DNA from: Marivita sp.
GTDB taxonomy: Bacteria > Pseudomonadota > Alphaproteobacteria > Rhodobacterales > Rhodobacteraceae
Direction of reading: 5' to 3'
Length of the DNA stretch: 64,000 nt
Assembly (NCBI RefSeq): GCF_020055675.1
Contig: NZ_JAIPUS010000003.1
Coordinates: forward strand, 62,001 to 126,000
Positions within the stretch are counted from its first letter, which is position 1, and each line of letters starts with the position of its first letter. The notes beneath the pieces were generated by a model that saw only the letters and a program-made list of their open reading frames with translations, had not been told where the DNA came from and searched no databases. This document shows positions 1 through 64,000 of the stretch, in pieces. Both the position numbers and the translations under genes were made by a program.

Positions 1-1
1 G

Positions 2-649
2 GTTTTCGAGGATCACCACCACAACACGACCGAGCTGATCAGCTTTGATCCCGATACCATCGAACTCTCGGTGACCAGCGAAGGCGATGTCGAGATCGAG
101 GAGAATGTCGGCATCCTCGGCGCGCATCATGGCCCTGCGCCACTGTGGCTCTACCAGATGCCCACCGCGCGCACGCAGGTTGGAGCGGGCACACGCGTGC
201 TGGTGCGTGACATCGTCTCCGCGCCCGGTATCCCCGATTTGCACGCGCTGTCGGCACGGATTTGCGAAACTGTGACCTTTACCCTGGGCGCGTCCGAGCC
301 GAGCTGGTCCGCCGAAGACGCGATTTCGGCTGGAAAGGGGGTGTGTCAGGACCACACGCATATCTTCATTGCTTGCGCACGGGCCATGGGGCTTCCGGCC
401 CGGTATGTCTCGGGGTACCTGATGCTGAACGAGTCCACGGTTCAGGAGGCGATGCACGCTTGGGCCGAGGCCTATGTCGACGGGCTTGGTTGGGTCGGTT
501 TCGACGTATCGAACGGGATCTCCCCGGACACACGTTACGTTCGCGTCGCGACAGGGCTGGACTATTCCGATGCGGCACCGATATCTGGGACCCGAATTGG
601 CGGGTCCGGCGAGGTGCTGGACGTCCGCATCAATGTGGTTCAGCAATAG
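2..649 (+). CDS. Transglutaminase-like domain protein (5' truncated by window edge)
   Basis: Open frame runs from the window start; GKGVCQDHTHIFIACARAMGLPARYVSGYL and EAMHAWAEAYVDGLGWVGFD match the transglutaminase-like Cys/His/Asp core; adjacent to an Anbu-type gene. Confidence 0.88.
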   Translation, partial: VFEDHHHNTTELISFDPDTIELSVTSEGDVEIEENVGILGAHHGPAPLWLYQMPTARTQVGAGTRVLVRDIVSAPGIPDLHALSARICETVTFTLGASEPSWSAEDAISAGKGVCQDHTHIFIACARAMGLPARYVSGYLMLNESTVQEAMHAWAEAYVDGLGWVGFDVSNGISPDTRYVRVATGLDYSDAAPISGTRIGGSGEVLDVRINVVQQ

Positions 650-658
650 GAATACCGC

Positions 659-1399
659 GTGACATATTGCGTTGGAATGATGCTGCGCAGCGGCCTGGTC
701 TTCATGTCCGACACACGGACCAACGCCGGTCTGGACAATATCTCGACCTTCAAGAAGATGACGATCTGGGAGGACCCCGGTGAGCGCGTCCTGACGCTGA
801 TGTCGGCGGGCAATCTGGCCACCACCCAAGCGGTTGTCAGCCTGCTGGAAGAGCGCAGCAAACAGCCCGAGGACCGCGAGCCGTCACTGATGAAGGCACC
901 GTCGATGTTCCAGGCGGCCTGCATGGTGGGAGACACGCTGCGCGAGGTGATCCAGGATCTTGCCAAGGGCGGCCAGCGCGCTGACAGCAACTTTGACGCG
1001 ACCCTGATCCTGGGTGGTCAGATCGGGGACAGCCCGCCGCGTCTCTTTCTGATCTACCCGGCCGGCAATTTCATCGAGGCCGGCACGGATACGCCTTTCT
1101 TCCAGATCGGGGAGATCAAATATGGCCGCCCGATCCTGGTGCGGGCCTATGATCCGGATCTGACATTCGCCAATGCGCTCAAGCTCTTGCTGGTCAGTTT
1201 TGATTCGACCCTCAAGGCCAATCTTTCGGTCGGCGCGCCTTTGGATTATTTCTGCTACCGGACGGACAGTTTGAAGGTCGACACAGTCGGCCGTGTCGAA
1301 CCGGACAACCCGGAATTCCAGGCAATCTCGACCCAATGGGGCAACGCGCTCAAGCAAGCCCTCGACACGTTGCCGGACGTGACCCTTACCAGTAACTAA
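659..1399 (+). CDS. Anbu-type proteasome-like Ntn hydrolase (ancestral beta subunit)
   Basis: N-terminus MTYCVGMMLRSGLVFMSDTRTNAGLDNISTFKKM with Thr after Met, typical of Anbu peptidases; follows transglutaminase gene. Confidence 0.88.
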   Translation: MTYCVGMMLRSGLVFMSDTRTNAGLDNISTFKKMTIWEDPGERVLTLMSAGNLATTQAVVSLLEERSKQPEDREPSLMKAPSMFQAACMVGDTLREVIQDLAKGGQRADSNFDATLILGGQIGDSPPRLFLIYPAGNFIEAGTDTPFFQIGEIKYGRPILVRAYDPDLTFANALKLLLVSFDSTLKANLSVGAPLDYFCYRTDSLKVDTVGRVEPDNPEFQAISTQWGNALKQALDTLPDVTLTSN

Positions 1400-1423
1400 T
1401 CCCTTGCGTCGGAAGGAACCATC

Positions 1424-2377
1424 ATGACGACACATCCTGTAATCTGCGTTGGCGGCGAAAACCTTATCGACCATGTGACCCGCGATGGCGCGCAATCGGC
1501 TTTGGCCGGCGGGTCCCCGTTCAACGTGGCGATGGCGCTGGGCCGGCAGCAGGCGGATGTGCGCTATGTCACCCCGATTTCGACCGATTCCTGGGGCGAT
1601 CATTTGGCAGACACGCTGAAGTCTTCGAATGTCACGCTCAGCGGCGGGCGCAGCGATGCCCCGACAACCATCGCACGGGTGACGGTGCGCGATGGCATCC
1701 CGGACTATCGGTTCGAACGCGATGGAACCGCCGAACGCACTGTCACGCCGGCATTCTTGCAAGAGGTGATCCCGGCGGACACGGCGGCGCTGCACACGGG
1801 GTCGCTTGCCCTGACGATGGGGGCGGATGCCGAGGCGTGGGAGACAACCTGCGCAGCAGCGTTCGATAGCGGAACGCTCGTGTCATTGGACCCGAATGTG
1901 CGGATATCCGTGGTCGCCGATGTCGAAAGCTACCGCGCCCGGATCGGTCGGATGTTGGAAAAGACCAATCTTCTCAAACTGAGCGATGAAGATCTCGGTG
2001 ATTTGTATCCCGACATGACGCAGCAGGGGGCGCTCGATCTGCTGCGCAAGACAACCGCGGCGAACCTCGTCGTGATGACGAAAGGACCGGATGGTGCCGA
2101 AGCCTGGTGCGGCGACATCCATGTCAAGGCGCCCGCACCACGTGTGCCCGGACTTGTCGATACCGTTGGCGCGGGGGACACGTTCATGGCCACGCTGTTG
2201 GCGGGTCTCGCGCGGATCGGGGCACTGTCGCAAGACGGGGTGGGCACATTGACCCAGGCCCAGGTCGCGGATCTTGTCGGTCGCGCCGGACGGGCCGCCG
2301 CGATCAATTGCAGCCGCGCCGGATGCAACCCGCCGACATTGGACGAACTGGAGTGCGCCCTGTCGGACGCGGGGTGA
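1424..2377 (+). CDS. PfkB-family carbohydrate kinase (fructokinase-like)
   Basis: ICVGGENLIDHV N-terminus, GGSPFNVAMALGR and C-terminal DTVGAGDTFMATLLAGL PfkB signature. Confidence 0.9.
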   Translation: MTTHPVICVGGENLIDHVTRDGAQSALAGGSPFNVAMALGRQQADVRYVTPISTDSWGDHLADTLKSSNVTLSGGRSDAPTTIARVTVRDGIPDYRFERDGTAERTVTPAFLQEVIPADTAALHTGSLALTMGADAEAWETTCAAAFDSGTLVSLDPNVRISVVADVESYRARIGRMLEKTNLLKLSDEDLGDLYPDMTQQGALDLLRKTTAANLVVMTKGPDGAEAWCGDIHVKAPAPRVPGLVDTVGAGDTFMATLLAGLARIGALSQDGVGTLTQAQVADLVGRAGRAAAINCSRAGCNPPTLDELECALSDAG

Positions 2378-2401
2378 TCCTTGGTCCCGGGGGGCGCGGC
2401 G

Positions 2402-2704
2402 CTATAGTGACAACCGCCGTTCCCGTGCGCCGCCGCGCCGCCGTGGTTTCGGCAGGGCAAGATCGAGCGGCTGCATCGGTGCATCCAGCGACTGTTTCAA
2501 CAACGCACGAAACTCTGCAACCGCAGGATCGGTCGCCTCGAACGGGGCCGCCGCCATATAGGCGCAGGTCGCCTCGGTCAGGTAACAGGCATCGCCAGGC
2601 AGCCCGTCAAGCCATTGCATGTAGCCAAGCTGGCCGATCTCGCGCGCCCGCTCTGGCGTGGTTGGATTGACCTGCAACTGGGTCAAGGTTCGTTCGATAG
2701 ACAT
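2402..2704 (-). CDS. Small uncharacterised protein downstream of a cobalamin riboswitch
   Basis: ORF MSIERTLTQLQVNPTTPERAREIGQLGYMQWLDGLPGDACYLTEA..., preceded by GGAGGG SD-like sequence; only gene between the riboswitch and convergent pfkB-type gene. Confidence 0.75.
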   Translation of the reverse strand: MSIERTLTQLQVNPTTPERAREIGQLGYMQWLDGLPGDACYLTEATCAYMAAAPFEATDPAVAEFRALLKQSLDAPMQPLDLALPKPRRRGGARERRLSL

Positions 2705-2815
2705 GACAGCACCCTCCGCACAAGGGCGAATGGCACACAAGAGAGACGGAGCCTGGGCGCCCGACGCGCCGCGCGGATCGTCCTCCGGTGCACCCCGCCC
2801 GGGTTCAGTTCTTTC

Positions 2816-2990
2816 ATGATGGCAGGTCTCCTGACTCGCGGGTCGTCATGCCTGTCGCACCTTCCCAGGCTCTTGGCCCAGTGGTTTTGCGCGATGCACT
2901 TGCCGCTCACAGTTGCGGGGGCAGTCACGGATTTTCACCGTATTCCCTTTTGGGCCGACACGCGGTGCCAGCCACCATCGCCAACAGTCT
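2816..2990 (-). promoter_or_regulatory. Cobalamin (B12/AdoCbl) riboswitch
   Basis: On - strand: GGGAATACGGTGAAAATCCGTGACTGCCCCCGCAACTGTGA...GCCTGGGAAGG...GACCCGCGAGTCAGGAGACCTGCCATC, which contains the conserved core and B12 box. Confidence 0.95.
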
Positions 2991-3244
2991 TCCAGAAGAG
3001 CCGCCACGGCGCAAACCGAATATCGGGATATGTACAATTCGACGCATCCCGGGTCCGCGAAAGACCTTATTAAAGGTTTGGCACGAAAACTGGGCGGGAG
3101 AAAGGCGGAAGCGCCTTATTCAAACCAATACCAAGGAGAGGTGTCCGGATGCCCGCACTGCTGTCAATACTCCAGCTCTTTCGCTACCTGATTGGCTTGC
3201 GCGGGGCCGCCCGACCGGGCCGGGCCGCCCCGCGTGATCACGTG

Positions 3245-6200
3245 TTACACCAGCGGCGTGTCCGCGATCCCGACAAGCTGCATCAGGAACCCGTCATCTG
3301 CCCCGGACAGGATATCGGCATAAACTGCATCAGTCTGATCGAACCCGGCCTGCGTGCTGGTCGCCGAGCCATCGAACCCCTGCATGAGCAGGGCCGCGTC
3401 CTCCACGTCGGACATACCGCGCGTGATGGCAAAATGGCCGCCCAGCAAGACCTTGTTGGCAAGATACGCCGCATCCACCGCACCGCCGGTATCTGCCTTG
3501 GCGCCCGATATGACAGACTGGATGAAGGTTGGCGGCGTGACGGGGCCAGCACCTTCCAATTGGTCGAGCCAATACGCCATCCCGACGGCATCCGGCGCGC
3601 GGCCCAGTACGTTCTGGTAGACCGTTTGCACAAATTCCGGCAAATCCTCCAAATCGCCGTAGAGCGCACGGGTTTCCGGCTGGTCAAAGAAATGCCCGGC
3701 GATTTCAGTCAGGCTCATTCCGCCGGCCATCTGGTCGCCCCAATAGAACAGGCCAATGGCATCGGGGGCCCTGTTGAAATACGCAATATAAAGCTCGGTC
3801 AGCGCCGCCATCGACGCGGCGTCCAGATCGGCCATGCCATCGAACAGTTCGATCGGCATTCCGCTGTCGCCGAACGGGGCGATTTCCTGCCCGAAATCCA
3901 GGGTGTCGACATCGCGAAGGGTCATATTGGAATCGGTGGCCCTGTGTTCCACCCGGATGATGTCGTCCTCGAAACGAACAGTGTATCCGCTCTGGTGTCC
4001 GTCAAAGACCGCGGTCTGCAGACCTGTGGCCCCATCGATGCTGCCAGATGCATCATCGGACGTGATGCGATCCTCGTCGTTGCCGGGCGTCGCGATCCGC
4101 TGATTGTCGGCGCCACTGTCTGAGCTTGGGTCAGCCTGATCCTGGTACGGATTGACAATCGGGTTCGGCAAGGGCCCCTGAGTGCGATCCTCGATCCATT
4201 CGACGATCGCGTCGAGATTTGCAGCAATCGCAGGATGCACGCTGTCGGGAAGTGACAAGTCCCGGGGCGGCGTTTCACCAAAGACGGTTGCATAATGCAG
4301 CATCGACGCCAGGAAGTAGAGCGTGGGAGTGCCATGCGGTGCATCGTCGATATACAAATCAGTCGGTCCAAGCCCTGTCAGGCCAAGAGACGGATCGTCG
4401 AGCATGGCCGCAACCTCTGGGCCGACGCTGATATGGCGGACATCCAGATCAGGGCGGGCGCTTCGAATTTCCTCGGTCAGCGACACCCACCAATCATGCC
4501 ACTCGCCCATCATGTAGGATTCCCAGGCGGCGACCTCTGCTGCGCTGGGCGGGAAAGAGGAGATGAAACCCGCCAGGTGCGGCCAGGTTTCGTAGATATT
4601 GATCGCGGCGCCGGGCGCGCGGCTTTCGGCCCATTCGATGATCCGGAGCGCCGACTCCACTGGCGATGTGCTCGGATCGATCCAGTAGGGGGTGTCGGGT
4701 GATTGACCCTGAACGAAGTTCACCGCGGAAATCGTGATCTGGTTGAACTCTGCATCGGCAAAGCTCTGGCCGGTATCGGGGTCCCAGGCCTCGCGGACCG
4801 TGGGCAGGGTGATATGCGGATCGGGGGGAAGATCGTCATGCAGTGTCAGCATGCCCGTTTGCAGTGCGGTGGCATATGAATGGCCCGCCGACTCCGCCAT
4901 TTTCGTCACCCAATGTGCAACAGAAAGCTCCGGGTTGCCCACCGCCCAGACATAATGGCTGTTGCCGAACACATATTCGCGCACGTCGTCCGATGGGGCG
5001 GGCGGGTTCGGGTTCGGGGCCAGATCGGGAACGGGATCAGGATCGGCGTCTGTCTGCGGTACCGGGTCAGGCTCGGCGACCGGCGTTTGATCGGGCGCGG
5101 GATCGAAATCCGCATCGGGTATGGGCGCGGGACCAAAGTCGACCGGCTGGGATGCCCAGGTGCCGTCTTTCATGTGGTCCGGGGCAGGGTGGTCGCGCAT
5201 GAAATCGACCACGGCATCGTGCCGCGGCGTGGAGTCGTCAAGATGGCGCAGCAATCCCCAGCTGCCCCATTTCGTTGGCTCCGAGACATCGACGAAGGCG
5301 TTGAAGAGCGTCCCGCCTGCGGCTTCCCAGCCGTCGAGCAACTCGGCATAAAGCTCGCCCATGCCATCCGAAAAATTCAGGTGGATGAAGAAATCGGTCA
5401 GGCGGTCATTGTCCACCCAGGCGCCAACACCCGCCACATGCGTGCCGCCTTCGTACATGACAAGGTCCAGCCCACGGGAATCGGCCACCGATTTGTGATA
5501 GCGGAACATCTCGAACAGGCCTTGCAACGAATCGTCTGAATTGCCGGAGATCGATCCGTCCCGCAATTCGCGCATGGCCATATCGACCGCCAGATCATAG
5601 CGATGTTCGGCGATATAAGCATCCGCCGCCGCACCGTTCAGGCCTCGTGCCGCGGCGTCCTGCCGGGCTTGCGTTTCGCTTTCAGAGATCCAGTCAAGGA
5701 CCATGTTGGCCTTGGCATCCGTGCCTAGGCTGTTGCCGAAATACCCGGTGATCGCATAGGTGTCGAAGGATTGATACGGTGCGGCGTTTGCTCCGCTCAG
5801 GGCCTGCCAGGCCGGGGCGTCCAACATCGAGTTCTCCAGCCCCGGCCAATAGGTGTGCGTCGCCAGAACCTTGACCAAGTGATCTTCGGCACCGGCGTAG
5901 ACGTCGTCGAGAACGCGTGCCATTTCCGCAGAGCGCGCCCCGTATTCCTGCATCCAGCCATCCCCGAGGTCCTGCCCGAACCGGGCGCGGGCCGCGTCGG
6001 CCGAATCCGTCGCCTGGTCGAACATCCAGTTCCAGACCTCGTTCGAAAACTCGTAATGCGCGCGCAAATCGGGGTTGAGGGCGTCGCGCACATAGCTTGC
6101 GAACTCGCGGATATAGGCCTCGTCCGCGTGAAACGGCATATTGAACCAGGGCTCTGTCCCGGTTGCGTTGGCCAGCGCGACCATCACCGACAAAGGCACA

Positions 6201-6865
6201 CCGGAATTGTAGGTGTAATCGTTCTGCTGCGGCTGTTCCGACCAGTTTCGGATGGTTGAATTGTTGGTTTCTTGCCAATCCATGAAACGCAGCGCATGGG
6301 ACTCGGCGATGACGTCCAGCCAAAGCGGATTGAACATCTGTCCCGCCTCGTAGGCCGGGATGTGCTCTTGCTTTACCACCTCGATATTGCGCAGGTAATC
6401 CCCGGTGTTCTGCGGATCGGTCGACCGGATCGCAATCACCACCATGCCGTTTCCGGTCGGTTGATGATCGAACCAGATCTCGCCATCGGTTCGGGATACG
6501 ATTTCGGCACCGGAGACGCCGATGTCGCCCGCGCCGTCATAGCTCAGCCGGTAAAGCCCGGCGGTCGAGCTGGCAGCGGCCGGCATCTCGGTGAGGATGA
6601 GGGTCTGGACCTGCTCAATATCGTCGGGAATTCGGGTCAGCCAGCCATTTTCATCCAGTAGCCCCATCGCCTCGAAATCCGCCTCGCGATAGGCGCCCCA
6701 TTGTCCATCTGCATTTCCCGACCAGGGACGGGCGGTTTTGAAGACATCGAGGAACGGCTGCTGTACGCTCCAATCAACGATCCCCCGAAGTCCAATGGCC
6801 ATCGCTGCCGCAGAAGTTTGCGTTCCGAAAACGTCGGTCAAGGGTTCCATGCCCACTCCACTCAT
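3245..6865 (-). CDS. Large modular protein: clan GH-A-like glycosidase region, Asp/Pro linker, SGNH-like region, C-terminal DUF4214
   Basis: 1206-aa ORF; HYEFSNEVWNWMF and LVMYEGGTH (GH-A-like acid/base and nucleophile contexts); FGNSHY and DSVHP (SGNH block I/V-like); ELYIAYFNRAPDAIGLFYWGDQMAGG repeats (DUF4214). Confidence 0.8.
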   Translation of the reverse strand: MSGVGMEPLTDVFGTQTSAAAMAIGLRGIVDWSVQQPFLDVFKTARPWSGNADGQWGAYREADFEAMGLLDENGWLTRIPDDIEQVQTLILTEMPAAASSTAGLYRLSYDGAGDIGVSGAEIVSRTDGEIWFDHQPTGNGMVVIAIRSTDPQNTGDYLRNIEVVKQEHIPAYEAGQMFNPLWLDVIAESHALRFMDWQETNNSTIRNWSEQPQQNDYTYNSGVPLSVMVALANATGTEPWFNMPFHADEAYIREFASYVRDALNPDLRAHYEFSNEVWNWMFDQATDSADAARARFGQDLGDGWMQEYGARSAEMARVLDDVYAGAEDHLVKVLATHTYWPGLENSMLDAPAWQALSGANAAPYQSFDTYAITGYFGNSLGTDAKANMVLDWISESETQARQDAAARGLNGAAADAYIAEHRYDLAVDMAMRELRDGSISGNSDDSLQGLFEMFRYHKSVADSRGLDLVMYEGGTHVAGVGAWVDNDRLTDFFIHLNFSDGMGELYAELLDGWEAAGGTLFNAFVDVSEPTKWGSWGLLRHLDDSTPRHDAVVDFMRDHPAPDHMKDGTWASQPVDFGPAPIPDADFDPAPDQTPVAEPDPVPQTDADPDPVPDLAPNPNPPAPSDDVREYVFGNSHYVWAVGNPELSVAHWVTKMAESAGHSYATALQTGMLTLHDDLPPDPHITLPTVREAWDPDTGQSFADAEFNQITISAVNFVQGQSPDTPYWIDPSTSPVESALRIIEWAESRAPGAAINIYETWPHLAGFISSFPPSAAEVAAWESYMMGEWHDWWVSLTEEIRSARPDLDVRHISVGPEVAAMLDDPSLGLTGLGPTDLYIDDAPHGTPTLYFLASMLHYATVFGETPPRDLSLPDSVHPAIAANLDAIVEWIEDRTQGPLPNPIVNPYQDQADPSSDSGADNQRIATPGNDEDRITSDDASGSIDGATGLQTAVFDGHQSGYTVRFEDDIIRVEHRATDSNMTLRDVDTLDFGQEIAPFGDSGMPIELFDGMADLDAASMAALTELYIAYFNRAPDAIGLFYWGDQMAGGMSLTEIAGHFFDQPETRALYGDLEDLPEFVQTVYQNVLGRAPDAVGMAYWLDQLEGAGPVTPPTFIQSVISGAKADTGGAVDAAYLANKVLLGGHFAITRGMSDVEDAALLMQGFDGSATSTQAGFDQTDAVYADILSGADDGFLMQLVGIADTPLV

Positions 6866-7198
6866 CCAAATCGCCCCCGCTTCGGGTGATGAGGGGTGGG
6901 GTGTGAACGAGAGCTTAAAGGTCGATTTTGACTAAAACCGTGCCGTCGCCATCAGCCGTGAAAGCGGCGGATCGCCAGGGAAAATCATGTGGAGTGACAT
7001 GGGTTTGACCGTATCTGCCACCAGCCAGGGCATGCGGCAGATATCCGGTTCGAAAATAGTGAAACTTCGTATTAAAAATTAATGCTGCCTGCGGGGCCGT
7101 ATTGGCCAACAGGGTAAGCCCGGAACCAGCGCTGGGTCAGATTAGACAGGGACTTCAACGCTGGTCTGGGCCGGTCCGATCGACGTGGTGAACCCGTT

Positions 7199-7615
7199 TC
7201 AAGTGCGCCGCAGCTTGATCACCACATTCACGCTTGAAATTTCGGCCCCGTCGGGGGGGCCAGGAATGCGCGCGATTTCGAGTTCATCGGCTGGCGCATC
7301 GGTCAGACGGCCTTCTTCTTCCCAGAAAAAATGGGGGTGATCATGCGTGTTGGTGTCAAAATAGCTCCGGGCCCCGTCGACGGTCACTTCTTGCATCAAG
7401 CCGGCGTCGCAGAAGGCGCGCAACGTATTGTAGACGGTGGCGAGTGAAACCTGCTCACCCGTGTCCTGAACGGCTGCAAAAAGGCTTTCGGCGGTCACAT
7501 GCCGGTTGTTGCCGTCACCAACGAGCAGGGACGCAAGCGCCACGCGTTGGCGCGTCGGACGAACGCCGCCTTCTGCCAGCCAGTCTGTTCCACGTTCGAT
7601 TGCTGCTGAAGACAT
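7199..7615 (-). CDS. irr: Fur-family iron response regulator Irr
   Basis: GVRPTRQRVALASLL, SLATVYNTLRAFCDAGLMQEV, DTNTHDHPHFFWEEEG; divergent from fabA as in other alphaproteobacteria. Confidence 0.85.
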   Translation of the reverse strand: MSSAAIERGTDWLAEGGVRPTRQRVALASLLVGDGNNRHVTAESLFAAVQDTGEQVSLATVYNTLRAFCDAGLMQEVTVDGARSYFDTNTHDHPHFFWEEEGRLTDAPADELEIARIPGPPDGAEISSVNVVIKLRRT

Positions 7616-7786
7616 GATTAACCCGTGTTTCCTTCTGTCATATATAGAGGGCGATGGCGCCGGATTTCAAACCATTTTCCTGCAGCACCTTGTCTCAGGT
7701 CGCCGTCATGGCGGGCTTGCGCGCGCGTCAGGCCGGGTGCTAGACGGATCGGAATATTGCAAGATGATACGGGAGCCTTGCCCAAT

Positions 7787-8296
7787 ATGACTGATTATCC
7801 ACGCAGTTTTGACCGTGACGAGCTTTTGAAATGCGCGCGGGGTGAGCTGTTCGGGCCGGGCAATGCACAGCTTCCGGAACCGCCGATGCTGATGATGGAT
7901 CGTATCACCGATATTTCGGCGGATGGCGGGGAACACGGCAAAGGCCATGTCGTGGCCGAGTTCGACATCAAGCCAGACCTATGGTTCTTCGAATGTCATT
8001 TCCCCGGCAATCCGATCATGCCGGGATGTCTGGGGCTTGACGGGCTATGGCAGCTGACCGGTTTCAACCTTGGCTGGCGCGGCTGGCAGGGGCGCGGGTA
8101 TGCGCTGGGTGTCGGCGAGGTCAAGCTGACGGGCATGGTGCGGCCGGATCGCAAGATGCTGACCTATTACGTGGATTTCACCAAGGCGGTGCAGACCCGC
8201 AGGTTGACCATGGGTGTCGCCGACGGCCGGGTCGAGGCGGATGGAGAGACCATCTATCAGGTCAAGGACATGAAGGTCGCGCTGTCGGAAACCTGA
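7787..8296 (+). CDS. fabA: 3-hydroxydecanoyl-ACP dehydratase FabA
   Basis: [68 protein letters not shown] active-site region; 169 aa. Confidence 0.97.
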
Positions 8297-8400
8297 TATG
8301 TCGCGGCAGTGCGCAGTTCGCAGCGCGGTCGGCATTTGAAGTGCTTGCCCATGCGCCCCACCTTGCCTACACACGCCTGCAACAATTGTAAGGAGCCGTG

Positions 8401-9630
8401 ATGCGCCGTGTCGTCGTGACAGGATTGGGAATTGTTTCATCCATCGGGAACAATACAACGGAAGTGACCGAGAGCCTGAAGGCGGGCCGTTCGGGGATCA
8501 CCGCGAATGCCGAAATGGCGGAACATGGGTTCCGCAGCCAGGTGGCCGGGGCCATCGACCTGGACCTCGCTGATCATGTGGACAAGCGCACCCTGCGCTT
8601 CATGGGGCCCGGTGCCGCCTATGCGCATATCGCGATGGGGCAGGCGATTGCCGATGCCGGTCTGACCCAGGCGGATGTGGTGGACCCGATGACCGGGCTG
8701 ATTGCCGGGTCGGGGGGGCCGTCGACCAGTGCCATGCTGGCGGCACACCAGACAGTGCTCAAGACCGGCGGGACCAAGCGGATCGGTCCGTTTGCCGTGC
8801 CCAAGACGATGTCGTCCACGGTGAGTGCCAATCTCGCCACTGCGTATCAGATCAAGGGGATGAATTTCTCGATCACCAGCGCCTGTTCGACCTCCCTGCA
8901 TTGCATCGGCATGGCGGCGCAGCAGATCGCGCTGGGCGCGCAGGACGTGATGTTCGCGGGCGGTGGCGAAGAGCTGGACTGGACATTGTCGTGCCTGTTC
9001 GACGCGATGGGCGCGATGTCATCGAAATATAACGATACGCCACAGAAAGCGTCACGCGCCTTTGACGAAGGGCGCGACGGGTTCGTCATTTCGGGCGGCG
9101 GTGCGATGGTGGTTCTCGAATCGCTGGATCGGGCCTTGGCGCGCGGGGCCACGATCTATGCCGAAGTCACCGGGTTCTCGGCGACCAGTGACGGGGCCGA
9201 CATGGTCGCGCCGTCCGGCGAGGGCGGGGAGCGCGCCATGCGCGGGGCGCTCAGGACTTTGCCGGAGGGGCGCGCCGTCAGCTATATAAATGCGCATGGC
9301 ACGTCGACCCCGGTGGGCGATGTCGGTGAGATCGAAGCGGTGCGGCGCGTCTTCGGCGACGGATCGACACCGCCGGTCAGTTCGACCAAATCCATGACGG
9401 GCCACAGCCAGGGCGCAACTGGCGCGCAAGAGGCGATCTACTGCCTGCTGGCGTTGCGGGACGATTTCATCATCCCGTCGATCAACGTCGAAACGCTTGA
9501 TCCCGCGCTCAAGCCCCAAGAAATCGCAACGGCACTTGTGGAAAATGCAGGGCTGGATACGGTGATGACCAATTCCTTTGGCTTTGGCGGCACCAACGGG
9601 TCGATGTTGATGTCGAAATACTTGGATTGA
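8401..9630 (+). CDS. fabB: 3-oxoacyl-ACP synthase I (FabB)
   Basis: MRRVVVTGLGIVSSIGNN; ITSACSTSLHCIG nucleophile; NAHGTSTPVGD; KSMTGHSQGATGAQEAIY. Confidence 0.96.
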   Translation: MRRVVVTGLGIVSSIGNNTTEVTESLKAGRSGITANAEMAEHGFRSQVAGAIDLDLADHVDKRTLRFMGPGAAYAHIAMGQAIADAGLTQADVVDPMTGLIAGSGGPSTSAMLAAHQTVLKTGGTKRIGPFAVPKTMSSTVSANLATAYQIKGMNFSITSACSTSLHCIGMAAQQIALGAQDVMFAGGGEELDWTLSCLFDAMGAMSSKYNDTPQKASRAFDEGRDGFVISGGGAMVVLESLDRALARGATIYAEVTGFSATSDGADMVAPSGEGGERAMRGALRTLPEGRAVSYINAHGTSTPVGDVGEIEAVRRVFGDGSTPPVSSTKSMTGHSQGATGAQEAIYCLLALRDDFIIPSINVETLDPALKPQEIATALVENAGLDTVMTNSFGFGGTNGSMLMSKYLD

Positions 9631-9632
9631 GC

Positions 9633-10424
9633 ATGAGTGGACAATTGCAGGGCCGTCGCGGCCTTATCATGGGCGTTGCCAACGAACGGTCCCTGGCATG
9701 GGGAATCGCCAAGGCAATGGCCGAGGCCGGGGCGGATCTGGCCTTTACGTACCAGGGCGAGGCATTCGGCAAGCGGCTTGAGCCGTTGGCGGCCAGTGTC
9801 GGGTCCGATTTCATGGTTGATGTCGACGTTACGGATGACGCGTCGATGGATGCCGCCTTCGAGGCCTTGGGCAAGCGGTGGCCGACGATCGATTTTGTTG
9901 TTCACGCGATCGCCTTTTCCGACAAATCCGAATTGCAGGGCCGGATCCTGAACACGTCTCGGGACAATTTCAAAAGCTCGCTCGATATCTCGGCTTACAG
10001 CTTCATTGACGTGGCGCGGCGGGCGCACCCCCTGATGGTCGAAAACGGCGGCACGCTGCTGACTTTGACCTACATGGGATCGACGCGCGTGACGCCGAAT
10101 TACAATGTCATGGGCGTGGCAAAGGCCGCGCTTGAGGCCTCGGTCCGGTATCTTGCCAATGATCTGGGTCCGGAGGGGATTCGCGTCAACGCGATCTCGC
10201 CCGGACCCATGAAAACGCTGGCGGGGGCCGCGATTGGCGGGGCACGCAAGACGTACAAGCATACCGATCAGAACGCGCCGCTGCGGTCGAATGCGACGCT
10301 CGAGGCGGTGGGTGGCACTGCGGTTTACCTTGCTTCGGACGCCGGGGCTTGCACAACGGGCGAGATCCTGCGCGTCGATGGCGGGTTCCATGTTCTGGGG
10401 ATGCCGCAATACGAGCATCTTTGA
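9633..10424 (+). CDS. fabI: Enoyl-ACP reductase (NADH) FabI
   Basis: LQGRRGLIMGVANERSLAWGIAKAMAEAGADLAFTYQGE typical FabI N-terminus. Confidence 0.95.
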   Translation: MSGQLQGRRGLIMGVANERSLAWGIAKAMAEAGADLAFTYQGEAFGKRLEPLAASVGSDFMVDVDVTDDASMDAAFEALGKRWPTIDFVVHAIAFSDKSELQGRILNTSRDNFKSSLDISAYSFIDVARRAHPLMVENGGTLLTLTYMGSTRVTPNYNVMGVAKAALEASVRYLANDLGPEGIRVNAISPGPMKTLAGAAIGGARKTYKHTDQNAPLRSNATLEAVGGTAVYLASDAGACTTGEILRVDGGFHVLGMPQYEHL

Positions 10425-10483
10425 CCCGGATCGGAACAGGGGCCTTGGCGGATCGTTGACGTCGCAAAAGGAGGCTTCCTGTC

Positions 10484-11158
10484 ATGACCCATACGCTGAC
10501 GCTGCAAAGCATCGAACCGGTGACGCACGATACCTATCACCTGGTGTTCAACAAGCCCGACACTTACGATTACGTCCCCGGTCAGGCTTGTGATCTTGCG
10601 CTCGCCCGAGACGGCTGGCGGGACGAGCAACGCCCCTTCACCTTCACCGGGCTGCCCACCGATCCGACGCTGGAATTCGTGATCAAGTCCTATCCCGACC
10701 ATGGCGGCGTCACCGAGCAGATCGGTGGAATGCAGATGACCGATCAGGTCGAGATCGGTGCGCCATGGGGCGCGATCGAAGACAAGGGGCCGGGTATCTT
10801 CATTGCCGGTGGCGCCGGGGTCACGCCGTTCATCGCGGTCCTGAAACGGCGATTGCAAACCCATGGCACCCTCGAAGATTGCCAGCTCGTGTTCTCCAAC
10901 AAGACCGAGGCCGACATCATCCTGCGAGAGACGTTTACGTCGATGCCGGGGTTGACCTGTCATTTCGTCGTGACGGATGATCCCGACAGTGAATTTTCTC
11001 GCGACAGGATTGATGCGGAGTTCCTGGAAGGCATCATCGAAGGTTCGGACGGCCCGATCTATGTGTGCGGCCCCGAGCCGATGATCGCCGACATCCAGGC
11101 TGCGCTCTTGTCATTGGGGGTCGGGGAAAGCCGGATCGTGACGGAGGATCTGGACTGA
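10484..11158 (+). CDS. FAD-binding oxidoreductase (ferredoxin-NADP reductase-like)
   Basis: RPFTFTGLPTD FAD-binding motif and GIFIAGGAGVTPFIAVLKR NAD-binding motif. Confidence 0.85.
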   Translation: MTHTLTLQSIEPVTHDTYHLVFNKPDTYDYVPGQACDLALARDGWRDEQRPFTFTGLPTDPTLEFVIKSYPDHGGVTEQIGGMQMTDQVEIGAPWGAIEDKGPGIFIAGGAGVTPFIAVLKRRLQTHGTLEDCQLVFSNKTEADIILRETFTSMPGLTCHFVVTDDPDSEFSRDRIDAEFLEGIIEGSDGPIYVCGPEPMIADIQAALLSLGVGESRIVTEDLD

Positions 11159-11170
11159 CCGAAGGCCAGG

Positions 11171-12037
11171 TCAGAACCACTGGCCCGATTCCATCAACCC
11201 CAAGTCCAGCAATTGCCGCGAGTGCCATTCAAAGGGCACCGAATTGTGCCAGCAAAAGGTGTCGATCGAAAACGTGGAGCCGGGGTTGCGCTTGAGCGCC
11301 TTGGCCGTGCGGAATGATACCACGGCCGCCGTCAGGTTGTGATGCCACGGACAGGAATAGGTGTTGTACTCCTCGTCATTGAACGTGTGGTCCTGCCGCA
11401 ATTCGAGCCCGGGCCTGGCCCGAAAGATCGCGATGCGGTCGATCTTGCGGCGCTCTGCGGGAACATGTTCCTCGTAGCGCCAGCGCAAGCCGCCGAAGAA
11501 ATCGAGCTGCCGGTCCCGGGGATGGTGCGTGACCGGGTCGAGACGACCAAGCGCATAATACCCTGACCGGTCGAGATGTGCGTCGTCCAGGCACACGGCG
11601 TCGGGATGGGTGTCCAGATCCCCGGCATAGAGATCGACCGCATAACACAGCATCGCGTCGCGCCGTTCTTCGGTGTGAAAGGCCAAAAGCTCTGTGATCG
11701 TGCGCGTTTCACAGAACGGGAAGAACAGGTACTCGGTATTGTAACAGGTGTAGAACCAGACGCCGGGCGCCTTGGCGATGATCGCATTCACGATCTCTTC
11801 GCGGTTGTTGTCACGGGCGAGGTCGGCGTCGACCCGAATGATCTGCTCGGCCACGTCGTCTGCCACTGAAAACGTCGGTGACATGAAAGCGACCACCGAT
11901 GCAAACCCGAGTTGCAGGTTGTGCCGGAGCGTCGTGTCGATCTCGACCGCGTCTTCGACAAAGACAAGCGCCACCGGCCCCTTGGCAATCGCGCGGGGGG
12001 CCTTTGAAAGAAACTCCGTGTAGCCTGCAAAACGCAT
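11171..12037 (-). CDS. Uncharacterised protein, possibly glycosyltransferase-like (288 aa)
   Basis: ORF MRFAGYTEFLSKAPRAIAKGPVALVFVEDAVEIDTTLRHNLQLGFASVVAF...; GT2-like opening is only suggestive. Confidence 0.6.
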   Translation of the reverse strand: MRFAGYTEFLSKAPRAIAKGPVALVFVEDAVEIDTTLRHNLQLGFASVVAFMSPTFSVADDVAEQIIRVDADLARDNNREEIVNAIIAKAPGVWFYTCYNTEYLFFPFCETRTITELLAFHTEERRDAMLCYAVDLYAGDLDTHPDAVCLDDAHLDRSGYYALGRLDPVTHHPRDRQLDFFGGLRWRYEEHVPAERRKIDRIAIFRARPGLELRQDHTFNDEEYNTYSCPWHHNLTAAVVSFRTAKALKRNPGSTFSIDTFCWHNSVPFEWHSRQLLDLGLMESGQWF

Positions 12038-12148
12038 GAAGGGTCCTCTGCGGGAATTTTTCGCAGAATCGATGAAAAAAGCGTGCATTGCAAGACAGGG
12101 GTGACATGCGGTATCGCCACGCTCTGAACCTGCCCGGAGGACTCGACC

Positions 12149-13471
12149 ATGTCTGAGCCGAAAAAGCTGTATATCAAAACCTATGGCTGTCAGATGAACG
12201 TCTATGACAGCGAACGCATGGCCGAGGTGCTGGGCGGTCGGGGCTATGTCGAGACGCAAACGCCCGATGATGCAGACATGATCCTGCTCAACACCTGCCA
12301 TATCCGCGAGAAAGCGGCGGAAAAGGTCTATTCCGAGCTGGGCCGTTTCAAGGGGCTGAAGGCAGACAAGCCGGGCCTGAAGATCGGTGTCGCCGGCTGC
12401 GTCGCGCAGGCCGAGGGTGAGGAGATCATGCGCCGCCAGCCGATGGTCGATCTGGTTGTCGGCCCGCAAAGCTATCATCGTCTGCCAGAGCTGGAAGCGA
12501 AGGCGCAAGGCGGCGAAAAGGCGCTGGACACCGATTTTCCCGAAGAGGACAAGTTCGAGGTTCTCAAGAACCGCCCCAAGGCCCGGCGTGGCCCGACCGC
12601 GTTCCTGACCGTGCAGGAAGGCTGCGACAAGTTCTGCGCCTTCTGCGTGGTGCCCTATACGCGCGGGGCAGAAGTCAGCCGTCCGGCGGATCGTGTCTTG
12701 ACCGAGGCACGCGACCTGGTGGAACGCGGCGTCCGCGAAATCACCTTGCTGGGCCAGAACGTGAACGCCTATCACGGCGCCGGGCAGGGTGGCGACTGGT
12801 CTCTGGCGCGTCTGATCTGGGCGCTCAACGATATCGACGGGCTGGAGCGTATCCGCTTCACCACCAGCCACCCCAACGACATGACAGACGACCTGATCGA
12901 GGCACATGGCACCTGTCCGAAACTGATGCCCTATCTGCACCTGCCGGTGCAGTCCGGCTCTGATCGTATCCTCAAGCGGATGAACCGGCAGCACACGGCG
13001 GAAAGCTATCTGGCGATCATCGACAAGCTGCGCGCCGCGCGGTCCGATTTGCTCTTGTCCGGCGATTTCATCGTCGGCTTCCCCGAAGAGACCGAAGAGG
13101 ATTTCCAGGCGACCTTGGACATCATCCGCGCGTCGAATTACGGCTATGCCTACAGCTTCAAATACTCCACCCGGCCCGGCACGCCCGCGGCCGAACGCGA
13201 CCAGTTGAGCGAAGACGTCAAGGACGACCGCCTGCAGCGTTTGCAGGCCCTGATCACCGAACAGCAGAAGGCAGCCCAGGATGCGATGCTGGGCCAGGAG
13301 GTCGGGGTTCTGTTCGAAAAGCCGGGGCGCCTGCCGGGGCAGATGGTGGGCAAGTCCGATCACTTGCACGCGGTGCACGTCAAGGCAGACGGCTTGCAGG
13401 CTGGCGATCTGCGACGCGTGCGCATCGTCGAGTCGGGACGCAATTCGCTCAAGGGCGAGCTGGCGGAGTGA
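12149..13471 (+). CDS. miaB: tRNA-2-methylthio-N6-dimethylallyladenosine synthase MiaB
   Basis: [20 protein letters not shown]; radical-SAM [16 protein letters not shown]-terminal TRAM-like region. Confidence 0.97.
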
Positions 13472-13599
13472 CGCAAGGGTGACGCACCTACGACATCTTG
13501 AGGTTTACCCTTCCAAGCCCCGCTGTCTTTGGTAGTATGCAGGTGAATCGGGTGTTTTGGCTCCGGGCAGGACAGGCACCACCGTCGAGGGGTATGTGA

Positions 13600-14130
13600 A
13601 TGATGAGTCGTTTGACCGTGTTGGTCTTCAGCGTGGCGCTGGCCGTGCCCCAGTTCGGCATGGCGCAACAGGCGGAAAAATACATCCCCGGGGTCTGGAT
13701 CGATCCGGATGGCTGTGAACACTGGGCCATGGATGACGGGATCGAAGGGTTCATGAGCCCGCATCTGCGCCGCGATGGAACGCCGGTCTGCCACGAGATC
13801 AGCCGCTGTGGCGTCGTGCCCACCGACACGATGTTCGACACCGGCAGCGCGCGGATCTCCCCTGCCGGCGTCGCGGGGCTGCGACGGTTCTTCGCGTCGC
13901 GGTCGGCCAACGGGTTCGTGATCGAAGGCCATACCGACAGCCGCGCCTCCGAGGCTTACAACATGAGGTTGAGCAAACAGCGCGCCCGGGCGGTCGCCCA
14001 AGTCGCGCAACAGGCGGGCGCGCGGGTTTATTCTGTTCGGGGGTTCGGCGAAGGCCGCCCCACCGCCAGCAATGCAAGTGCGGCCGGAATGGCCGAGAAT
14101 CGCCGGGTGGAAATCCTGTGCCTGCGCTGA
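13600..14130 (+). CDS. OmpA-family peptidoglycan-binding protein
   Basis: Signal peptide then KYIPGVWIDPDGCEHWAMDDGIEGFMSP; C-terminal OmpA-like FVIEGHTDSRASEAYNMRLSKQRARAV. Confidence 0.88.
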   Translation: MMSRLTVLVFSVALAVPQFGMAQQAEKYIPGVWIDPDGCEHWAMDDGIEGFMSPHLRRDGTPVCHEISRCGVVPTDTMFDTGSARISPAGVAGLRRFFASRSANGFVIEGHTDSRASEAYNMRLSKQRARAVAQVAQQAGARVYSVRGFGEGRPTASNASAAGMAENRRVEILCLR

Positions 14131-14141
14131 GGAGACCCGCG

Positions 14142-14444
14142 ATGCTTCGGATCACCATGTTAACCCTCGTTTGCGTGTCCTTGGCGGCCTGTGAAAGGTC
14201 GACCCCCGACAAAAGCGTCGATCGTGGCTGGGATGCCAAGCCGCTGAGCGAATTGCAGGCGGGTATCTGGATTGATCCGAACGGCTGCGATCACTGGATC
14301 ATCGACGACGGGGTTGAAGGGTACCTGACGCCGCGGCTCGATGCGCGGGGCCGGCCGATCTGTTCGGGCAATGCCGATGAACCCAACACCGCGATCGGCA
14401 ATTTCAAGGCTGGATCGACCGGGCTGATCGGGGACCCTCTTTGA
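14142..14444 (+). CDS. Small lipoprotein sharing the WIDPxGCxHW motif with the upstream OmpA protein
   Basis: MLRITMLTLVCVSLAACERS lipobox; LQAGIWIDPNGCDHWIIDDGVEGYLTPRLDARGRPIC. Confidence 0.8.
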   Translation: MLRITMLTLVCVSLAACERSTPDKSVDRGWDAKPLSELQAGIWIDPNGCDHWIIDDGVEGYLTPRLDARGRPICSGNADEPNTAIGNFKAGSTGLIGDPL

Positions 14445-14519
14445 TCGGTGGGGTGAGCGCTTGCGCTGCGTGACGGAACTTGACACCCTGATGCCGCCAC
14501 CCTTGATCCGGAGACCCGC

Positions 14520-15497
14520 GTGACCACAGACATATTGTCAGATGCGCTTGTAGAATTCCCTGATAACCGTTTGCTGATCGACCTGTGCGGCGAATATGAC
14601 CGCAACCTGACCGAGATCGAAACGCGATTGGGCGTGCAGATCCTGCGCCGGGGGAACCAGTTGGCGATCCATGGTGACCGCGATGCGCAGGCCGACGCCC
14701 GCGAGGTGCTCATGGCGCTCTACCAGCGTCTCGAACAGGGCAAGAGTGTCAATCCCGCCGATATTGACCGCGAGTTTCGCATGGCGCCCGAGGACGCGGT
14801 GCCCGAGGGCCAGATCGAGATGTTCGAGGGCGGCAAGGTCGAAATCAAGACCCGCAAGAAGTTGGTGGAGCCGCGGACCGATGCGCAAAAAGCCTATGTC
14901 CGGTCGCTGTTCGAAAACGAACTGGCGTTCGGTATCGGGCCTGCGGGCACGGGCAAGACCTATCTGGCGGTGGCAGTGGGCGTGAACATGTTCATCACCG
15001 GGCAGGTCGACAAGATCATCCTGAGCCGTCCGGCAGTCGAGGCGGGCGAAAAGCTGGGCTACCTGCCGGGCGACATGAAGGACAAGGTCGATCCCTACAT
15101 GCAGCCGCTTTACGATGCGCTGAACGATTTTCTGCCAGGCAAGCAACTGGCGCGGATGATCGAGGAAAAGACCGTCGAGATCGCGCCCCTGGCCTTCATG
15201 CGCGGTCGGACGCTGTCCAACGCCTTCGTGGTGCTGGACGAAGCGCAGAACGCCACCTCGATGCAGATGAAGATGTTCCTGACCCGCCTTGGCGAAGGGT
15301 CGCGCATGGTGGTCACGGGCGACCGGACACAGGTCGATCTGCCGCGCGGCGTTGCCTCTGGCCTTTCGGATGCGGAACGGTTGCTCAAGACGATCCCGAA
15401 AATCAGCTTCAATTACTTCACCGGCAAGGATGTTGTGCGCCACCCGCTTGTGGCGGCGATCATCGACGCCTATGAGCAGGATGCGGAGACGCCCTGA
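14520..15497 (+). CDS. phoH: PhoH-family protein
   Basis: FGIGPAGTGKTYLAVAVGVN, LSRPAVEAGEKLGYLPGDMKDKVDPYMQPLYDAL; GTG start. Confidence 0.95.
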   Translation: MTTDILSDALVEFPDNRLLIDLCGEYDRNLTEIETRLGVQILRRGNQLAIHGDRDAQADAREVLMALYQRLEQGKSVNPADIDREFRMAPEDAVPEGQIEMFEGGKVEIKTRKKLVEPRTDAQKAYVRSLFENELAFGIGPAGTGKTYLAVAVGVNMFITGQVDKIILSRPAVEAGEKLGYLPGDMKDKVDPYMQPLYDALNDFLPGKQLARMIEEKTVEIAPLAFMRGRTLSNAFVVLDEAQNATSMQMKMFLTRLGEGSRMVVTGDRTQVDLPRGVASGLSDAERLLKTIPKISFNYFTGKDVVRHPLVAAIIDAYEQDAETP

Positions 15498-15498
15498 T

Positions 15499-15543
15499 CT
15501 TCATCTTGCCAGATAAACTCCGGGGGTTTGGGGGCTGGCCCCC
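15499..15543. repeat. GC-rich palindromic intergenic element
   Basis: CTTCATCTTGCCAGATAAACTCCGGGGGTTTGGGGGCTGGCCCCC; shares CTTCATCTTGCC, AAACTCCGGGGG and TGGGGGCTGGCCCCC-type blocks with 48766-48824. Confidence 0.75.
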
Positions 15544-15555
15544 AATGGACAGCCA

Positions 15556-16098
15556 GTGACCACATTGACCGACATCGTCATCGAGGACCCGCGCTGGACA
15601 GCGACCGGCTTTGCGTCGCTGGCCGAACAGGCCGCCTGCACCGCACTGGACTATCTGGCGTTGCCGATTGCCGGGTATGAAATCGCGATCCTGGCCTGTG
15701 ACGATCCCCGCATTGCCCGGCTGAACACCGAATTTCGCGGCAAACCTGCCCCCACCAATGTCCTGAGCTGGCCCGCCCTTGATCTTGCGCCCGACAGGGA
15801 TGGCGAAACGCCCGCCGCTCCGCCGCCGCCCGATCCGCTCATGGGCGAGGCGCTGGGCGATATCGCCATTGCTTATGAAACCTGCCTGCGGGAGGCTCAA
15901 GCCGCGGGCAAACCGCTGCGCGATCACATCACCCATCTGGTTGTGCACGGGGTGTTGCATCTTTTGGGTTACGATCACATTCGTGACCGTGATGCCACGT
16001 TGATGGAAGCTATTGAAGGGCGGATACTTGGCAAGATGGGGATCGCGGACCCATATATCGAGTATCAGGCCCGGGACGGGTCCCATTGGAACAGGTAA
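15556..16098 (+). CDS. ybeY: Endoribonuclease YbeY (16S rRNA maturation)
   Basis: HITHLVVHGVLHLLGYDHIRDRDATLMEAIE metal-binding H3 motif. Confidence 0.94.
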   Translation: MTTLTDIVIEDPRWTATGFASLAEQAACTALDYLALPIAGYEIAILACDDPRIARLNTEFRGKPAPTNVLSWPALDLAPDRDGETPAAPPPPDPLMGEALGDIAIAYETCLREAQAAGKPLRDHITHLVVHGVLHLLGYDHIRDRDATLMEAIEGRILGKMGIADPYIEYQARDGSHWNR

Positions 16099-16100
16099 AG

Positions 16101-17036
16101 ATGGACGACAACGACGACTCGTCTAACGCGGCGCAGGGCGCGCGAGGGACGGACAACACAACAATGGAGCGCGGATTTCTGACGCGGGTGCGCGGCATGT
16201 TCGGCGGCACCGAGTCCGAGGGTGCAAGCGTGCCATCACCCCAGGTAAGCCGAGCAATGACACCCATACACGGCATGATGAACCTGCGCCGCATGCGCGT
16301 CGAGGATGTTGCGGTGCCGCGCGCCGATATCGTTTCGGTCTCGGATGCGATCACCAAGGAAGAGCTGGTCGGTGTCTTCCGCGAAAGCGGGATGACCCGG
16401 TTGCCGATCTATACCGGCACGCTCGATACACCGATTGGCATGGCGCATCTCAAGGATATCGCGCTCAAATACGGCTTCAATGGCGACAACGGTGATTTCG
16501 ACCTCAAGGAGATGCTGCGGCCGCTCTTGTTCGTGCCGCCGTCGATGCCGATCGGTGTCCTTTTGGCGAAGATGCAGACCGAGCGGCGGCACATGGCCTT
16601 GGTGATCGATGAATATGGCGGGGTTGACGGGCTGGTGACGATCGAGGACCTGATCGAACAGGTCATCGGCGACATCGAGGACGAACACGATCTTGACGAA
16701 GGTCGCAATTTCACCCGCGAAAAGCAGGGCGTCTACCTTGCGTTCGCCCGCACCCCGCTTGAGGAATTCGAGGCCGAGATCGGCATGGGGCTGACGCATC
16801 ATGACGATATCGACGGCGAGGAAATCGATACGCTTGGAGGGCTGGTCTTCATGCTGGCCGGCCATGTGCCCGCCCGGGGCGAGGTCGTGCCGCACCCGCA
16901 AGGCCCCGAGTTCGAGGTGATCGACGCCGATCCCCGCCGCATAAAACGCATGCGGGTTAGGTTGATCTCCACCGCCAAGGGGGACATGGCGCGGGCGCAC
17001 GAGGCTGCCGACGCCGCGACGGCCCCCAGCGCCTGA
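16101..17036 (+). CDS. CBS-domain CorC/HlyC-family protein
   Basis: MRVEDVAVPRADIVSVSDAITKEELV; LVIDEYGGVDGLVTIEDLIEQVIGDIEDEHD; VDxxR-type C-terminal domain. Confidence 0.93.
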   Translation: MDDNDDSSNAAQGARGTDNTTMERGFLTRVRGMFGGTESEGASVPSPQVSRAMTPIHGMMNLRRMRVEDVAVPRADIVSVSDAITKEELVGVFRESGMTRLPIYTGTLDTPIGMAHLKDIALKYGFNGDNGDFDLKEMLRPLLFVPPSMPIGVLLAKMQTERRHMALVIDEYGGVDGLVTIEDLIEQVIGDIEDEHDLDEGRNFTREKQGVYLAFARTPLEEFEAEIGMGLTHHDDIDGEEIDTLGGLVFMLAGHVPARGEVVPHPQGPEFEVIDADPRRIKRMRVRLISTAKGDMARAHEAADAATAPSA

Positions 17037-17040
17037 TACC

Positions 17041-18528
17041 ATGGCACTGGCCCGCCGTTTCGGAGCACTGGCGCTGGGGGCAGGCTTTGCGCTGGGCCAG
17101 CCGCCCTTCGATCTGTGGTGGGCCGCCATTGCGGCGCTGGTGGCGCTTTTTGTGCTGTCACGCGCGGATCGCGCATCGGGCCCGGCGGGCTGGACGGGCT
17201 GGCTGTTCGGAACAGGCTATTTCGCGGTCTCATTGCATTGGATTTACCAGCCGTTCCAGGTGGATGCGGCCCTGACGGGCTGGATGGCGCCGTTCGCGGT
17301 CATCGGCCTGTCATGCGGTCTTGCCCTGCTCTGGGCCCTGGCCTTCTGGCTGGGGCGGCGGGTCAGCGGTTCGGCCTATGGCATCGCGCTGTGCTGGGCC
17401 GTTATGGAGCTTGTGCGCGCTTACCTGTTCACGGGGTTTCCGTGGGGGCTGGTTGGCTATGTCTGGGCACCCACGCCGGCTGCGCAGTGGCACGCCGTTT
17501 TCGGGCCGCATGGCCTGACATTGGTGACATTGCTGCTCGCGGCGCTGGCCGCGCAGGCAATCTTGCAGCGCTCTGCCGTGATCGGCGGTGCGGTGATCGG
17601 GGCGACAGGTGCCCTGTGGATCGGCGGCACAGCCCTGACCCCGGGGCTGCAAGACCTGACGAATCGTCCCGTCGTGCGCCTGATCCAGCCCAATGCGCCG
17701 CAGCATCAGAAATGGGACCGCGCCTATATGCCGGTCTTTTTCAACCGTCAGGTGGATTTCACCGCGCAGCGGCCCGAACCCGATCTGATCGTCTGGCCGG
17801 AAACGGCGGTGCCGAACTTGCTGGACGACGCGGGTGCAACCTTTGACGTGATCGCGCAAGCTGCCGCCGGCACGCCGGTGGTGCTGGGCATTCAGCGCGA
17901 AGAAGAGAGGCGGTATTTCAACTCGCTGGTCCGGCTGGACGCGCGGGGCGCGGTCTCTGATCTTTACGACAAGCACCATCTGGTGCCTTTCGGCGAATAC
18001 ATGCCGGCTGCATCTTTTTTCGCGCGATTCGATATCCTTGGCCTCGCCGCGCGCGCCGATGCGGGGTATTCGGCAGGGCCGGGGCCAGCGCTGGTCGATC
18101 TTGGTCAGTTGGGACAGGCGCTGCCACTGATCTGTTACGAGGCGGTGTTTCCGCAAGATGTGAATGGCGCGCCATCGCGGCCGGACCTTCTTCTCCAGAT
18201 CACCAACGATGCGTGGTTCGGCACCTATGCGGGGCCGCAACAGCATTTGGCGCAGGCGCGCTTGCGGGCCATTGAACAAGGGGTTCCGATGATCCGGGTG
18301 GCCAATACCGGCATTTCGGCCGTGATCGACCCGGCGGGCCGGATCATCGACGCGCTGCCTCTGGGGCGGGCCGGATTTCTGGATGTGCCCGTGCCGGTGG
18401 CTGGCGCCCCGACGCTTTATGCGCGCTCGGGAGATTGGCTGGCCTTGCTCGCGGCTTTTGTGGCATTTGGGGCGCTGGTCATTCGCGAACAGCGCAATCC
18501 CATTGACCAATCCGCGCCCCGGGCGTAA
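17041..18528 (+). CDS. lnt: Apolipoprotein N-acyltransferase
   Basis: LVGYVWAPTPAAQW, LIVWPETAVPNLL, YDKHHLVPFGEYMP, LLLQITNDAWFG nitrilase-like domain. Confidence 0.95.
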   Translation: MALARRFGALALGAGFALGQPPFDLWWAAIAALVALFVLSRADRASGPAGWTGWLFGTGYFAVSLHWIYQPFQVDAALTGWMAPFAVIGLSCGLALLWALAFWLGRRVSGSAYGIALCWAVMELVRAYLFTGFPWGLVGYVWAPTPAAQWHAVFGPHGLTLVTLLLAALAAQAILQRSAVIGGAVIGATGALWIGGTALTPGLQDLTNRPVVRLIQPNAPQHQKWDRAYMPVFFNRQVDFTAQRPEPDLIVWPETAVPNLLDDAGATFDVIAQAAAGTPVVLGIQREEERRYFNSLVRLDARGAVSDLYDKHHLVPFGEYMPAASFFARFDILGLAARADAGYSAGPGPALVDLGQLGQALPLICYEAVFPQDVNGAPSRPDLLLQITNDAWFGTYAGPQQHLAQARLRAIEQGVPMIRVANTGISAVIDPAGRIIDALPLGRAGFLDVPVPVAGAPTLYARSGDWLALLAAFVAFGALVIREQRNPIDQSAPRA

Positions 18529-18542
18529 CGCAAAGCCTCATT

Positions 18543-18589
18543 CCCGTCACAACGGCTTCCTGACGTGACGGCAGACCCCAATGGAGCAC
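18543..18589 (+). promoter_or_regulatory. SAM/SAH riboswitch upstream of metK
   Basis: CCCGTCACAACGGCTTCCTGACGTGACGGCAGACCCCAATGGAGCA ends 2 nt before the metK ATG; matches the Rhodobacterales metK-associated SAM/SAH motif with its pseudoknot to the SD region. Confidence 0.93.
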
Positions 18590-18591
18590 TC

Positions 18592-19773
18592 ATGTCCAGA
18601 CAAAATTACATCTTCACCTCGGAATCCGTGTCCGAGGGCCACCCGGATAAGGTCTGTGACCGAATCTCGGATGCGATCCTTGATGCGCTGATTTCCGAAG
18701 AACCCGAAGCCCGTGTCGCCTGTGAAACCTTTGCGACCACGAACCGCGTCGTGATCGGCGGCGAGGTCGGCCTGTCAGATCAATCCCGCCTGGACGGCTA
18801 CATGGCGCGTATTCCCGATATCGCACGCGCCTGTATCAAGGACATTGGCTATGAGCAGGACAAGTTTCACCACGCAACCTGCGAGATCACCAACCTGCTG
18901 CATCCCCAGTCCGCGCATATCGCACAGGGCGTCGATGCGTCCAGCGACAAGGATGAGGGCGCGGGTGACCAGGGGATCATGTTCGGCTATGCCACGAACG
19001 AGACGGACGCGCTGATGCCCGCACCGATCCAGTTCAGCCACGCGATCCTGCGCCGACTGGCGGAGGCGCGCAAATCGGGGGCCGAGCCGCTTTTGCGCCC
19101 GGATGCCAAGTCGCAGGTTTCGGTGGTCTATCAGAATGGCAAGCCGATGGGCGTGCGCTCCGTCGTGCTGTCGACCCAGCACGCCGATGACCGTCAAAGC
19201 TCCGAGGATATCCGGGAAATCGTCGAACCTTACATCCGCGAGGTGTTGCCCGAAGGCTGGCTGATGGACGATACCGAATGGTGGGTGAACCCGACCGGCA
19301 CATTCGTGATCGGCGGACCGGATGGCGACGCGGGCCTGACGGGCCGCAAGATCATCGTCGATACCTATGGCGGGGCGGCCCCGCATGGCGGTGGTGCGTT
19401 CTCGGGCAAGGACCCGACCAAGGTGGACCGCTCGGCGGCCTATGCGGCGCGCTATCTGGCGAAGAACGTGGTCGCGGCGGGCATGGCAGAGCGCTGCACG
19501 ATCCAGCTGAGCTATGCGATCGGCGTCTCCAAGCCGCTGTCGATCTATGCCGACATGCATGGCACCGGAGAGATCGACGCCGCGGCGATCGAGCGGGCGA
19601 TCCCCAAGGTCATGGACCTCACCCCGCGTGGCATCCGGACCCATCTGCAACTGAACAAGCCGATCTACGAGCGCACGGCGGCCTATGGCCATTTCGGCCG
19701 CGCGCCCGAGGCGGATGGCGGGTTTAGCTGGGAACGGACCGATCTGGCCGAGGCGCTGGCGAAAGAGGTCTGA
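18592..19773 (+). CDS. metK: S-adenosylmethionine synthetase
   Basis: [57 protein letters not shown]. Confidence 0.98.
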
Positions 19774-19845
19774 TCCCCCGGTGACTCCGGGGCCGCCGAC
19801 GGCTAGGCTTGTCACACAAGCTGACATGTCGAAGGAGGAGACCCG

Positions 19846-20439
19846 ATGAGACAGATCGCAATGAGCGTTGCTCTGGCTGCCTTGGCCACGGCGGCCGGGG
19901 CGGAAACCGAGGTGGGCATTTCCAAGGATATGCCAACCACCACCGTTGAAACCCGAAACGGTCCGGTCGAGATCGGACGGGTTCAGGACACCGAGAACGA
20001 AGTAACGGGGGAATGGGCCCGTACCTCCCGGCCCTGTCCGGAGTTTTGTATCCAGCCCATCACGCCCGCCGAGGGTGTCAGCACCATCGGAGAGCTGGAA
20101 TTGATCGACCTGTTGCAAGACCCCGATGCGGTGGTCGTGGACAGCCGCACATCGGACTGGTTCGAGGGGGGGACGATCCCGGGCGCGATCAACATCCCCT
20201 ATCCCTATGTCCTGGACGAATTGGGCCAGCTGGGCTGCGAACCGGATTTCGAGGGCTGGGACTGCGCGGGGGCCAAACAGGTTGCACTGTTTTGCAACGG
20301 CATCTGGTGTGGCCAGTCTCCGACCGCGATCCGCAACATGGTCGAGGCGGGGTTTCCCGCAGACAAGATCTCCTATTATCGCGGCGGGATGCAGGTCTGG
20401 CGGCTGCTTGGGCTGACAGTGACGGGCGGCGGCAGCTAG
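19846..20439 (+). CDS. Secreted rhodanese-domain protein
   Basis: Signal peptide; DAVVVDSRTSDWFEGGTIPGAINIPY; active-site-like CNGIWCGQS. Confidence 0.85.
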   Translation: MRQIAMSVALAALATAAGAETEVGISKDMPTTTVETRNGPVEIGRVQDTENEVTGEWARTSRPCPEFCIQPITPAEGVSTIGELELIDLLQDPDAVVVDSRTSDWFEGGTIPGAINIPYPYVLDELGQLGCEPDFEGWDCAGAKQVALFCNGIWCGQSPTAIRNMVEAGFPADKISYYRGGMQVWRLLGLTVTGGGS

Positions 20440-20508
20440 CGGCCGCGGTTTGTCTTTCTGCATCCAGCGCTAACTTTAGTGCCACAGCACAACAAAAAGG
20501 AGATCCTC

Positions 20509-21252
20509 ATGTTCAAACCGTTTCTGGCCACGCTTGCCCTGACCGCGACTGCCGCACAGGCCGAGATGTCCGCCGAGTACCACAGCTACACCGTCGGTGA
20601 CCGGGAGTATGAAGGGTACGTCGCCACCAACACGGCGATCACGCCGAAGGGCACCGTTCTGATCGTACATGACTGGGACGGGATGACCGATTACGAGGAA
20701 CGCCGCGCCGAAATGCTGGCAGCCCTAGGCTACACCGCCTTTGCAATCGACGTCTATGGCGCGGAGGAGACCCCGCAAAGCGTCGATGAATATCGTGCCC
20801 TGTCCGGCGCGATGTACAGCGACCGCGAGGAATTCCGGGCGCGGCTGATGGGGGCGATCGAAGAGGCCGCGAACATCACCGGGGCCACCGATACCCATGT
20901 CATGATGGGCTATTGCTTTGGCGGCGCGGCGGTGCTCGAGGCGGCGCGCGCAGGGGCGGACCTTGATGGCTTCGTGAGCTTTCACGGCGGTCTGGGCACA
21001 CCCGAGGGGCAGGATTACTCTGCTGCCACCGCGCCGATCATGATGTTCCATGGCTCCGCGGATCCGGTGTCCGGGATGGCTGACCTTGCGGCGCTGCTGG
21101 ATGAATTGCAGGCTGCGGGTGTGACCCACGGGGCAGAGGTGTTCGGCGGTGCCCGCCACAGCTTCACGGTGTTCGGTTCGAACGATTACGACCTCGCTGC
21201 GGATCAGGGCAGTTGGCAAGGGCTTCTGGACTTCCTTGACGAGCAAACATGA
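20509..21252 (+). CDS. Dienelactone hydrolase-family protein, exported
   Basis: Signal peptide MFKPFLATLALTATAAQAEM; MMGYCFGGAAVLE nucleophile elbow; ARHSFTVFGS. Confidence 0.9.
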   Translation: MFKPFLATLALTATAAQAEMSAEYHSYTVGDREYEGYVATNTAITPKGTVLIVHDWDGMTDYEERRAEMLAALGYTAFAIDVYGAEETPQSVDEYRALSGAMYSDREEFRARLMGAIEEAANITGATDTHVMMGYCFGGAAVLEAARAGADLDGFVSFHGGLGTPEGQDYSAATAPIMMFHGSADPVSGMADLAALLDELQAAGVTHGAEVFGGARHSFTVFGSNDYDLAADQGSWQGLLDFLDEQT

Positions 21253-21791
21253 TCCATCGGGCTGTCCTGCTCCTCGCTCTGCTTTGGCCCGGGCTGGTTT
21301 GGGCCAACGATTGGGACGCGCTGGATACCCCCGGCGCGTTCGCAATCATGAGACATGCGCTGGCCCCCGGTACCGGTGATCCGGCGCGTTTTGCGCTGGG
21401 CGATTGCAGCACCCAGCGCAATCTGAACGATAGGGGCCGGGCACAGGCAGAGCGGCTCGGTGCCGCCTTTCGCGACCGTGGTCACGCGTTTGATGTGGTG
21501 TTGACCAGCCAATGGTGCCGGAGCCGGGATACCGCCACGCTTTTGTCGCTGGCTCCGGTAGAAGACACGCCCGCATTCAATTCCTTTTTCCGCGATTTCG
21601 CGGCACGCGACAGTCGAACGGACGCGGCGTTGGAACTGTTGGAAAATCAGCAGGGGCGCCCCTTTGTCGTAAGTCACCAGGTCAATATTCGCGCGCTTAC
21701 CGGGACCACGACACGGTCGGGCGAAGTGTTGGTCGTGCGTCATGCCGGTGATGGTCTTGATGTGCTCGGATCCATCCTGATCGATCCATGA
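21249..21791 (+). CDS. Histidine phosphatase-family protein
   Basis: AFAIMRHALAPGTGDP with RH motif; VVLTSQWCRSRDTA. Confidence 0.85.
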   Translation: MIHRAVLLLALLWPGLVWANDWDALDTPGAFAIMRHALAPGTGDPARFALGDCSTQRNLNDRGRAQAERLGAAFRDRGHAFDVVLTSQWCRSRDTATLLSLAPVEDTPAFNSFFRDFAARDSRTDAALELLENQQGRPFVVSHQVNIRALTGTTTRSGEVLVVRHAGDGLDVLGSILIDP

Positions 21792-21839
21792 AGCTGACCG
21801 CCGTTGCGACCAGCCGATGCCGACGCTAAACGGGGCGGC

Positions 21840-22562
21840 ATGAACAAGACAAAGACAAAGCACCCCTCCGGCGCACCATGGCGAAATTTCTATGGCCGGT
21901 TCAAGGGCAAGGGCCTGCGCAAGTCGCAGGAGGCCTATCTGACCGAGGATCTGGCCAGGCTCAGCCCCGGACCGGTGACATGGGAAGACAACCCGGATCG
22001 CGCGCCTCTCAAGCTGGACGCGATGTTCGGAGACAAGCCTGTCTGGCTCGAAATCGGCTTCGGAGCCGGCGAACATCTTGTGCACCAGGCGCAGCGTTAC
22101 CCCGATGTCGGGATTATCGGCTGCGAGCCGTATATCAACGGCGTTGCCATGCTCCTGCGCAAGATCCGCGATGCCGATGTCAGCAACCTGCGGGTCTTTC
22201 CCGGCGATGTGCGCAACATGTTCGACGTTCTGCCCGGTGGGTCGATCGAGAAGGCGTTCCTGCTCTATCCCGATCCATGGCCGAAAAAGCGGCATCATCG
22301 CAGGCGGTTTGTCACACAGGACCATCTTGCCCCGCTTTACACCGTGCTGGCACCGGGGGCCGAATTCCGCGTTGCCACCGATATTCCAGACTACGTCCGC
22401 CAAACCCTGATCGAAGTGCCGAAAGCCGGGTTCGAATGGCTGGCCGAACGGCCCGGTGACTGGCGCCACCCTTGGGAGGACTGGTATTCCACCCGCTACG
22501 AGATGAAAGCGCTGCGCGAAGGGCGCATGCCGCATTACATGACCTTTCGAAAGCCGGACTGA
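21840..22562 (+). CDS. trmB: tRNA (guanine-N7)-methyltransferase TrmB
   Basis: [47 protein letters not shown]. Confidence 0.96.
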
Positions 22563-23185
22563 TGCAACCTTTCACGATCGCCATCGACGGACCAGCTGCG
22601 GCTGGCAAGGGCACGATCAGCAAGGCGGTCGCGACGCATTTCGACCTGGCGCATCTGGACACCGGGCTGCTTTACCGCGCGGTTGGGGCACGGATGCTGA
22701 CCGGGGAAGATCCGATCGCTGCCGCGCATGCCCTTGTGGCCGAAGACCTTGGCACGCCGGCCCTGCGCACCGCCGAAACGGCCCAGGCGGCCTCCAAGGT
22801 GGCGGTGATCCCGGAGGTGCGCGCGGCGCTGCTGGATTTTCAGCGCGCTTTTGCGCGGCGCTCTGGCGGGGCGGTTCTTGATGGGCGCGACATCGGCACG
22901 GTGATCTGTCCGCAGGCCGAGGTCAAACTGTTCGTGACCGCAAGCGCCGAAGTCCGGGCGCAGAGGCGCTTCGAGGAACTTCGGGACCGGGGTTACGACA
23001 CGGAATTCGCGACGGTGCTTGCAGAGGTGAAAGCGCGGGATGACCGCGACATGAACCGCAGTGATGCCCCGCTGCGCCCGGCCGAGGACGCGGTGGTCGT
23101 GGACACATCGGACCTGACCATTGCGCAAGCCGTGGCGCAGACGGTGGACGTGATCGAAGCGGCCCGACAACGCAGGCCGCGATGA
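22562..23185 (+). CDS. cmk: Cytidylate kinase
   Basis: [55 protein letters not shown]; overlaps trmB stop. Confidence 0.96.
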
Positions 23186-23250
23186 TGCAGACAGTCGCCC
23201 CGTATCGCTCCGGCGGCAGACCCTGAAGGACACATGCGCGGTGTAAACAC

Positions 23251-23279
23251 TTGCCTTGCTGCCCGGGTTCTGGTAATTC
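23251..23279 (+). promoter_or_regulatory. Candidate sigma70-type promoter for rpsA
   Basis: TTGCCT - 17 nt - TAATTC, in the cmk-rpsA intergenic region. Confidence 0.45.
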
Positions 23280-23464
23280 CCGCGCGTCGCAGAGGGCAAA
23301 CATAGCCGCAAGACATTGATCGAGCAGGGGTCGGCACTTACCGGCCCTCTTTGTTTTGTGAATGCCCTGACCAAATTCGTTCGCCACAAGTGCGGGCATC
23401 ACCCCAGACCGGCGGAGACAACCGCGCGGCCAGAAAAATGATACGTAAAGGAAAAAGACGCCAC

Positions 23465-25147
23465 ATGGCTCATAACGCATCTATGGAAGAATTCGAAGCG
23501 CTGTTGAACGAAAGCTTCGAAATGGACACACCGGACGAAGGGTCCGTTGTCAAAGGCAAGGTCATCGCTGTCGAGGCGGGCCAGGCCATCATCGACGTCG
23601 GCTACAAGATGGAAGGCCGCGTCGATCTCAAGGAATTTGCAAACCCTGGCGAAGCGCCCGACATTTCTGTCGGTGATGAGGTCGAGGTTTTCTTGCGCTC
23701 TGCGGAAAACGCGCGCGGCGAAGCGGTCATTTCCCGCGAAATGGCGCGGCGCGAAGAAGCATGGGATCGTCTCGAAAAGGCCTATGCCGACGACGCCCGC
23801 GTCGAAGGTGCGATCTTTGGCCGGGTCAAGGGCGGCTTTACCGTCGATCTTGGCGGGGCCGTGGCCTTCCTGCCCGGCAGCCAGGTCGATGTGCGCCCGG
23901 TGCGCGATGCCGGCCCGCTGATGGGTCTCAAGCAGCCGTTCCAGATCCTCAAGATGGACCGTCGCCGCGGCAACATCGTTGTCTCGCGCCGCGCGATCCT
24001 CGAAGAGAGCCGCGCCGAACAGCGCGCCGAGGTCATTGGCAACCTGTCCGAAGGTCAGGCCGTCGACGGTGTTGTCAAGAACATCACCGAATACGGGGCC
24101 TTCGTGGACCTTGGCGGTGTTGACGGTCTGCTGCACGTGACCGACATGGCATGGCGCCGGGTGAACCACCCGTCGGAAATCCTCGCCATCGGCGAGACGG
24201 TCAAGGTTCAGGTCATCAAGATCAACAAGGAAACCCACCGCATCAGCCTTGGCATGAAGCAGCTTCAGGAAGACCCGTGGGATCTGGTCGCAGCGAAGTA
24301 TCCGCTGGAATCCGTGCATACGGGCCGCGTGACCAACATCACCGATTACGGTGCCTTCGTTGAGCTGGAACCCGGTGTCGAGGGCCTTGTCCACGTCTCG
24401 GAGATGAGCTGGACCAAGAAGAACGTCCATCCCGGCAAGATCGTGTCCACCTCGCAAGAGGTCGAGGTCATGGTGCTGGAGATCGACAGCGCCAAGCGCC
24501 GCGTGTCGCTGGGTCTCAAGCAGACCATGCGCAACCCGTGGGAAGTGTTTGCAGAAACACACCCCGAGGGCAAAGAAGTCGAAGGCGAAGTCAAGAACAT
24601 CACCGAATTCGGTCTGTTTGTTGGCCTCGAAGGCGACATCGACGGCATGGTTCACCTGTCCGACCTGTCATGGGACGAACGTGGCGAAGACGCGATCCAG
24701 AACTACCGCAAGGGCGACATGGTTCAGGCCGTTGTCACCGAAGTGGATGTTGAGAAAGAGCGGATTTCGCTGTCGGTCAAGGCGCTGGGCGGCGACAAGT
24801 TCGCCGAGGCCGTCGGTGGCACGAAGCGCGGCTCGATTATCACCGTGCAGGTGACCGCGATCGAGGATGGCGGCATCGAGGTGGAGTACGAGGGCATGAA
24901 GTCCTTCATCCGCCGGTCGGACCTGAGCCGCGACCGGGCCGAACAGCGCCCCGAGCGCTTCAGTGTCGGTGACAAGGTCGATGTGCGCGTGACCAACGTG
25001 GACAGCAAGACCCGCCGCCTGGGCCTGTCGATCAAGGCGCGCGAAATCGCCGAAGAGAAGGAAGCGGTTCAGCAGTACGGATCCTCCGATTCGGGCGCAT
25101 CGCTGGGCGACATCCTTGGTGCGGCGTTGAAAAGCGACGACGACTGA
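23465..25147 (+). CDS. rpsA: 30S ribosomal protein S1
   Basis: Repeated S1 domains (e.g. VVKNITEYGAFVDLGGVDGLLHVTDMAW). Confidence 0.98.
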   Translation: MAHNASMEEFEALLNESFEMDTPDEGSVVKGKVIAVEAGQAIIDVGYKMEGRVDLKEFANPGEAPDISVGDEVEVFLRSAENARGEAVISREMARREEAWDRLEKAYADDARVEGAIFGRVKGGFTVDLGGAVAFLPGSQVDVRPVRDAGPLMGLKQPFQILKMDRRRGNIVVSRRAILEESRAEQRAEVIGNLSEGQAVDGVVKNITEYGAFVDLGGVDGLLHVTDMAWRRVNHPSEILAIGETVKVQVIKINKETHRISLGMKQLQEDPWDLVAAKYPLESVHTGRVTNITDYGAFVELEPGVEGLVHVSEMSWTKKNVHPGKIVSTSQEVEVMVLEIDSAKRRVSLGLKQTMRNPWEVFAETHPEGKEVEGEVKNITEFGLFVGLEGDIDGMVHLSDLSWDERGEDAIQNYRKGDMVQAVVTEVDVEKERISLSVKALGGDKFAEAVGGTKRGSIITVQVTAIEDGGIEVEYEGMKSFIRRSDLSRDRAEQRPERFSVGDKVDVRVTNVDSKTRRLGLSIKAREIAEEKEAVQQYGSSDSGASLGDILGAALKSDDD

Positions 25148-25173
25148 TCGCGATCTGTCGGATACGAAAATCA

Positions 25174-25207
25174 AACCCCCGCATCGCAGGATGCGGGGGT
25201 TTTTTTA
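25174..25207 (+). terminator. Rho-independent terminator after rpsA
   Basis: AACCCCCGCATC-GCAG-GATGCGGGGGTTTTTTT perfect hairpin plus T-tract. Confidence 0.95.
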
Positions 25208-25315
25208 TCGGGTGATACGAGAACGCATTGCCTGTTTGCGGTGACGAAGACAGGAGAGACCAGCCCCCGGAAGCCTTCGAAGCCGCAGGATATTTGAAAA
25301 CCGGAGAAGCCGGCG

Positions 25316-26155
25316 TCAGGCGACGATGGTGCGCCGGCCAAGCATCGCGCGCGCCTGCTGCCATGTGGCGACGGGGCGGTCATATTTCTCGCACAGCTCG
25401 ACCGCGCGGTTGACCAGCGCCGCGTTGGACGGGGCTAGCGTATCGCGGTCGAGCCGGACATTGTCCTCCAACCCAGTGCGTGCATGGCCGCCAGACGAGA
25501 TTGCCCAGTCATTCAGAACGATCTGGTTCGCCCCGATACCGGCGGCACACCACGGCGCGTCGTTGCCAAACAGGCGCTTGACGGTGTGGACATAGAAATC
25601 GAACACCTCGCGATCGACCGGCATCGCGTTCTTCACGCCCATCACGAATTGCACGTAAGGCGTGTCCGTGATTTCGCCTGCCTTGTGCATCGCGGCGGCG
25701 CGGAAGATATGCGACAGGTCGAAGGCTTCGATCTCGGGCTTGATGCCGTAGGTCCTCATCTCCGAGGCGAGCCACGCCACGAGGTCGGGCGGGTTCTCGT
25801 AGACGCGGGTCGGAAAGTTGTTCGACCCGACGGACAACGACGCCATGTCCGGCCCGAGCGGCAGCATGCCGCCGCGCGCCCTGCCGGCGCCCGATCGTCC
25901 ACCCGTCGACAATTGGACGATCATGCCCGGACAGTGCTTTTCCACGCCGTCCTTGAGCCGCGCGAACCGGTCCGGATCCGAACTTGGCGTTTCATCATCG
26001 TTGCGCACATGGGCATGCATGATCGTGGCCCCGGCCTCGAACGCTGCATGGGTGCTTTCGATCTGTTCCGATGCCGTGACGGGCACGGCGGGATTGTCGG
26101 CCTTGGTCGGCAGCGACCCGGTGATGGCGACGCAGATGATGCAGGGCGTGGGCAT
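25316..26155 (-). CDS. BKACE family (DUF849; 3-keto-5-aminohexanoate cleavage-like) protein
   Basis: CIICVAITGSLPTKADNPAVPVTASEQIESTHAAFEAGATIMHAHVRND typical BKACE N-terminus. Confidence 0.92.
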   Translation of the reverse strand: MPTPCIICVAITGSLPTKADNPAVPVTASEQIESTHAAFEAGATIMHAHVRNDDETPSSDPDRFARLKDGVEKHCPGMIVQLSTGGRSGAGRARGGMLPLGPDMASLSVGSNNFPTRVYENPPDLVAWLASEMRTYGIKPEIEAFDLSHIFRAAAMHKAGEITDTPYVQFVMGVKNAMPVDREVFDFYVHTVKRLFGNDAPWCAAGIGANQIVLNDWAISSGGHARTGLEDNVRLDRDTLAPSNAALVNRAVELCEKYDRPVATWQQARAMLGRRTIVA

Positions 26156-26355
26156 GTGATCAAGCTGTCCTTGTGGTCCGGTGGCCGGCAGTTTGGCAGG
26201 AAACGCCAAGGTGTCAAACCAGTTGCCGACAGGTCCGGCCCCTTGGGTGCATGGCGGCGATCCGCAGGCAAGGGCGGGGTCGCAGGATGCCGCATTGCGC
26301 GGGCGCCGGCTTGGCTGCACACTCTTGCAAAACGCAGAATGAGGTGGGCAGAGCG

Positions 26356-27480
26356 ATGCAGATGAACCGACGCATTTTCGGGTTGGGGCTCATTGGCCTT
26401 GGCCTATCCGCCTGTTCGCGCAGCGGACCCGGCCCGTCCGGCACGGCAACAGGTTTGCCCGCCAATTTGCGGCCTGTGCCGAACGGCGCCTATGACAACT
26501 GGGTGGCCGCGTTTCAGGGGCGCGCCGCGGCGCAGGGGATTTCCCGATCCACGCTTGTGGCGGCATTCCGGGGCACCGGATACCTGCCCGGCGTTGTCAC
26601 GCGCGACCGCAACCAGACCGAATTCACGCGCAGCCTTGAGGATTATCTGTCCATCGCGGCCTCGGACGAGCGGGTCCGGAAGGGCCGCGCCGCCTTTGAC
26701 CGCCACCGTGGCACGCTCAATGCGCTGGAGGAGCGCTACGGCGTCGATGCCCGGATCCTCTGCGCGATATGGGGGCTGGAGAGTTTCTATGGCGAACGAC
26801 GCGGACAGGTGCCGGTGATCTCGGCGACCTCGACGCTGGCGTTTGACGGGCGGCGTGGACGTTTCTTTGAACAGCAATTGATCGCGGCGCTGAAAATTCT
26901 CAAAAATGGCGATATTCCCGCCGCGCAGATGACCGGAAGCTGGGCTGGCGCGATGGGACATACGCAGTTTATTCCGACCTCTTACCTGCAATTCGCCGTC
27001 GACTATACCGGCGATGGGCGGCGCGACATCTGGTCAGATGATCCGACGGATGCACTGGCCTCCGCGGCCGCGTACCTGCAACGCAATGGCTGGACGCGGG
27101 GCCTTGGCTGGGGCAGCGCGTCGCCCAACGGGTCACTGCAGCCGCAGCCCGGGGGACCACGCTTTGCAACCACCTCGAATTTCCGTGTGATCAAGCGCTA
27201 CAACAATTCCGATGCTTATGCGATCGGTGTCGGGCACCTGGCCGACCGGATCGGTGGCGCGGGGCCGCTCCGCGCGCGCTTTCCACCCGATGCCAACGGC
27301 TTGACCAAGGCGGACCGGGTCGCGTTGCAAACGCGTTTGACCGAGCGGGGCTTTGATACGCAAGGCGTGGACGGGGTCATCGGACCGAATACCGAAACCG
27401 CCATCCGCGCCTATCAGAGCAGTCGCGGCCTGCCGGTGACGGGAACGCCGTCGCAGGCGCTGTTGCAAAGCTTGCGTTGA
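26356..27480 (+). CDS. Lytic murein transglycosylase (MltB-like) with C-terminal peptidoglycan-binding domain
   Basis: Lipobox GLGLSACSRS; AIWGLESFYGERRG catalytic Glu; SWAGAMGHTQFIPTSYLQ; C-terminal GFDTQGVDGVIGPNTETAIRAYQ. Confidence 0.94.
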   Translation: MQMNRRIFGLGLIGLGLSACSRSGPGPSGTATGLPANLRPVPNGAYDNWVAAFQGRAAAQGISRSTLVAAFRGTGYLPGVVTRDRNQTEFTRSLEDYLSIAASDERVRKGRAAFDRHRGTLNALEERYGVDARILCAIWGLESFYGERRGQVPVISATSTLAFDGRRGRFFEQQLIAALKILKNGDIPAAQMTGSWAGAMGHTQFIPTSYLQFAVDYTGDGRRDIWSDDPTDALASAAAYLQRNGWTRGLGWGSASPNGSLQPQPGGPRFATTSNFRVIKRYNNSDAYAIGVGHLADRIGGAGPLRARFPPDANGLTKADRVALQTRLTERGFDTQGVDGVIGPNTETAIRAYQSSRGLPVTGTPSQALLQSLR

Positions 27481-27483
27481 GCC

Positions 27484-27933
27484 ATGCTGCGCCTGTTTCG
27501 ATGGGTGCGGTCGACGGTGGTCCTGTTGTGGCTTTGCGCAGCCTTGGCGGTCAGCGTCGTGACCCTTGGCCTGCACGCGCTGACGTTGTCGGCCCAGGTT
27601 GCTGCAGTGTCCGCCAGCGCATCGGCTGCGGCAGTGCGCCACCGCAAGGAAATGGCCCGGGCCGTCGCGCGCGCCAAGGCCAAGGCGCGGTTGCGGCGCC
27701 TGGTCGTGGCCGTGCCGTTCGTCGGTGGCGGGGCCGCGCTGGCCTTCGAGACGCAGGATTTCCGGGCGTGGCAGGACAGCAATCCCGAGGGAACGGTCGG
27801 CGACTATTCCTGCGAGGTGGCGGAGTTGAGCGCCGAGGTTGTGGACGAGGTCTTGCGGGATCTGCCGGACAGCGTGCGACCGTCACGTGACGTGGTTCTG
27901 AACAAATTGCCGGACTGTGCGGAGCTGGAGTGA
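27484..27933 (+). CDS. Uncharacterised Ala/Arg-rich protein with N-terminal membrane segment
   Basis: ORF MLRLFRWVRSTVVLLWLCAALAVSVVTLG... starts right after the transglycosylase stop. Confidence 0.65.
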   Translation: MLRLFRWVRSTVVLLWLCAALAVSVVTLGLHALTLSAQVAAVSASASAAAVRHRKEMARAVARAKAKARLRRLVVAVPFVGGGAALAFETQDFRAWQDSNPEGTVGDYSCEVAELSAEVVDEVLRDLPDSVRPSRDVVLNKLPDCAELE

Positions 27934-28104
27934 CGACGCCTTTTCGAGGGCGCCCAAATTATGTGCAGCAAGGCGAATATAGCCCAATAATCATGCACGC
28001 AGGGCTGGCGTGCGGGTCGAGACGCATCCGACTCATCTCATTTCCTGCCCAGATGCGTAAGCCGGGTTCAAACGGCCCCGCATGACGGACGACAACTGAC
28101 ACCC

Positions 28105-28929
28105 ATGACGCATCTGACCGCTCTGCCAACCTTTCCGCCACGCGCCCACGGCAAGATGCACATTGCCGCCAAGCTGCGCGATGCCGCTGCGTCGGTATTG
28201 GCGGATTTGCATCAGACCGGATCGGCCAAGGTACTTGTGACCCCGGCCCGCGATGCAGTGGAGGGAGTGATACTCAACACCTCCGGCGGGTTGACAGGCG
28301 GGGACACGTTCTCGGTGTCGGCCGAGGCACGGCGCGATGCGCGGCTGCGGCTGACCACCCAGGCGGCGGAGCGCGTGTATCGCACCGCCGATGACAGCAC
28401 GGCGCAGGTGCGCACCCGTCTGGTCGCGGACCGGGGCGCGCGGATTGATTGGCTGCCGCAGGAAACGATCCTGTTCCAGAACGGTGCGTTGTGCCGGTCG
28501 CTTCATGTCAAGATGGCGGATGACGCCCGTGTGTTGATCGTTGAACCAGTGCTGTTCGGACGTCTTGCCATGGGCGAGGTCGTGACCCGGGCGCGGTTCG
28601 CCGATCGTATCTCGATTGACCGGGGCGGCGAGCCCTTGTTCCGCGACGCCAGTGCCCTGAACGGCGATATCGCGACGGCGCTCGATCGTCCGGCACTTGG
28701 CGCTGGTGCGCGTGCGATGGCACTTGTGGTGTTTGCCGCGCCGGAGGCCGAAGCGCACCTGGAACCGATGCGCGCGATGCTGCCGAAAGCGGCAGGCGTG
28801 TCGCTGGTGCAGGACGGTCTGCTGGTCCTGCGCGCGCTGGCGGCGGATGGCCTTGCATTGCGCCGGACCCTGCTCCCTGTTCTGGACAGGCTGAGCGATG
28901 ACACCCTGCCGCGATCCTGGAGACTGTAA
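28105..28929 (+). CDS. ureD: Urease accessory protein UreD
   Basis: LNTSGGLTGGDTFSVSAEARRDARLRLTTQAAERVYR; first gene of the urease cluster. Confidence 0.95.
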   Translation: MTHLTALPTFPPRAHGKMHIAAKLRDAAASVLADLHQTGSAKVLVTPARDAVEGVILNTSGGLTGGDTFSVSAEARRDARLRLTTQAAERVYRTADDSTAQVRTRLVADRGARIDWLPQETILFQNGALCRSLHVKMADDARVLIVEPVLFGRLAMGEVVTRARFADRISIDRGGEPLFRDASALNGDIATALDRPALGAGARAMALVVFAAPEAEAHLEPMRAMLPKAAGVSLVQDGLLVLRALAADGLALRRTLLPVLDRLSDDTLPRSWRL

Positions 28930-28932
28930 GGC

Positions 28933-29235
28933 ATGAATCTGACCCCCCGCGAAAAGGACAAGTTGCTTGTCGCCATGGCCGCCGAAGTGGCGCGCAAACG
29001 GCTGGCCCGTGGCGTGAAGCTGAACCATCCCGAGGCGATTGCGCTGATCACCGATACGGTGGTCGAAGGCGCGCGCGACGGCAGGTCCGTGGCCGACATG
29101 ATGCAGGCCGGGGCGCAGGTGATCACCCGCGACCACTGCATGGAGGGTGTGCCCGAAATGATCCACGAAGTGCAGGTCGAGGCGACGTTCCCAGACGGCA
29201 CCAAGCTCGTGACGGTGCACAATCCGATCCGGTGA
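28933..29235 (+). CDS. ureA: Urease subunit gamma
   Basis: [39 protein letters not shown]. Confidence 0.98.
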
Positions 29236-29271
29236 ATTTGCATGTTTGTCAAAGAGAAGAAGCGAAGAGGT

Positions 29272-29457
29272 ATGACCATGAAAAACTGTTTTGCTTTGGC
29301 TGCGGTGGCATTGACCTGGGCGTCTGCCGCCATGGCACATCCCGGCGCGCATGTGCATCCACATGATGGCGCGCATTGGCTGACGGTGGTTTCCGCGCTT
29401 GGTCTCATCGCCGTGGCCGGCGGGCTTGCCGCCGCGCGCTTGCGGGCGCGCAAATGA
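29272..29457 (+). CDS. Small His-rich exported/membrane protein between ureA and ureB
   Basis: [61 protein letters not shown]; signal peptide, His-rich segment, TM helix; stop overlaps ureB ATG. Confidence 0.75.
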
Positions 29458-29759
29458 TCCCCGGAGAACTGTTCCCGGCGGAAGGCTCGCTGACCCTGAA
29501 CCCCGACCGCAAAGCGATCACGCTGATGGTCGCCAATACCGGTGATCGTCCGGTGCAGGTTGGCAGCCATTATCATTTCGCTGAAGCCAACCCGGCGCTG
29601 GAGTTCGACCGGGATGCGGCGCGCGGGCATCGCCTTGATATCGCACCGGGAACGGCGGTGCGGTTCGAACCGGGACAACGCCGCGAGGTGCAGGTGATCC
29701 CCTTGGTGGGCGCCGGTCGTGTGATCGGTTTCAATCAACAGGTCATGGGAGCGCTTTAG
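29454..29759 (+). CDS. ureB: Urease subunit beta
   Basis: [53 protein letters not shown]. Confidence 0.98.
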
Positions 29760-29760
29760 G

Positions 29761-30075
29761 ATGGCCAGGGGTGTAATGCCGGTCGAGTATTGGTCCAACG
29801 CTGTGCAGATCGGCCTTGTAAAGGCACAGGCGCAGGGCGTGATTGCGATGCGCCTGTTGGGGGCAATGGGCGTTTGGTCCGTGCCGCCCTCTGAAAACAG
29901 CCGGATGCTGACCGAAAAACTCTTTGCCTTTTCAAAGGGCGGTCAGGACGCATCGCGGGCCGCATGGGCGGGCGAAAACGCGGATGTCATCGCATCGGCG
30001 GCGGTCAAGCCGATCCGGCAGAAGATCCGCGCCAACCATCGCCGCCTGACGAAACGTGGGATCAAACGGAAATGA
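29761..30075 (+). CDS. Uncharacterised small basic protein between ureB and ureC
   Basis: [57 protein letters not shown]...; starts 2 nt after ureB. Confidence 0.75.
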
Positions 30076-30076
30076 T

Positions 30077-31837
<1,761 letters not shown>

Positions 31838-31924
31838 TGCGGGCCGGTCCAAGGGCATGCACGTCGCAACGCGGCCTGATGCGCCTGGTCGGTCGCGTCA
31901 CATCGCTAACCTGAGAAGTCCCAG

Positions 31925-32365
31925 ATGCTCACAGCCTCTACCTACCACCCCCACACCCACGGCACCCCTGCCGACACGATTTCCCTAAGCTACGAGTCCC
32001 GCTTCCTGCGGCGGCGCGTTCTGACCACCGATGGCGGCCTGTCCTTCCTGCTCGATCTGGAACAGACCACATCGCTCGATCAAAAAGGCGCGCTCAAACT
32101 CGGGGACGGGCGCGAGATCGAGGTGATCGCCGCCCCGGAACCGCTTCTGGAGATCACCGGTGACGATCTCGTCCGCCTTGCATGGCACATCGGTAATCGC
32201 CACACGCCGTGCCAGGTTGAACAAACCCGCCTGTTGATCCAGCCCGATCACGTGATCCGTGACATGCTGGGAAAGCTGGGTGCCACGGTGATGGAACGTG
32301 TCGAACCGTTCACCCCCGAAGGAGGCGCGTATGGTCATGGACGGACCCATTCGCACGCCCACTGA
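31925..32365 (+). CDS. ureE: Urease accessory protein UreE
   Basis: SYESRFLRRRVLTTDGGLSFLLDLEQTTSL; AWHIGNRHTPCQVE; His-rich C-terminus. Confidence 0.93.
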   Translation: MLTASTYHPHTHGTPADTISLSYESRFLRRRVLTTDGGLSFLLDLEQTTSLDQKGALKLGDGREIEVIAAPEPLLEITGDDLVRLAWHIGNRHTPCQVEQTRLLIQPDHVIRDMLGKLGATVMERVEPFTPEGGAYGHGRTHSHAH

Positions 32366-32987
32366 CCCGGTCCTGACGCTGGCGCAATGGTTGTCGCCGG
32401 GCTTTCCCATCGGGGCCTTCGCCTATTCCAGCGGGCTGGAGCAGGCGATTGCCGACGGGGTCGTCACGCCCGCAACAGTGGAGGATTGGCTGTCGGACAT
32501 GCTGCGCGACGGAAACGGGATGGTCGACGCGATCCTGATCCGGGTTGCGGCCCATGCGGTCAATCCAATCGAGGTGGACCAGATTGCGCGGGCCGTCTGC
32601 CCCAGCCGCGAACGTCTGCTGGAGATCGACGCGCAGGGGGCGGCCTTTTGTGCCCAACTGCGCGCGACCTGGCACGTCGAGGCGACGGGCCTGACTTATC
32701 CTGTCGCTCTTGGAGTCGGTATCCGCCAACTTGACCTGCCGCTGACGCTTGCGGTGCAAATGTACCTGCATGCCTGGGTGAGTGCCGTGGTCGCCGCCTG
32801 CCAACGCCTGATGGCGCTGGGCCAGACCGAGGCGCAGCGGATCGTCGCCGCCCTTGCGCCGCTTTGCTCGGACGTCGCAAGGGCAAGCAAGGACAAGACC
32901 CTGAACGATCTGACAAACCAGAGCTTTGCCGCCGATATCGCGGCAATGCGTCACGAAACCCTCAGCCCAAGGATTTTCCGCACATGA
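32331..32987 (+). CDS. ureF: Urease accessory protein UreF
   Basis: [29 protein letters not shown]. Confidence 0.94.
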
Positions 32988-33595
32988 CCTCCCGCAATGG
33001 ACCCTTACGCGTTGGTATCGGCGGCCCGGTGGGGGCCGGGAAAACCTCGCTCACGGCGGCGCTCGCCAAACGGTTGAAAGAGACTCATTCGGTGGGGGTG
33101 ATCACCAATGACATCTACACGCAGGAAGACGCCGAAGCGTTGATGCGGATGCAGATCCTGCCGCAGGACCGGGTGATCGGGGTGGAAACCGGCGGCTGCC
33201 CGCACACCGCGATCCGCGAGGACGCGTCGATCAACCTTGCCGCCGTGGCCGAGATGGTCAAACGCCACCCGGATGTCGAGGTCGTATTGATCGAATCGGG
33301 TGGCGACAACCTGTCGGCCACCTTCAGCCCGGAACTGGCCGATGTGACGCTCTATGTGATCGACGTCGCGGCGGGAGAGGAGATCCCGCGCAAGGGCGGC
33401 CCGGCGCTGACCCGGTCGGACATCCTGGTGATCAACAAGACCGATCTTGCCCCGCATGTCGGCGCGTCCCTCGACGTGATGAAGCGCGACGCGACACGAG
33501 TGCGCAACGATCGGCCCTTCGTCTTTGCGTCGATACGGCAAGAGGACGGCGTTGATGCCGTCCTGACGCATTTGAAAGACCTGAGTGGTCTTTAA
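32984..33595 (+). CDS. ureG: Urease accessory GTPase UreG
   Basis: [61 protein letters not shown]. Confidence 0.98.
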
Positions 33596-33692
33596 GGTCT
33601 TGTCATCTGGACGCGGTATGTTTGCCAAATGTATGCAAGATATGTATTTTCTGGATATCGAGTGCATTTTTAACAACAAGTAACGGTGGGGC

Positions 33693-34151
33693 ATGGCCGA
33701 AACTGGCAAACAAATCGCGGCATTGCCAATGCGTTGGAAAGACAACGGCGATTTCCGGGTGCTGATGGTCACCTCGCGGGATACCGGGCGCTGGATCATG
33801 CCGAAGGGATGGACCATGGATGGCAAAAAGCCGTGGACTGCCGCCGAGATCGAAGCGCTGGAAGAGGCGGGCGCGGTTGGCTATATCGGGCAGGATGTGA
33901 TCGGCACCTACACCTACAAGAAGAGGCTTGGCGATGGCAGCTCGCTGAAATGCGAGGTCGATGTCTATCCGATGGTTGTCGAAAAACTGAAGCGCAATTG
34001 GAAAGAGCGCGGCCAACGCAAGCGCCGTTGGTTCAGCGCCAAGGATGCAGCCAAGCGTGTGAGCGAGCCGAAGCTGGCAAAACTGCTCAAGAGCCTGTCG
34101 AAAAAACCAGCCAAACAACCGGTGATCCGAGACTTCCTCAAGGCGTCTTGA
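33693..34151 (+). CDS. Nudix-family hydrolase (DIPP-like)
   Basis: WIMPKGWTMDGKKPWTAAEIEALEEAGAVGYIG Nudix-like box. Confidence 0.8.
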   Translation: MAETGKQIAALPMRWKDNGDFRVLMVTSRDTGRWIMPKGWTMDGKKPWTAAEIEALEEAGAVGYIGQDVIGTYTYKKRLGDGSSLKCEVDVYPMVVEKLKRNWKERGQRKRRWFSAKDAAKRVSEPKLAKLLKSLSKKPAKQPVIRDFLKAS

Positions 34152-34208
34152 ACACGGTCAAATCCACGAAAGCGTGGAATAAACCATCTGCCCGCGTTTT
34201 TTCGCGAC

Positions 34209-35498
34209 TCAATCGACCGGCAGTCCGCTTGGCACCCTGTCGGGCCGTCCCAGAGGGCGGTCCAGGGCCGTTTTACCGGTCAGGCTTTCGAGGAACGCCA
34301 CGATATCGTCGACCTCTGCCTCGGAGAGCGTCACGGGGCGGGTATCGAGTGTTGCCGCCTGTCGTGCCATTTCGAAACGGTCGGACCGGATCACGAAATC
34401 AATCTCGTGCAGCCATGAAATTTCGGGCAGTTTTGCCTGTGCCGGGGTCCAATCGGCCCGTGCCTTGGCCGGGTCGGCCATGTGACGCACCATATCGCGC
34501 AACGAGGTGTAGGCCCCGTTATGCCCGTAAGGCGCGGTCAGCGCGACATTGCGCAGCTGCGGTGTGCGAAAGCGGTAGGCGTCTTCCAGATCGTCGGTCG
34601 CGCCCATGCGCCCGACGTCGCGCGGGACCGGATCCCAGCGGCGCGTGCGGCCGGGGCCAAAGGCGGGCAGCGCCATCGCGTGGAAATCCTGATCGCTCAG
34701 CAGCGGCCCATTGTGACACTGCGCGCAGCCTGCCTTGCCAAAGAACAAGTGCCGCCCACGCTCGGCATCGGCAGGCAGCGGGGTTCCATCGGTCAGGAAC
34801 GCGTCATAGGGGCTATCGTAATTTGCCCACTCCGTTCCGATAAAGGCCGCCAGTGCATTTCCGATCTCGACAATCGTGACATCCTCGGGCCGGTCGATAT
34901 GGTCGAATGCCGCAACGAACATGGCGCCGTATTCGGGGATCGTGCGCACCCGCTTGGCGAGGATCGGCCAACCCAGATCGATCCGGTCGGTCACCGCTCC
35001 GATCACGGCGTTTTCGCCAACGTTGCCAGCCATTTCGAACTGCGATGCCATCGGCAAAAGCGCCTGCGCGGCCAGCACCGTTTCAAGCCCCTGTGGCAGC
35101 CATTCTTCCGCCGGGCTGTCAAAGCCATTGCCGTAGATATCCGACACCTCCAGCCGTCCATCGTGGAAAAGGGTGTCCACGTCCTTGTGTCCAAGGTTCC
35201 ACAGCGCCGGCGCGTTGCGCGGTATGCGCTTGGCAATGCGGTCCGCGCCATCGCCGGGCGTGCGGTCCGGACCAAGGCCGCGGCCCCCCTCACCGATGCC
35301 GAGCGACAGACCGTCAGTGCCCCCGAGATCGTGATGATGGCAGGTGCCGCAGGAAATATTCCTGTTGCCTGCCAGGATCTTGTCGTAGAATAAAAGCTGG
35401 CCCAGTTTGGCCTGACCCGCGTCGAAATCGATGAAATCCTCGGCAGTGATCGGCTCGGCCAGGGCCATCCGGGCGCCGAGGCACAAAGGGAAGAGCAA
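34209..35498 (-). CDS. Di-heme cytochrome c peroxidase/MauG-family protein (start uncertain)
   Basis: Two CXXCH motifs (SCGTCHHHD, GCAQCHNGP) and FRTPQLRNVALTAPYGHNGAYTSL; no convincing ATG with a signal peptide (TTG 35498 or ATG 35468). Confidence 0.85.
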   Translation of the reverse strand: MLFPLCLGARMALAEPITAEDFIDFDAGQAKLGQLLFYDKILAGNRNISCGTCHHHDLGGTDGLSLGIGEGGRGLGPDRTPGDGADRIAKRIPRNAPALWNLGHKDVDTLFHDGRLEVSDIYGNGFDSPAEEWLPQGLETVLAAQALLPMASQFEMAGNVGENAVIGAVTDRIDLGWPILAKRVRTIPEYGAMFVAAFDHIDRPEDVTIVEIGNALAAFIGTEWANYDSPYDAFLTDGTPLPADAERGRHLFFGKAGCAQCHNGPLLSDQDFHAMALPAFGPGRTRRWDPVPRDVGRMGATDDLEDAYRFRTPQLRNVALTAPYGHNGAYTSLRDMVRHMADPAKARADWTPAQAKLPEISWLHEIDFVIRSDRFEMARQAATLDTRPVTLSEAEVDDIVAFLESLTGKTALDRPLGRPDRVPSGLPVD

Positions 35499-35504
35499 AC
35501 CAAG

Positions 35505-35981
35505 ATGAAGCCGAGCGGATGGTTGTTTGTTCTGTGCACGTTTGCGGGACCGGCCCTTGCCGATATCGAGGACGCGCGCGACCTGATGGAGGAGGGGCAG
35601 TTTGCAGAAGCGCGCGAGGCGCTCTGGCCTGCGGCGCGCTCGGGCAATGCCGAGGCCGAGGAACTGATCGGTGTGATGTACGCGCTGGGTCTGGGGGTCG
35701 AGCAGGACTATGTCCGCGCCTTTGACTGGTACCTGCGGTCCGCGATGAAGGGCCATGCGGGCGCGCAATCGGGTGTCGGATGGTATTACGAGACCGGATT
35801 GGGCATGCCCGCCCCCGATCTCGTGCGGGCCTTCCTCTGGTACCAGCTGAGCACGATCGGCGGCGACCCCGACGCGGCGGTCTCGGTCGAGGAGGTGGTC
35901 AAGAAAATGACACCGGAGCAGATCGAACATGCGCAAACGCTCGTGGATGATTACCGGGTCTGGCTCTACCCGTTTCGCTGA
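35505..35981 (+). CDS. Sel1-like repeat exported protein
   Basis: Signal peptide MKPSGWLFVLCTFAGPALA; repeats AEAEELIGVMYALGLGVEQDYVRAFDWY and GAQSGVGWYYETGLGMPAPDLVRAFLWY. Confidence 0.88.
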   Translation: MKPSGWLFVLCTFAGPALADIEDARDLMEEGQFAEAREALWPAARSGNAEAEELIGVMYALGLGVEQDYVRAFDWYLRSAMKGHAGAQSGVGWYYETGLGMPAPDLVRAFLWYQLSTIGGDPDAAVSVEEVVKKMTPEQIEHAQTLVDDYRVWLYPFR

Positions 35982-36200
35982 GTTTTGCGAATTGTCCTGC
36001 CACAGGCAAGTGGCGGAATTTGGGCGCCGGCCCCCAGAAGGCTGTTGCTTTTGATGTCGGACCCCGAAACCCGTGTCATTTCCTGTCGCATGAGGAAAGA
36101 GGGTCTGTCCCGGCGGCGCAAGACCCGCGTGTCGTGAGAACTGGCAGAGATCGTCTGGGCGGGTTATGCAATGCAAAGATCAGAATAGGGAGAGCGACTC

Positions 36201-37415
36201 ATGAGCAGGCTGGACGCAAAATTTGCGCGGCTGGGGGCCGAGAATGCACCGGGTCAGGAAGCGCGCCAGACCGGCGACGATCTGCAATCGGTGATGCGTG
36301 GGGATATCCTGCCCGGTGTGCCGGTGGATTTTTCGCATGGTGACGTGGATGCCTTTACGCCGACACCGGGTGCCCGTGACGCATGGGAGGCCGGGTTCGC
36401 GACAGGGGGCGCGCAGGCCTATACCGAGTATCGTGGCGCGGCTGATCTGCGCGAGACCGTGGCAGCCAGCCTGGCCGCCTTTACCAACGCACCCGTCGAT
36501 CCGGTGGACGAGTTGATCATCACGCCGGGCACGCAAGGCGCGTTGTTTCTCGCGCTTGGGGCGGTGGTGGACCAGGGCACCAAGGTCGTGGTGCTGGAGC
36601 CGGACTATTTCGCCAACCGCAAGCTGGTGACGTTTTTCGGTGGGGAGATCCTGCCCGTGACATTGCACTATCAGGACAGTGCGGCAAAGAACGGTCCCGA
36701 TCTTGGCCAGTTGGAAGACGCGTTTGCGGCAGGGGCCGAGGTGCTTGTCTTCTCCACCCCGAACAACCCGACGGGTGTCGTGACGCCCGAGGCGTCGATC
36801 CGCGAAATCGCGCGGCTGGCGGCGCGGCATGGTGTGACGGTGATCGTGGATCAGCTTTACTCCCGGCTGCTTTACAGCGGTGAAAGCTTTACCCATCTGC
36901 GCGCCTGTGCAGACCGGCCCGAAAACGTGATTACGATCATGGGGCCGTCGAAGACGGAATCGCTCAGTGGCTTTCGCCTTGGCGTCGCCTTCGGGGCGGC
37001 AGCCTTGATCGACAGGATGGAAAAGCTGCAAGCCATCGTGTCGCTGCGCGCGGCCGGTTATTCGCAAGCGGCGCTGCGGACGTGGTTCCATGAACCGAAA
37101 GGCTGGATGCAGGAGCGCATCGCGCAGCATGAGGCGATCAGGGACGATCTTCTGGCCATCTTCCGCGACGCCGGGTTCCCGACCGCCTGTCCGCAGGCAG
37201 GAAGCTATCTGTTCCCGAAACTGCCGCAGCTGGTCGTGTCGCCCGAGGAATTCGTGCGGCTCTTGCGGATACAGGCCGGGGTGACAGTGACGCCGGGATC
37301 GGAGTTCGCGCCGCATACCGCGTCTAGCGTGCGGCTCAATTTTTCGCAGGATCACGCGGCGTCGGTGGCGGCAGGGCACCGGATTGTCGAAATGACCCGG
37401 CGGTACCGCGCATGA
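36201..37415 (+). CDS. PLP-dependent aminotransferase (class I/II)
   Basis: AYTEYRGAADLRETVAASLAAF; TPNNPTGVV; GPSKTESLSGFRLGVAFG Lys-containing motif. Confidence 0.93.
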   Translation: MSRLDAKFARLGAENAPGQEARQTGDDLQSVMRGDILPGVPVDFSHGDVDAFTPTPGARDAWEAGFATGGAQAYTEYRGAADLRETVAASLAAFTNAPVDPVDELIITPGTQGALFLALGAVVDQGTKVVVLEPDYFANRKLVTFFGGEILPVTLHYQDSAAKNGPDLGQLEDAFAAGAEVLVFSTPNNPTGVVTPEASIREIARLAARHGVTVIVDQLYSRLLYSGESFTHLRACADRPENVITIMGPSKTESLSGFRLGVAFGAAALIDRMEKLQAIVSLRAAGYSQAALRTWFHEPKGWMQERIAQHEAIRDDLLAIFRDAGFPTACPQAGSYLFPKLPQLVVSPEEFVRLLRIQAGVTVTPGSEFAPHTASSVRLNFSQDHAASVAAGHRIVEMTRRYRA

Positions 37416-38215
37416 GGGTCGGGATTGCCGGAATAGGCGCCATTGGCATGCGCGTGGCGCTGGAACTGGATCGCGGCACGATACCGGGCTGCTCTTTGAC
37501 CGGTATCTGTGCGCGCAGTGATGCGCGGGCGGCCGAGGCCAACGCGGCATTGTCGCGGGCGGTGCCGGTCTATGCTTTGGACGAGATCGCTGCACATGCC
37601 GATATCGTGATCGAAACCTTGCCGCCGGGGCTTTTCATGGATTTGGCGCGACCCGTCATCGAGGCCGGCAAGGAACTGGTTGTCCTGTCGGCAAGCCAAC
37701 TACTGGGCCAGCAAGCCCTGTTCGATCTGGCCGAGACCACGGGCGCGCGGATCTCTGTGCCGTCGGGCGCGATGTTGGGGCTGGACGCGATCAAGGGTGC
37801 CGCGGTGGGCGAATTGCATTCCGTGGTAATCGAGACGCGAAAGCCCGTGGCGGGCTTGGTCAAGGCGCCATATGTCGTGGAAAACAAGATCGATCTTGGC
37901 CATTTGTCCGAGCCGTTTCTGGTTCTTGGCGGTACCGTCAGCGAGGTTGCGAAGGTGTTCCCGGCGAATGTGAACGTGGCGGCAGCGGTGAGCCTTGCCG
38001 GGTTTGGGCCGGACTGCACGCGGATGGAGGTCTGGGCTGATCCGGCGCTGGAGCGGAATCTGCACACGGTGCGTGTGACCTCGGACAGTTCGGATTTCAC
38101 CATGGAGATCCAGAATCGGCCGAGCGATGAGAACCCCGCAACGGGCAAGATCACCGCGCTCAGCGTCATCGCGATGCTTCGGCAAAGGTCTGCGGTGCTG
38201 CGCGTCGGGACCTGA
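37412..38215 (+). CDS. L-aspartate dehydrogenase-like protein
   Basis: MRVGIAGIGAIGMRVALELDRG Rossmann start; SGAMLGLDAIKGAAVGELHSVVIETRK; VFPANVNVAAAVSLAGFGPDCTRMEVWADP. Confidence 0.92.
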   Translation: MRVGIAGIGAIGMRVALELDRGTIPGCSLTGICARSDARAAEANAALSRAVPVYALDEIAAHADIVIETLPPGLFMDLARPVIEAGKELVVLSASQLLGQQALFDLAETTGARISVPSGAMLGLDAIKGAAVGELHSVVIETRKPVAGLVKAPYVVENKIDLGHLSEPFLVLGGTVSEVAKVFPANVNVAAAVSLAGFGPDCTRMEVWADPALERNLHTVRVTSDSSDFTMEIQNRPSDENPATGKITALSVIAMLRQRSAVLRVGT

Positions 38216-38388
38216 GGCGTCGATAAAGGCGGCATCGCCGGCGTCGCTTGGCCAGCCGGGACAAAAAGCGGGACGCCCGCTGCCGACTTGCGCGGGGTGC
38301 GGCTTGGTTGAATGCACCGGGGCGCTGGCTTAGACCCGTCACTGCTCTAGCTCGTCGGACATGGGCAGGGACCGCAAGGAGAGAAAAT

Positions 38389-38580
38389 ATGAGCGATGAT
38401 TTCAACATGTCGATGCGCAAGTTCCTCAAGCAGGTCGGGGTGACGTCCCAGCAGGTCATCGAAGAGGCGATGCGCAACGCCGACATCAGCGGCAAGACAT
38501 TTGACGCGAAGGTTGTGCTGACGATTGATGAGCTTGACCTCGAACATGTCGTGACCGGCAAGATCACCGGACAGGACTGA
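38389..38580 (+). CDS. DUF6494-like small protein
   Basis: MSDDFNMSMRKFLKQVGVTSQQVIEEAMRNADISGKTFDAKVVLTIDELDLEHVVTGKI. Confidence 0.85.
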   Translation: MSDDFNMSMRKFLKQVGVTSQQVIEEAMRNADISGKTFDAKVVLTIDELDLEHVVTGKITGQD

Positions 38581-38582
38581 CC

Positions 38583-39647
38583 GTGGCCATCGAGAGAGAG
38601 GCGGTCATTGCCGCGCTGAAATCCGTGACCGATCCGGACTCCGGCAAGGATATCGTGTCTGCCGGCGTTGTGCGGGCGCTGCATGTGGATGGCGACGCGG
38701 TGCGTTTCGTCGTCGAGGTGGCAGAGGACCGGGCCGAAGCCTATGGCCCTGTGCGGCAGGCGGCCGAGGACGCGGTCAAGGCACTGGGCGTCACATCTGT
38801 GTCGGCAGTGATGACCGCTCATTCCGCGCCCAAACCGCCGCCGGATTTGAAAGGCGGGGCCAAGTCGAAACCGGCAGGCCCCGAGAAAATTCCCGGCGTT
38901 GACCGGATCATCGCGATTGCCTCGGGCAAGGGGGGCGTGGGCAAGTCCACCGTGTCGGCGAACCTTGCCTGCGCGTTGGCGGCAGAGGGCCGCAAGGTCG
39001 GTCTTCTTGACGCCGATGTCTTCGGCCCCAGCCAGCCGCGCATGCTGGGTGTGTCGGGTCGTCCCGCCAGCCCTGATGGCAAGACGATCCTGCCGATGCG
39101 CAATTTCGGCGTCACCATGATGTCCATCGGGCTGATGGTTAACGAAGGCCAGGCGGTCGTCTGGCGCGGCCCGATGCTCATGGGCGCTTTGCAGCAGATG
39201 TTGATGCAGGTGCAATGGGGCGCTCTGGATGTCCTGTTGGTGGACCTGCCACCGGGCACCGGTGACGTGCAGATGACGCTGGCACAGAAGGCCCATGTGG
39301 ATGGCGCCATCGTGGTCTCGACGCCGCAGGACGTGGCGCTGCTCGATGCGCGCAAGGGGATCGATATGTTCAACCAGATGAACGTGCCGATTGTCGGGCT
39401 TATCGAGAACATGTCGACGCATATCTGTTCGAATTGCGGCCACGAGGAACACATCTTCGGTCACGGTGGTGTCTCGGCGGAATCCGCGAAACTGGGCATA
39501 CCCCTGCTGGCCGAGATCCCGTTGCATATAGATATCCGGACCTCATCCGATGACGGCACGCCGATCGTCGTGTCGAAACCCGACAGCCCGCAAGCCGGGG
39601 CGTTCCGTGATCTTGCCCGCACACTGGTGGCCGCTGAACGCGCATAA
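38583..39647 (+). CDS. Mrp/ApbC-family Fe-S cluster carrier ATPase
   Basis: IIAIASGKGGVGKSTVSANLACAL deviant Walker A; IENMSTHICSNCGHEEHIFGHGG. Confidence 0.96.
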   Translation: MAIEREAVIAALKSVTDPDSGKDIVSAGVVRALHVDGDAVRFVVEVAEDRAEAYGPVRQAAEDAVKALGVTSVSAVMTAHSAPKPPPDLKGGAKSKPAGPEKIPGVDRIIAIASGKGGVGKSTVSANLACALAAEGRKVGLLDADVFGPSQPRMLGVSGRPASPDGKTILPMRNFGVTMMSIGLMVNEGQAVVWRGPMLMGALQQMLMQVQWGALDVLLVDLPPGTGDVQMTLAQKAHVDGAIVVSTPQDVALLDARKGIDMFNQMNVPIVGLIENMSTHICSNCGHEEHIFGHGGVSAESAKLGIPLLAEIPLHIDIRTSSDDGTPIVVSKPDSPQAGAFRDLARTLVAAERA

Positions 39648-39778
39648 GCCCCGGACCGGGTGTCCCGCGCAGGCGGGGGCGGCAAACGCAAGGGACGTGC
39701 AGCCCGGACCGGGACGGCGCATCACCGCTTTCGACCCCGTCTTTGCGCGCGCAGGACCCTTTCCAAGGGGCTTGCAGG

Positions 39779-40492
39779 TCAGGGCCGGGGGGACGACACA
39801 TCCGCCACGTCGCGCGATGGCATCTCGCCTGAAATCTCGAGGATCAGTTTGCGTTTCACCGCGTCGGCAAACGACGCGCGATCCTCGGCCGTCACGACGA
39901 AGGCGCCCAGCCCGCCAATGATCTGCGCCTCGTATTGCGCTTCCAGCCCGCCTTGCGCGCGGCCGGGGTCGTCGGGACGCAGGATCGGCAAGGCGTTGAT
40001 TGTCACGCCAGCGGCGACAACCGTGTCGCGCGCCTCGGCGATGGAGGGTCCGGAATAGCTGCGCGCGGAATCCCCAGAAAAGTCGATCACCCGCCGCCAG
40101 CCGTCGAATTCATTGGTGTCCATCAGCCGCAACCCTTCGATCAGCGCGGCACCGATGGCGTTGCGGCCGTAAGCCTGTCGCGGTTTGTTCAGCAATTCTG
40201 CGGCGAAATCGGCTGCGCTCTGCGGCCCGTCGATCCGGCGCCAGTCGGCGACAACGGCCTGGTTGGCGGCCCATTCGACATAGGTCACGGCGATCGAGCC
40301 ATAGGCCGTATCGGCAATGGCAGCGAGCACCTCGGGATCAGTGATCGCCTGCGCGTATCCCTGGCGCTGAAACTCGATCTCGCGCTGGTCGATGGAGCCG
40401 GACGCATCGGCCAGCAGAACCAGCTCAAGATCGGTGTCCTGCGCCCGAAGGGGCGGTGCGAGACAGATCAAACAGATCAACACATACCGCAT
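39779..40492 (-). CDS. DUF1194-family VWA-like exported protein
   Basis: Signal peptide MRYVLICLICLAPPLRAQ; LELVLLADASGSIDQREIEFQRQGYAQAI MIDAS-like motif. Confidence 0.88.
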   Translation of the reverse strand: MRYVLICLICLAPPLRAQDTDLELVLLADASGSIDQREIEFQRQGYAQAITDPEVLAAIADTAYGSIAVTYVEWAANQAVVADWRRIDGPQSAADFAAELLNKPRQAYGRNAIGAALIEGLRLMDTNEFDGWRRVIDFSGDSARSYSGPSIAEARDTVVAAGVTINALPILRPDDPGRAQGGLEAQYEAQIIGGLGAFVVTAEDRASFADAVKRKLILEISGEMPSRDVADVSSPRP

Positions 40493-40551
40493 CGTCGTCT
40501 CCCGTGCATCCGCCACAAAGGTTAGCCTGCCTGACGGAAACGACAAAGCGA

Positions 40552-40565
40552 TTGATCCCGATCAA
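40552..40565. promoter_or_regulatory. FNR/FnrL/Dnr-type box
   Basis: TTGATCCCGATCAA is a perfect TTGAT-N4-ATCAA palindrome 59 nt upstream of the cytochrome c start. Confidence 0.75.
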
Positions 40566-40624
40566 CGCGGGTTTTTGTCACGGCGCCTAGAATTGCCCGT
40601 GTTTCAGACAGAAGGAGAAAGCCC

Positions 40625-41029
40625 ATGCGACGATCCACTGCCTGCCTTATCGCGCTGTGTCTGTCGGCAACGGCCCTGCCAGCGCAAGATGCTGACCAAG
40701 GGCGCGCGTTGTACCAGACGCATTGCGCAAGTTGTCATGGTGCCGATGCCGAGGGGCAGGGTCCGTTGGCCCCGGCGCTTGTCTTGCAACCGATCGACCT
40801 CACCACGCTTTCCAGCCGAAATGACGGTACATTTCCATTGGAGCGGGTTCTCAAGCGGATCGACGGGACAGACCCACTTGTGAGCCATGGATCCCCGATG
40901 CCGGTGTTCGGGCCGTATTTCGAGGGGGTTGCGAATGTACCGATGAAACTCGCCGATGCTCAGCCCATCCTTGTTCCGCAACCGATGGCCGATCTGGTTG
41001 CTTACCTGATGTCGGTTCAATCTGACTGA
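40625..41029 (+). CDS. Mono-heme c-type cytochrome
   Basis: Signal peptide; HCASCHGADAEGQGPLAPAL CXXCH; distal Met region GSPMPVFGPYFEG. Confidence 0.92.
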   Translation: MRRSTACLIALCLSATALPAQDADQGRALYQTHCASCHGADAEGQGPLAPALVLQPIDLTTLSSRNDGTFPLERVLKRIDGTDPLVSHGSPMPVFGPYFEGVANVPMKLADAQPILVPQPMADLVAYLMSVQSD

Positions 41030-41068
41030 ATGGCACGTTGTATGTAGCCAAGATTTCAGCATGTCCAC

Positions 41069-41100
41069 CCCGTCTGACATCTCTGTGAGACGGGCGTTTC
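41069..41100 (+). terminator. Possible terminator after cytochrome c
   Basis: CCCGTCT-N12-AGACGGG hairpin, weak T-tract. Confidence 0.4.
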
Positions 41101-41211
41101 CACGGCTCCATTCCTCCTACTTGTTGATGCGTGAGACAACGCAGGCTGCAATTTGCACAGCAACGAACCTGTGTGCACGCAGCAACATGAAGAATGTTCA
41201 GGAGCAGAATA

Positions 41212-41709
41212 ATGCCATTCATGATGAAACGCCGACAGCTTTTAATGACCGCAAGCGCTGCAACAGCGGCAGCCTTGGCACCGCGACGGGCCTTCGCGCA
41301 GCAGACGCTGGACGTCGAAATGCTGAACCGCCACCCCGAAGAGCGGATCAATATGGTGTTCTACCCGGACATCATCGTGGCACAGCCCGGTGACACCCTG
41401 CGTTTCATCCCCACTGACCGGGGGCATAACACGGTATCTGTTGACGGGATGCTGCCCGACGGGGCCGACGACTGGCGCGGCGGGATCAATGAAGAGGTCG
41501 AACTGAACCTCCAGGTGCCAGGGTTCTACGGATACGTGTGCCAGCCGCATGTGTCGCTTGCCATGGCGGGTATGATTGTCGTCGAAGGCGACGGCAAGAT
41601 GGACAATTACGAAGCGGCGAAATCCGTCAGCCACAGGCCGCGTCGCCTGCAAGACAAGTTCGACGCCCTGTTTGAACAGATCGAAGCGGACGGTCTTGCG
41701 GCCACGTAA
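41212..41709 (+). CDS. Pseudoazurin-like blue copper protein
   Basis: Signal sequence; GHNTVSVDGMLPDGADDWRGGINEEVELNL and GYVCQPHVSLAMAGMIVV retaining His/Cys/His/Met ligand pattern. Confidence 0.9.
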   Translation: MPFMMKRRQLLMTASAATAAALAPRRAFAQQTLDVEMLNRHPEERINMVFYPDIIVAQPGDTLRFIPTDRGHNTVSVDGMLPDGADDWRGGINEEVELNLQVPGFYGYVCQPHVSLAMAGMIVVEGDGKMDNYEAAKSVSHRPRRLQDKFDALFEQIEADGLAAT

Positions 41710-41743
41710 ACCATCGGCTTGAAAATGCGGGTCCTGCAAAATC

Positions 41744-41770
41744 AAAAGCCCCGCATATCGCGGGGCTTTT
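41744..41770. terminator. Bidirectional terminator between pseudoazurin and BMP genes
   Basis: AAAAGCCCCGC-atat-(c)GCGGGGCTTTT hairpin with A/T flanks on both sides. Confidence 0.9.
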
Positions 41771-41798
41771 GCGTCTTTTCATATCGACCTGCGGTCAA

Positions 41799-42905
41799 TC
41801 AATTCGGAATGTCGCCGGTGATGCCTTCGATGTAGAAATCCATGCCCAGCAACGTGCCGTCCTTGGCCGTCTCGCCCTCGGCAAGCCATGCGGATCCGTC
41901 CTGCTTGTTGATCGGGCCGGTGAAGGGATGGTATTCACCGGTTTCGATCGATGCGATCAGGGCTTCCGCCTCGGCCTTCACGTCATCGGGAATCGCGTCG
42001 TTCATCTCGCCGATCACGACCTCCCCTTCGGGCATGCCGGCCCAGCTGTCGATCTGCTCGTAGGTGCCGTCCATCAACTGGCCCACGCGCTTGATGTAAT
42101 AGGGCGACCAGTCGTCGATGATCGACGCGATGCGCGGTCCCGGTGTGCCGTCCTCGTTGGTCATGAAGGCCGCCATGTCGGATGCCTGGCCAAAGCCCCA
42201 TGCAGAGCCATCTTCCTTGCCGATTTCCGCCAGAGGCGCGGTTGAATCGGTGTGCGCGGTGATCACGTCAACGCCCTGATCGAGCATCGCACGCGCCGCG
42301 TCGGCCTCTTTCGCCGGGTCGAACCAAGTGTAGGCCCATGTCACGACCAGTTCGACCTCCGGGTTCGCCAGCTTGGCGTGATGATAGTAGGAATTGATGC
42401 CCATGATCACCTCGGGGATCGGGAAGGACCCGATATAGCCGATCTTGTTGGTCTCGGTCATCTTGCCAGCAATGTGGCCCACCACGGCGCGGCCTTCGTA
42501 GAAGCGCGCGTTATAGGTCGACACGTTCGGATGCTCGCGCTTGTAGCCGGTGGAGTGTTCGAACTTCACATCCGGGAACTTGGCCGCGACGTTGTTGGTC
42601 GGGTCCATGTAACCGAAGGACGTGGTGAAGATGATGTCACAGCCCGACAGCGCCATCTGGGTGATCACACGCTCGGAATCGGCGCCTTCCGGCACACTTT
42701 CCTGATAAGCAATCTCGACGGCATCGCCGTATTCCTCTTGCAAGGCCAGCGCGCCCTGGTGGTGCTGATAGGTCCAGCCCCCGTCCCCGATGGGGCCGAC
42801 ATAGACGAAACAGGCTTTCGTCGGATCGTCTTGCGCCATGGCAGGCGCGCCGAGGGCCAGCGTCAGGCCGGCGGCGGCCGTCGCTAGAAGTGTTCTGCGG
42901 ATCAT
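41799..42905 (-). CDS. BMP-family ABC transporter substrate-binding protein
   Basis: Signal peptide; CFVYVGPIGDGGWTYQHHQGALALQEEYGD typical BMP domain. Confidence 0.95.
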   Translation of the reverse strand: MIRRTLLATAAAGLTLALGAPAMAQDDPTKACFVYVGPIGDGGWTYQHHQGALALQEEYGDAVEIAYQESVPEGADSERVITQMALSGCDIIFTTSFGYMDPTNNVAAKFPDVKFEHSTGYKREHPNVSTYNARFYEGRAVVGHIAGKMTETNKIGYIGSFPIPEVIMGINSYYHHAKLANPEVELVVTWAYTWFDPAKEADAARAMLDQGVDVITAHTDSTAPLAEIGKEDGSAWGFGQASDMAAFMTNEDGTPGPRIASIIDDWSPYYIKRVGQLMDGTYEQIDSWAGMPEGEVVIGEMNDAIPDDVKAEAEALIASIETGEYHPFTGPINKQDGSAWLAEGETAKDGTLLGMDFYIEGITGDIPN

Positions 42906-42967
42906 AGTGTTACTCCCGGTTGGTGAGGCAGCAGATGCCCCGTTGGTTGTGATGCGCCCACGTGGTC

Positions 42968-43903
42968 TCAGCGGGTTGCATGGAAGGTCCGTCCAAGGGT
43001 CGCGGGCGCGTCATGATTGCTGCGGCTGCGGTTGGACGAGATGAAAACAAGCACAAGGATGGTTATCAGATACGGTGACATCGACAAGTATTGCACACCC
43101 CAAGTCAATCCGGCGGCTTGCAAATTGAGTTGCAGCACAGTGATCCCGCCAAAAAGATAGGCTCCGATCAGGACCCGCCCGGCGCGCCAGCTGGCAAACA
43201 CCACGATGGCCAGCGCGATCCAGCCGGCCCCGGCAGTCATGCCTTCGGTCCATTGCGGAACCCGCACGAGGCTCAGATAGGCGCCCCCAAGACCGGCACA
43301 GGCGCCGCCGAACATGATCGCCAGCAGGCGCACGCGCACCACCTTGTAGCCCAGCGCATGGGCGCTGTCATGGCTTTCGCCCACCGCGCGCAGGATCAGC
43401 CCCGCGCGGGTGTACTTGAGGAAGGCCCAGACCGCGACCACCAGCGCGAGGCTGAGATAGACCATGATGTCATGGCTGAACAGCATCCGCCCCACCACGG
43501 GCAGATCGCCCAGAACGGGGATGTCGAGCTTCGGCAGGGTTTCCGCTTTCATCCCCTCATACGGTTTGCCCAGAAGCGATGACAGCCCCAGCCCCAACAG
43601 TGTCAGGCCCAGACCAGTGGCCACCTGATTGGACAGGAGCACCTGCGTCAGAATGCCAAAACTCAGCGACAGGACCGCACCCGCCACCGCCGCCGTGGCA
43701 AAGCCCAGAAGCGGCGCGCCGGTGTTGATCGCGACGATGAAACCGATCACGGCGCCCGAGATCATCATGCCCTCGACCCCGAGGTTCAGAACGCCTGATT
43801 TCTCGACCACCATTTCACCCAGAGCGGCCAGCAGGATCGGCGTGGCCGAGATCATGATCGAGGCGATCAGCAGGATCGGATTGATGTTGCTCAGGTCCAT
43901 CAT
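42968..43903 (-). CDS. ABC transporter permease (BMP/nucleoside type)
   Basis: MMDLSNINPILLIASIMISATPILLAALGEMVVEKSGVLNLGVEGMM. Confidence 0.93.
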   Translation of the reverse strand: MMDLSNINPILLIASIMISATPILLAALGEMVVEKSGVLNLGVEGMMISGAVIGFIVAINTGAPLLGFATAAVAGAVLSLSFGILTQVLLSNQVATGLGLTLLGLGLSSLLGKPYEGMKAETLPKLDIPVLGDLPVVGRMLFSHDIMVYLSLALVVAVWAFLKYTRAGLILRAVGESHDSAHALGYKVVRVRLLAIMFGGACAGLGGAYLSLVRVPQWTEGMTAGAGWIALAIVVFASWRAGRVLIGAYLFGGITVLQLNLQAAGLTWGVQYLSMSPYLITILVLVFISSNRSRSNHDAPATLGRTFHATR

Positions 43904-44985
43904 GCCACCTCGCCTGCGCCGAACCGGACGCGATAATTTGTCAGAACGTCGACCCCCAGCAGGAAGAACAGCAACATCCCTTGGAACAACTGGATCGACG
44001 CGCCGGGCACGCCCAGCATCAGTTGCGCCAACTCGCCGCCGATATAGGTCAGCGCCATCAGCAGCCCGGCCAGCAGGATACCCACCGGATGCAAGCGGCC
44101 CAGAAAGGCCACGATGATCGCGGTGAAGCCGTAGCCCGACCCGAAGTCGATGCTGACTTGCCCTGCGGGCCCCGTGACCTCGAACAGGCCCGCCATTCCG
44201 GCCAGCGCCCCGGCCATCCCGAGACAGAACAGAATGATCCGCGCGGGGGCCACTCCCGCGAATTTCGCGGCGCGCGGGGCCTGCCCTGACAGGCGAATGT
44301 TGAACCCCTGAATATGCCGTGTGAGCAGCACATAAGCGAGGATGACCGCGATGAAGGCCGACAGAACACCCAGATGCATCCCCGTACCCGGGATCAAGTC
44401 GAGGTTCTGGGACGAGGACCATTGCGCGAGGTTGCGTGACCCGGGAAAGCCCATGCCTTCGGGGTTGCGCAACACGCCCGAGGAGACCGAGGCAAGGATA
44501 TTCTCGGCCACGTAGACCAGCATCAGCGATACGAGGATTTCATTCGTGCCGAATTTCACCTTGAGCAGGCCGGGAATCATCGCCCAGGCCCACCCCCCGA
44601 GGGCGCCTGCAACGATCATCAAAGGCAGGATCAGCGCCGACTCCATCGGATAAAGCGCCAGCCCGGCTGCCGCGCCGACGATGGCTCCCATGATATACTG
44701 GCCCTCGGCCCCGATATTCCAGATGCCGGCCCGGAAGCCGATGGACAGGCCGATGGCAATGAGGATCAACGGGCCGGCCTTGACCAAGAGTTGCGGCCGC
44801 GAGAAATTCGCGAATTGCGGGTGGAACAACGGGTCCCAGAAAATCGTCCGGATCGCTTCGACCGGCGATGTGCCAATCAGGCCGAACATGATACCGCCGA
44901 AAATCATCGTCAGGACCACTGCCAGGATCGGCGTCGCCACTGTCCAGGTTTTCGAGGGCTGCGGGCGCTTTTCAAGCCGGATCAT
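43900..44985 (-). CDS. ABC transporter permease (BMP/nucleoside type)
   Basis: MIRLEKRPQPSKTWTV...; GFRAGIWNIGAEGQYIMGAIVG; stop overlaps next permease start. Confidence 0.93.
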   Translation of the reverse strand: MIRLEKRPQPSKTWTVATPILAVVLTMIFGGIMFGLIGTSPVEAIRTIFWDPLFHPQFANFSRPQLLVKAGPLILIAIGLSIGFRAGIWNIGAEGQYIMGAIVGAAAGLALYPMESALILPLMIVAGALGGWAWAMIPGLLKVKFGTNEILVSLMLVYVAENILASVSSGVLRNPEGMGFPGSRNLAQWSSSQNLDLIPGTGMHLGVLSAFIAVILAYVLLTRHIQGFNIRLSGQAPRAAKFAGVAPARIILFCLGMAGALAGMAGLFEVTGPAGQVSIDFGSGYGFTAIIVAFLGRLHPVGILLAGLLMALTYIGGELAQLMLGVPGASIQLFQGMLLFFLLGVDVLTNYRVRFGAGEVA

Positions 44986-45138
44986 GCAGATCCCTCCGAA
45001 TGTGCCAGGTGGCAGGCGGCGGGATCTGCATATTTGGAAAGAGAAGAACGGCGGAAGCGCGCGCACCCGTCAGGCGTTGTCTCCGCAAAAATTTGCAAAT
45101 CAGACTTTGCAGCTTTGCAGTTCCACTGCGCGCCGGGA

Positions 45139-46662
45139 TCAGTCTGCAACATGCGCCACCTCCATGTCATGCGCGCCACCCATCATAAGGCCGATTTCCT
45201 CCATGGTGAGCTGTCCCACAGGCTTGAGCTCCGACAGCCGCCCTTCGTTGAGCGCCCCAAAGCGGTCTGCAATCTGCATCAACTCGTCCAGGTCCTGGCT
45301 GATGACAAGGATCGCGGTGCCCTCCGTGGCCAGGTCCAGCAAGGCCTGCCGGATCGCGGCGGCGGCGGCGGCGTCGACACCCCATGTCGGTTGGTTCACC
45401 ACGAGGATATCCGGGTTTTGCGCCACCTCGCGGCCAATGACGAATTTTTGCAGGTTGCCGCCCGACAGCGCGCGGGCCGCAACATGGGTGCCCGGAGTGC
45501 GCACGTCGAAGCGGTCGATGACACCTTGTGCAAAAGCGTCTGCGTGGCGCCAGTTGATGAGGCCATTGCGAACCAGGCCTTCCCGCAGACCGGCAGTGAG
45601 GACTGCATTTTCGGTCAGGCTCATGTCAGGCGCGGCTGCGTGGCCCAAACGTTCCTCCGGCGCAGACAGGAACCCCGCTGCACGCCGCGCGACCGGGCCA
45701 TCTCGGCTGACATCCACGCCCTTGACCCAAATCGTGCCGCGCGGCGGCGGCCGTTCCCCGGAGAGCGACTGAAGTAACTCGTCCTGCCCGTTACCAGCGA
45801 CGCCGCCAACGCCCAGCACTTCTCCGGCGCGCAGCTCGAAGCTGATGTCGCGCAGCGGCGTGCCAAAGGCCGCAGGGGCTGGCATGGTAAGGCTGTCCAC
45901 GCGCAAAAGAACGTCTCCGGGTGTCTTCGTCTTTGGCGCTGGCGCGGCAAAACTCGCCCCGATCATCATTTCCGCCATCGCACGCGCGGTCGTCTCGGAC
46001 GGCGTGCAGGTGGCGACTTTCTTTCCCAGCCTCAGCACGGTCGCATGGTCGCACAGCGTGCGGATCTCCTCCAGTTTGTGGCTGATATAGAGAATTGCCG
46101 TGCCTTCGGATTTCAGCTTGCGGAGCGTTTCGAACAGGATCTCCACCTCCTGGGGTGTCAGCACCGAGGTGGGTTCGTCCATGATCAGCAGGCGCGGGTT
46201 TTGCAGCAGGCACCGGATGATTTCGACCCGCTGGCGCTCGCCCGCGGACAACGTCCCAACGATGCGCGCCGGATCGAGCGGCAGGCCATAGGTTTCCGAC
46301 ACATCCCGGATCCGGCGGGCGAGGTCGCGGCGCGGCGGCGGGTTTTCCATCCCCAGCGCCACGTTTTCTGCCACGTCCAGCGCATTGAAGAGCGAGAAAT
46401 GCTGGAACACCATCGCCACACCCGCCTTGCGGGCATCGCTGGGTTCGGACGGGGCATACGGCGCCCCGTGCAGGGCCATTGTCCCCTTGTCCGGGGTCAC
46501 CAGACCGTAGATCATCTTGACCAGCGTTGACTTGCCGGCGCCGTTCTCGCCCAGAAGCGCGTGAATTTCCCCTTCGCGGATGTCGAAGGACACGTCGTCA
46601 TTGGCAACAACGCCAGGGTATGCCTTGGTCAAGCCGGAGAGGCGAAGGAGATCGTTGGGCAC
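45139..46662 (-). CDS. ABC transporter ATP-binding protein (two NBDs, YufO/NupA-like)
   Basis: LLGENGAGKSTLVKMIYG; LSAGERQRVEIIRCLLQNPRLLIMDEPTSVLTPQE; second NBD with ALSGGNLQKFVIGRE. Confidence 0.95.
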   Translation of the reverse strand: MPNDLLRLSGLTKAYPGVVANDDVSFDIREGEIHALLGENGAGKSTLVKMIYGLVTPDKGTMALHGAPYAPSEPSDARKAGVAMVFQHFSLFNALDVAENVALGMENPPPRRDLARRIRDVSETYGLPLDPARIVGTLSAGERQRVEIIRCLLQNPRLLIMDEPTSVLTPQEVEILFETLRKLKSEGTAILYISHKLEEIRTLCDHATVLRLGKKVATCTPSETTARAMAEMMIGASFAAPAPKTKTPGDVLLRVDSLTMPAPAAFGTPLRDISFELRAGEVLGVGGVAGNGQDELLQSLSGERPPPRGTIWVKGVDVSRDGPVARRAAGFLSAPEERLGHAAAPDMSLTENAVLTAGLREGLVRNGLINWRHADAFAQGVIDRFDVRTPGTHVAARALSGGNLQKFVIGREVAQNPDILVVNQPTWGVDAAAAAAIRQALLDLATEGTAILVISQDLDELMQIADRFGALNEGRLSELKPVGQLTMEEIGLMMGGAHDMEVAHVAD

Positions 46663-47570
46663 AGGGCACCTGCATTGGAGTTTGGAAGGCTCAATAGCTG
46701 GGTGGCGACCCCAACGGCAATCGATTGCGGGTGTTTCCCGAGGGATTTTTGCCCAATCGGGCAGCAGATGCCAGATATTTGTGCATCCGGATGGCCCATC
46801 TTGCGCAGACGGGCCCGAAAGCGAGCCCATTTCGTATCGGATCCGATGAGTCCGGCAAAGCCAAAGCCATGCCGCAAAAGCGCGTCGCAAAGGGACAGAT
46901 CGAGGGCGTGGGAATAGGTGACAACAATATGCGCCGCCTCGCGCGGGGCGTGTGGCACAACCCGCAAGGGATCGCTGGCCGGCAGGGCGTTGACTCCATC
47001 CGGCATGGGGTCGGGAAAGCGATTTGGCGCTGTATCGACCCATGTGATGTCGATATCCGGGATCGGCCCCAGCACATCGACCAAGGCGCGCCCGACATGG
47101 CCCGCGCCCCAGATCCAGACCGGGCGGGTGGTCTGTGCGATCGGCTCGACAAACCAGCCTTGCACCATGCGCGGCCGGATCGGAACGCCCTGGTTGCGCG
47201 CGCAGCCGAGCAAGCGTTTGACCGCAAGCGGCATCTCGCCTGACCCGCGTGCGATAACGGTTTCGCCTTCCAGCCGATCAACTGCGCCTGCATCGAAACT
47301 CTCGGTCCAGAGCGTCACGGTGCCGCCGCAGCACTGGCCCAAAGCCGGGCCAAGAGGATGTTTGCTGAACCCGCCTTGCCGGATCGCCTGTTGCGCCGCC
47401 TGATATTCCAGGGCGCCGCCACCGATCGTGCCGGATTGCCCGCCATCCCAAACCAGCATGGCCGCGCCCACCTCGCGCGGTGAGGACCCCTGCACCTCGG
47501 CAATCACCACACGGGCGACCTCGCCATGATGCGCCACCGCGGCGCGCAGCTCTGCCAGATCAAACGCCAT
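46629..47570 (-). CDS. xdhC: Xanthine dehydrogenase accessory protein XdhC
   Basis: VVIAEVQGSSPREVGAAMLVWDGGQSGTIGGGALEYQ; VWIWGAGHVGRALVDVLG. Confidence 0.94.
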   Translation of the reverse strand: MAFDLAELRAAVAHHGEVARVVIAEVQGSSPREVGAAMLVWDGGQSGTIGGGALEYQAAQQAIRQGGFSKHPLGPALGQCCGGTVTLWTESFDAGAVDRLEGETVIARGSGEMPLAVKRLLGCARNQGVPIRPRMVQGWFVEPIAQTTRPVWIWGAGHVGRALVDVLGPIPDIDITWVDTAPNRFPDPMPDGVNALPASDPLRVVPHAPREAAHIVVTYSHALDLSLCDALLRHGFGFAGLIGSDTKWARFRARLRKMGHPDAQISGICCPIGQKSLGKHPQSIAVGVATQLLSLPNSNAGALCPTISFASPA

Positions 47571-49971
47571 CGCGCACCCTCTTGATCGCCGCCAGGACCC
47601 GCTCGGGTGTGGCCGGGGCATCAAGCGCCGGATAGGCGTTGCCACATGTCGAAATCGCGTCCGACAGCGCCAGGAACACCGAAATGCCCAGCATGAAGGG
47701 CGGCTCTCCGACCGCCTTGGACCGGTAAATCGTGTCCTCTCGATTGCGCCCGTCCCAAAGCGCGACGTTGAACACGCGCGGGCGATCCGAACAGGCGGGT
47801 ATCTTGTAGGTCGAGGGTGCATGTGTGCGCAGCCGGCCCGTGTCGTCCCAGACCAGGTCTTCTGTCGTGAGCCAGCCCGCGCCTTGCACGAATCCGCCCT
47901 CGATCTGGCCGATATCGATTGCCGGGTTCAGCGACGCCCCGGCATCATGCAGGATATCGGTGCGCAGGATGCGATATTCCCCGGTCAGCGTATCCACCGC
48001 CACCTCGCTCACGGCGGCGCCATAGGCAAAATAGTAGAACGGGCGGCCCGCCCCCTTGATCCGGTCCCAGCTCAGTTTCGGTGTCCGGTAAAAGCCTGTG
48101 GCCGAAAGGCTGATCCGCGCCTGGTAGGCCATCTGCACCGCGTCGGCAAAGCTGTAGCGTTCGCCCTTCACCGCGACCTGCCCTTCGGCGAAATCCACAT
48201 CGCGGGCGTCGCATTGATGCAGGCTGGCCAAATGGTTCGCCATGCGGTCGCGAATCGTATCACAGGCCGCCTTGACGGCCATCCCGTTCAGATCCGACCC
48301 TGACGAGGCTGCGGTGGCCGAGGTGTTGGGCACTTTGCCGGTATCCGTCGCGGTGATCTTGACCCTCTCCACCGGCACGCCGAACCTGTCGGCGGCCACC
48401 TGGGCCACCTTCTGGAACAGGCCCTGGCCCATTTCTGTCCCACCGTGGTTCATGTGGATCGACCCGTCCTGGTAGACATGCACCAGCGCACCCGCCTGGT
48501 TGAGATGGGTCAGGGTAAAGCTGATTCCGAACTTCACCGGCGAAAGGGCGAGACCCTTCTTGATCACAGCGTTCTCCGCGTTCCACGCGGCGACCGACGC
48601 GCGGCGGGCCTCGTAATCGGATGTGGCCAGCAAGCGGTCGGTCATCTCGCTCAGAACGAAGTCTTCGACCACCTGTCCGTAAGGCGTGGTCTGCTCGGCC
48701 TCCGCGCCTGTCGCGCCGGTATCCTGAACCAGCTCTTCAGAGCCGCGTGCGGCGATATCGCGCTCCTTCATCTTGCCCGGCAAACTCCGGGGGGGCGCCG
48801 CAGGCGTGGGGGGCTGGCCCCCCTCGACGTTTGCGGCATAGTAATTCGCCCGCCGCACCGCGACCGGATCCCTGCCCAGTTCATGCGCGATATGGTCCAT
48901 CACCCGCTCGATGCCCAGCATCCCCTGGGGGCCGCCGAAGCCGCGAAAGGCGGTTGCACTTTGCGTATTCGTCTTGAGCCGGTGGCTTTCGATCCGCGCA
49001 TGCGGCAGGTGATAAGCATTGTCGGCGTGCAGCATCGCACGGTCCGCCACGGGCAACGACAGATCCTGCGCCCAGCCGCATCTTGTGTAGTGCTCGAACT
49101 CGATCCCCCGGATCACGCCGGTCTCATCGAACCCGGCGCTGTAGGCGATGCGGAAATCGTGCCGCTTGCCGGTGATCATGAAATCATCGTCGCGGTCATA
49201 ACGCATCTTGGCGGGCCGTCCCGTGGCAGCCGCGACCACGGCGCAGGCAATGGCGAGCGCATTTCCCTGGCTTTCCTTGCCACCAAAGCCGCCGCCCATG
49301 CGGCGCGTCTCTACCCGGACGGCATGCATCGGCAGATGCAGCGCATGCGCGACCTTGTGCTGGATCTCGGTCGGGTGCTGGGTCGAGGCATGCACCACCA
49401 TGTCGCCGCCTTCCTGTGGCAGCGCGAGGGCGGCCTGGCCCTCGAGGTAGAAATGCTCCTGGCCGCCCATCTCGATCACGCCGCTGATCCGGCGGGGGGC
49501 CGTGTCGATCGCTTCGCCCGCATCCCCTTTTTCCCAGATGCGCGGCCCGTCTTCAAAGCGGCTGTCGGTCGCCATGGCCTCCTCGACCGTAAGGATCGCG
49601 TCGCGCGTCTCATGGGTGATCCGGCCAAGACGGGCCGCTTTGCGCGCGGCCAGGTGGCTGGTGGCGGCGACGAGAAAGACAGGCTGGCCAAGATAGCGGA
49701 TCGTGGCCCCCGACAACAACGGCTCATCATGGTTTGACGCAGAGCAGTCGCAGTCGCTGGGCAGGTCCCTTGCCTCCCAGACCCCGACGACACCCTCGGC
49801 GGCCCGAACCGCGTCAAGATTGATCGACGTGATACGTCCGGCCGCGATCGTGCTCAGCCCGAAGGCAAGATGCAGCGTGGCTTTCGGGGTGGGGATGTCA
49901 TCAACATAGCGGGCCTGTCCGGTCACATGCAGGCGCGCGGCGTCATGCGGAAGCGGCTTCGAGACGCTCAT
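47560..49971 (-). CDS. xdhB: Xanthine dehydrogenase molybdopterin-binding subunit XdhB
   Basis: [84 protein letters not shown]. Confidence 0.96.
48766..48824. repeat. Second copy of the 15499-15543 palindromic element, inside xdhB
   Basis: CTTCATCTTGCCCGGCAAACTCCGGGGGGGCGCCGCAGGCGTGGGGGGCTGGCCCCCC on + strand; encodes [20 protein letters not shown] on the xdhB strand. Confidence 0.8.
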
Positions 49972-51314
49972 GCCGGCACCTCCAGCACATTGATGTTCAG
50001 GCCCTGATCCTCGTGCCAGTACCGCAAGAGCATGTTCTGCGCGGCCTGCAACCGGTAGTCGGCGCTGGCGCGCATGTCCGAAAGCGGTGTAAAGGCCTCG
50101 GCCATTTTTGCCGTCGCCGCCCGCACGGTTTTCTCGGACCAATCCGCCCCGGTCAGCGCGGCTTCAACGGCGGTGGCCCGTTTCGGAGTGCCCGCCATGC
50201 CGCCAAAGGCGATACGGGCGTCTGCGACTTTGCCGCTCTCGACCCGGATATTGAACGCGCCGCAGACGGCGGAAATGTCCTGGTCAAACCGCTTGGACAA
50301 TTTGTAGGCGCGAAACGCCTGTTCACCAAGGGGCAGGGTCACCGCCTCGACGAATTCGCCCCTGGCGCGGTCCTGTTTGCCGTATTCGATGAAGAATTCC
50401 TCGACCGGCATATCGCGGCGGTGATCGCCCGCCCGCAGGTGCAATATTGCGCCAAGCGCGATTAGCGCGGGCGGGTTGTCTCCGATCGGGGAGCCATTGG
50501 CGATGTTGCCCCCGATGGTCGCCGCCGCGCGCACCTGCTCCGAGCCGTACCTGCGGATCATTTCGGCATAAGACGGGTAGTCTGCCTGCACCGCGTCCAT
50601 CACGCGGTTCATCGTGACGCCCGCGCCGATGCGCAGGCTGTCTTGCGATGTGTCGATCCGTTGCAACTCCTGGCAGCGGTTGAGAAAGATCACGTCGTCC
50701 AGATTTCGCAGCGATTTGGTCACCCAGAGCCCGACATCCGTCGCACCGGCGATCAGCGTGGCGTCGGGGCGTTCGGCATAGGCGGTGGCAAGCTCGTCCA
50801 GCGTTTCCGGCGCCGACAGGCCGGGGGGCGTGTCTTTCATCCAGTCAGGCACGGGGGCGTCTTTCGCCGCCTCGGCCGCGCGGATGATCGGGGCATAGCC
50901 GGTGCAGCGGCACAGGTTGCCCGCCAGCGCGTTGTCGTGGTCGCGGCTGCCTTTGAGATGCGCCACCGCCATCGACACGATGAAGCCGGGGGTGCAGAAG
51001 CCGCATTGCGAGCCGTGGTTGTCGATCATCGCGTCTTGCACGGGATGCAGCGTGCCGTCCGGTCCGCTGATTCCCTCGACGGTGCGCACTGCGCAGCCGT
51101 CCAGCTGCGGGAGAAAAAGGATGCAGGCGTTCAGCGCACGCACGCCAGAAGCATCGGTGACCATCACCGTGCAGGCGCCGCAATCGCCTTCGTTACAGCC
51201 TTCCTTGGTCCCGGTCAGCCCGCGGTCTTCGCGCAACCAGTCCAGCAGCGTCACCGTGGGCGACACATTGTGCAAGTCCACGCTCTCTCCGTTGAGAAGA
51301 AAGGTGATATCCAT
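49968..51314 (-). CDS. xdhA: Xanthine dehydrogenase small subunit XdhA ([2Fe-2S] + FAD)
   Basis: [50 protein letters not shown]-domain [15 protein letters not shown]. Confidence 0.96.
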
Positions 51315-51573
51315 GGATAAAGATCCTGCCGCCTTACCAAACACCCCAGGGATGCGCGCCTTCGATGCGGCGTAGAACACGCGCGGGTTTCTTATGTTGC
51401 AGGAACGCTAGGCGGGCGAGTCGGGGTTTGGCAAGTCGAATCTGCCCGTGATCTGTCTGTTATCTGCCTGGCACGTTGTCCTGTGCGCGTTTCGCGGGCA
51501 GGGTCTGGGTGTCGATTTGCCCGTCCGGGCTGGGCCGTCGGCCCTTGTGATCGGGCCGGCTTGACGTGATCAA

Positions 51574-51756
51574 TCAATCTCCACCGCCGTCTCCACCGCC
51601 GTCTCCACCGTCATCGTTGCTGTCGAAATGTTCGGGAAAGGTCTTTTCCAGCCAGCAGGCGACATCACTGCCGGGGAAGAACACCATGATCGCGGGGCGG
51701 CCCAGCATGAAAAGTGCCGCCAGGCCAATCGTCGCGTATACGATCGAATCGGACAT
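51574..51756 (-). CDS. Small single-TM protein with Gly/Asp-repeat tail
   Basis: MSDSIVYATIGLAALFMLGRPAIMVFFPGSDVACWLEKTFPEHFDSNDDGGDGGGDGGGD. Confidence 0.55.
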   Translation of the reverse strand: MSDSIVYATIGLAALFMLGRPAIMVFFPGSDVACWLEKTFPEHFDSNDDGGDGGGDGGGD

Positions 51757-51862
51757 GCGCGATACCTTGCGTTGTGTCGGGCACGGATGGGTACACCATA
51801 ATTATGCCGGAACTGGGTCATGGCGGCTTTCGCTTGTTCGAACTCGTCGATATCGTAACGGG

Positions 51863-54800
51863 ATGGCAGATCCCCGATTCATTCACCTTCGCGTCCATTC
51901 CGAATACTCGCTGCTCGAAGGGGCGGTCCGGCTGAAAAAACTGCCGGATTTGTGCAAGGACCGCGACATGCCGGCTGTCGCGTTGACCGACACCAATAAC
52001 CTCTTTGCGGCGCTGGAGTTTTCCGTTTCGACGGCGGGCGCGGGCGTGCAGCCGATCATCGGATGCCAAGTCGATCTGCGGGTGGCCGATCCTGCGCCGG
52101 GTGAGCGTGCCAGGCCGCCCGCACCGGTGGTGCTGCTGGCACAGACCGAAACCGGCTATGAGCACCTGATGAAGCTGAACTCCTGTCTCTATCTGCGCCC
52201 CGACGGGGAATTGCCGCATGTCACTCTGGACGAGTTGGAACAGTACAGCGACGGCGTGATCTGCCTCACCGGCGGGCCGGACGGCGCAATTGGCCGGATG
52301 CTGCAACAGGGCAATCGCGGGGCCGCGGAGGCGGTGATGCAGCGCCTTGCCGGTGTATTCGGCGACCGGCTTTATGTCGAGTTGCAGCGCCATCCCGGCG
52401 ACAGCGGATCGCCCGAGATCGAGCGCCTGACCGAGCGCCCCTTTGTCGAGATGGCTTACGCGATGGGCCTGCCGCTGGTGGCGACCAACGATGTCTACTT
52501 CCCCAAATCCGAAATGTACGAGGCGCATGACGCGCTGATCTGCATCGCTGACGGGGCTTATGTCGACCAGCAGGAGCCGCGTCGCCGCCTGACGCCGCAG
52601 CATTATTTCAAGTCGCCGCAAGAGATGGTGACGCTGTTTGCCGATCTGCCCGAAGCGATCGAGAACACGGTTGAAATTGCCAGGCGCTGCGCCTTCATGG
52701 CCTATCGGCGTGATCCGATCCTGCCGCGCTTTGCCGATGACGAGGTTGAGGAACTGGCCCGCCAGTCGCGCAAGGGGTTGAAGGACCGGCTCGCGGTGAT
52801 CCCGCACGCCGCCCCGGTCGAGGACTACGAGAAACGGCTCGAATTCGAGCTGGGCATCATCGAAGGCATGGGCTTTCCCGGCTATTTCCTGATCGTTGCC
52901 GATTTCATCAAATGGGCCAAGGACCAGGACATCCCGGTGGGGCCGGGGCGGGGGTCTGGTGCGGGCTCACTTGTGGCCTATGCGCTGACCATCACCGACC
53001 TTGATCCGCTGCGCTACCAGCTTCTGTTCGAACGGTTCCTGAATCCCGAGCGCGTGTCGATGCCGGACTTCGACATCGATTTCTGCATGGACCGCCGCGA
53101 GGAAGTGATCCGCTACGTTCAGGACAGGTATGGCCAGGACAAGGTGGGCCAGATCATCACCTTCGGCGCGCTCTTGTCAAAGGCGGCGGTGCGCGATGTC
53201 GGGCGTGTGTTGCAGATGCCCTACGGCCAGGTTGACCGCCTGTCCAAGATGATCCCCGTGGAAGGAGTCAAACCCGTCAGCATTGAAAAGGCGCTCCACG
53301 ATGAGCCGCGCCTGCGCGAATTGGCGCGCGAGGAAGAGGTGGTGGAGCGTTTGTTGACCTATGGTCAACAGGTCGAGGGACTGCTGCGCAATGCCTCCAC
53401 CCATGCCGCCGGCGTCGTGATCGGTGACCGGCCGCTGGACGAATTGGTGCCACTCTACCAGGACCCGCGCTCGGACATGCCCGCAACGCAGTTCAACATG
53501 AAATGGGTCGAACAGGCGGGTCTTGTTAAGTTCGACTTTCTGGGTCTCAAGACACTGACCGTGATCCAGTACGCGCTCGACATGATTTTCAAGACGGGGC
53601 GCCCGCTGCATGTCGCCGCAGACGGGACCGAGATTTACGCGCCGTTTGACGGGGCGGAAAACGACATCGGACAGATTCCGCTGGATGACGAGGCGACCTA
53701 TCGGCTTTATTCGAAAGCCAAGACCGTTGCCGTGTTCCAGGTGGAAAGCTCGGGCATGATGGATGCGCTCAAGCGGATGAAGCCAGACTGCATCGAGGAC
53801 ATCATCGCCCTTGTCGCGCTCTACCGGCCCGGTCCGATGGAAAACATCCCGAAGTTCTGCGAGGTCAAGAACGGGCTGAGCAAGCGCGACCTGTTGCACC
53901 CATCGATCGACCACATCCTCGACGAGACGCAGGGCATCATCGTGTACCAGGAACAGGTGATGCAGATCGCGCAGGAGATGGCGGGCTATTCGCTTGGCGG
54001 CGCCGACCTGCTCCGGCGTGCGATGGGCAAGAAGATCCAGGAGGCGATGGATGCCGAGCGGCCCAAGTTCCTCAAGGGGGCTGCCGAAAACGGTGTGGAC
54101 GAGGCAAAGGCGGTCGAGGTCTGGAACCTGCTCGACAAGTTTGCCAATTACGGCTTCAACAAATCGCACGCTGCCGCCTATGCCGTGGTCAGTTACCAGA
54201 CGGCCTGGCTCAAGGCGAACCACCCGGTTGAATTCATGGCCGGGGTGATGAACTGCGACATTCATCTGACCGACAAGCTCGCAGTCTATTTCGAGGAAGT
54301 TAAGAAAGGTCTGGCCCTGCCCTGGGTGCCGCCCTGTGTGAACCGGTCGCAGGCGATGTTCGACGTGCGGGATGGCGCGTTGGTCTACGCGCTCGGTGCG
54401 CTCAAGAATGTGGGCGTTGAGGCGATGAAGCTGGTTGTCCAGGGTCGGCACAGCCAGTCGCCTTCGGTGGCCAGCGCATCCGGGCCAAACGAGGAGCGAC
54501 CCTTCGTGACCGTGTATGATTTTGCCCGGCGGGTCGATCTGAAACGCGTCGGCAAGCGGCCGCTTGAAATGCTGGCGCGCGCCGGCGCTTTCGACCAGCT
54601 CGATGGCAACCGGCGCCGCGTATTCGAAAGCATTGATGCGCTGGTCGCCTATTCCGCGGCGATCCACGATCAGCGGGCATCGGCCCAGGTGTCGCTGTTC
54701 GGCGAGGCGGGCGACGACCTGCCGGAACCGAGGTTGTCGCCGGTGAGCGACTGGCTCCCGGCCGAGCGCCTTTCGGAGGAATTCAAGGCGGTCGGATTCT

Positions 54801-55405
54801 ATCTTTCCGGCCATCCGCTGGACGACTACATGACTGCGCTGAAACGCAAGGGCGCGATCACGCTTGATGATGTGCTGGAGAAGGTGCAGTCCGGCCCATG
54901 CGTTGCCAAGCTGGCCGGAGTTGTTGCCGGGCGGCAGGAACGGAAATCCGCGCGGGGAAACCGGTTTGCCTTTGCGCAGCTCAGCGATCCGACCGGGGCA
55001 TACGAGGTTACGCTCTTCTCTGACACGCTGGAGACGGCGCGCGATCATCTGGAAACCGGTTCCAAGGTGTTGATCACCGTGGAGGCGACGCTGGAATCCG
55101 ATCAGCTCAAGCTGTTGGGCCGCTCGGTTGCGCCTGCGGATATCGCGGTCGCGGACACGGTCAGCATGGGCTTGCGGATCTTCGTGGATGAACCGGAGGT
55201 GGTCCCGCAGGTGGCCTCCGTTCTCAGCCGCGCGATAGACCAGTTGCCGCGGGCGGGCAAGGGACCGATCCGGATCTGCTGTATGGGAGCGCCGGGATTG
55301 CCGGGCGAAGTCGACGTGGCCCTTGCAAAGGAATTCCCCGTAACGCCCGAGATCAAGGGTGCGATCAAGTCTCTTGGCGGCGTGCTCGATGTTGAAGAGC
55401 TCTAG
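51863..55405 (+). CDS. dnaE: DNA polymerase III subunit alpha
   Basis: MADPRFIHLRVHSEYSLLEGAVRLKKLPDLCKDRDMPAVALTDTNN; PDFDIDFCMDRREEVI; long ORF with PHP, polymerase and OB regions. Confidence 0.98.
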   Translation: MADPRFIHLRVHSEYSLLEGAVRLKKLPDLCKDRDMPAVALTDTNNLFAALEFSVSTAGAGVQPIIGCQVDLRVADPAPGERARPPAPVVLLAQTETGYEHLMKLNSCLYLRPDGELPHVTLDELEQYSDGVICLTGGPDGAIGRMLQQGNRGAAEAVMQRLAGVFGDRLYVELQRHPGDSGSPEIERLTERPFVEMAYAMGLPLVATNDVYFPKSEMYEAHDALICIADGAYVDQQEPRRRLTPQHYFKSPQEMVTLFADLPEAIENTVEIARRCAFMAYRRDPILPRFADDEVEELARQSRKGLKDRLAVIPHAAPVEDYEKRLEFELGIIEGMGFPGYFLIVADFIKWAKDQDIPVGPGRGSGAGSLVAYALTITDLDPLRYQLLFERFLNPERVSMPDFDIDFCMDRREEVIRYVQDRYGQDKVGQIITFGALLSKAAVRDVGRVLQMPYGQVDRLSKMIPVEGVKPVSIEKALHDEPRLRELAREEEVVERLLTYGQQVEGLLRNASTHAAGVVIGDRPLDELVPLYQDPRSDMPATQFNMKWVEQAGLVKFDFLGLKTLTVIQYALDMIFKTGRPLHVAADGTEIYAPFDGAENDIGQIPLDDEATYRLYSKAKTVAVFQVESSGMMDALKRMKPDCIEDIIALVALYRPGPMENIPKFCEVKNGLSKRDLLHPSIDHILDETQGIIVYQEQVMQIAQEMAGYSLGGADLLRRAMGKKIQEAMDAERPKFLKGAAENGVDEAKAVEVWNLLDKFANYGFNKSHAAAYAVVSYQTAWLKANHPVEFMAGVMNCDIHLTDKLAVYFEEVKKGLALPWVPPCVNRSQAMFDVRDGALVYALGALKNVGVEAMKLVVQGRHSQSPSVASASGPNEERPFVTVYDFARRVDLKRVGKRPLEMLARAGAFDQLDGNRRRVFESIDALVAYSAAIHDQRASAQVSLFGEAGDDLPEPRLSPVSDWLPAERLSEEFKAVGFYLSGHPLDDYMTALKRKGAITLDDVLEKVQSGPCVAKLAGVVAGRQERKSARGNRFAFAQLSDPTGAYEVTLFSDTLETARDHLETGSKVLITVEATLESDQLKLLGRSVAPADIAVADTVSMGLRIFVDEPEVVPQVASVLSRAIDQLPRAGKGPIRICCMGAPGLPGEVDVALAKEFPVTPEIKGAIKSLGGVLDVEEL

Positions 55406-55467
55406 CCTGGCCGGTGGACGGCACGCGGCCCTGTCTCTAGAACAGTCCGCGTGATGAGAGAAATGCA

Positions 55468-56385
55468 ATGAACCGTTTCGCCACGATCCTGTGCGTGATC
55501 AGCATGGTGGGCGGATGCGCCCGTGATCCCCTGGGTGGTGTGCCGCGTCTGTCGGACGCGGATCTGACCGAATCCGATAATCAGGCCGCGATCCGCGCCG
55601 ACCCCCAAGCAGAGCCCGCCGATCCGTCCCCCGGCTTTCTGGGCGGTCTCTTTGGCCGCGGCGGCGCAAACGCACCCGAGCCCGACACGGGCACGACGCA
55701 GGCGACGGAGCCAGAGACCGCATCGCAGGAGCCGGGCGCCAATGCCGCGGAACCACCGCGGCGCGGGCTGCTGGGCCTTTTCAGCCGCGCCGCCGATGCG
55801 GTACCCGATCGAGACACCGAGCAAGACGCACCGCGATCGCCGGGGCAATCCGGTGACAAGTCTGCCTCGCGTGGCCCGGCCCCCGGTACGCCCGATTACC
55901 GGATCGTGCCGCCGGGCACCGAATTGCCCTTTGGCACGATTGCCCGCGTCTGCGATGTGTCGAAGCGCCAGCTTGGCACGCGCATCGCCCGCTATCCCGA
56001 ACGTCGCTCCAGCTACATGATTTACGACTCCCAGCCGGGGAACACGGGATTACACAGCTTTTATGTGACCGGCTTTGAAGACGGCTGTGCGCGTCAGTTC
56101 ACGGCAGCCCTTGCCATGTTCGGCAGCCCGCAAACCCATGAGCAACTGCGCTACGGTCTGCCGTCGCAGGTGCAACCTTATTCCGCGACCGATGCCGCGT
56201 ATGAAAAGCTGAAGTCAAAGGTGTGCCGTGTCGGGCAGGGCAAGCCTTGCGGGTCCGGGATGAACCGGCTTGCGCGCGATACCGTGTTCGTCAGCGTCTA
56301 TGAACGTTTCGGATCAAACCCGGTCTGGAAAACGCTCCTGCTGCACGACGGCGCAGTGATCGAGACGGATATCCGAGGCAACTGA
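55468..56385 (+). CDS. Uncharacterised lipoprotein with Pro/Glu-rich spacer
   Basis: MNRFATILCVISMVGGCARDP lipobox; low-complexity spacer; conserved-looking C-terminal domain. Confidence 0.75.
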   Translation: MNRFATILCVISMVGGCARDPLGGVPRLSDADLTESDNQAAIRADPQAEPADPSPGFLGGLFGRGGANAPEPDTGTTQATEPETASQEPGANAAEPPRRGLLGLFSRAADAVPDRDTEQDAPRSPGQSGDKSASRGPAPGTPDYRIVPPGTELPFGTIARVCDVSKRQLGTRIARYPERRSSYMIYDSQPGNTGLHSFYVTGFEDGCARQFTAALAMFGSPQTHEQLRYGLPSQVQPYSATDAAYEKLKSKVCRVGQGKPCGSGMNRLARDTVFVSVYERFGSNPVWKTLLLHDGAVIETDIRGN

Positions 56386-56419
56386 CCCGGCGGGCCGTCT
56401 GCAAGGACGCGGGCATCGT

Positions 56420-56620
56420 TCAGTAATGCGGGGGCCGTTCATCGCCCAGGAAAACGCCGCCGGTCCCCTCTGCCTCGCGTTCGGCCTCACGGCGCATCAA
56501 TCTATCGACTCGCGCTGTCAGCCGGTCGATCTCCTTGCGCTGGGCCATGACCGTGTCCGACAGATCGTCAGTGACACGCAGCAGGTCGGCGATGCGTTCT
56601 TCAAGGGCTCTGGTATCCAT
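56420..56620 (-). CDS. slyX: SlyX-family protein
   Basis: MDTRALEERIADLLRVTDDLSDTVMAQRKEIDRLTARVDRLMRRE...DERPPHY. Confidence 0.88.
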   Translation of the reverse strand: MDTRALEERIADLLRVTDDLSDTVMAQRKEIDRLTARVDRLMRREAEREAEGTGGVFLGDERPPHY

Positions 56621-56843
56621 ACCGCACAGATGCCCATGACAGGCGGCAAAGGCAAGGGAAGACCAGACGCAAACACCATCAACTGTTTCGGGCGTGAACC
56701 AACGCGAGGCGCGTCGGCCATGTCACGGGGTTTTCCAAGCGTCGTAAGCCCGTGCTGCTGATCTGATTTGACCGGCACGTTCTTGCCCCCTCCGGCGCAA
56801 GCCGTTAGAGGACGCGCAACGCCGATCCAGATGGAACGTGACA

Positions 56844-58349
56844 ATGGCCAAGTCAAAGAAAACCCCGCGTCCCAAGGCGCAGACGCCCAAGGGCTTCCGT
56901 GACTATTTCGGCGCGGACGTGACCGAACGGTCCGAGATGTTGGCGAAGATTGCCGAGGTCTACCATCGCTACGGCTTTGACGCTCTGGAAAGTTCGGGTG
57001 TCGAGACCGTGGAGGCGCTGGGCAAGTTCCTGCCTGATGTGGATCGCCCGAATGACGGCGTTTTTGCATGGCAGGAAGAAGACGACGGTGACTGGCTTGC
57101 CCTGCGCTATGACCTGACGGCGCCTCTGGCCCGCGTCTATGCGCAGCACCGCAACGATCTGCCGCTGCCGTACCGGCGCTACGCGATGGGTCCGGTCTGG
57201 CGCAACGAAAAGCCGGGGCCGGGGCGGTTTCGGCAGTTCTATCAATGCGATGCGGATACGGTGGGCGCGGCATCGGTCGCGGCGGATGCCGAAATCTGCG
57301 CGATGCTTGCAGACACGCTCGAAGTCGTCGGCATCCCGCGCGGGGATTATATCGTTCGGGTGAACAATCGGAAGGTTCTGAACGGCGTGCTGGAGTCGAT
57401 GGGGCTGAATGACGACAGCCAGCGCGACGCCGTCCTGCGCACCATCGACAAGTTTGATAAGGTCGGCGAGGCGGGCGTGCGCGAATTGCTTGGCAAGGGG
57501 CGGCTTGATGCCTCGGGCGCCTATATCGACGGTGTGGGCCTGAGTGATGCGCAGGCCGAACCCGTTATCGCGTTCTTGACCTCCAAGGGCGAAACTGCCG
57601 CGCAGACGATCGGGAATCTGAAGGCGGCGGTCGGTGACAGCAAGATTGGTGCGGACGGTGTGGCAGAGCTTGAGCAGATCGCTGATCTGCTGGCTGCTGG
57701 CGGCTACGGTCCCGACCGGATCGTCATCGATCCCTCGGTGGTGCGCGGTCTGGGCTATTACACCGGCCCCGTGTTCGAGGCGGAACTGACCTTTGACATC
57801 GTTGACGAAAAGGGCCGCAAACGGCAGTTCGGATCGGTCGCGGGCGGCGGGCGCTACGACGATCTGGTAAAGCGCTTCACCGGTCAGCCGGTCCCGGCCA
57901 CGGGGGTCAGCATCGGTGTGGATCGGCTTCTTGCCGCCCTGCGCGAGAAAGGCCGGACAGGCCTGGCGAACGTTGGCCCCGTGGTGGTGACCGTCATGGA
58001 TCGCGACCGCATGGGTGACTACCAGGCGATGGTGGCCGAGCTGCGCAACGCGTATATTGATCCCAGTGATCCATCCAAAGGCAAAATCCGCGCCGAGGTG
58101 TATCTGGGCAACCCGAAGAATTTCGGCAACCAGTTGAAATACGCAGACAAGCGCCAGTCGCCGGTGGCGGTGATCGAAGGCGCGGATGAAAAGGCCAGCG
58201 GCATGGTGCAGATCAAGGACCTGGTCCTGGGCGCAAAGATCGCTGAGGGCGCCAGCCTCGAAGAATGGCAGGATCGGCCCAACCAGTTCGAGGTGCCGCG
58301 CGATCAGCTTGTGGCCAAAGTACGCGAGATCCTTGAAGGCTATGCCTGA
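56844..58349 (+). CDS. hisS: Histidyl-tRNA synthetase
   Basis: [68 protein letters not shown]. Confidence 0.97.
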
Positions 58350-59446
58350 TGTCCCAGACCATGCCTGACACCCCACCCGCACGCGGTCTCGCCCAGCGCC
58401 TCTGCAATCGCTTTGCCTCCGACGGGGCGGCGCGGTTTGAGACGAATATCCTTCTGCCGGCCGAAGTCCTGCTGGACCTTTACGGCGAGGATGTGCGCGC
58501 ACGAACCTATGTCACATCCGACCCTGATCGTGGCGAGATGATGCTGCGCCCGGACTTCACGGTGCCGCTTGTGCAATACCATATGAGAGGCGCGGGTGCG
58601 CCCGCCAGCTATACATATTGCGGCGAGGTGTTCCGCAAACAGGAAGATCATCCCGACCGCCGCAGCGAATACATGCAGGTTGGTTACGAAGACTTTGGCG
58701 GCAGCGATCCGGCACAGGTCGATGCCGATGTGTTCGGCCGCTTTTCCGATATTCTGGCGCCGCTCGGTCTGCGCCCGGCGACCGGTGACATTGGAATCCT
58801 CATCGCCATGGTGACAGGCTTGGACACCACGGAGGACCGCCGCGCCGCACTCATGCGCCACATCTGGCGTCCTGCGAGGTTTACCGCCCTGGTCAAGCGT
58901 TTTGCCGGCCTGACCCCGGTCCCGCCCGCGCGTGCGGCACTGCTTGCGGCGGATAACCCGTTGCAGGCAGCCGGGACCACGATCGGCCTGCGCAGCAAAG
59001 GCGAAATCGCAAGCCGCATTGACGCGCTGCGTGCGGACGCGGCCTGCGCGCCGGTGTCGGGCGAGGTGGTCGAGTTGATTTCTGCCGTCTTGGCAGTCTC
59101 TGAAACCTGCCCGAACGCGTTGGAACAGTTGCGCGATATCGCGGTGGACCTGCCCGGCATCCTGCCGGCACTGGACCGCTTCGAGGCACGCTGCGAAGCG
59201 ATGACGCGGCGCGGTGTCGATGTCGAGAGCTTGCCCTTCGAGGCATCCTATGGCCGCACTTCGATGGAATATTATGATGGCTTCGTGTTTGGTTTCTACG
59301 CCGAGGCGCGCCCCGATTTGCCGCCGGTCGCGACCGGGGGGCGCTACGATGCGCTCACCGAACGGTTGGGGCAGGGTCGCGGGATCCCGGCCGTGGGCGG
59401 TGTGATCCGGCCTGACCTTCTGTCCGATCTCGGGGGGCTGGCATGA
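58349..59446 (+). CDS. hisZ: ATP phosphoribosyltransferase regulatory subunit
   Basis: HisS-like paralogue (LRPDFTVPLVQYHM, YTYCGEVFRKQEDHPDRRSEYMQVG) followed by short-form hisG. Confidence 0.94.
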   Translation: MSQTMPDTPPARGLAQRLCNRFASDGAARFETNILLPAEVLLDLYGEDVRARTYVTSDPDRGEMMLRPDFTVPLVQYHMRGAGAPASYTYCGEVFRKQEDHPDRRSEYMQVGYEDFGGSDPAQVDADVFGRFSDILAPLGLRPATGDIGILIAMVTGLDTTEDRRAALMRHIWRPARFTALVKRFAGLTPVPPARAALLAADNPLQAAGTTIGLRSKGEIASRIDALRADAACAPVSGEVVELISAVLAVSETCPNALEQLRDIAVDLPGILPALDRFEARCEAMTRRGVDVESLPFEASYGRTSMEYYDGFVFGFYAEARPDLPPVATGGRYDALTERLGQGRGIPAVGGVIRPDLLSDLGGLA

Positions 59447-60135
59447 CGATCAAGCTCGGTGTGCCGTCCAAGGGACGGCTGATGGAGAAGACCTTTGACT
59501 GGTTCAGCGCACGCGGCGTGACCCTGTCGCGTACCGGGTCGGACCGGGAATACGCGGGCGCTGTCGAGGGGATCGAGGGCGTCGATCTCGTATTGCTGTC
59601 GGCTGGCGAAATCCCGCGCGAACTTGCGGCAGGTCGCATTCACCTTGGTGTCACGGGCACGGATCTGATCCAGGAAAAGCTCGTGCAATGGGATCAGAAA
59701 GTGGAGCCCCTGGAGCCTCTCGGGTTTGGTCATGCCAACCTGATCGTGGCCGTGCCCTCCTGTTGGGTCGATGTGGACACATTGGACGATCTGGACGGTG
59801 CCGCCGCTGCCTTTCGCGCGCGGCACGGGTTTCGCATGCGGATCGCGACGAAATATCATCGCCTTGTCCGCGATTACCTGCGGCGCGGTGGCGTTGCCGA
59901 TTACCAACTGGTCGACAGCCAGGGTGCGACCGAAGGCACCGTCAAGAACCTCACCGCAGAAGCGATTGCCGACATCACCTCAAGCGGCGAAACCCTGCGC
60001 GCGAATCATCTGAAAATTTTGCAAGCTCCGCCAATCCTGGAAAGCCAGGCGACCCTTTTCCGAAGCCGCGTTGCCCAGAAGTCCGATACCGAGCGCGATG
60101 TTCTGCGGGCCCTGATCGACCGGCTTGGTGTTTAG
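59443..60135 (+). CDS. hisG: ATP phosphoribosyltransferase (short form)
   Basis: IKLGVPSKGRLMEKTFDWF; LGVTGTDLIQE; 230 aa. Confidence 0.95.
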   Translation: MTIKLGVPSKGRLMEKTFDWFSARGVTLSRTGSDREYAGAVEGIEGVDLVLLSAGEIPRELAAGRIHLGVTGTDLIQEKLVQWDQKVEPLEPLGFGHANLIVAVPSCWVDVDTLDDLDGAAAAFRARHGFRMRIATKYHRLVRDYLRRGGVADYQLVDSQGATEGTVKNLTAEAIADITSSGETLRANHLKILQAPPILESQATLFRSRVAQKSDTERDVLRALIDRLGV

Positions 60136-60189
60136 CGGGGCCAAATTCCTGAACGGATTTGGCAAAATGCGTTGTCGCGGTTTGGCGCG

Positions 60190-61509
60190 TCATGCGTGGC
60201 GCAGGAACAATTCGCGTAGATTGACCTTGGCGCGAAGCCGGGTTGCCAGCAGGAACAGCCCCGCCGCCTTGCGCTGAAGGTAGAGCACATCTGTCGGCGG
60301 GATATGTTGGATCGACCTGTCGCGGCCAAGCGCCATACCCCGATCGCGCAGATCGGCTACCAGGGAGGTATCGCCGAAATCGAACCCGGCGGCTTCGAGC
60401 ATCGGGCCATTCGCCGTTGCAACCATATCAAGGATTTCCACGCGGGTTTTTTCAGGAATTGTGGCGGACAGAAGCCCCAGGTCCGTGAGGGCCCGTTCAA
60501 TCCCGGCATGATCGTCGTCGAGCGCGGGTTGCAGGATCGCCCGGGATCGGGCGGACAAATCCGTGTCGATCACATGCGTCGCGCCAAAATCCAGCAGAAC
60601 GATCTTTTCGGCGTCGGGCTGCCATCTGAAATTTGCGAAATTCGGGTCTGACTGGATGCGGCCAAACTCGAAAACCTCACGCATCATCAGCGCGATCAAC
60701 TGATATGCCACGTGATCGCGTGTTGCCTGATCGGCGGTGTCCAGCGTGTCGAGAGATTGTGACGGGATGAAATCCATGGCGAGGATGTCGGGGGTCGACA
60801 AATCCATGTGGACGGAGGGCACTACGAAATGCTGATCGGTGTCGAGAAGATCTCCAAAGCGTTCGAGGTTCCCGGCTTCCTGCAGGTAATCCGCTTCCTC
60901 GTGCAATTGCCGTCCGGCATCTTCCAAGAGCGGTTTTAGGTCCAACCCCTTGGGCACCAGGCCCGAGACACGCATCAGGCTGGACAGGTTCCGCAGGTCG
61001 CTATCGATGCTGTCGCGGATCCCCGGGTATTGTATCTTGATCGCCAGATCGCGCCCATCGCGGGTTTGGGCGCGATGCACCTGTCCGATGGACGCCGCTG
61101 CGATCGGGCGGACGTCAAATCGCTTGAAGTGTTTGGTGAAATCCGCCCCCCAGGCGGCCTCCAGCACTTTCTTGAGCTGAGCAGGCGGCATGAAATGCGC
61201 CTGCGATTGCAGCGGTTGCAGGAGGGCGGCAAGCTCTGGCGACAGGATGTCCCCGGCTTCGAGCGACAGGAGCTGTCCCATCTTCATGGCCGCCCCGCGC
61301 ATCTGGGACAATTCCCGCGTCAGACGCTGCGCGTTCGACGGGGTGAGGAACATGTCGCCGGGTGACGGTCTGCGCCCCTGCAGGAGATGCCGTGCCCCGG
61401 TTGCGGCGGCCGACCCGATCAGGCCACTCGCCAGACCTCCCATTCGGGCGGCGCGAGCGACTCTGCCGGTTGGTACGGCGCGACTTCGGGGATCGGGTGT
61501 TTCATCCAT
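60190..61509 (-). CDS. ABC1/AarF/UbiB-family atypical kinase
   Basis: LRGAAMKMGQLLS-type motif (MRGAAMKMGQLLSLEAGD); PIAAASIGQVHRAQTRDGRDLAIKIQYPG; LLDFGATHVID. Confidence 0.93.
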   Translation of the reverse strand: MDETPDPRSRAVPTGRVARAARMGGLASGLIGSAAATGARHLLQGRRPSPGDMFLTPSNAQRLTRELSQMRGAAMKMGQLLSLEAGDILSPELAALLQPLQSQAHFMPPAQLKKVLEAAWGADFTKHFKRFDVRPIAAASIGQVHRAQTRDGRDLAIKIQYPGIRDSIDSDLRNLSSLMRVSGLVPKGLDLKPLLEDAGRQLHEEADYLQEAGNLERFGDLLDTDQHFVVPSVHMDLSTPDILAMDFIPSQSLDTLDTADQATRDHVAYQLIALMMREVFEFGRIQSDPNFANFRWQPDAEKIVLLDFGATHVIDTDLSARSRAILQPALDDDHAGIERALTDLGLLSATIPEKTRVEILDMVATANGPMLEAAGFDFGDTSLVADLRDRGMALGRDRSIQHIPPTDVLYLQRKAAGLFLLATRLRAKVNLRELFLRHA

Positions 61510-61588
61510 GTCGCTGAGATAAATCGCCAACCGGCCGCGGCAATATCCGTCCCCCGCGAGGCTTTGCCGAAGGCCGGAAAATCGCTGC

Positions 61589-62455
61589 TCAGGTCGCGGC
61601 GTCAATCTTGTCTTGCGTGCGCAGCTCGAAATCCGACGCATCATGCCGTTCGCGCAGCTGCCCGGCCGGGTCGCCGGATGACCGATTGACCATGCGCCCG
61701 CGTTTCACCGCGTCGCGCGCGTCGATGGCCTCGGCCCAGCGGACGACATTGGTGTAGCTGCTCACGTCCAGGAACTTGGCCGCATCATAGAGCCGTCCGA
61801 GAACCAGGCCGCCGTACCAGGGCCATATCGCCATGTCGGCGATCGTGTAATCGGGGCCGCTGACGAACCGGGACTCGGCCAGTTGCCGGTCCAGCACGTC
61901 AAGCTGGCGCTTGGTTTCCATCGTGAACCGGTTGATCGGATATTCCATCGGCTCGGGCGCGTAGGCATAGAAATGGCCGAAGCCGCCGCCGAGATAGGGC
62001 GCGCTGCCCATCTGCCAGAACAGCCAGCTGAGCATCTCGGCGCGGCGCTCCCGCGGGCCCAGGAAGGCATCGAATGTCTCGGCGAGGTGCATGAGGATCG
62101 CGCCGGATTCAAAGACCCGGATCGGCGTGTCGCCGCTTTGGTCGACAAGCGCCGGGATCTTGGAGTTCGGGTTGATGTCGACAAAGCCCGATCCGAATTG
62201 GTCGCCCTCCCCGATATTGATCAGCCATGCGTCGTATTCGGCCGTGGTGTGGCCGGCCGCCAGCAATTCTTCGAACAGGATCGTGACCTTCTGTCCGTTC
62301 GGGGTGGCGAGGCTGTAGAGCTGGTAGGGATGCTTGCCCACCGGCAGGTCCGCGTCGTGGGTTGCGCCTGCCACGGGGCGATTGGTGCTGGCGAACTTGC
62401 CACCGTTGTCGCTGTCCCATGTCCAGACGTCGGCGGGCGTGTAGCTGTCGGTCAT
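61589..62455 (-). CDS. yghU: Glutathione S-transferase-family disulfide-bond oxidoreductase (YghU-like)
   Basis: FASTNRPVAGATHDADLPVGKHPYQLYSLATPNGQKVTILFEELL; NPNSKIPALVDQ; VFESGAILMHLAE. Confidence 0.92.
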   Translation of the reverse strand: MTDSYTPADVWTWDSDNGGKFASTNRPVAGATHDADLPVGKHPYQLYSLATPNGQKVTILFEELLAAGHTTAEYDAWLINIGEGDQFGSGFVDINPNSKIPALVDQSGDTPIRVFESGAILMHLAETFDAFLGPRERRAEMLSWLFWQMGSAPYLGGGFGHFYAYAPEPMEYPINRFTMETKRQLDVLDRQLAESRFVSGPDYTIADMAIWPWYGGLVLGRLYDAAKFLDVSSYTNVVRWAEAIDARDAVKRGRMVNRSSGDPAGQLRERHDASDFELRTQDKIDAAT

Positions 62456-62531
62456 GATTGCTGTCCTGAATGGGGGATCGGAAGGAAGGGTTGGACGTTT
62501 GGCCAGAGACAGGCCAGCGCGCGGCGGCGGG

Positions 62532-62963
62532 TCAGAGGACGCCGATTTCCGCCAGCGCGCCCGCAAGCTCGGGGGGCAGGGCATCGTCATCGGCGCGCGC
62601 CTGCCCGAGGTCGGGCGGCGCGTCTTCGGGCTTGAGGTAGCGCCACCCCTGGAACGGGCGTTTCGGGGCCGTGGCGGTGCGGATCAAATCGTCGTCCAGA
62701 ACGATCCCGCAGCGGCGGATTCCGTCCGAGCCGATGATCTCTTCCAGCCCGATGATTCGTTGCCGGGCCTGAAGCATCCCCTTGACGACCCAGTAGATCG
62801 AACCGCCGTTCAGCAGCTCTTTTTCGCGTTTGGGCCACATCCGGGTGAGGTGGAAATAATGCCCGCCGACGCGCTGCCTGGCGCGGTTTTGCTGCCAATC
62901 GGCGATCTGTTCGACGCTGTCGGACCCGACCGAGAGTTTGATGAGATGGATCATGTTTGCCAT
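62532..62963 (-). CDS. DUF1489-family protein
   Basis: MIHLIKLSVGSDSVEQIADWQ...HLTRMWPKREKELLNGGSIYWVVKGMLQARQRIIGLE. Confidence 0.9.
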   Translation of the reverse strand: MANMIHLIKLSVGSDSVEQIADWQQNRARQRVGGHYFHLTRMWPKREKELLNGGSIYWVVKGMLQARQRIIGLEEIIGSDGIRRCGIVLDDDLIRTATAPKRPFQGWRYLKPEDAPPDLGQARADDDALPPELAGALAEIGVL

Positions 62964-63368
62964 GCTTTGAGGATAGCCGAGGGAGAGGGAAGGTCAATGG
63001 GTGTCCCATCCGTGGGACGGGGGTGCGCACAAATAAAATCAATGACTTACAGAGACCGATTCATAATTTCTTAATTCTTTTTCCACCCCCATGCATTCCA
63101 TCTTGCACGCCGTCCAGCGGGCAGAGCGGAGACCGAACCGGATCGCCCGGACCACGCGGCGCAGCGGGCTTGGCTGTGGTCGCGCGCCCCGGACCCTGTC
63201 AGGGGGCTGACCCGGTCCTGGCGGCCCCATGCGGGTCCGTTCGCCCAAATGCGCGGGCCGGCTGATCGCCGCAGACATGGCTGCCGCTGCCCGCTGCCTT
63301 GGGCGGAGGGCCGCTGATCAAGGAAATGGACAATTGCCACGGCGCGCGACTTGGCGCAGATCGGAGTA

Positions 63369-63866
63369 ATGCACATCGCGCGATCCCTCTTGGTCTGTTT
63401 GTCCCTCGGGCTTTTGCCCGTGGCGTGCGGCCCCCTGGCCGGACCGGGGCCGGCACCCGAGCAGGCGCAGGCCCTGTATCCCAACGAAACCCCGGCCTTG
63501 CGCCGCCAGATCGTCGCGGCGGCGACGCGCAACGATGTTCCGGTGTCCCTGGTGCAGCGCGTTATCCTGCGCGAAAGCACGCATCGGCCAGAGGCGCGGA
63601 ACGGGCCGTATTACGGCCTGATGCAGATCCTGCCGCAAACGGCCCGGTCGATGGGGTTCAGAGGGGCTCCGGCAGACCTGCTGGATGCGGAAACCAACCT
63701 GACATACGCCGTGCGCTACCTGCGCGGGGCGTGGCTTGTCTCTGGTGGGGACGAAGCCAAGGCCGTGCAATGGTACGCGCGGGGGTATTACTACGAAGCC
63801 AAGCGCCTTGGCTTGCTGGACGAGACCGGCGTAGATGGACGCAAGGACTGGTCCGCGGCGGGCTGA
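63369..63866 (+). CDS. Lytic transglycosylase SLT-domain lipoprotein
   Basis: Lipobox LLPVACGPL; VILRESTHRPEARNGPYYGLMQILPQTARSMGF catalytic ES and GLMQI motifs. Confidence 0.92.
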   Translation: MHIARSLLVCLSLGLLPVACGPLAGPGPAPEQAQALYPNETPALRRQIVAAATRNDVPVSLVQRVILRESTHRPEARNGPYYGLMQILPQTARSMGFRGAPADLLDAETNLTYAVRYLRGAWLVSGGDEAKAVQWYARGYYYEAKRLGLLDETGVDGRKDWSAAG

Positions 63867-64000
63867 CCGGGTTTTTCGCCCGAAAACCCCGACTGCCTAG
63901 TGTTCTGCGCCTGACATGAATTGCCCGGATCGACCCTGAGAGCCAGTCCGCCGGTCGGCAAAGGCGCGAGAATCGGCTTTGCGCACGGAGGGGGCTTTGC

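Follow-up and report, generated by a model that had tools for sequence, protein, structure and literature searches.

A cobalamin riboswitch ahead of a single small gene in Marivita points to a probable new B12-starvation effector

In the window, a 64,000-nucleotide stretch of Marivita DNA, a cobalamin riboswitch and one small open reading frame (ORF) form what is probably a one-gene cobalamin regulon unit, in which the riboswitch would turn off translation of a new, small cytosolic effector of B12 starvation. Directly visible in the sequence are a complete aptamer, complementarity between loops L5 and L13, a leader lacking any terminator-like site, a Shine-Dalgarno sequence placed in a conserved hairpin, linkage of riboswitch and gene over many genera, and a regulon in common with BtuB. 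We propose that bound cobalamin would lock L5 onto L13 of the P13 hairpin and thereby shut translation, and that the protein would be produced when B12 is scarce. A preliminary description of this locus had proposed a new B12-related function linked to the riboswitch, and the comparative data presented here support that reading.

Inspection of the minus strand reveals a full-length match to RF00174 at positions 2804-2994 (model positions 1-189, 134.1 bits, E 1.4e-33, against a gathering score of 31.5 bits), which bears out the nearly canonical riboswitch first recognized there from the sequence. The extent given to it in the preliminary description needs revision: the aptamer proper occupies 2804-2994, and two downstream elements, the P13 hairpin and the Shine-Dalgarno hairpin, were missing. 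The first of these, CCGG-GCGGGGTGCA-CCGG at 2785-2802 (-), is nearly invariant in Marivita leaders and is predicted in other genera. Its loop contains GCGGGG, the exact six-base complement of CCCCGC at 2915-2920 (-) within the aptamer; we take these loops to be L13 and L5, respectively, as they are usually named in cobalamin riboswitches, and the pair to be a putative kissing loop. About 60 bases of spacer separate P13 from the second hairpin, GTGC-GGAGG-GTGC at 2709-2721 (-), identified from leader alignments, in whose loop the Shine-Dalgarno sequence lies and which reads GCGCGGAGGGCGC in relatives. Both strands of this hairpin are changed in the window copy, with pairing kept through G-U. 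No terminator-like site occurs between 1500 and 4500, a range that includes the whole interval from aptamer to ORF, and control is therefore expected to be translational. In Marivita the L13 strand is also able to pair with the strand immediately 5' of the Shine-Dalgarno hairpin, where two pairs of the inner helix are changed on both sides; these few changes hint that the pairing may be an alternative structure in this genus. The window leader, folded alone, performs no better than shuffled sequences.

Two further RNA elements were noted elsewhere in the window. A SAM/SAH riboswitch (RF01727) lies at 18541-18588 (+; 59.5 bits, E 2.2e-10), and a match to the 5' ureB sRNA (RF02514) at 30281-30568 (-; 100.6 bits) may reflect mere homology to the ureB coding strand.

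The gene controlled by the switch occupies 2402-2704 (-) including the stop (codons 2704-2405) and encodes a 100-aa protein, P0001, that begins MSIERTLTQLQ, belongs to a small helical family and ends in an RRGGARERR tail. Beyond its stop lies a convergent PfkB-type ORF at 1424-2377 (+), a conserved neighbour in Marivita that bounds the unit and lies outside it, so the riboswitch and ORF are monocistronic, as had been supposed. Most differences among Marivita orthologues fall at third positions (median dN 0.089, dS 1.16, ratio 0.07), and this purifying selection marks the ORF as real rather than a chance reading frame. The product, previously judged unlike BtuB, Cbt, CobW, Met and Nrd proteins, indeed matches none of the BtuB, Cbt, CobW, MetE/H or Nrd families; among 69 family members scanned against Pfam and NCBIfam, none exceeded a curated cut-off (best E 0.044). 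A sequence search of the PDB returned no relative, and Foldseek searches of the PDB with both family branches gave no fold match at E <=0.001. Nor did we find the family described in the Rhodobacterales riboswitch papers searched, which came largely from outside the subscription journals.

AlphaFold models of the two independent branches (pLDDT 86 and 88) each present four helices in a common layout followed by a low-confidence basic tail, and the profiles of the branches match each other with E 2e-21. Residues W31, A48, F65, G91, G92 and R97 are invariant across 69 sequences. The family has no conserved metal ligands, and its single conserved cysteine, Cys66, is absent from the window copy. 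Neither a signal peptide nor a membrane segment is seen by eye. The body is acidic while residues 81-100, with the basic RRGG.xRR tail, carry a charge of +5, a combination that tentatively suggests an adaptor for a partner protein or nucleic acid.

This charge distribution raises the possibility, which we consider rather unlikely, that the protein is a regulator that binds nucleic acid or the ribosome and in B12 shortage slows growth or redirects translation, possibly with its own Shine-Dalgarno hairpin as a further target. Such binding would accord with the behaviour of GCGCGGAGGGCGC, which stays nearly invariant as RNA whatever its reading frame while protein identity drops to ~45%. It sits less well with the fold searches, in which no RNA-binding fold was found, and with the rarity of the motif outside its own leader. 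As a genome-wide regulon site the hairpin motif was ruled out, its matches lying near the rate of a reversed-pattern control, and a target regulon is thus not visible. A coding role for the GCGCGGAGGGCGC stretch as an N-terminal extension of the protein was likewise rejected, because its reading frame is not conserved.

Linkage of the gene to a riboswitch is the observation on which the cobalamin-regulon reading most directly depends, and homologues of MSIERTLTQLQ... that lacked it would have spoken against the preliminary description. The linkage proved to be conserved over dozens of marine bacterial genera, and distant homologues have it too. In the first set, 55 of 59 loci have a complete aptamer immediately ahead of the gene and on its strand; the other four comprise one in which the contig ends within the aptamer (L056), one in which the aptamer precedes a whole operon (L084), and two with no aptamer (L082, L096). 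A second set, partly overlapping the first, has the riboswitch directly upstream in 27 of 29, the exceptions being a further operon case (L040/L114) and one locus lacking a riboswitch (L052). A distant branch of 84-95 aa and ~25-40% identity, often adjoining uvrD, retains riboswitch linkage in 12 members, six of which (L119, L121-L125) show, on inspection, a P13-like hairpin immediately followed by a Shine-Dalgarno-like stretch. The gene neighbours of the pair vary among genera, which indicates that riboswitch and gene travel as a unit. Homologues with no detected riboswitch do occur (L082, L096, L052/L115, L113/L116, L152, L155 and L156), as might be expected were the riboswitch a relic and the ORF a bystander; the high aptamer score, the retention of linkage at many different genomic positions and the strong purifying selection on the ORF make that reading very improbable. 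The family is present in ~12% of sampled Rhodobacteraceae genomes (47/397, a figure that includes a few weak matches and, where divergent members are concerned, is a minimum, since homologue detection scores few candidates per genome), together with a few Rhizobiales. Since most Rhodobacteraceae do without the gene, a B12-dependent way of life does not require it.

In several genomes the gene shares a riboswitch-led operon or riboswitch with other genes. At two loci (L084, from Tepidamorphaceae, and L114) it is the last gene of a riboswitch-led operon with an AztABC-like metal ABC importer; the L084 transporter genes have AztA, AztB and AztC as best matches, below curated cut-offs, and those of L114 were assigned by similarity. 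These cobalamin riboswitch-driven importers (L084:2800-5904 and L114:10143-13135) possibly have cobalt as their substrate. At L120:7863-10780, a cobalamin riboswitch precedes a glycine-betaine-monooxygenase-like pair, in the order riboswitch, GbcA-like, GbcB-like and small gene, with a four-base overlap. The AztABC-like and GbcAB-like cases indicate that the gene often remains in the B12 regulon when it has no private switch. At L106 a riboswitch also stands ahead of a related Rieske gene, and in Hoeflea (L074:1436-4561) the gene for a ribonucleotide reductase large subunit, itself preceded by a cobalamin riboswitch, lies just upstream of the riboswitch-small-gene unit. In Rhodovulum (L101 and L104) the order is riboswitch, gene and a CobZ-type TcuA-TcuB fusion (above cut-off in L101).

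The Rhodovulum order and the two AztABC-like operons are what one would look for if the protein were an accessory of cobalt or corrin biosynthesis that worked together with cobaltochelatase, with CobZ or with a metal importer. Comparison with the distribution of the cobaltochelatase CobN, along with the missing metal ligands and the loss of Cys66 from the window copy, renders this improbable. Among 17 Marivita, only the source genome has CobN, and the remaining Marivita look like B12 auxotrophs; nevertheless, the Marivita carriers without CobN keep both riboswitch and gene, as do the 16 of 39 carriers in other genera that have no CobN. CobN co-occurrence was rejected as a link to biosynthesis, there being no association (23/39 carriers of other genera versus 14/24 non-carriers). 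Co-occurrence with MetE (1/78 genomes) or NrdJ (78/78) was uninformative as a functional clue, as both distributions are nearly uniform.

The source genome has four other cobalamin riboswitches, preceding a BtuC-type permease, BtuB, CbiM and DUF1636-CobW, all of them ordinary B12 genes. In six CobN-less Marivita, riboswitches control BtuC, BtuB and the small gene, and four genomes (G270, G375, G321 and G198) have two riboswitches only, over BtuB and the small gene. That is to say, in auxotrophs lacking cobaltochelatase the regulon shrinks to BtuB (plus BtuC in Marivita) and this gene, which argues that it is not a biosynthesis gene. From this regulon content, the protein most likely serves the shortage response of obligate B12 users and not synthesis; salvage of B12 or a part in the response to starvation is the best fit, and a part in B12 biosynthesis is unlikely. 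It is doubtful that the protein directly assists B12 uptake or intracellular corrinoid trafficking, on the BtuB-BtuFCD side. BtuB is the only gene co-regulated by riboswitch in four auxotroph genera, which speaks for such a helper, but the protein has no visible export or membrane signal and two Marivita (G008, G015), whose riboswitches stand on BtuC and BtuB only, do without the gene. We retain the assignment of a B12-starvation effector, which would act in salvage, trafficking or economy of B12 and would not be a biosynthesis enzyme.

Outside Marivita, the leaders suggest an additional step between riboswitch and gene. All 20 aligned non-Marivita leaders have an ATG directly behind P13 (20/20) with a conserved purine-rich, Shine-Dalgarno-like stretch, and the spacer after this upstream ATG is not conserved. 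The upstream ORF overlaps the gene start in most members. Its frame relative to the gene, in members with the GCGCGGAGGGCGC hairpin, is 0 in 7, 1 in 19 and 2 in 22, counts from a simple pattern script that include a few doubtful upstream ATG calls. Of the members without their own Shine-Dalgarno, those placed by the script (all but the Shine-Dalgarno-poor L029 and L031) fall into two kinds: in L051, L092, L101, L104, L108 and L109, from some four lineages, the upstream ATG is in frame, and in L042 and L117 the upstream ORF stops at the start codon (+1); such fusion or overlap is as expected if ribosomes enter at the upstream ATG. Together, these features suggest a translational relay from riboswitch to upstream ORF to gene in most non-Marivita relatives: the start gated by the switch would be that of the leader ORF right behind P13, and translation of this ORF would open the hairpin in which the Shine-Dalgarno of the protein itself lies. 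About half of Marivita keep the upstream ATG behind the riboswitch, and it is lost in others and in the window copy, where GATCC replaces the GATATG of relatives, no upstream start with a Shine-Dalgarno follows the riboswitch and the internal Shine-Dalgarno alone is left. The relay therefore cannot operate there in that form.

Comparison with known systems places the unit partly within familiar cobalamin control. It resembles RF00174 regulons (btuB, cob, cbt, metE, nrd) in its complete aptamer, L5/L13 complementarity and expected OFF logic. In contrast, the small gene fits none of the four cobalamin regulon categories of PMC3766115, namely biosynthesis, B12 transport, cobalt transport and isozymes. 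A parallel to the relay proposed for relatives is the Mycobacterium tuberculosis ppe2 B12 riboswitch, which controls a translated upstream ORF whose translation is essential for the main gene (PMC11260477). The likeness lies in the riboswitch-controlled short leader ORF; here, the gene and phylum are different, an invariant GCGC hairpin holds the main Shine-Dalgarno, the peptide and frame of the upstream ORF are not conserved, and the window copy has no upstream ORF. The DUF1636-CobW riboswitch operon of the same genome (L023) also brings a small uncharacterised protein into the B12 regulon, but DUF1636 is a Pfam family adjoining cobW, whereas the family described here is absent from both Pfam and NCBIfam and is as a rule encoded by a lone gene.

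Nearly all sampled Rhodobacteraceae depend on B12 for methionine (MetE absent from 77/78), all 78 of 78 have NrdJ, the ribonucleotide reductase that requires B12, many of the sampled genomes are without cobaltochelatase, and the bacteria concerned trade B12 with algae. That a conserved protein has its type of switch in common with hardly more than the B12 receptor points to an unexplored layer of B12-shortage physiology. We can extend this only tentatively to a B12-starvation family widespread in Rhodobacteraceae, gated in most genera by way of a leader ORF of neutral sequence together with an invariant Shine-Dalgarno hairpin, and embodying a novel mechanism of B12 economy, for instance a brake on B12-dependent metabolism that works by binding RNA or an enzyme. 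The upstream-ORF relay, if true, would offer an example, traceable through evolution, of a riboswitch that exerts its control by translational coupling.
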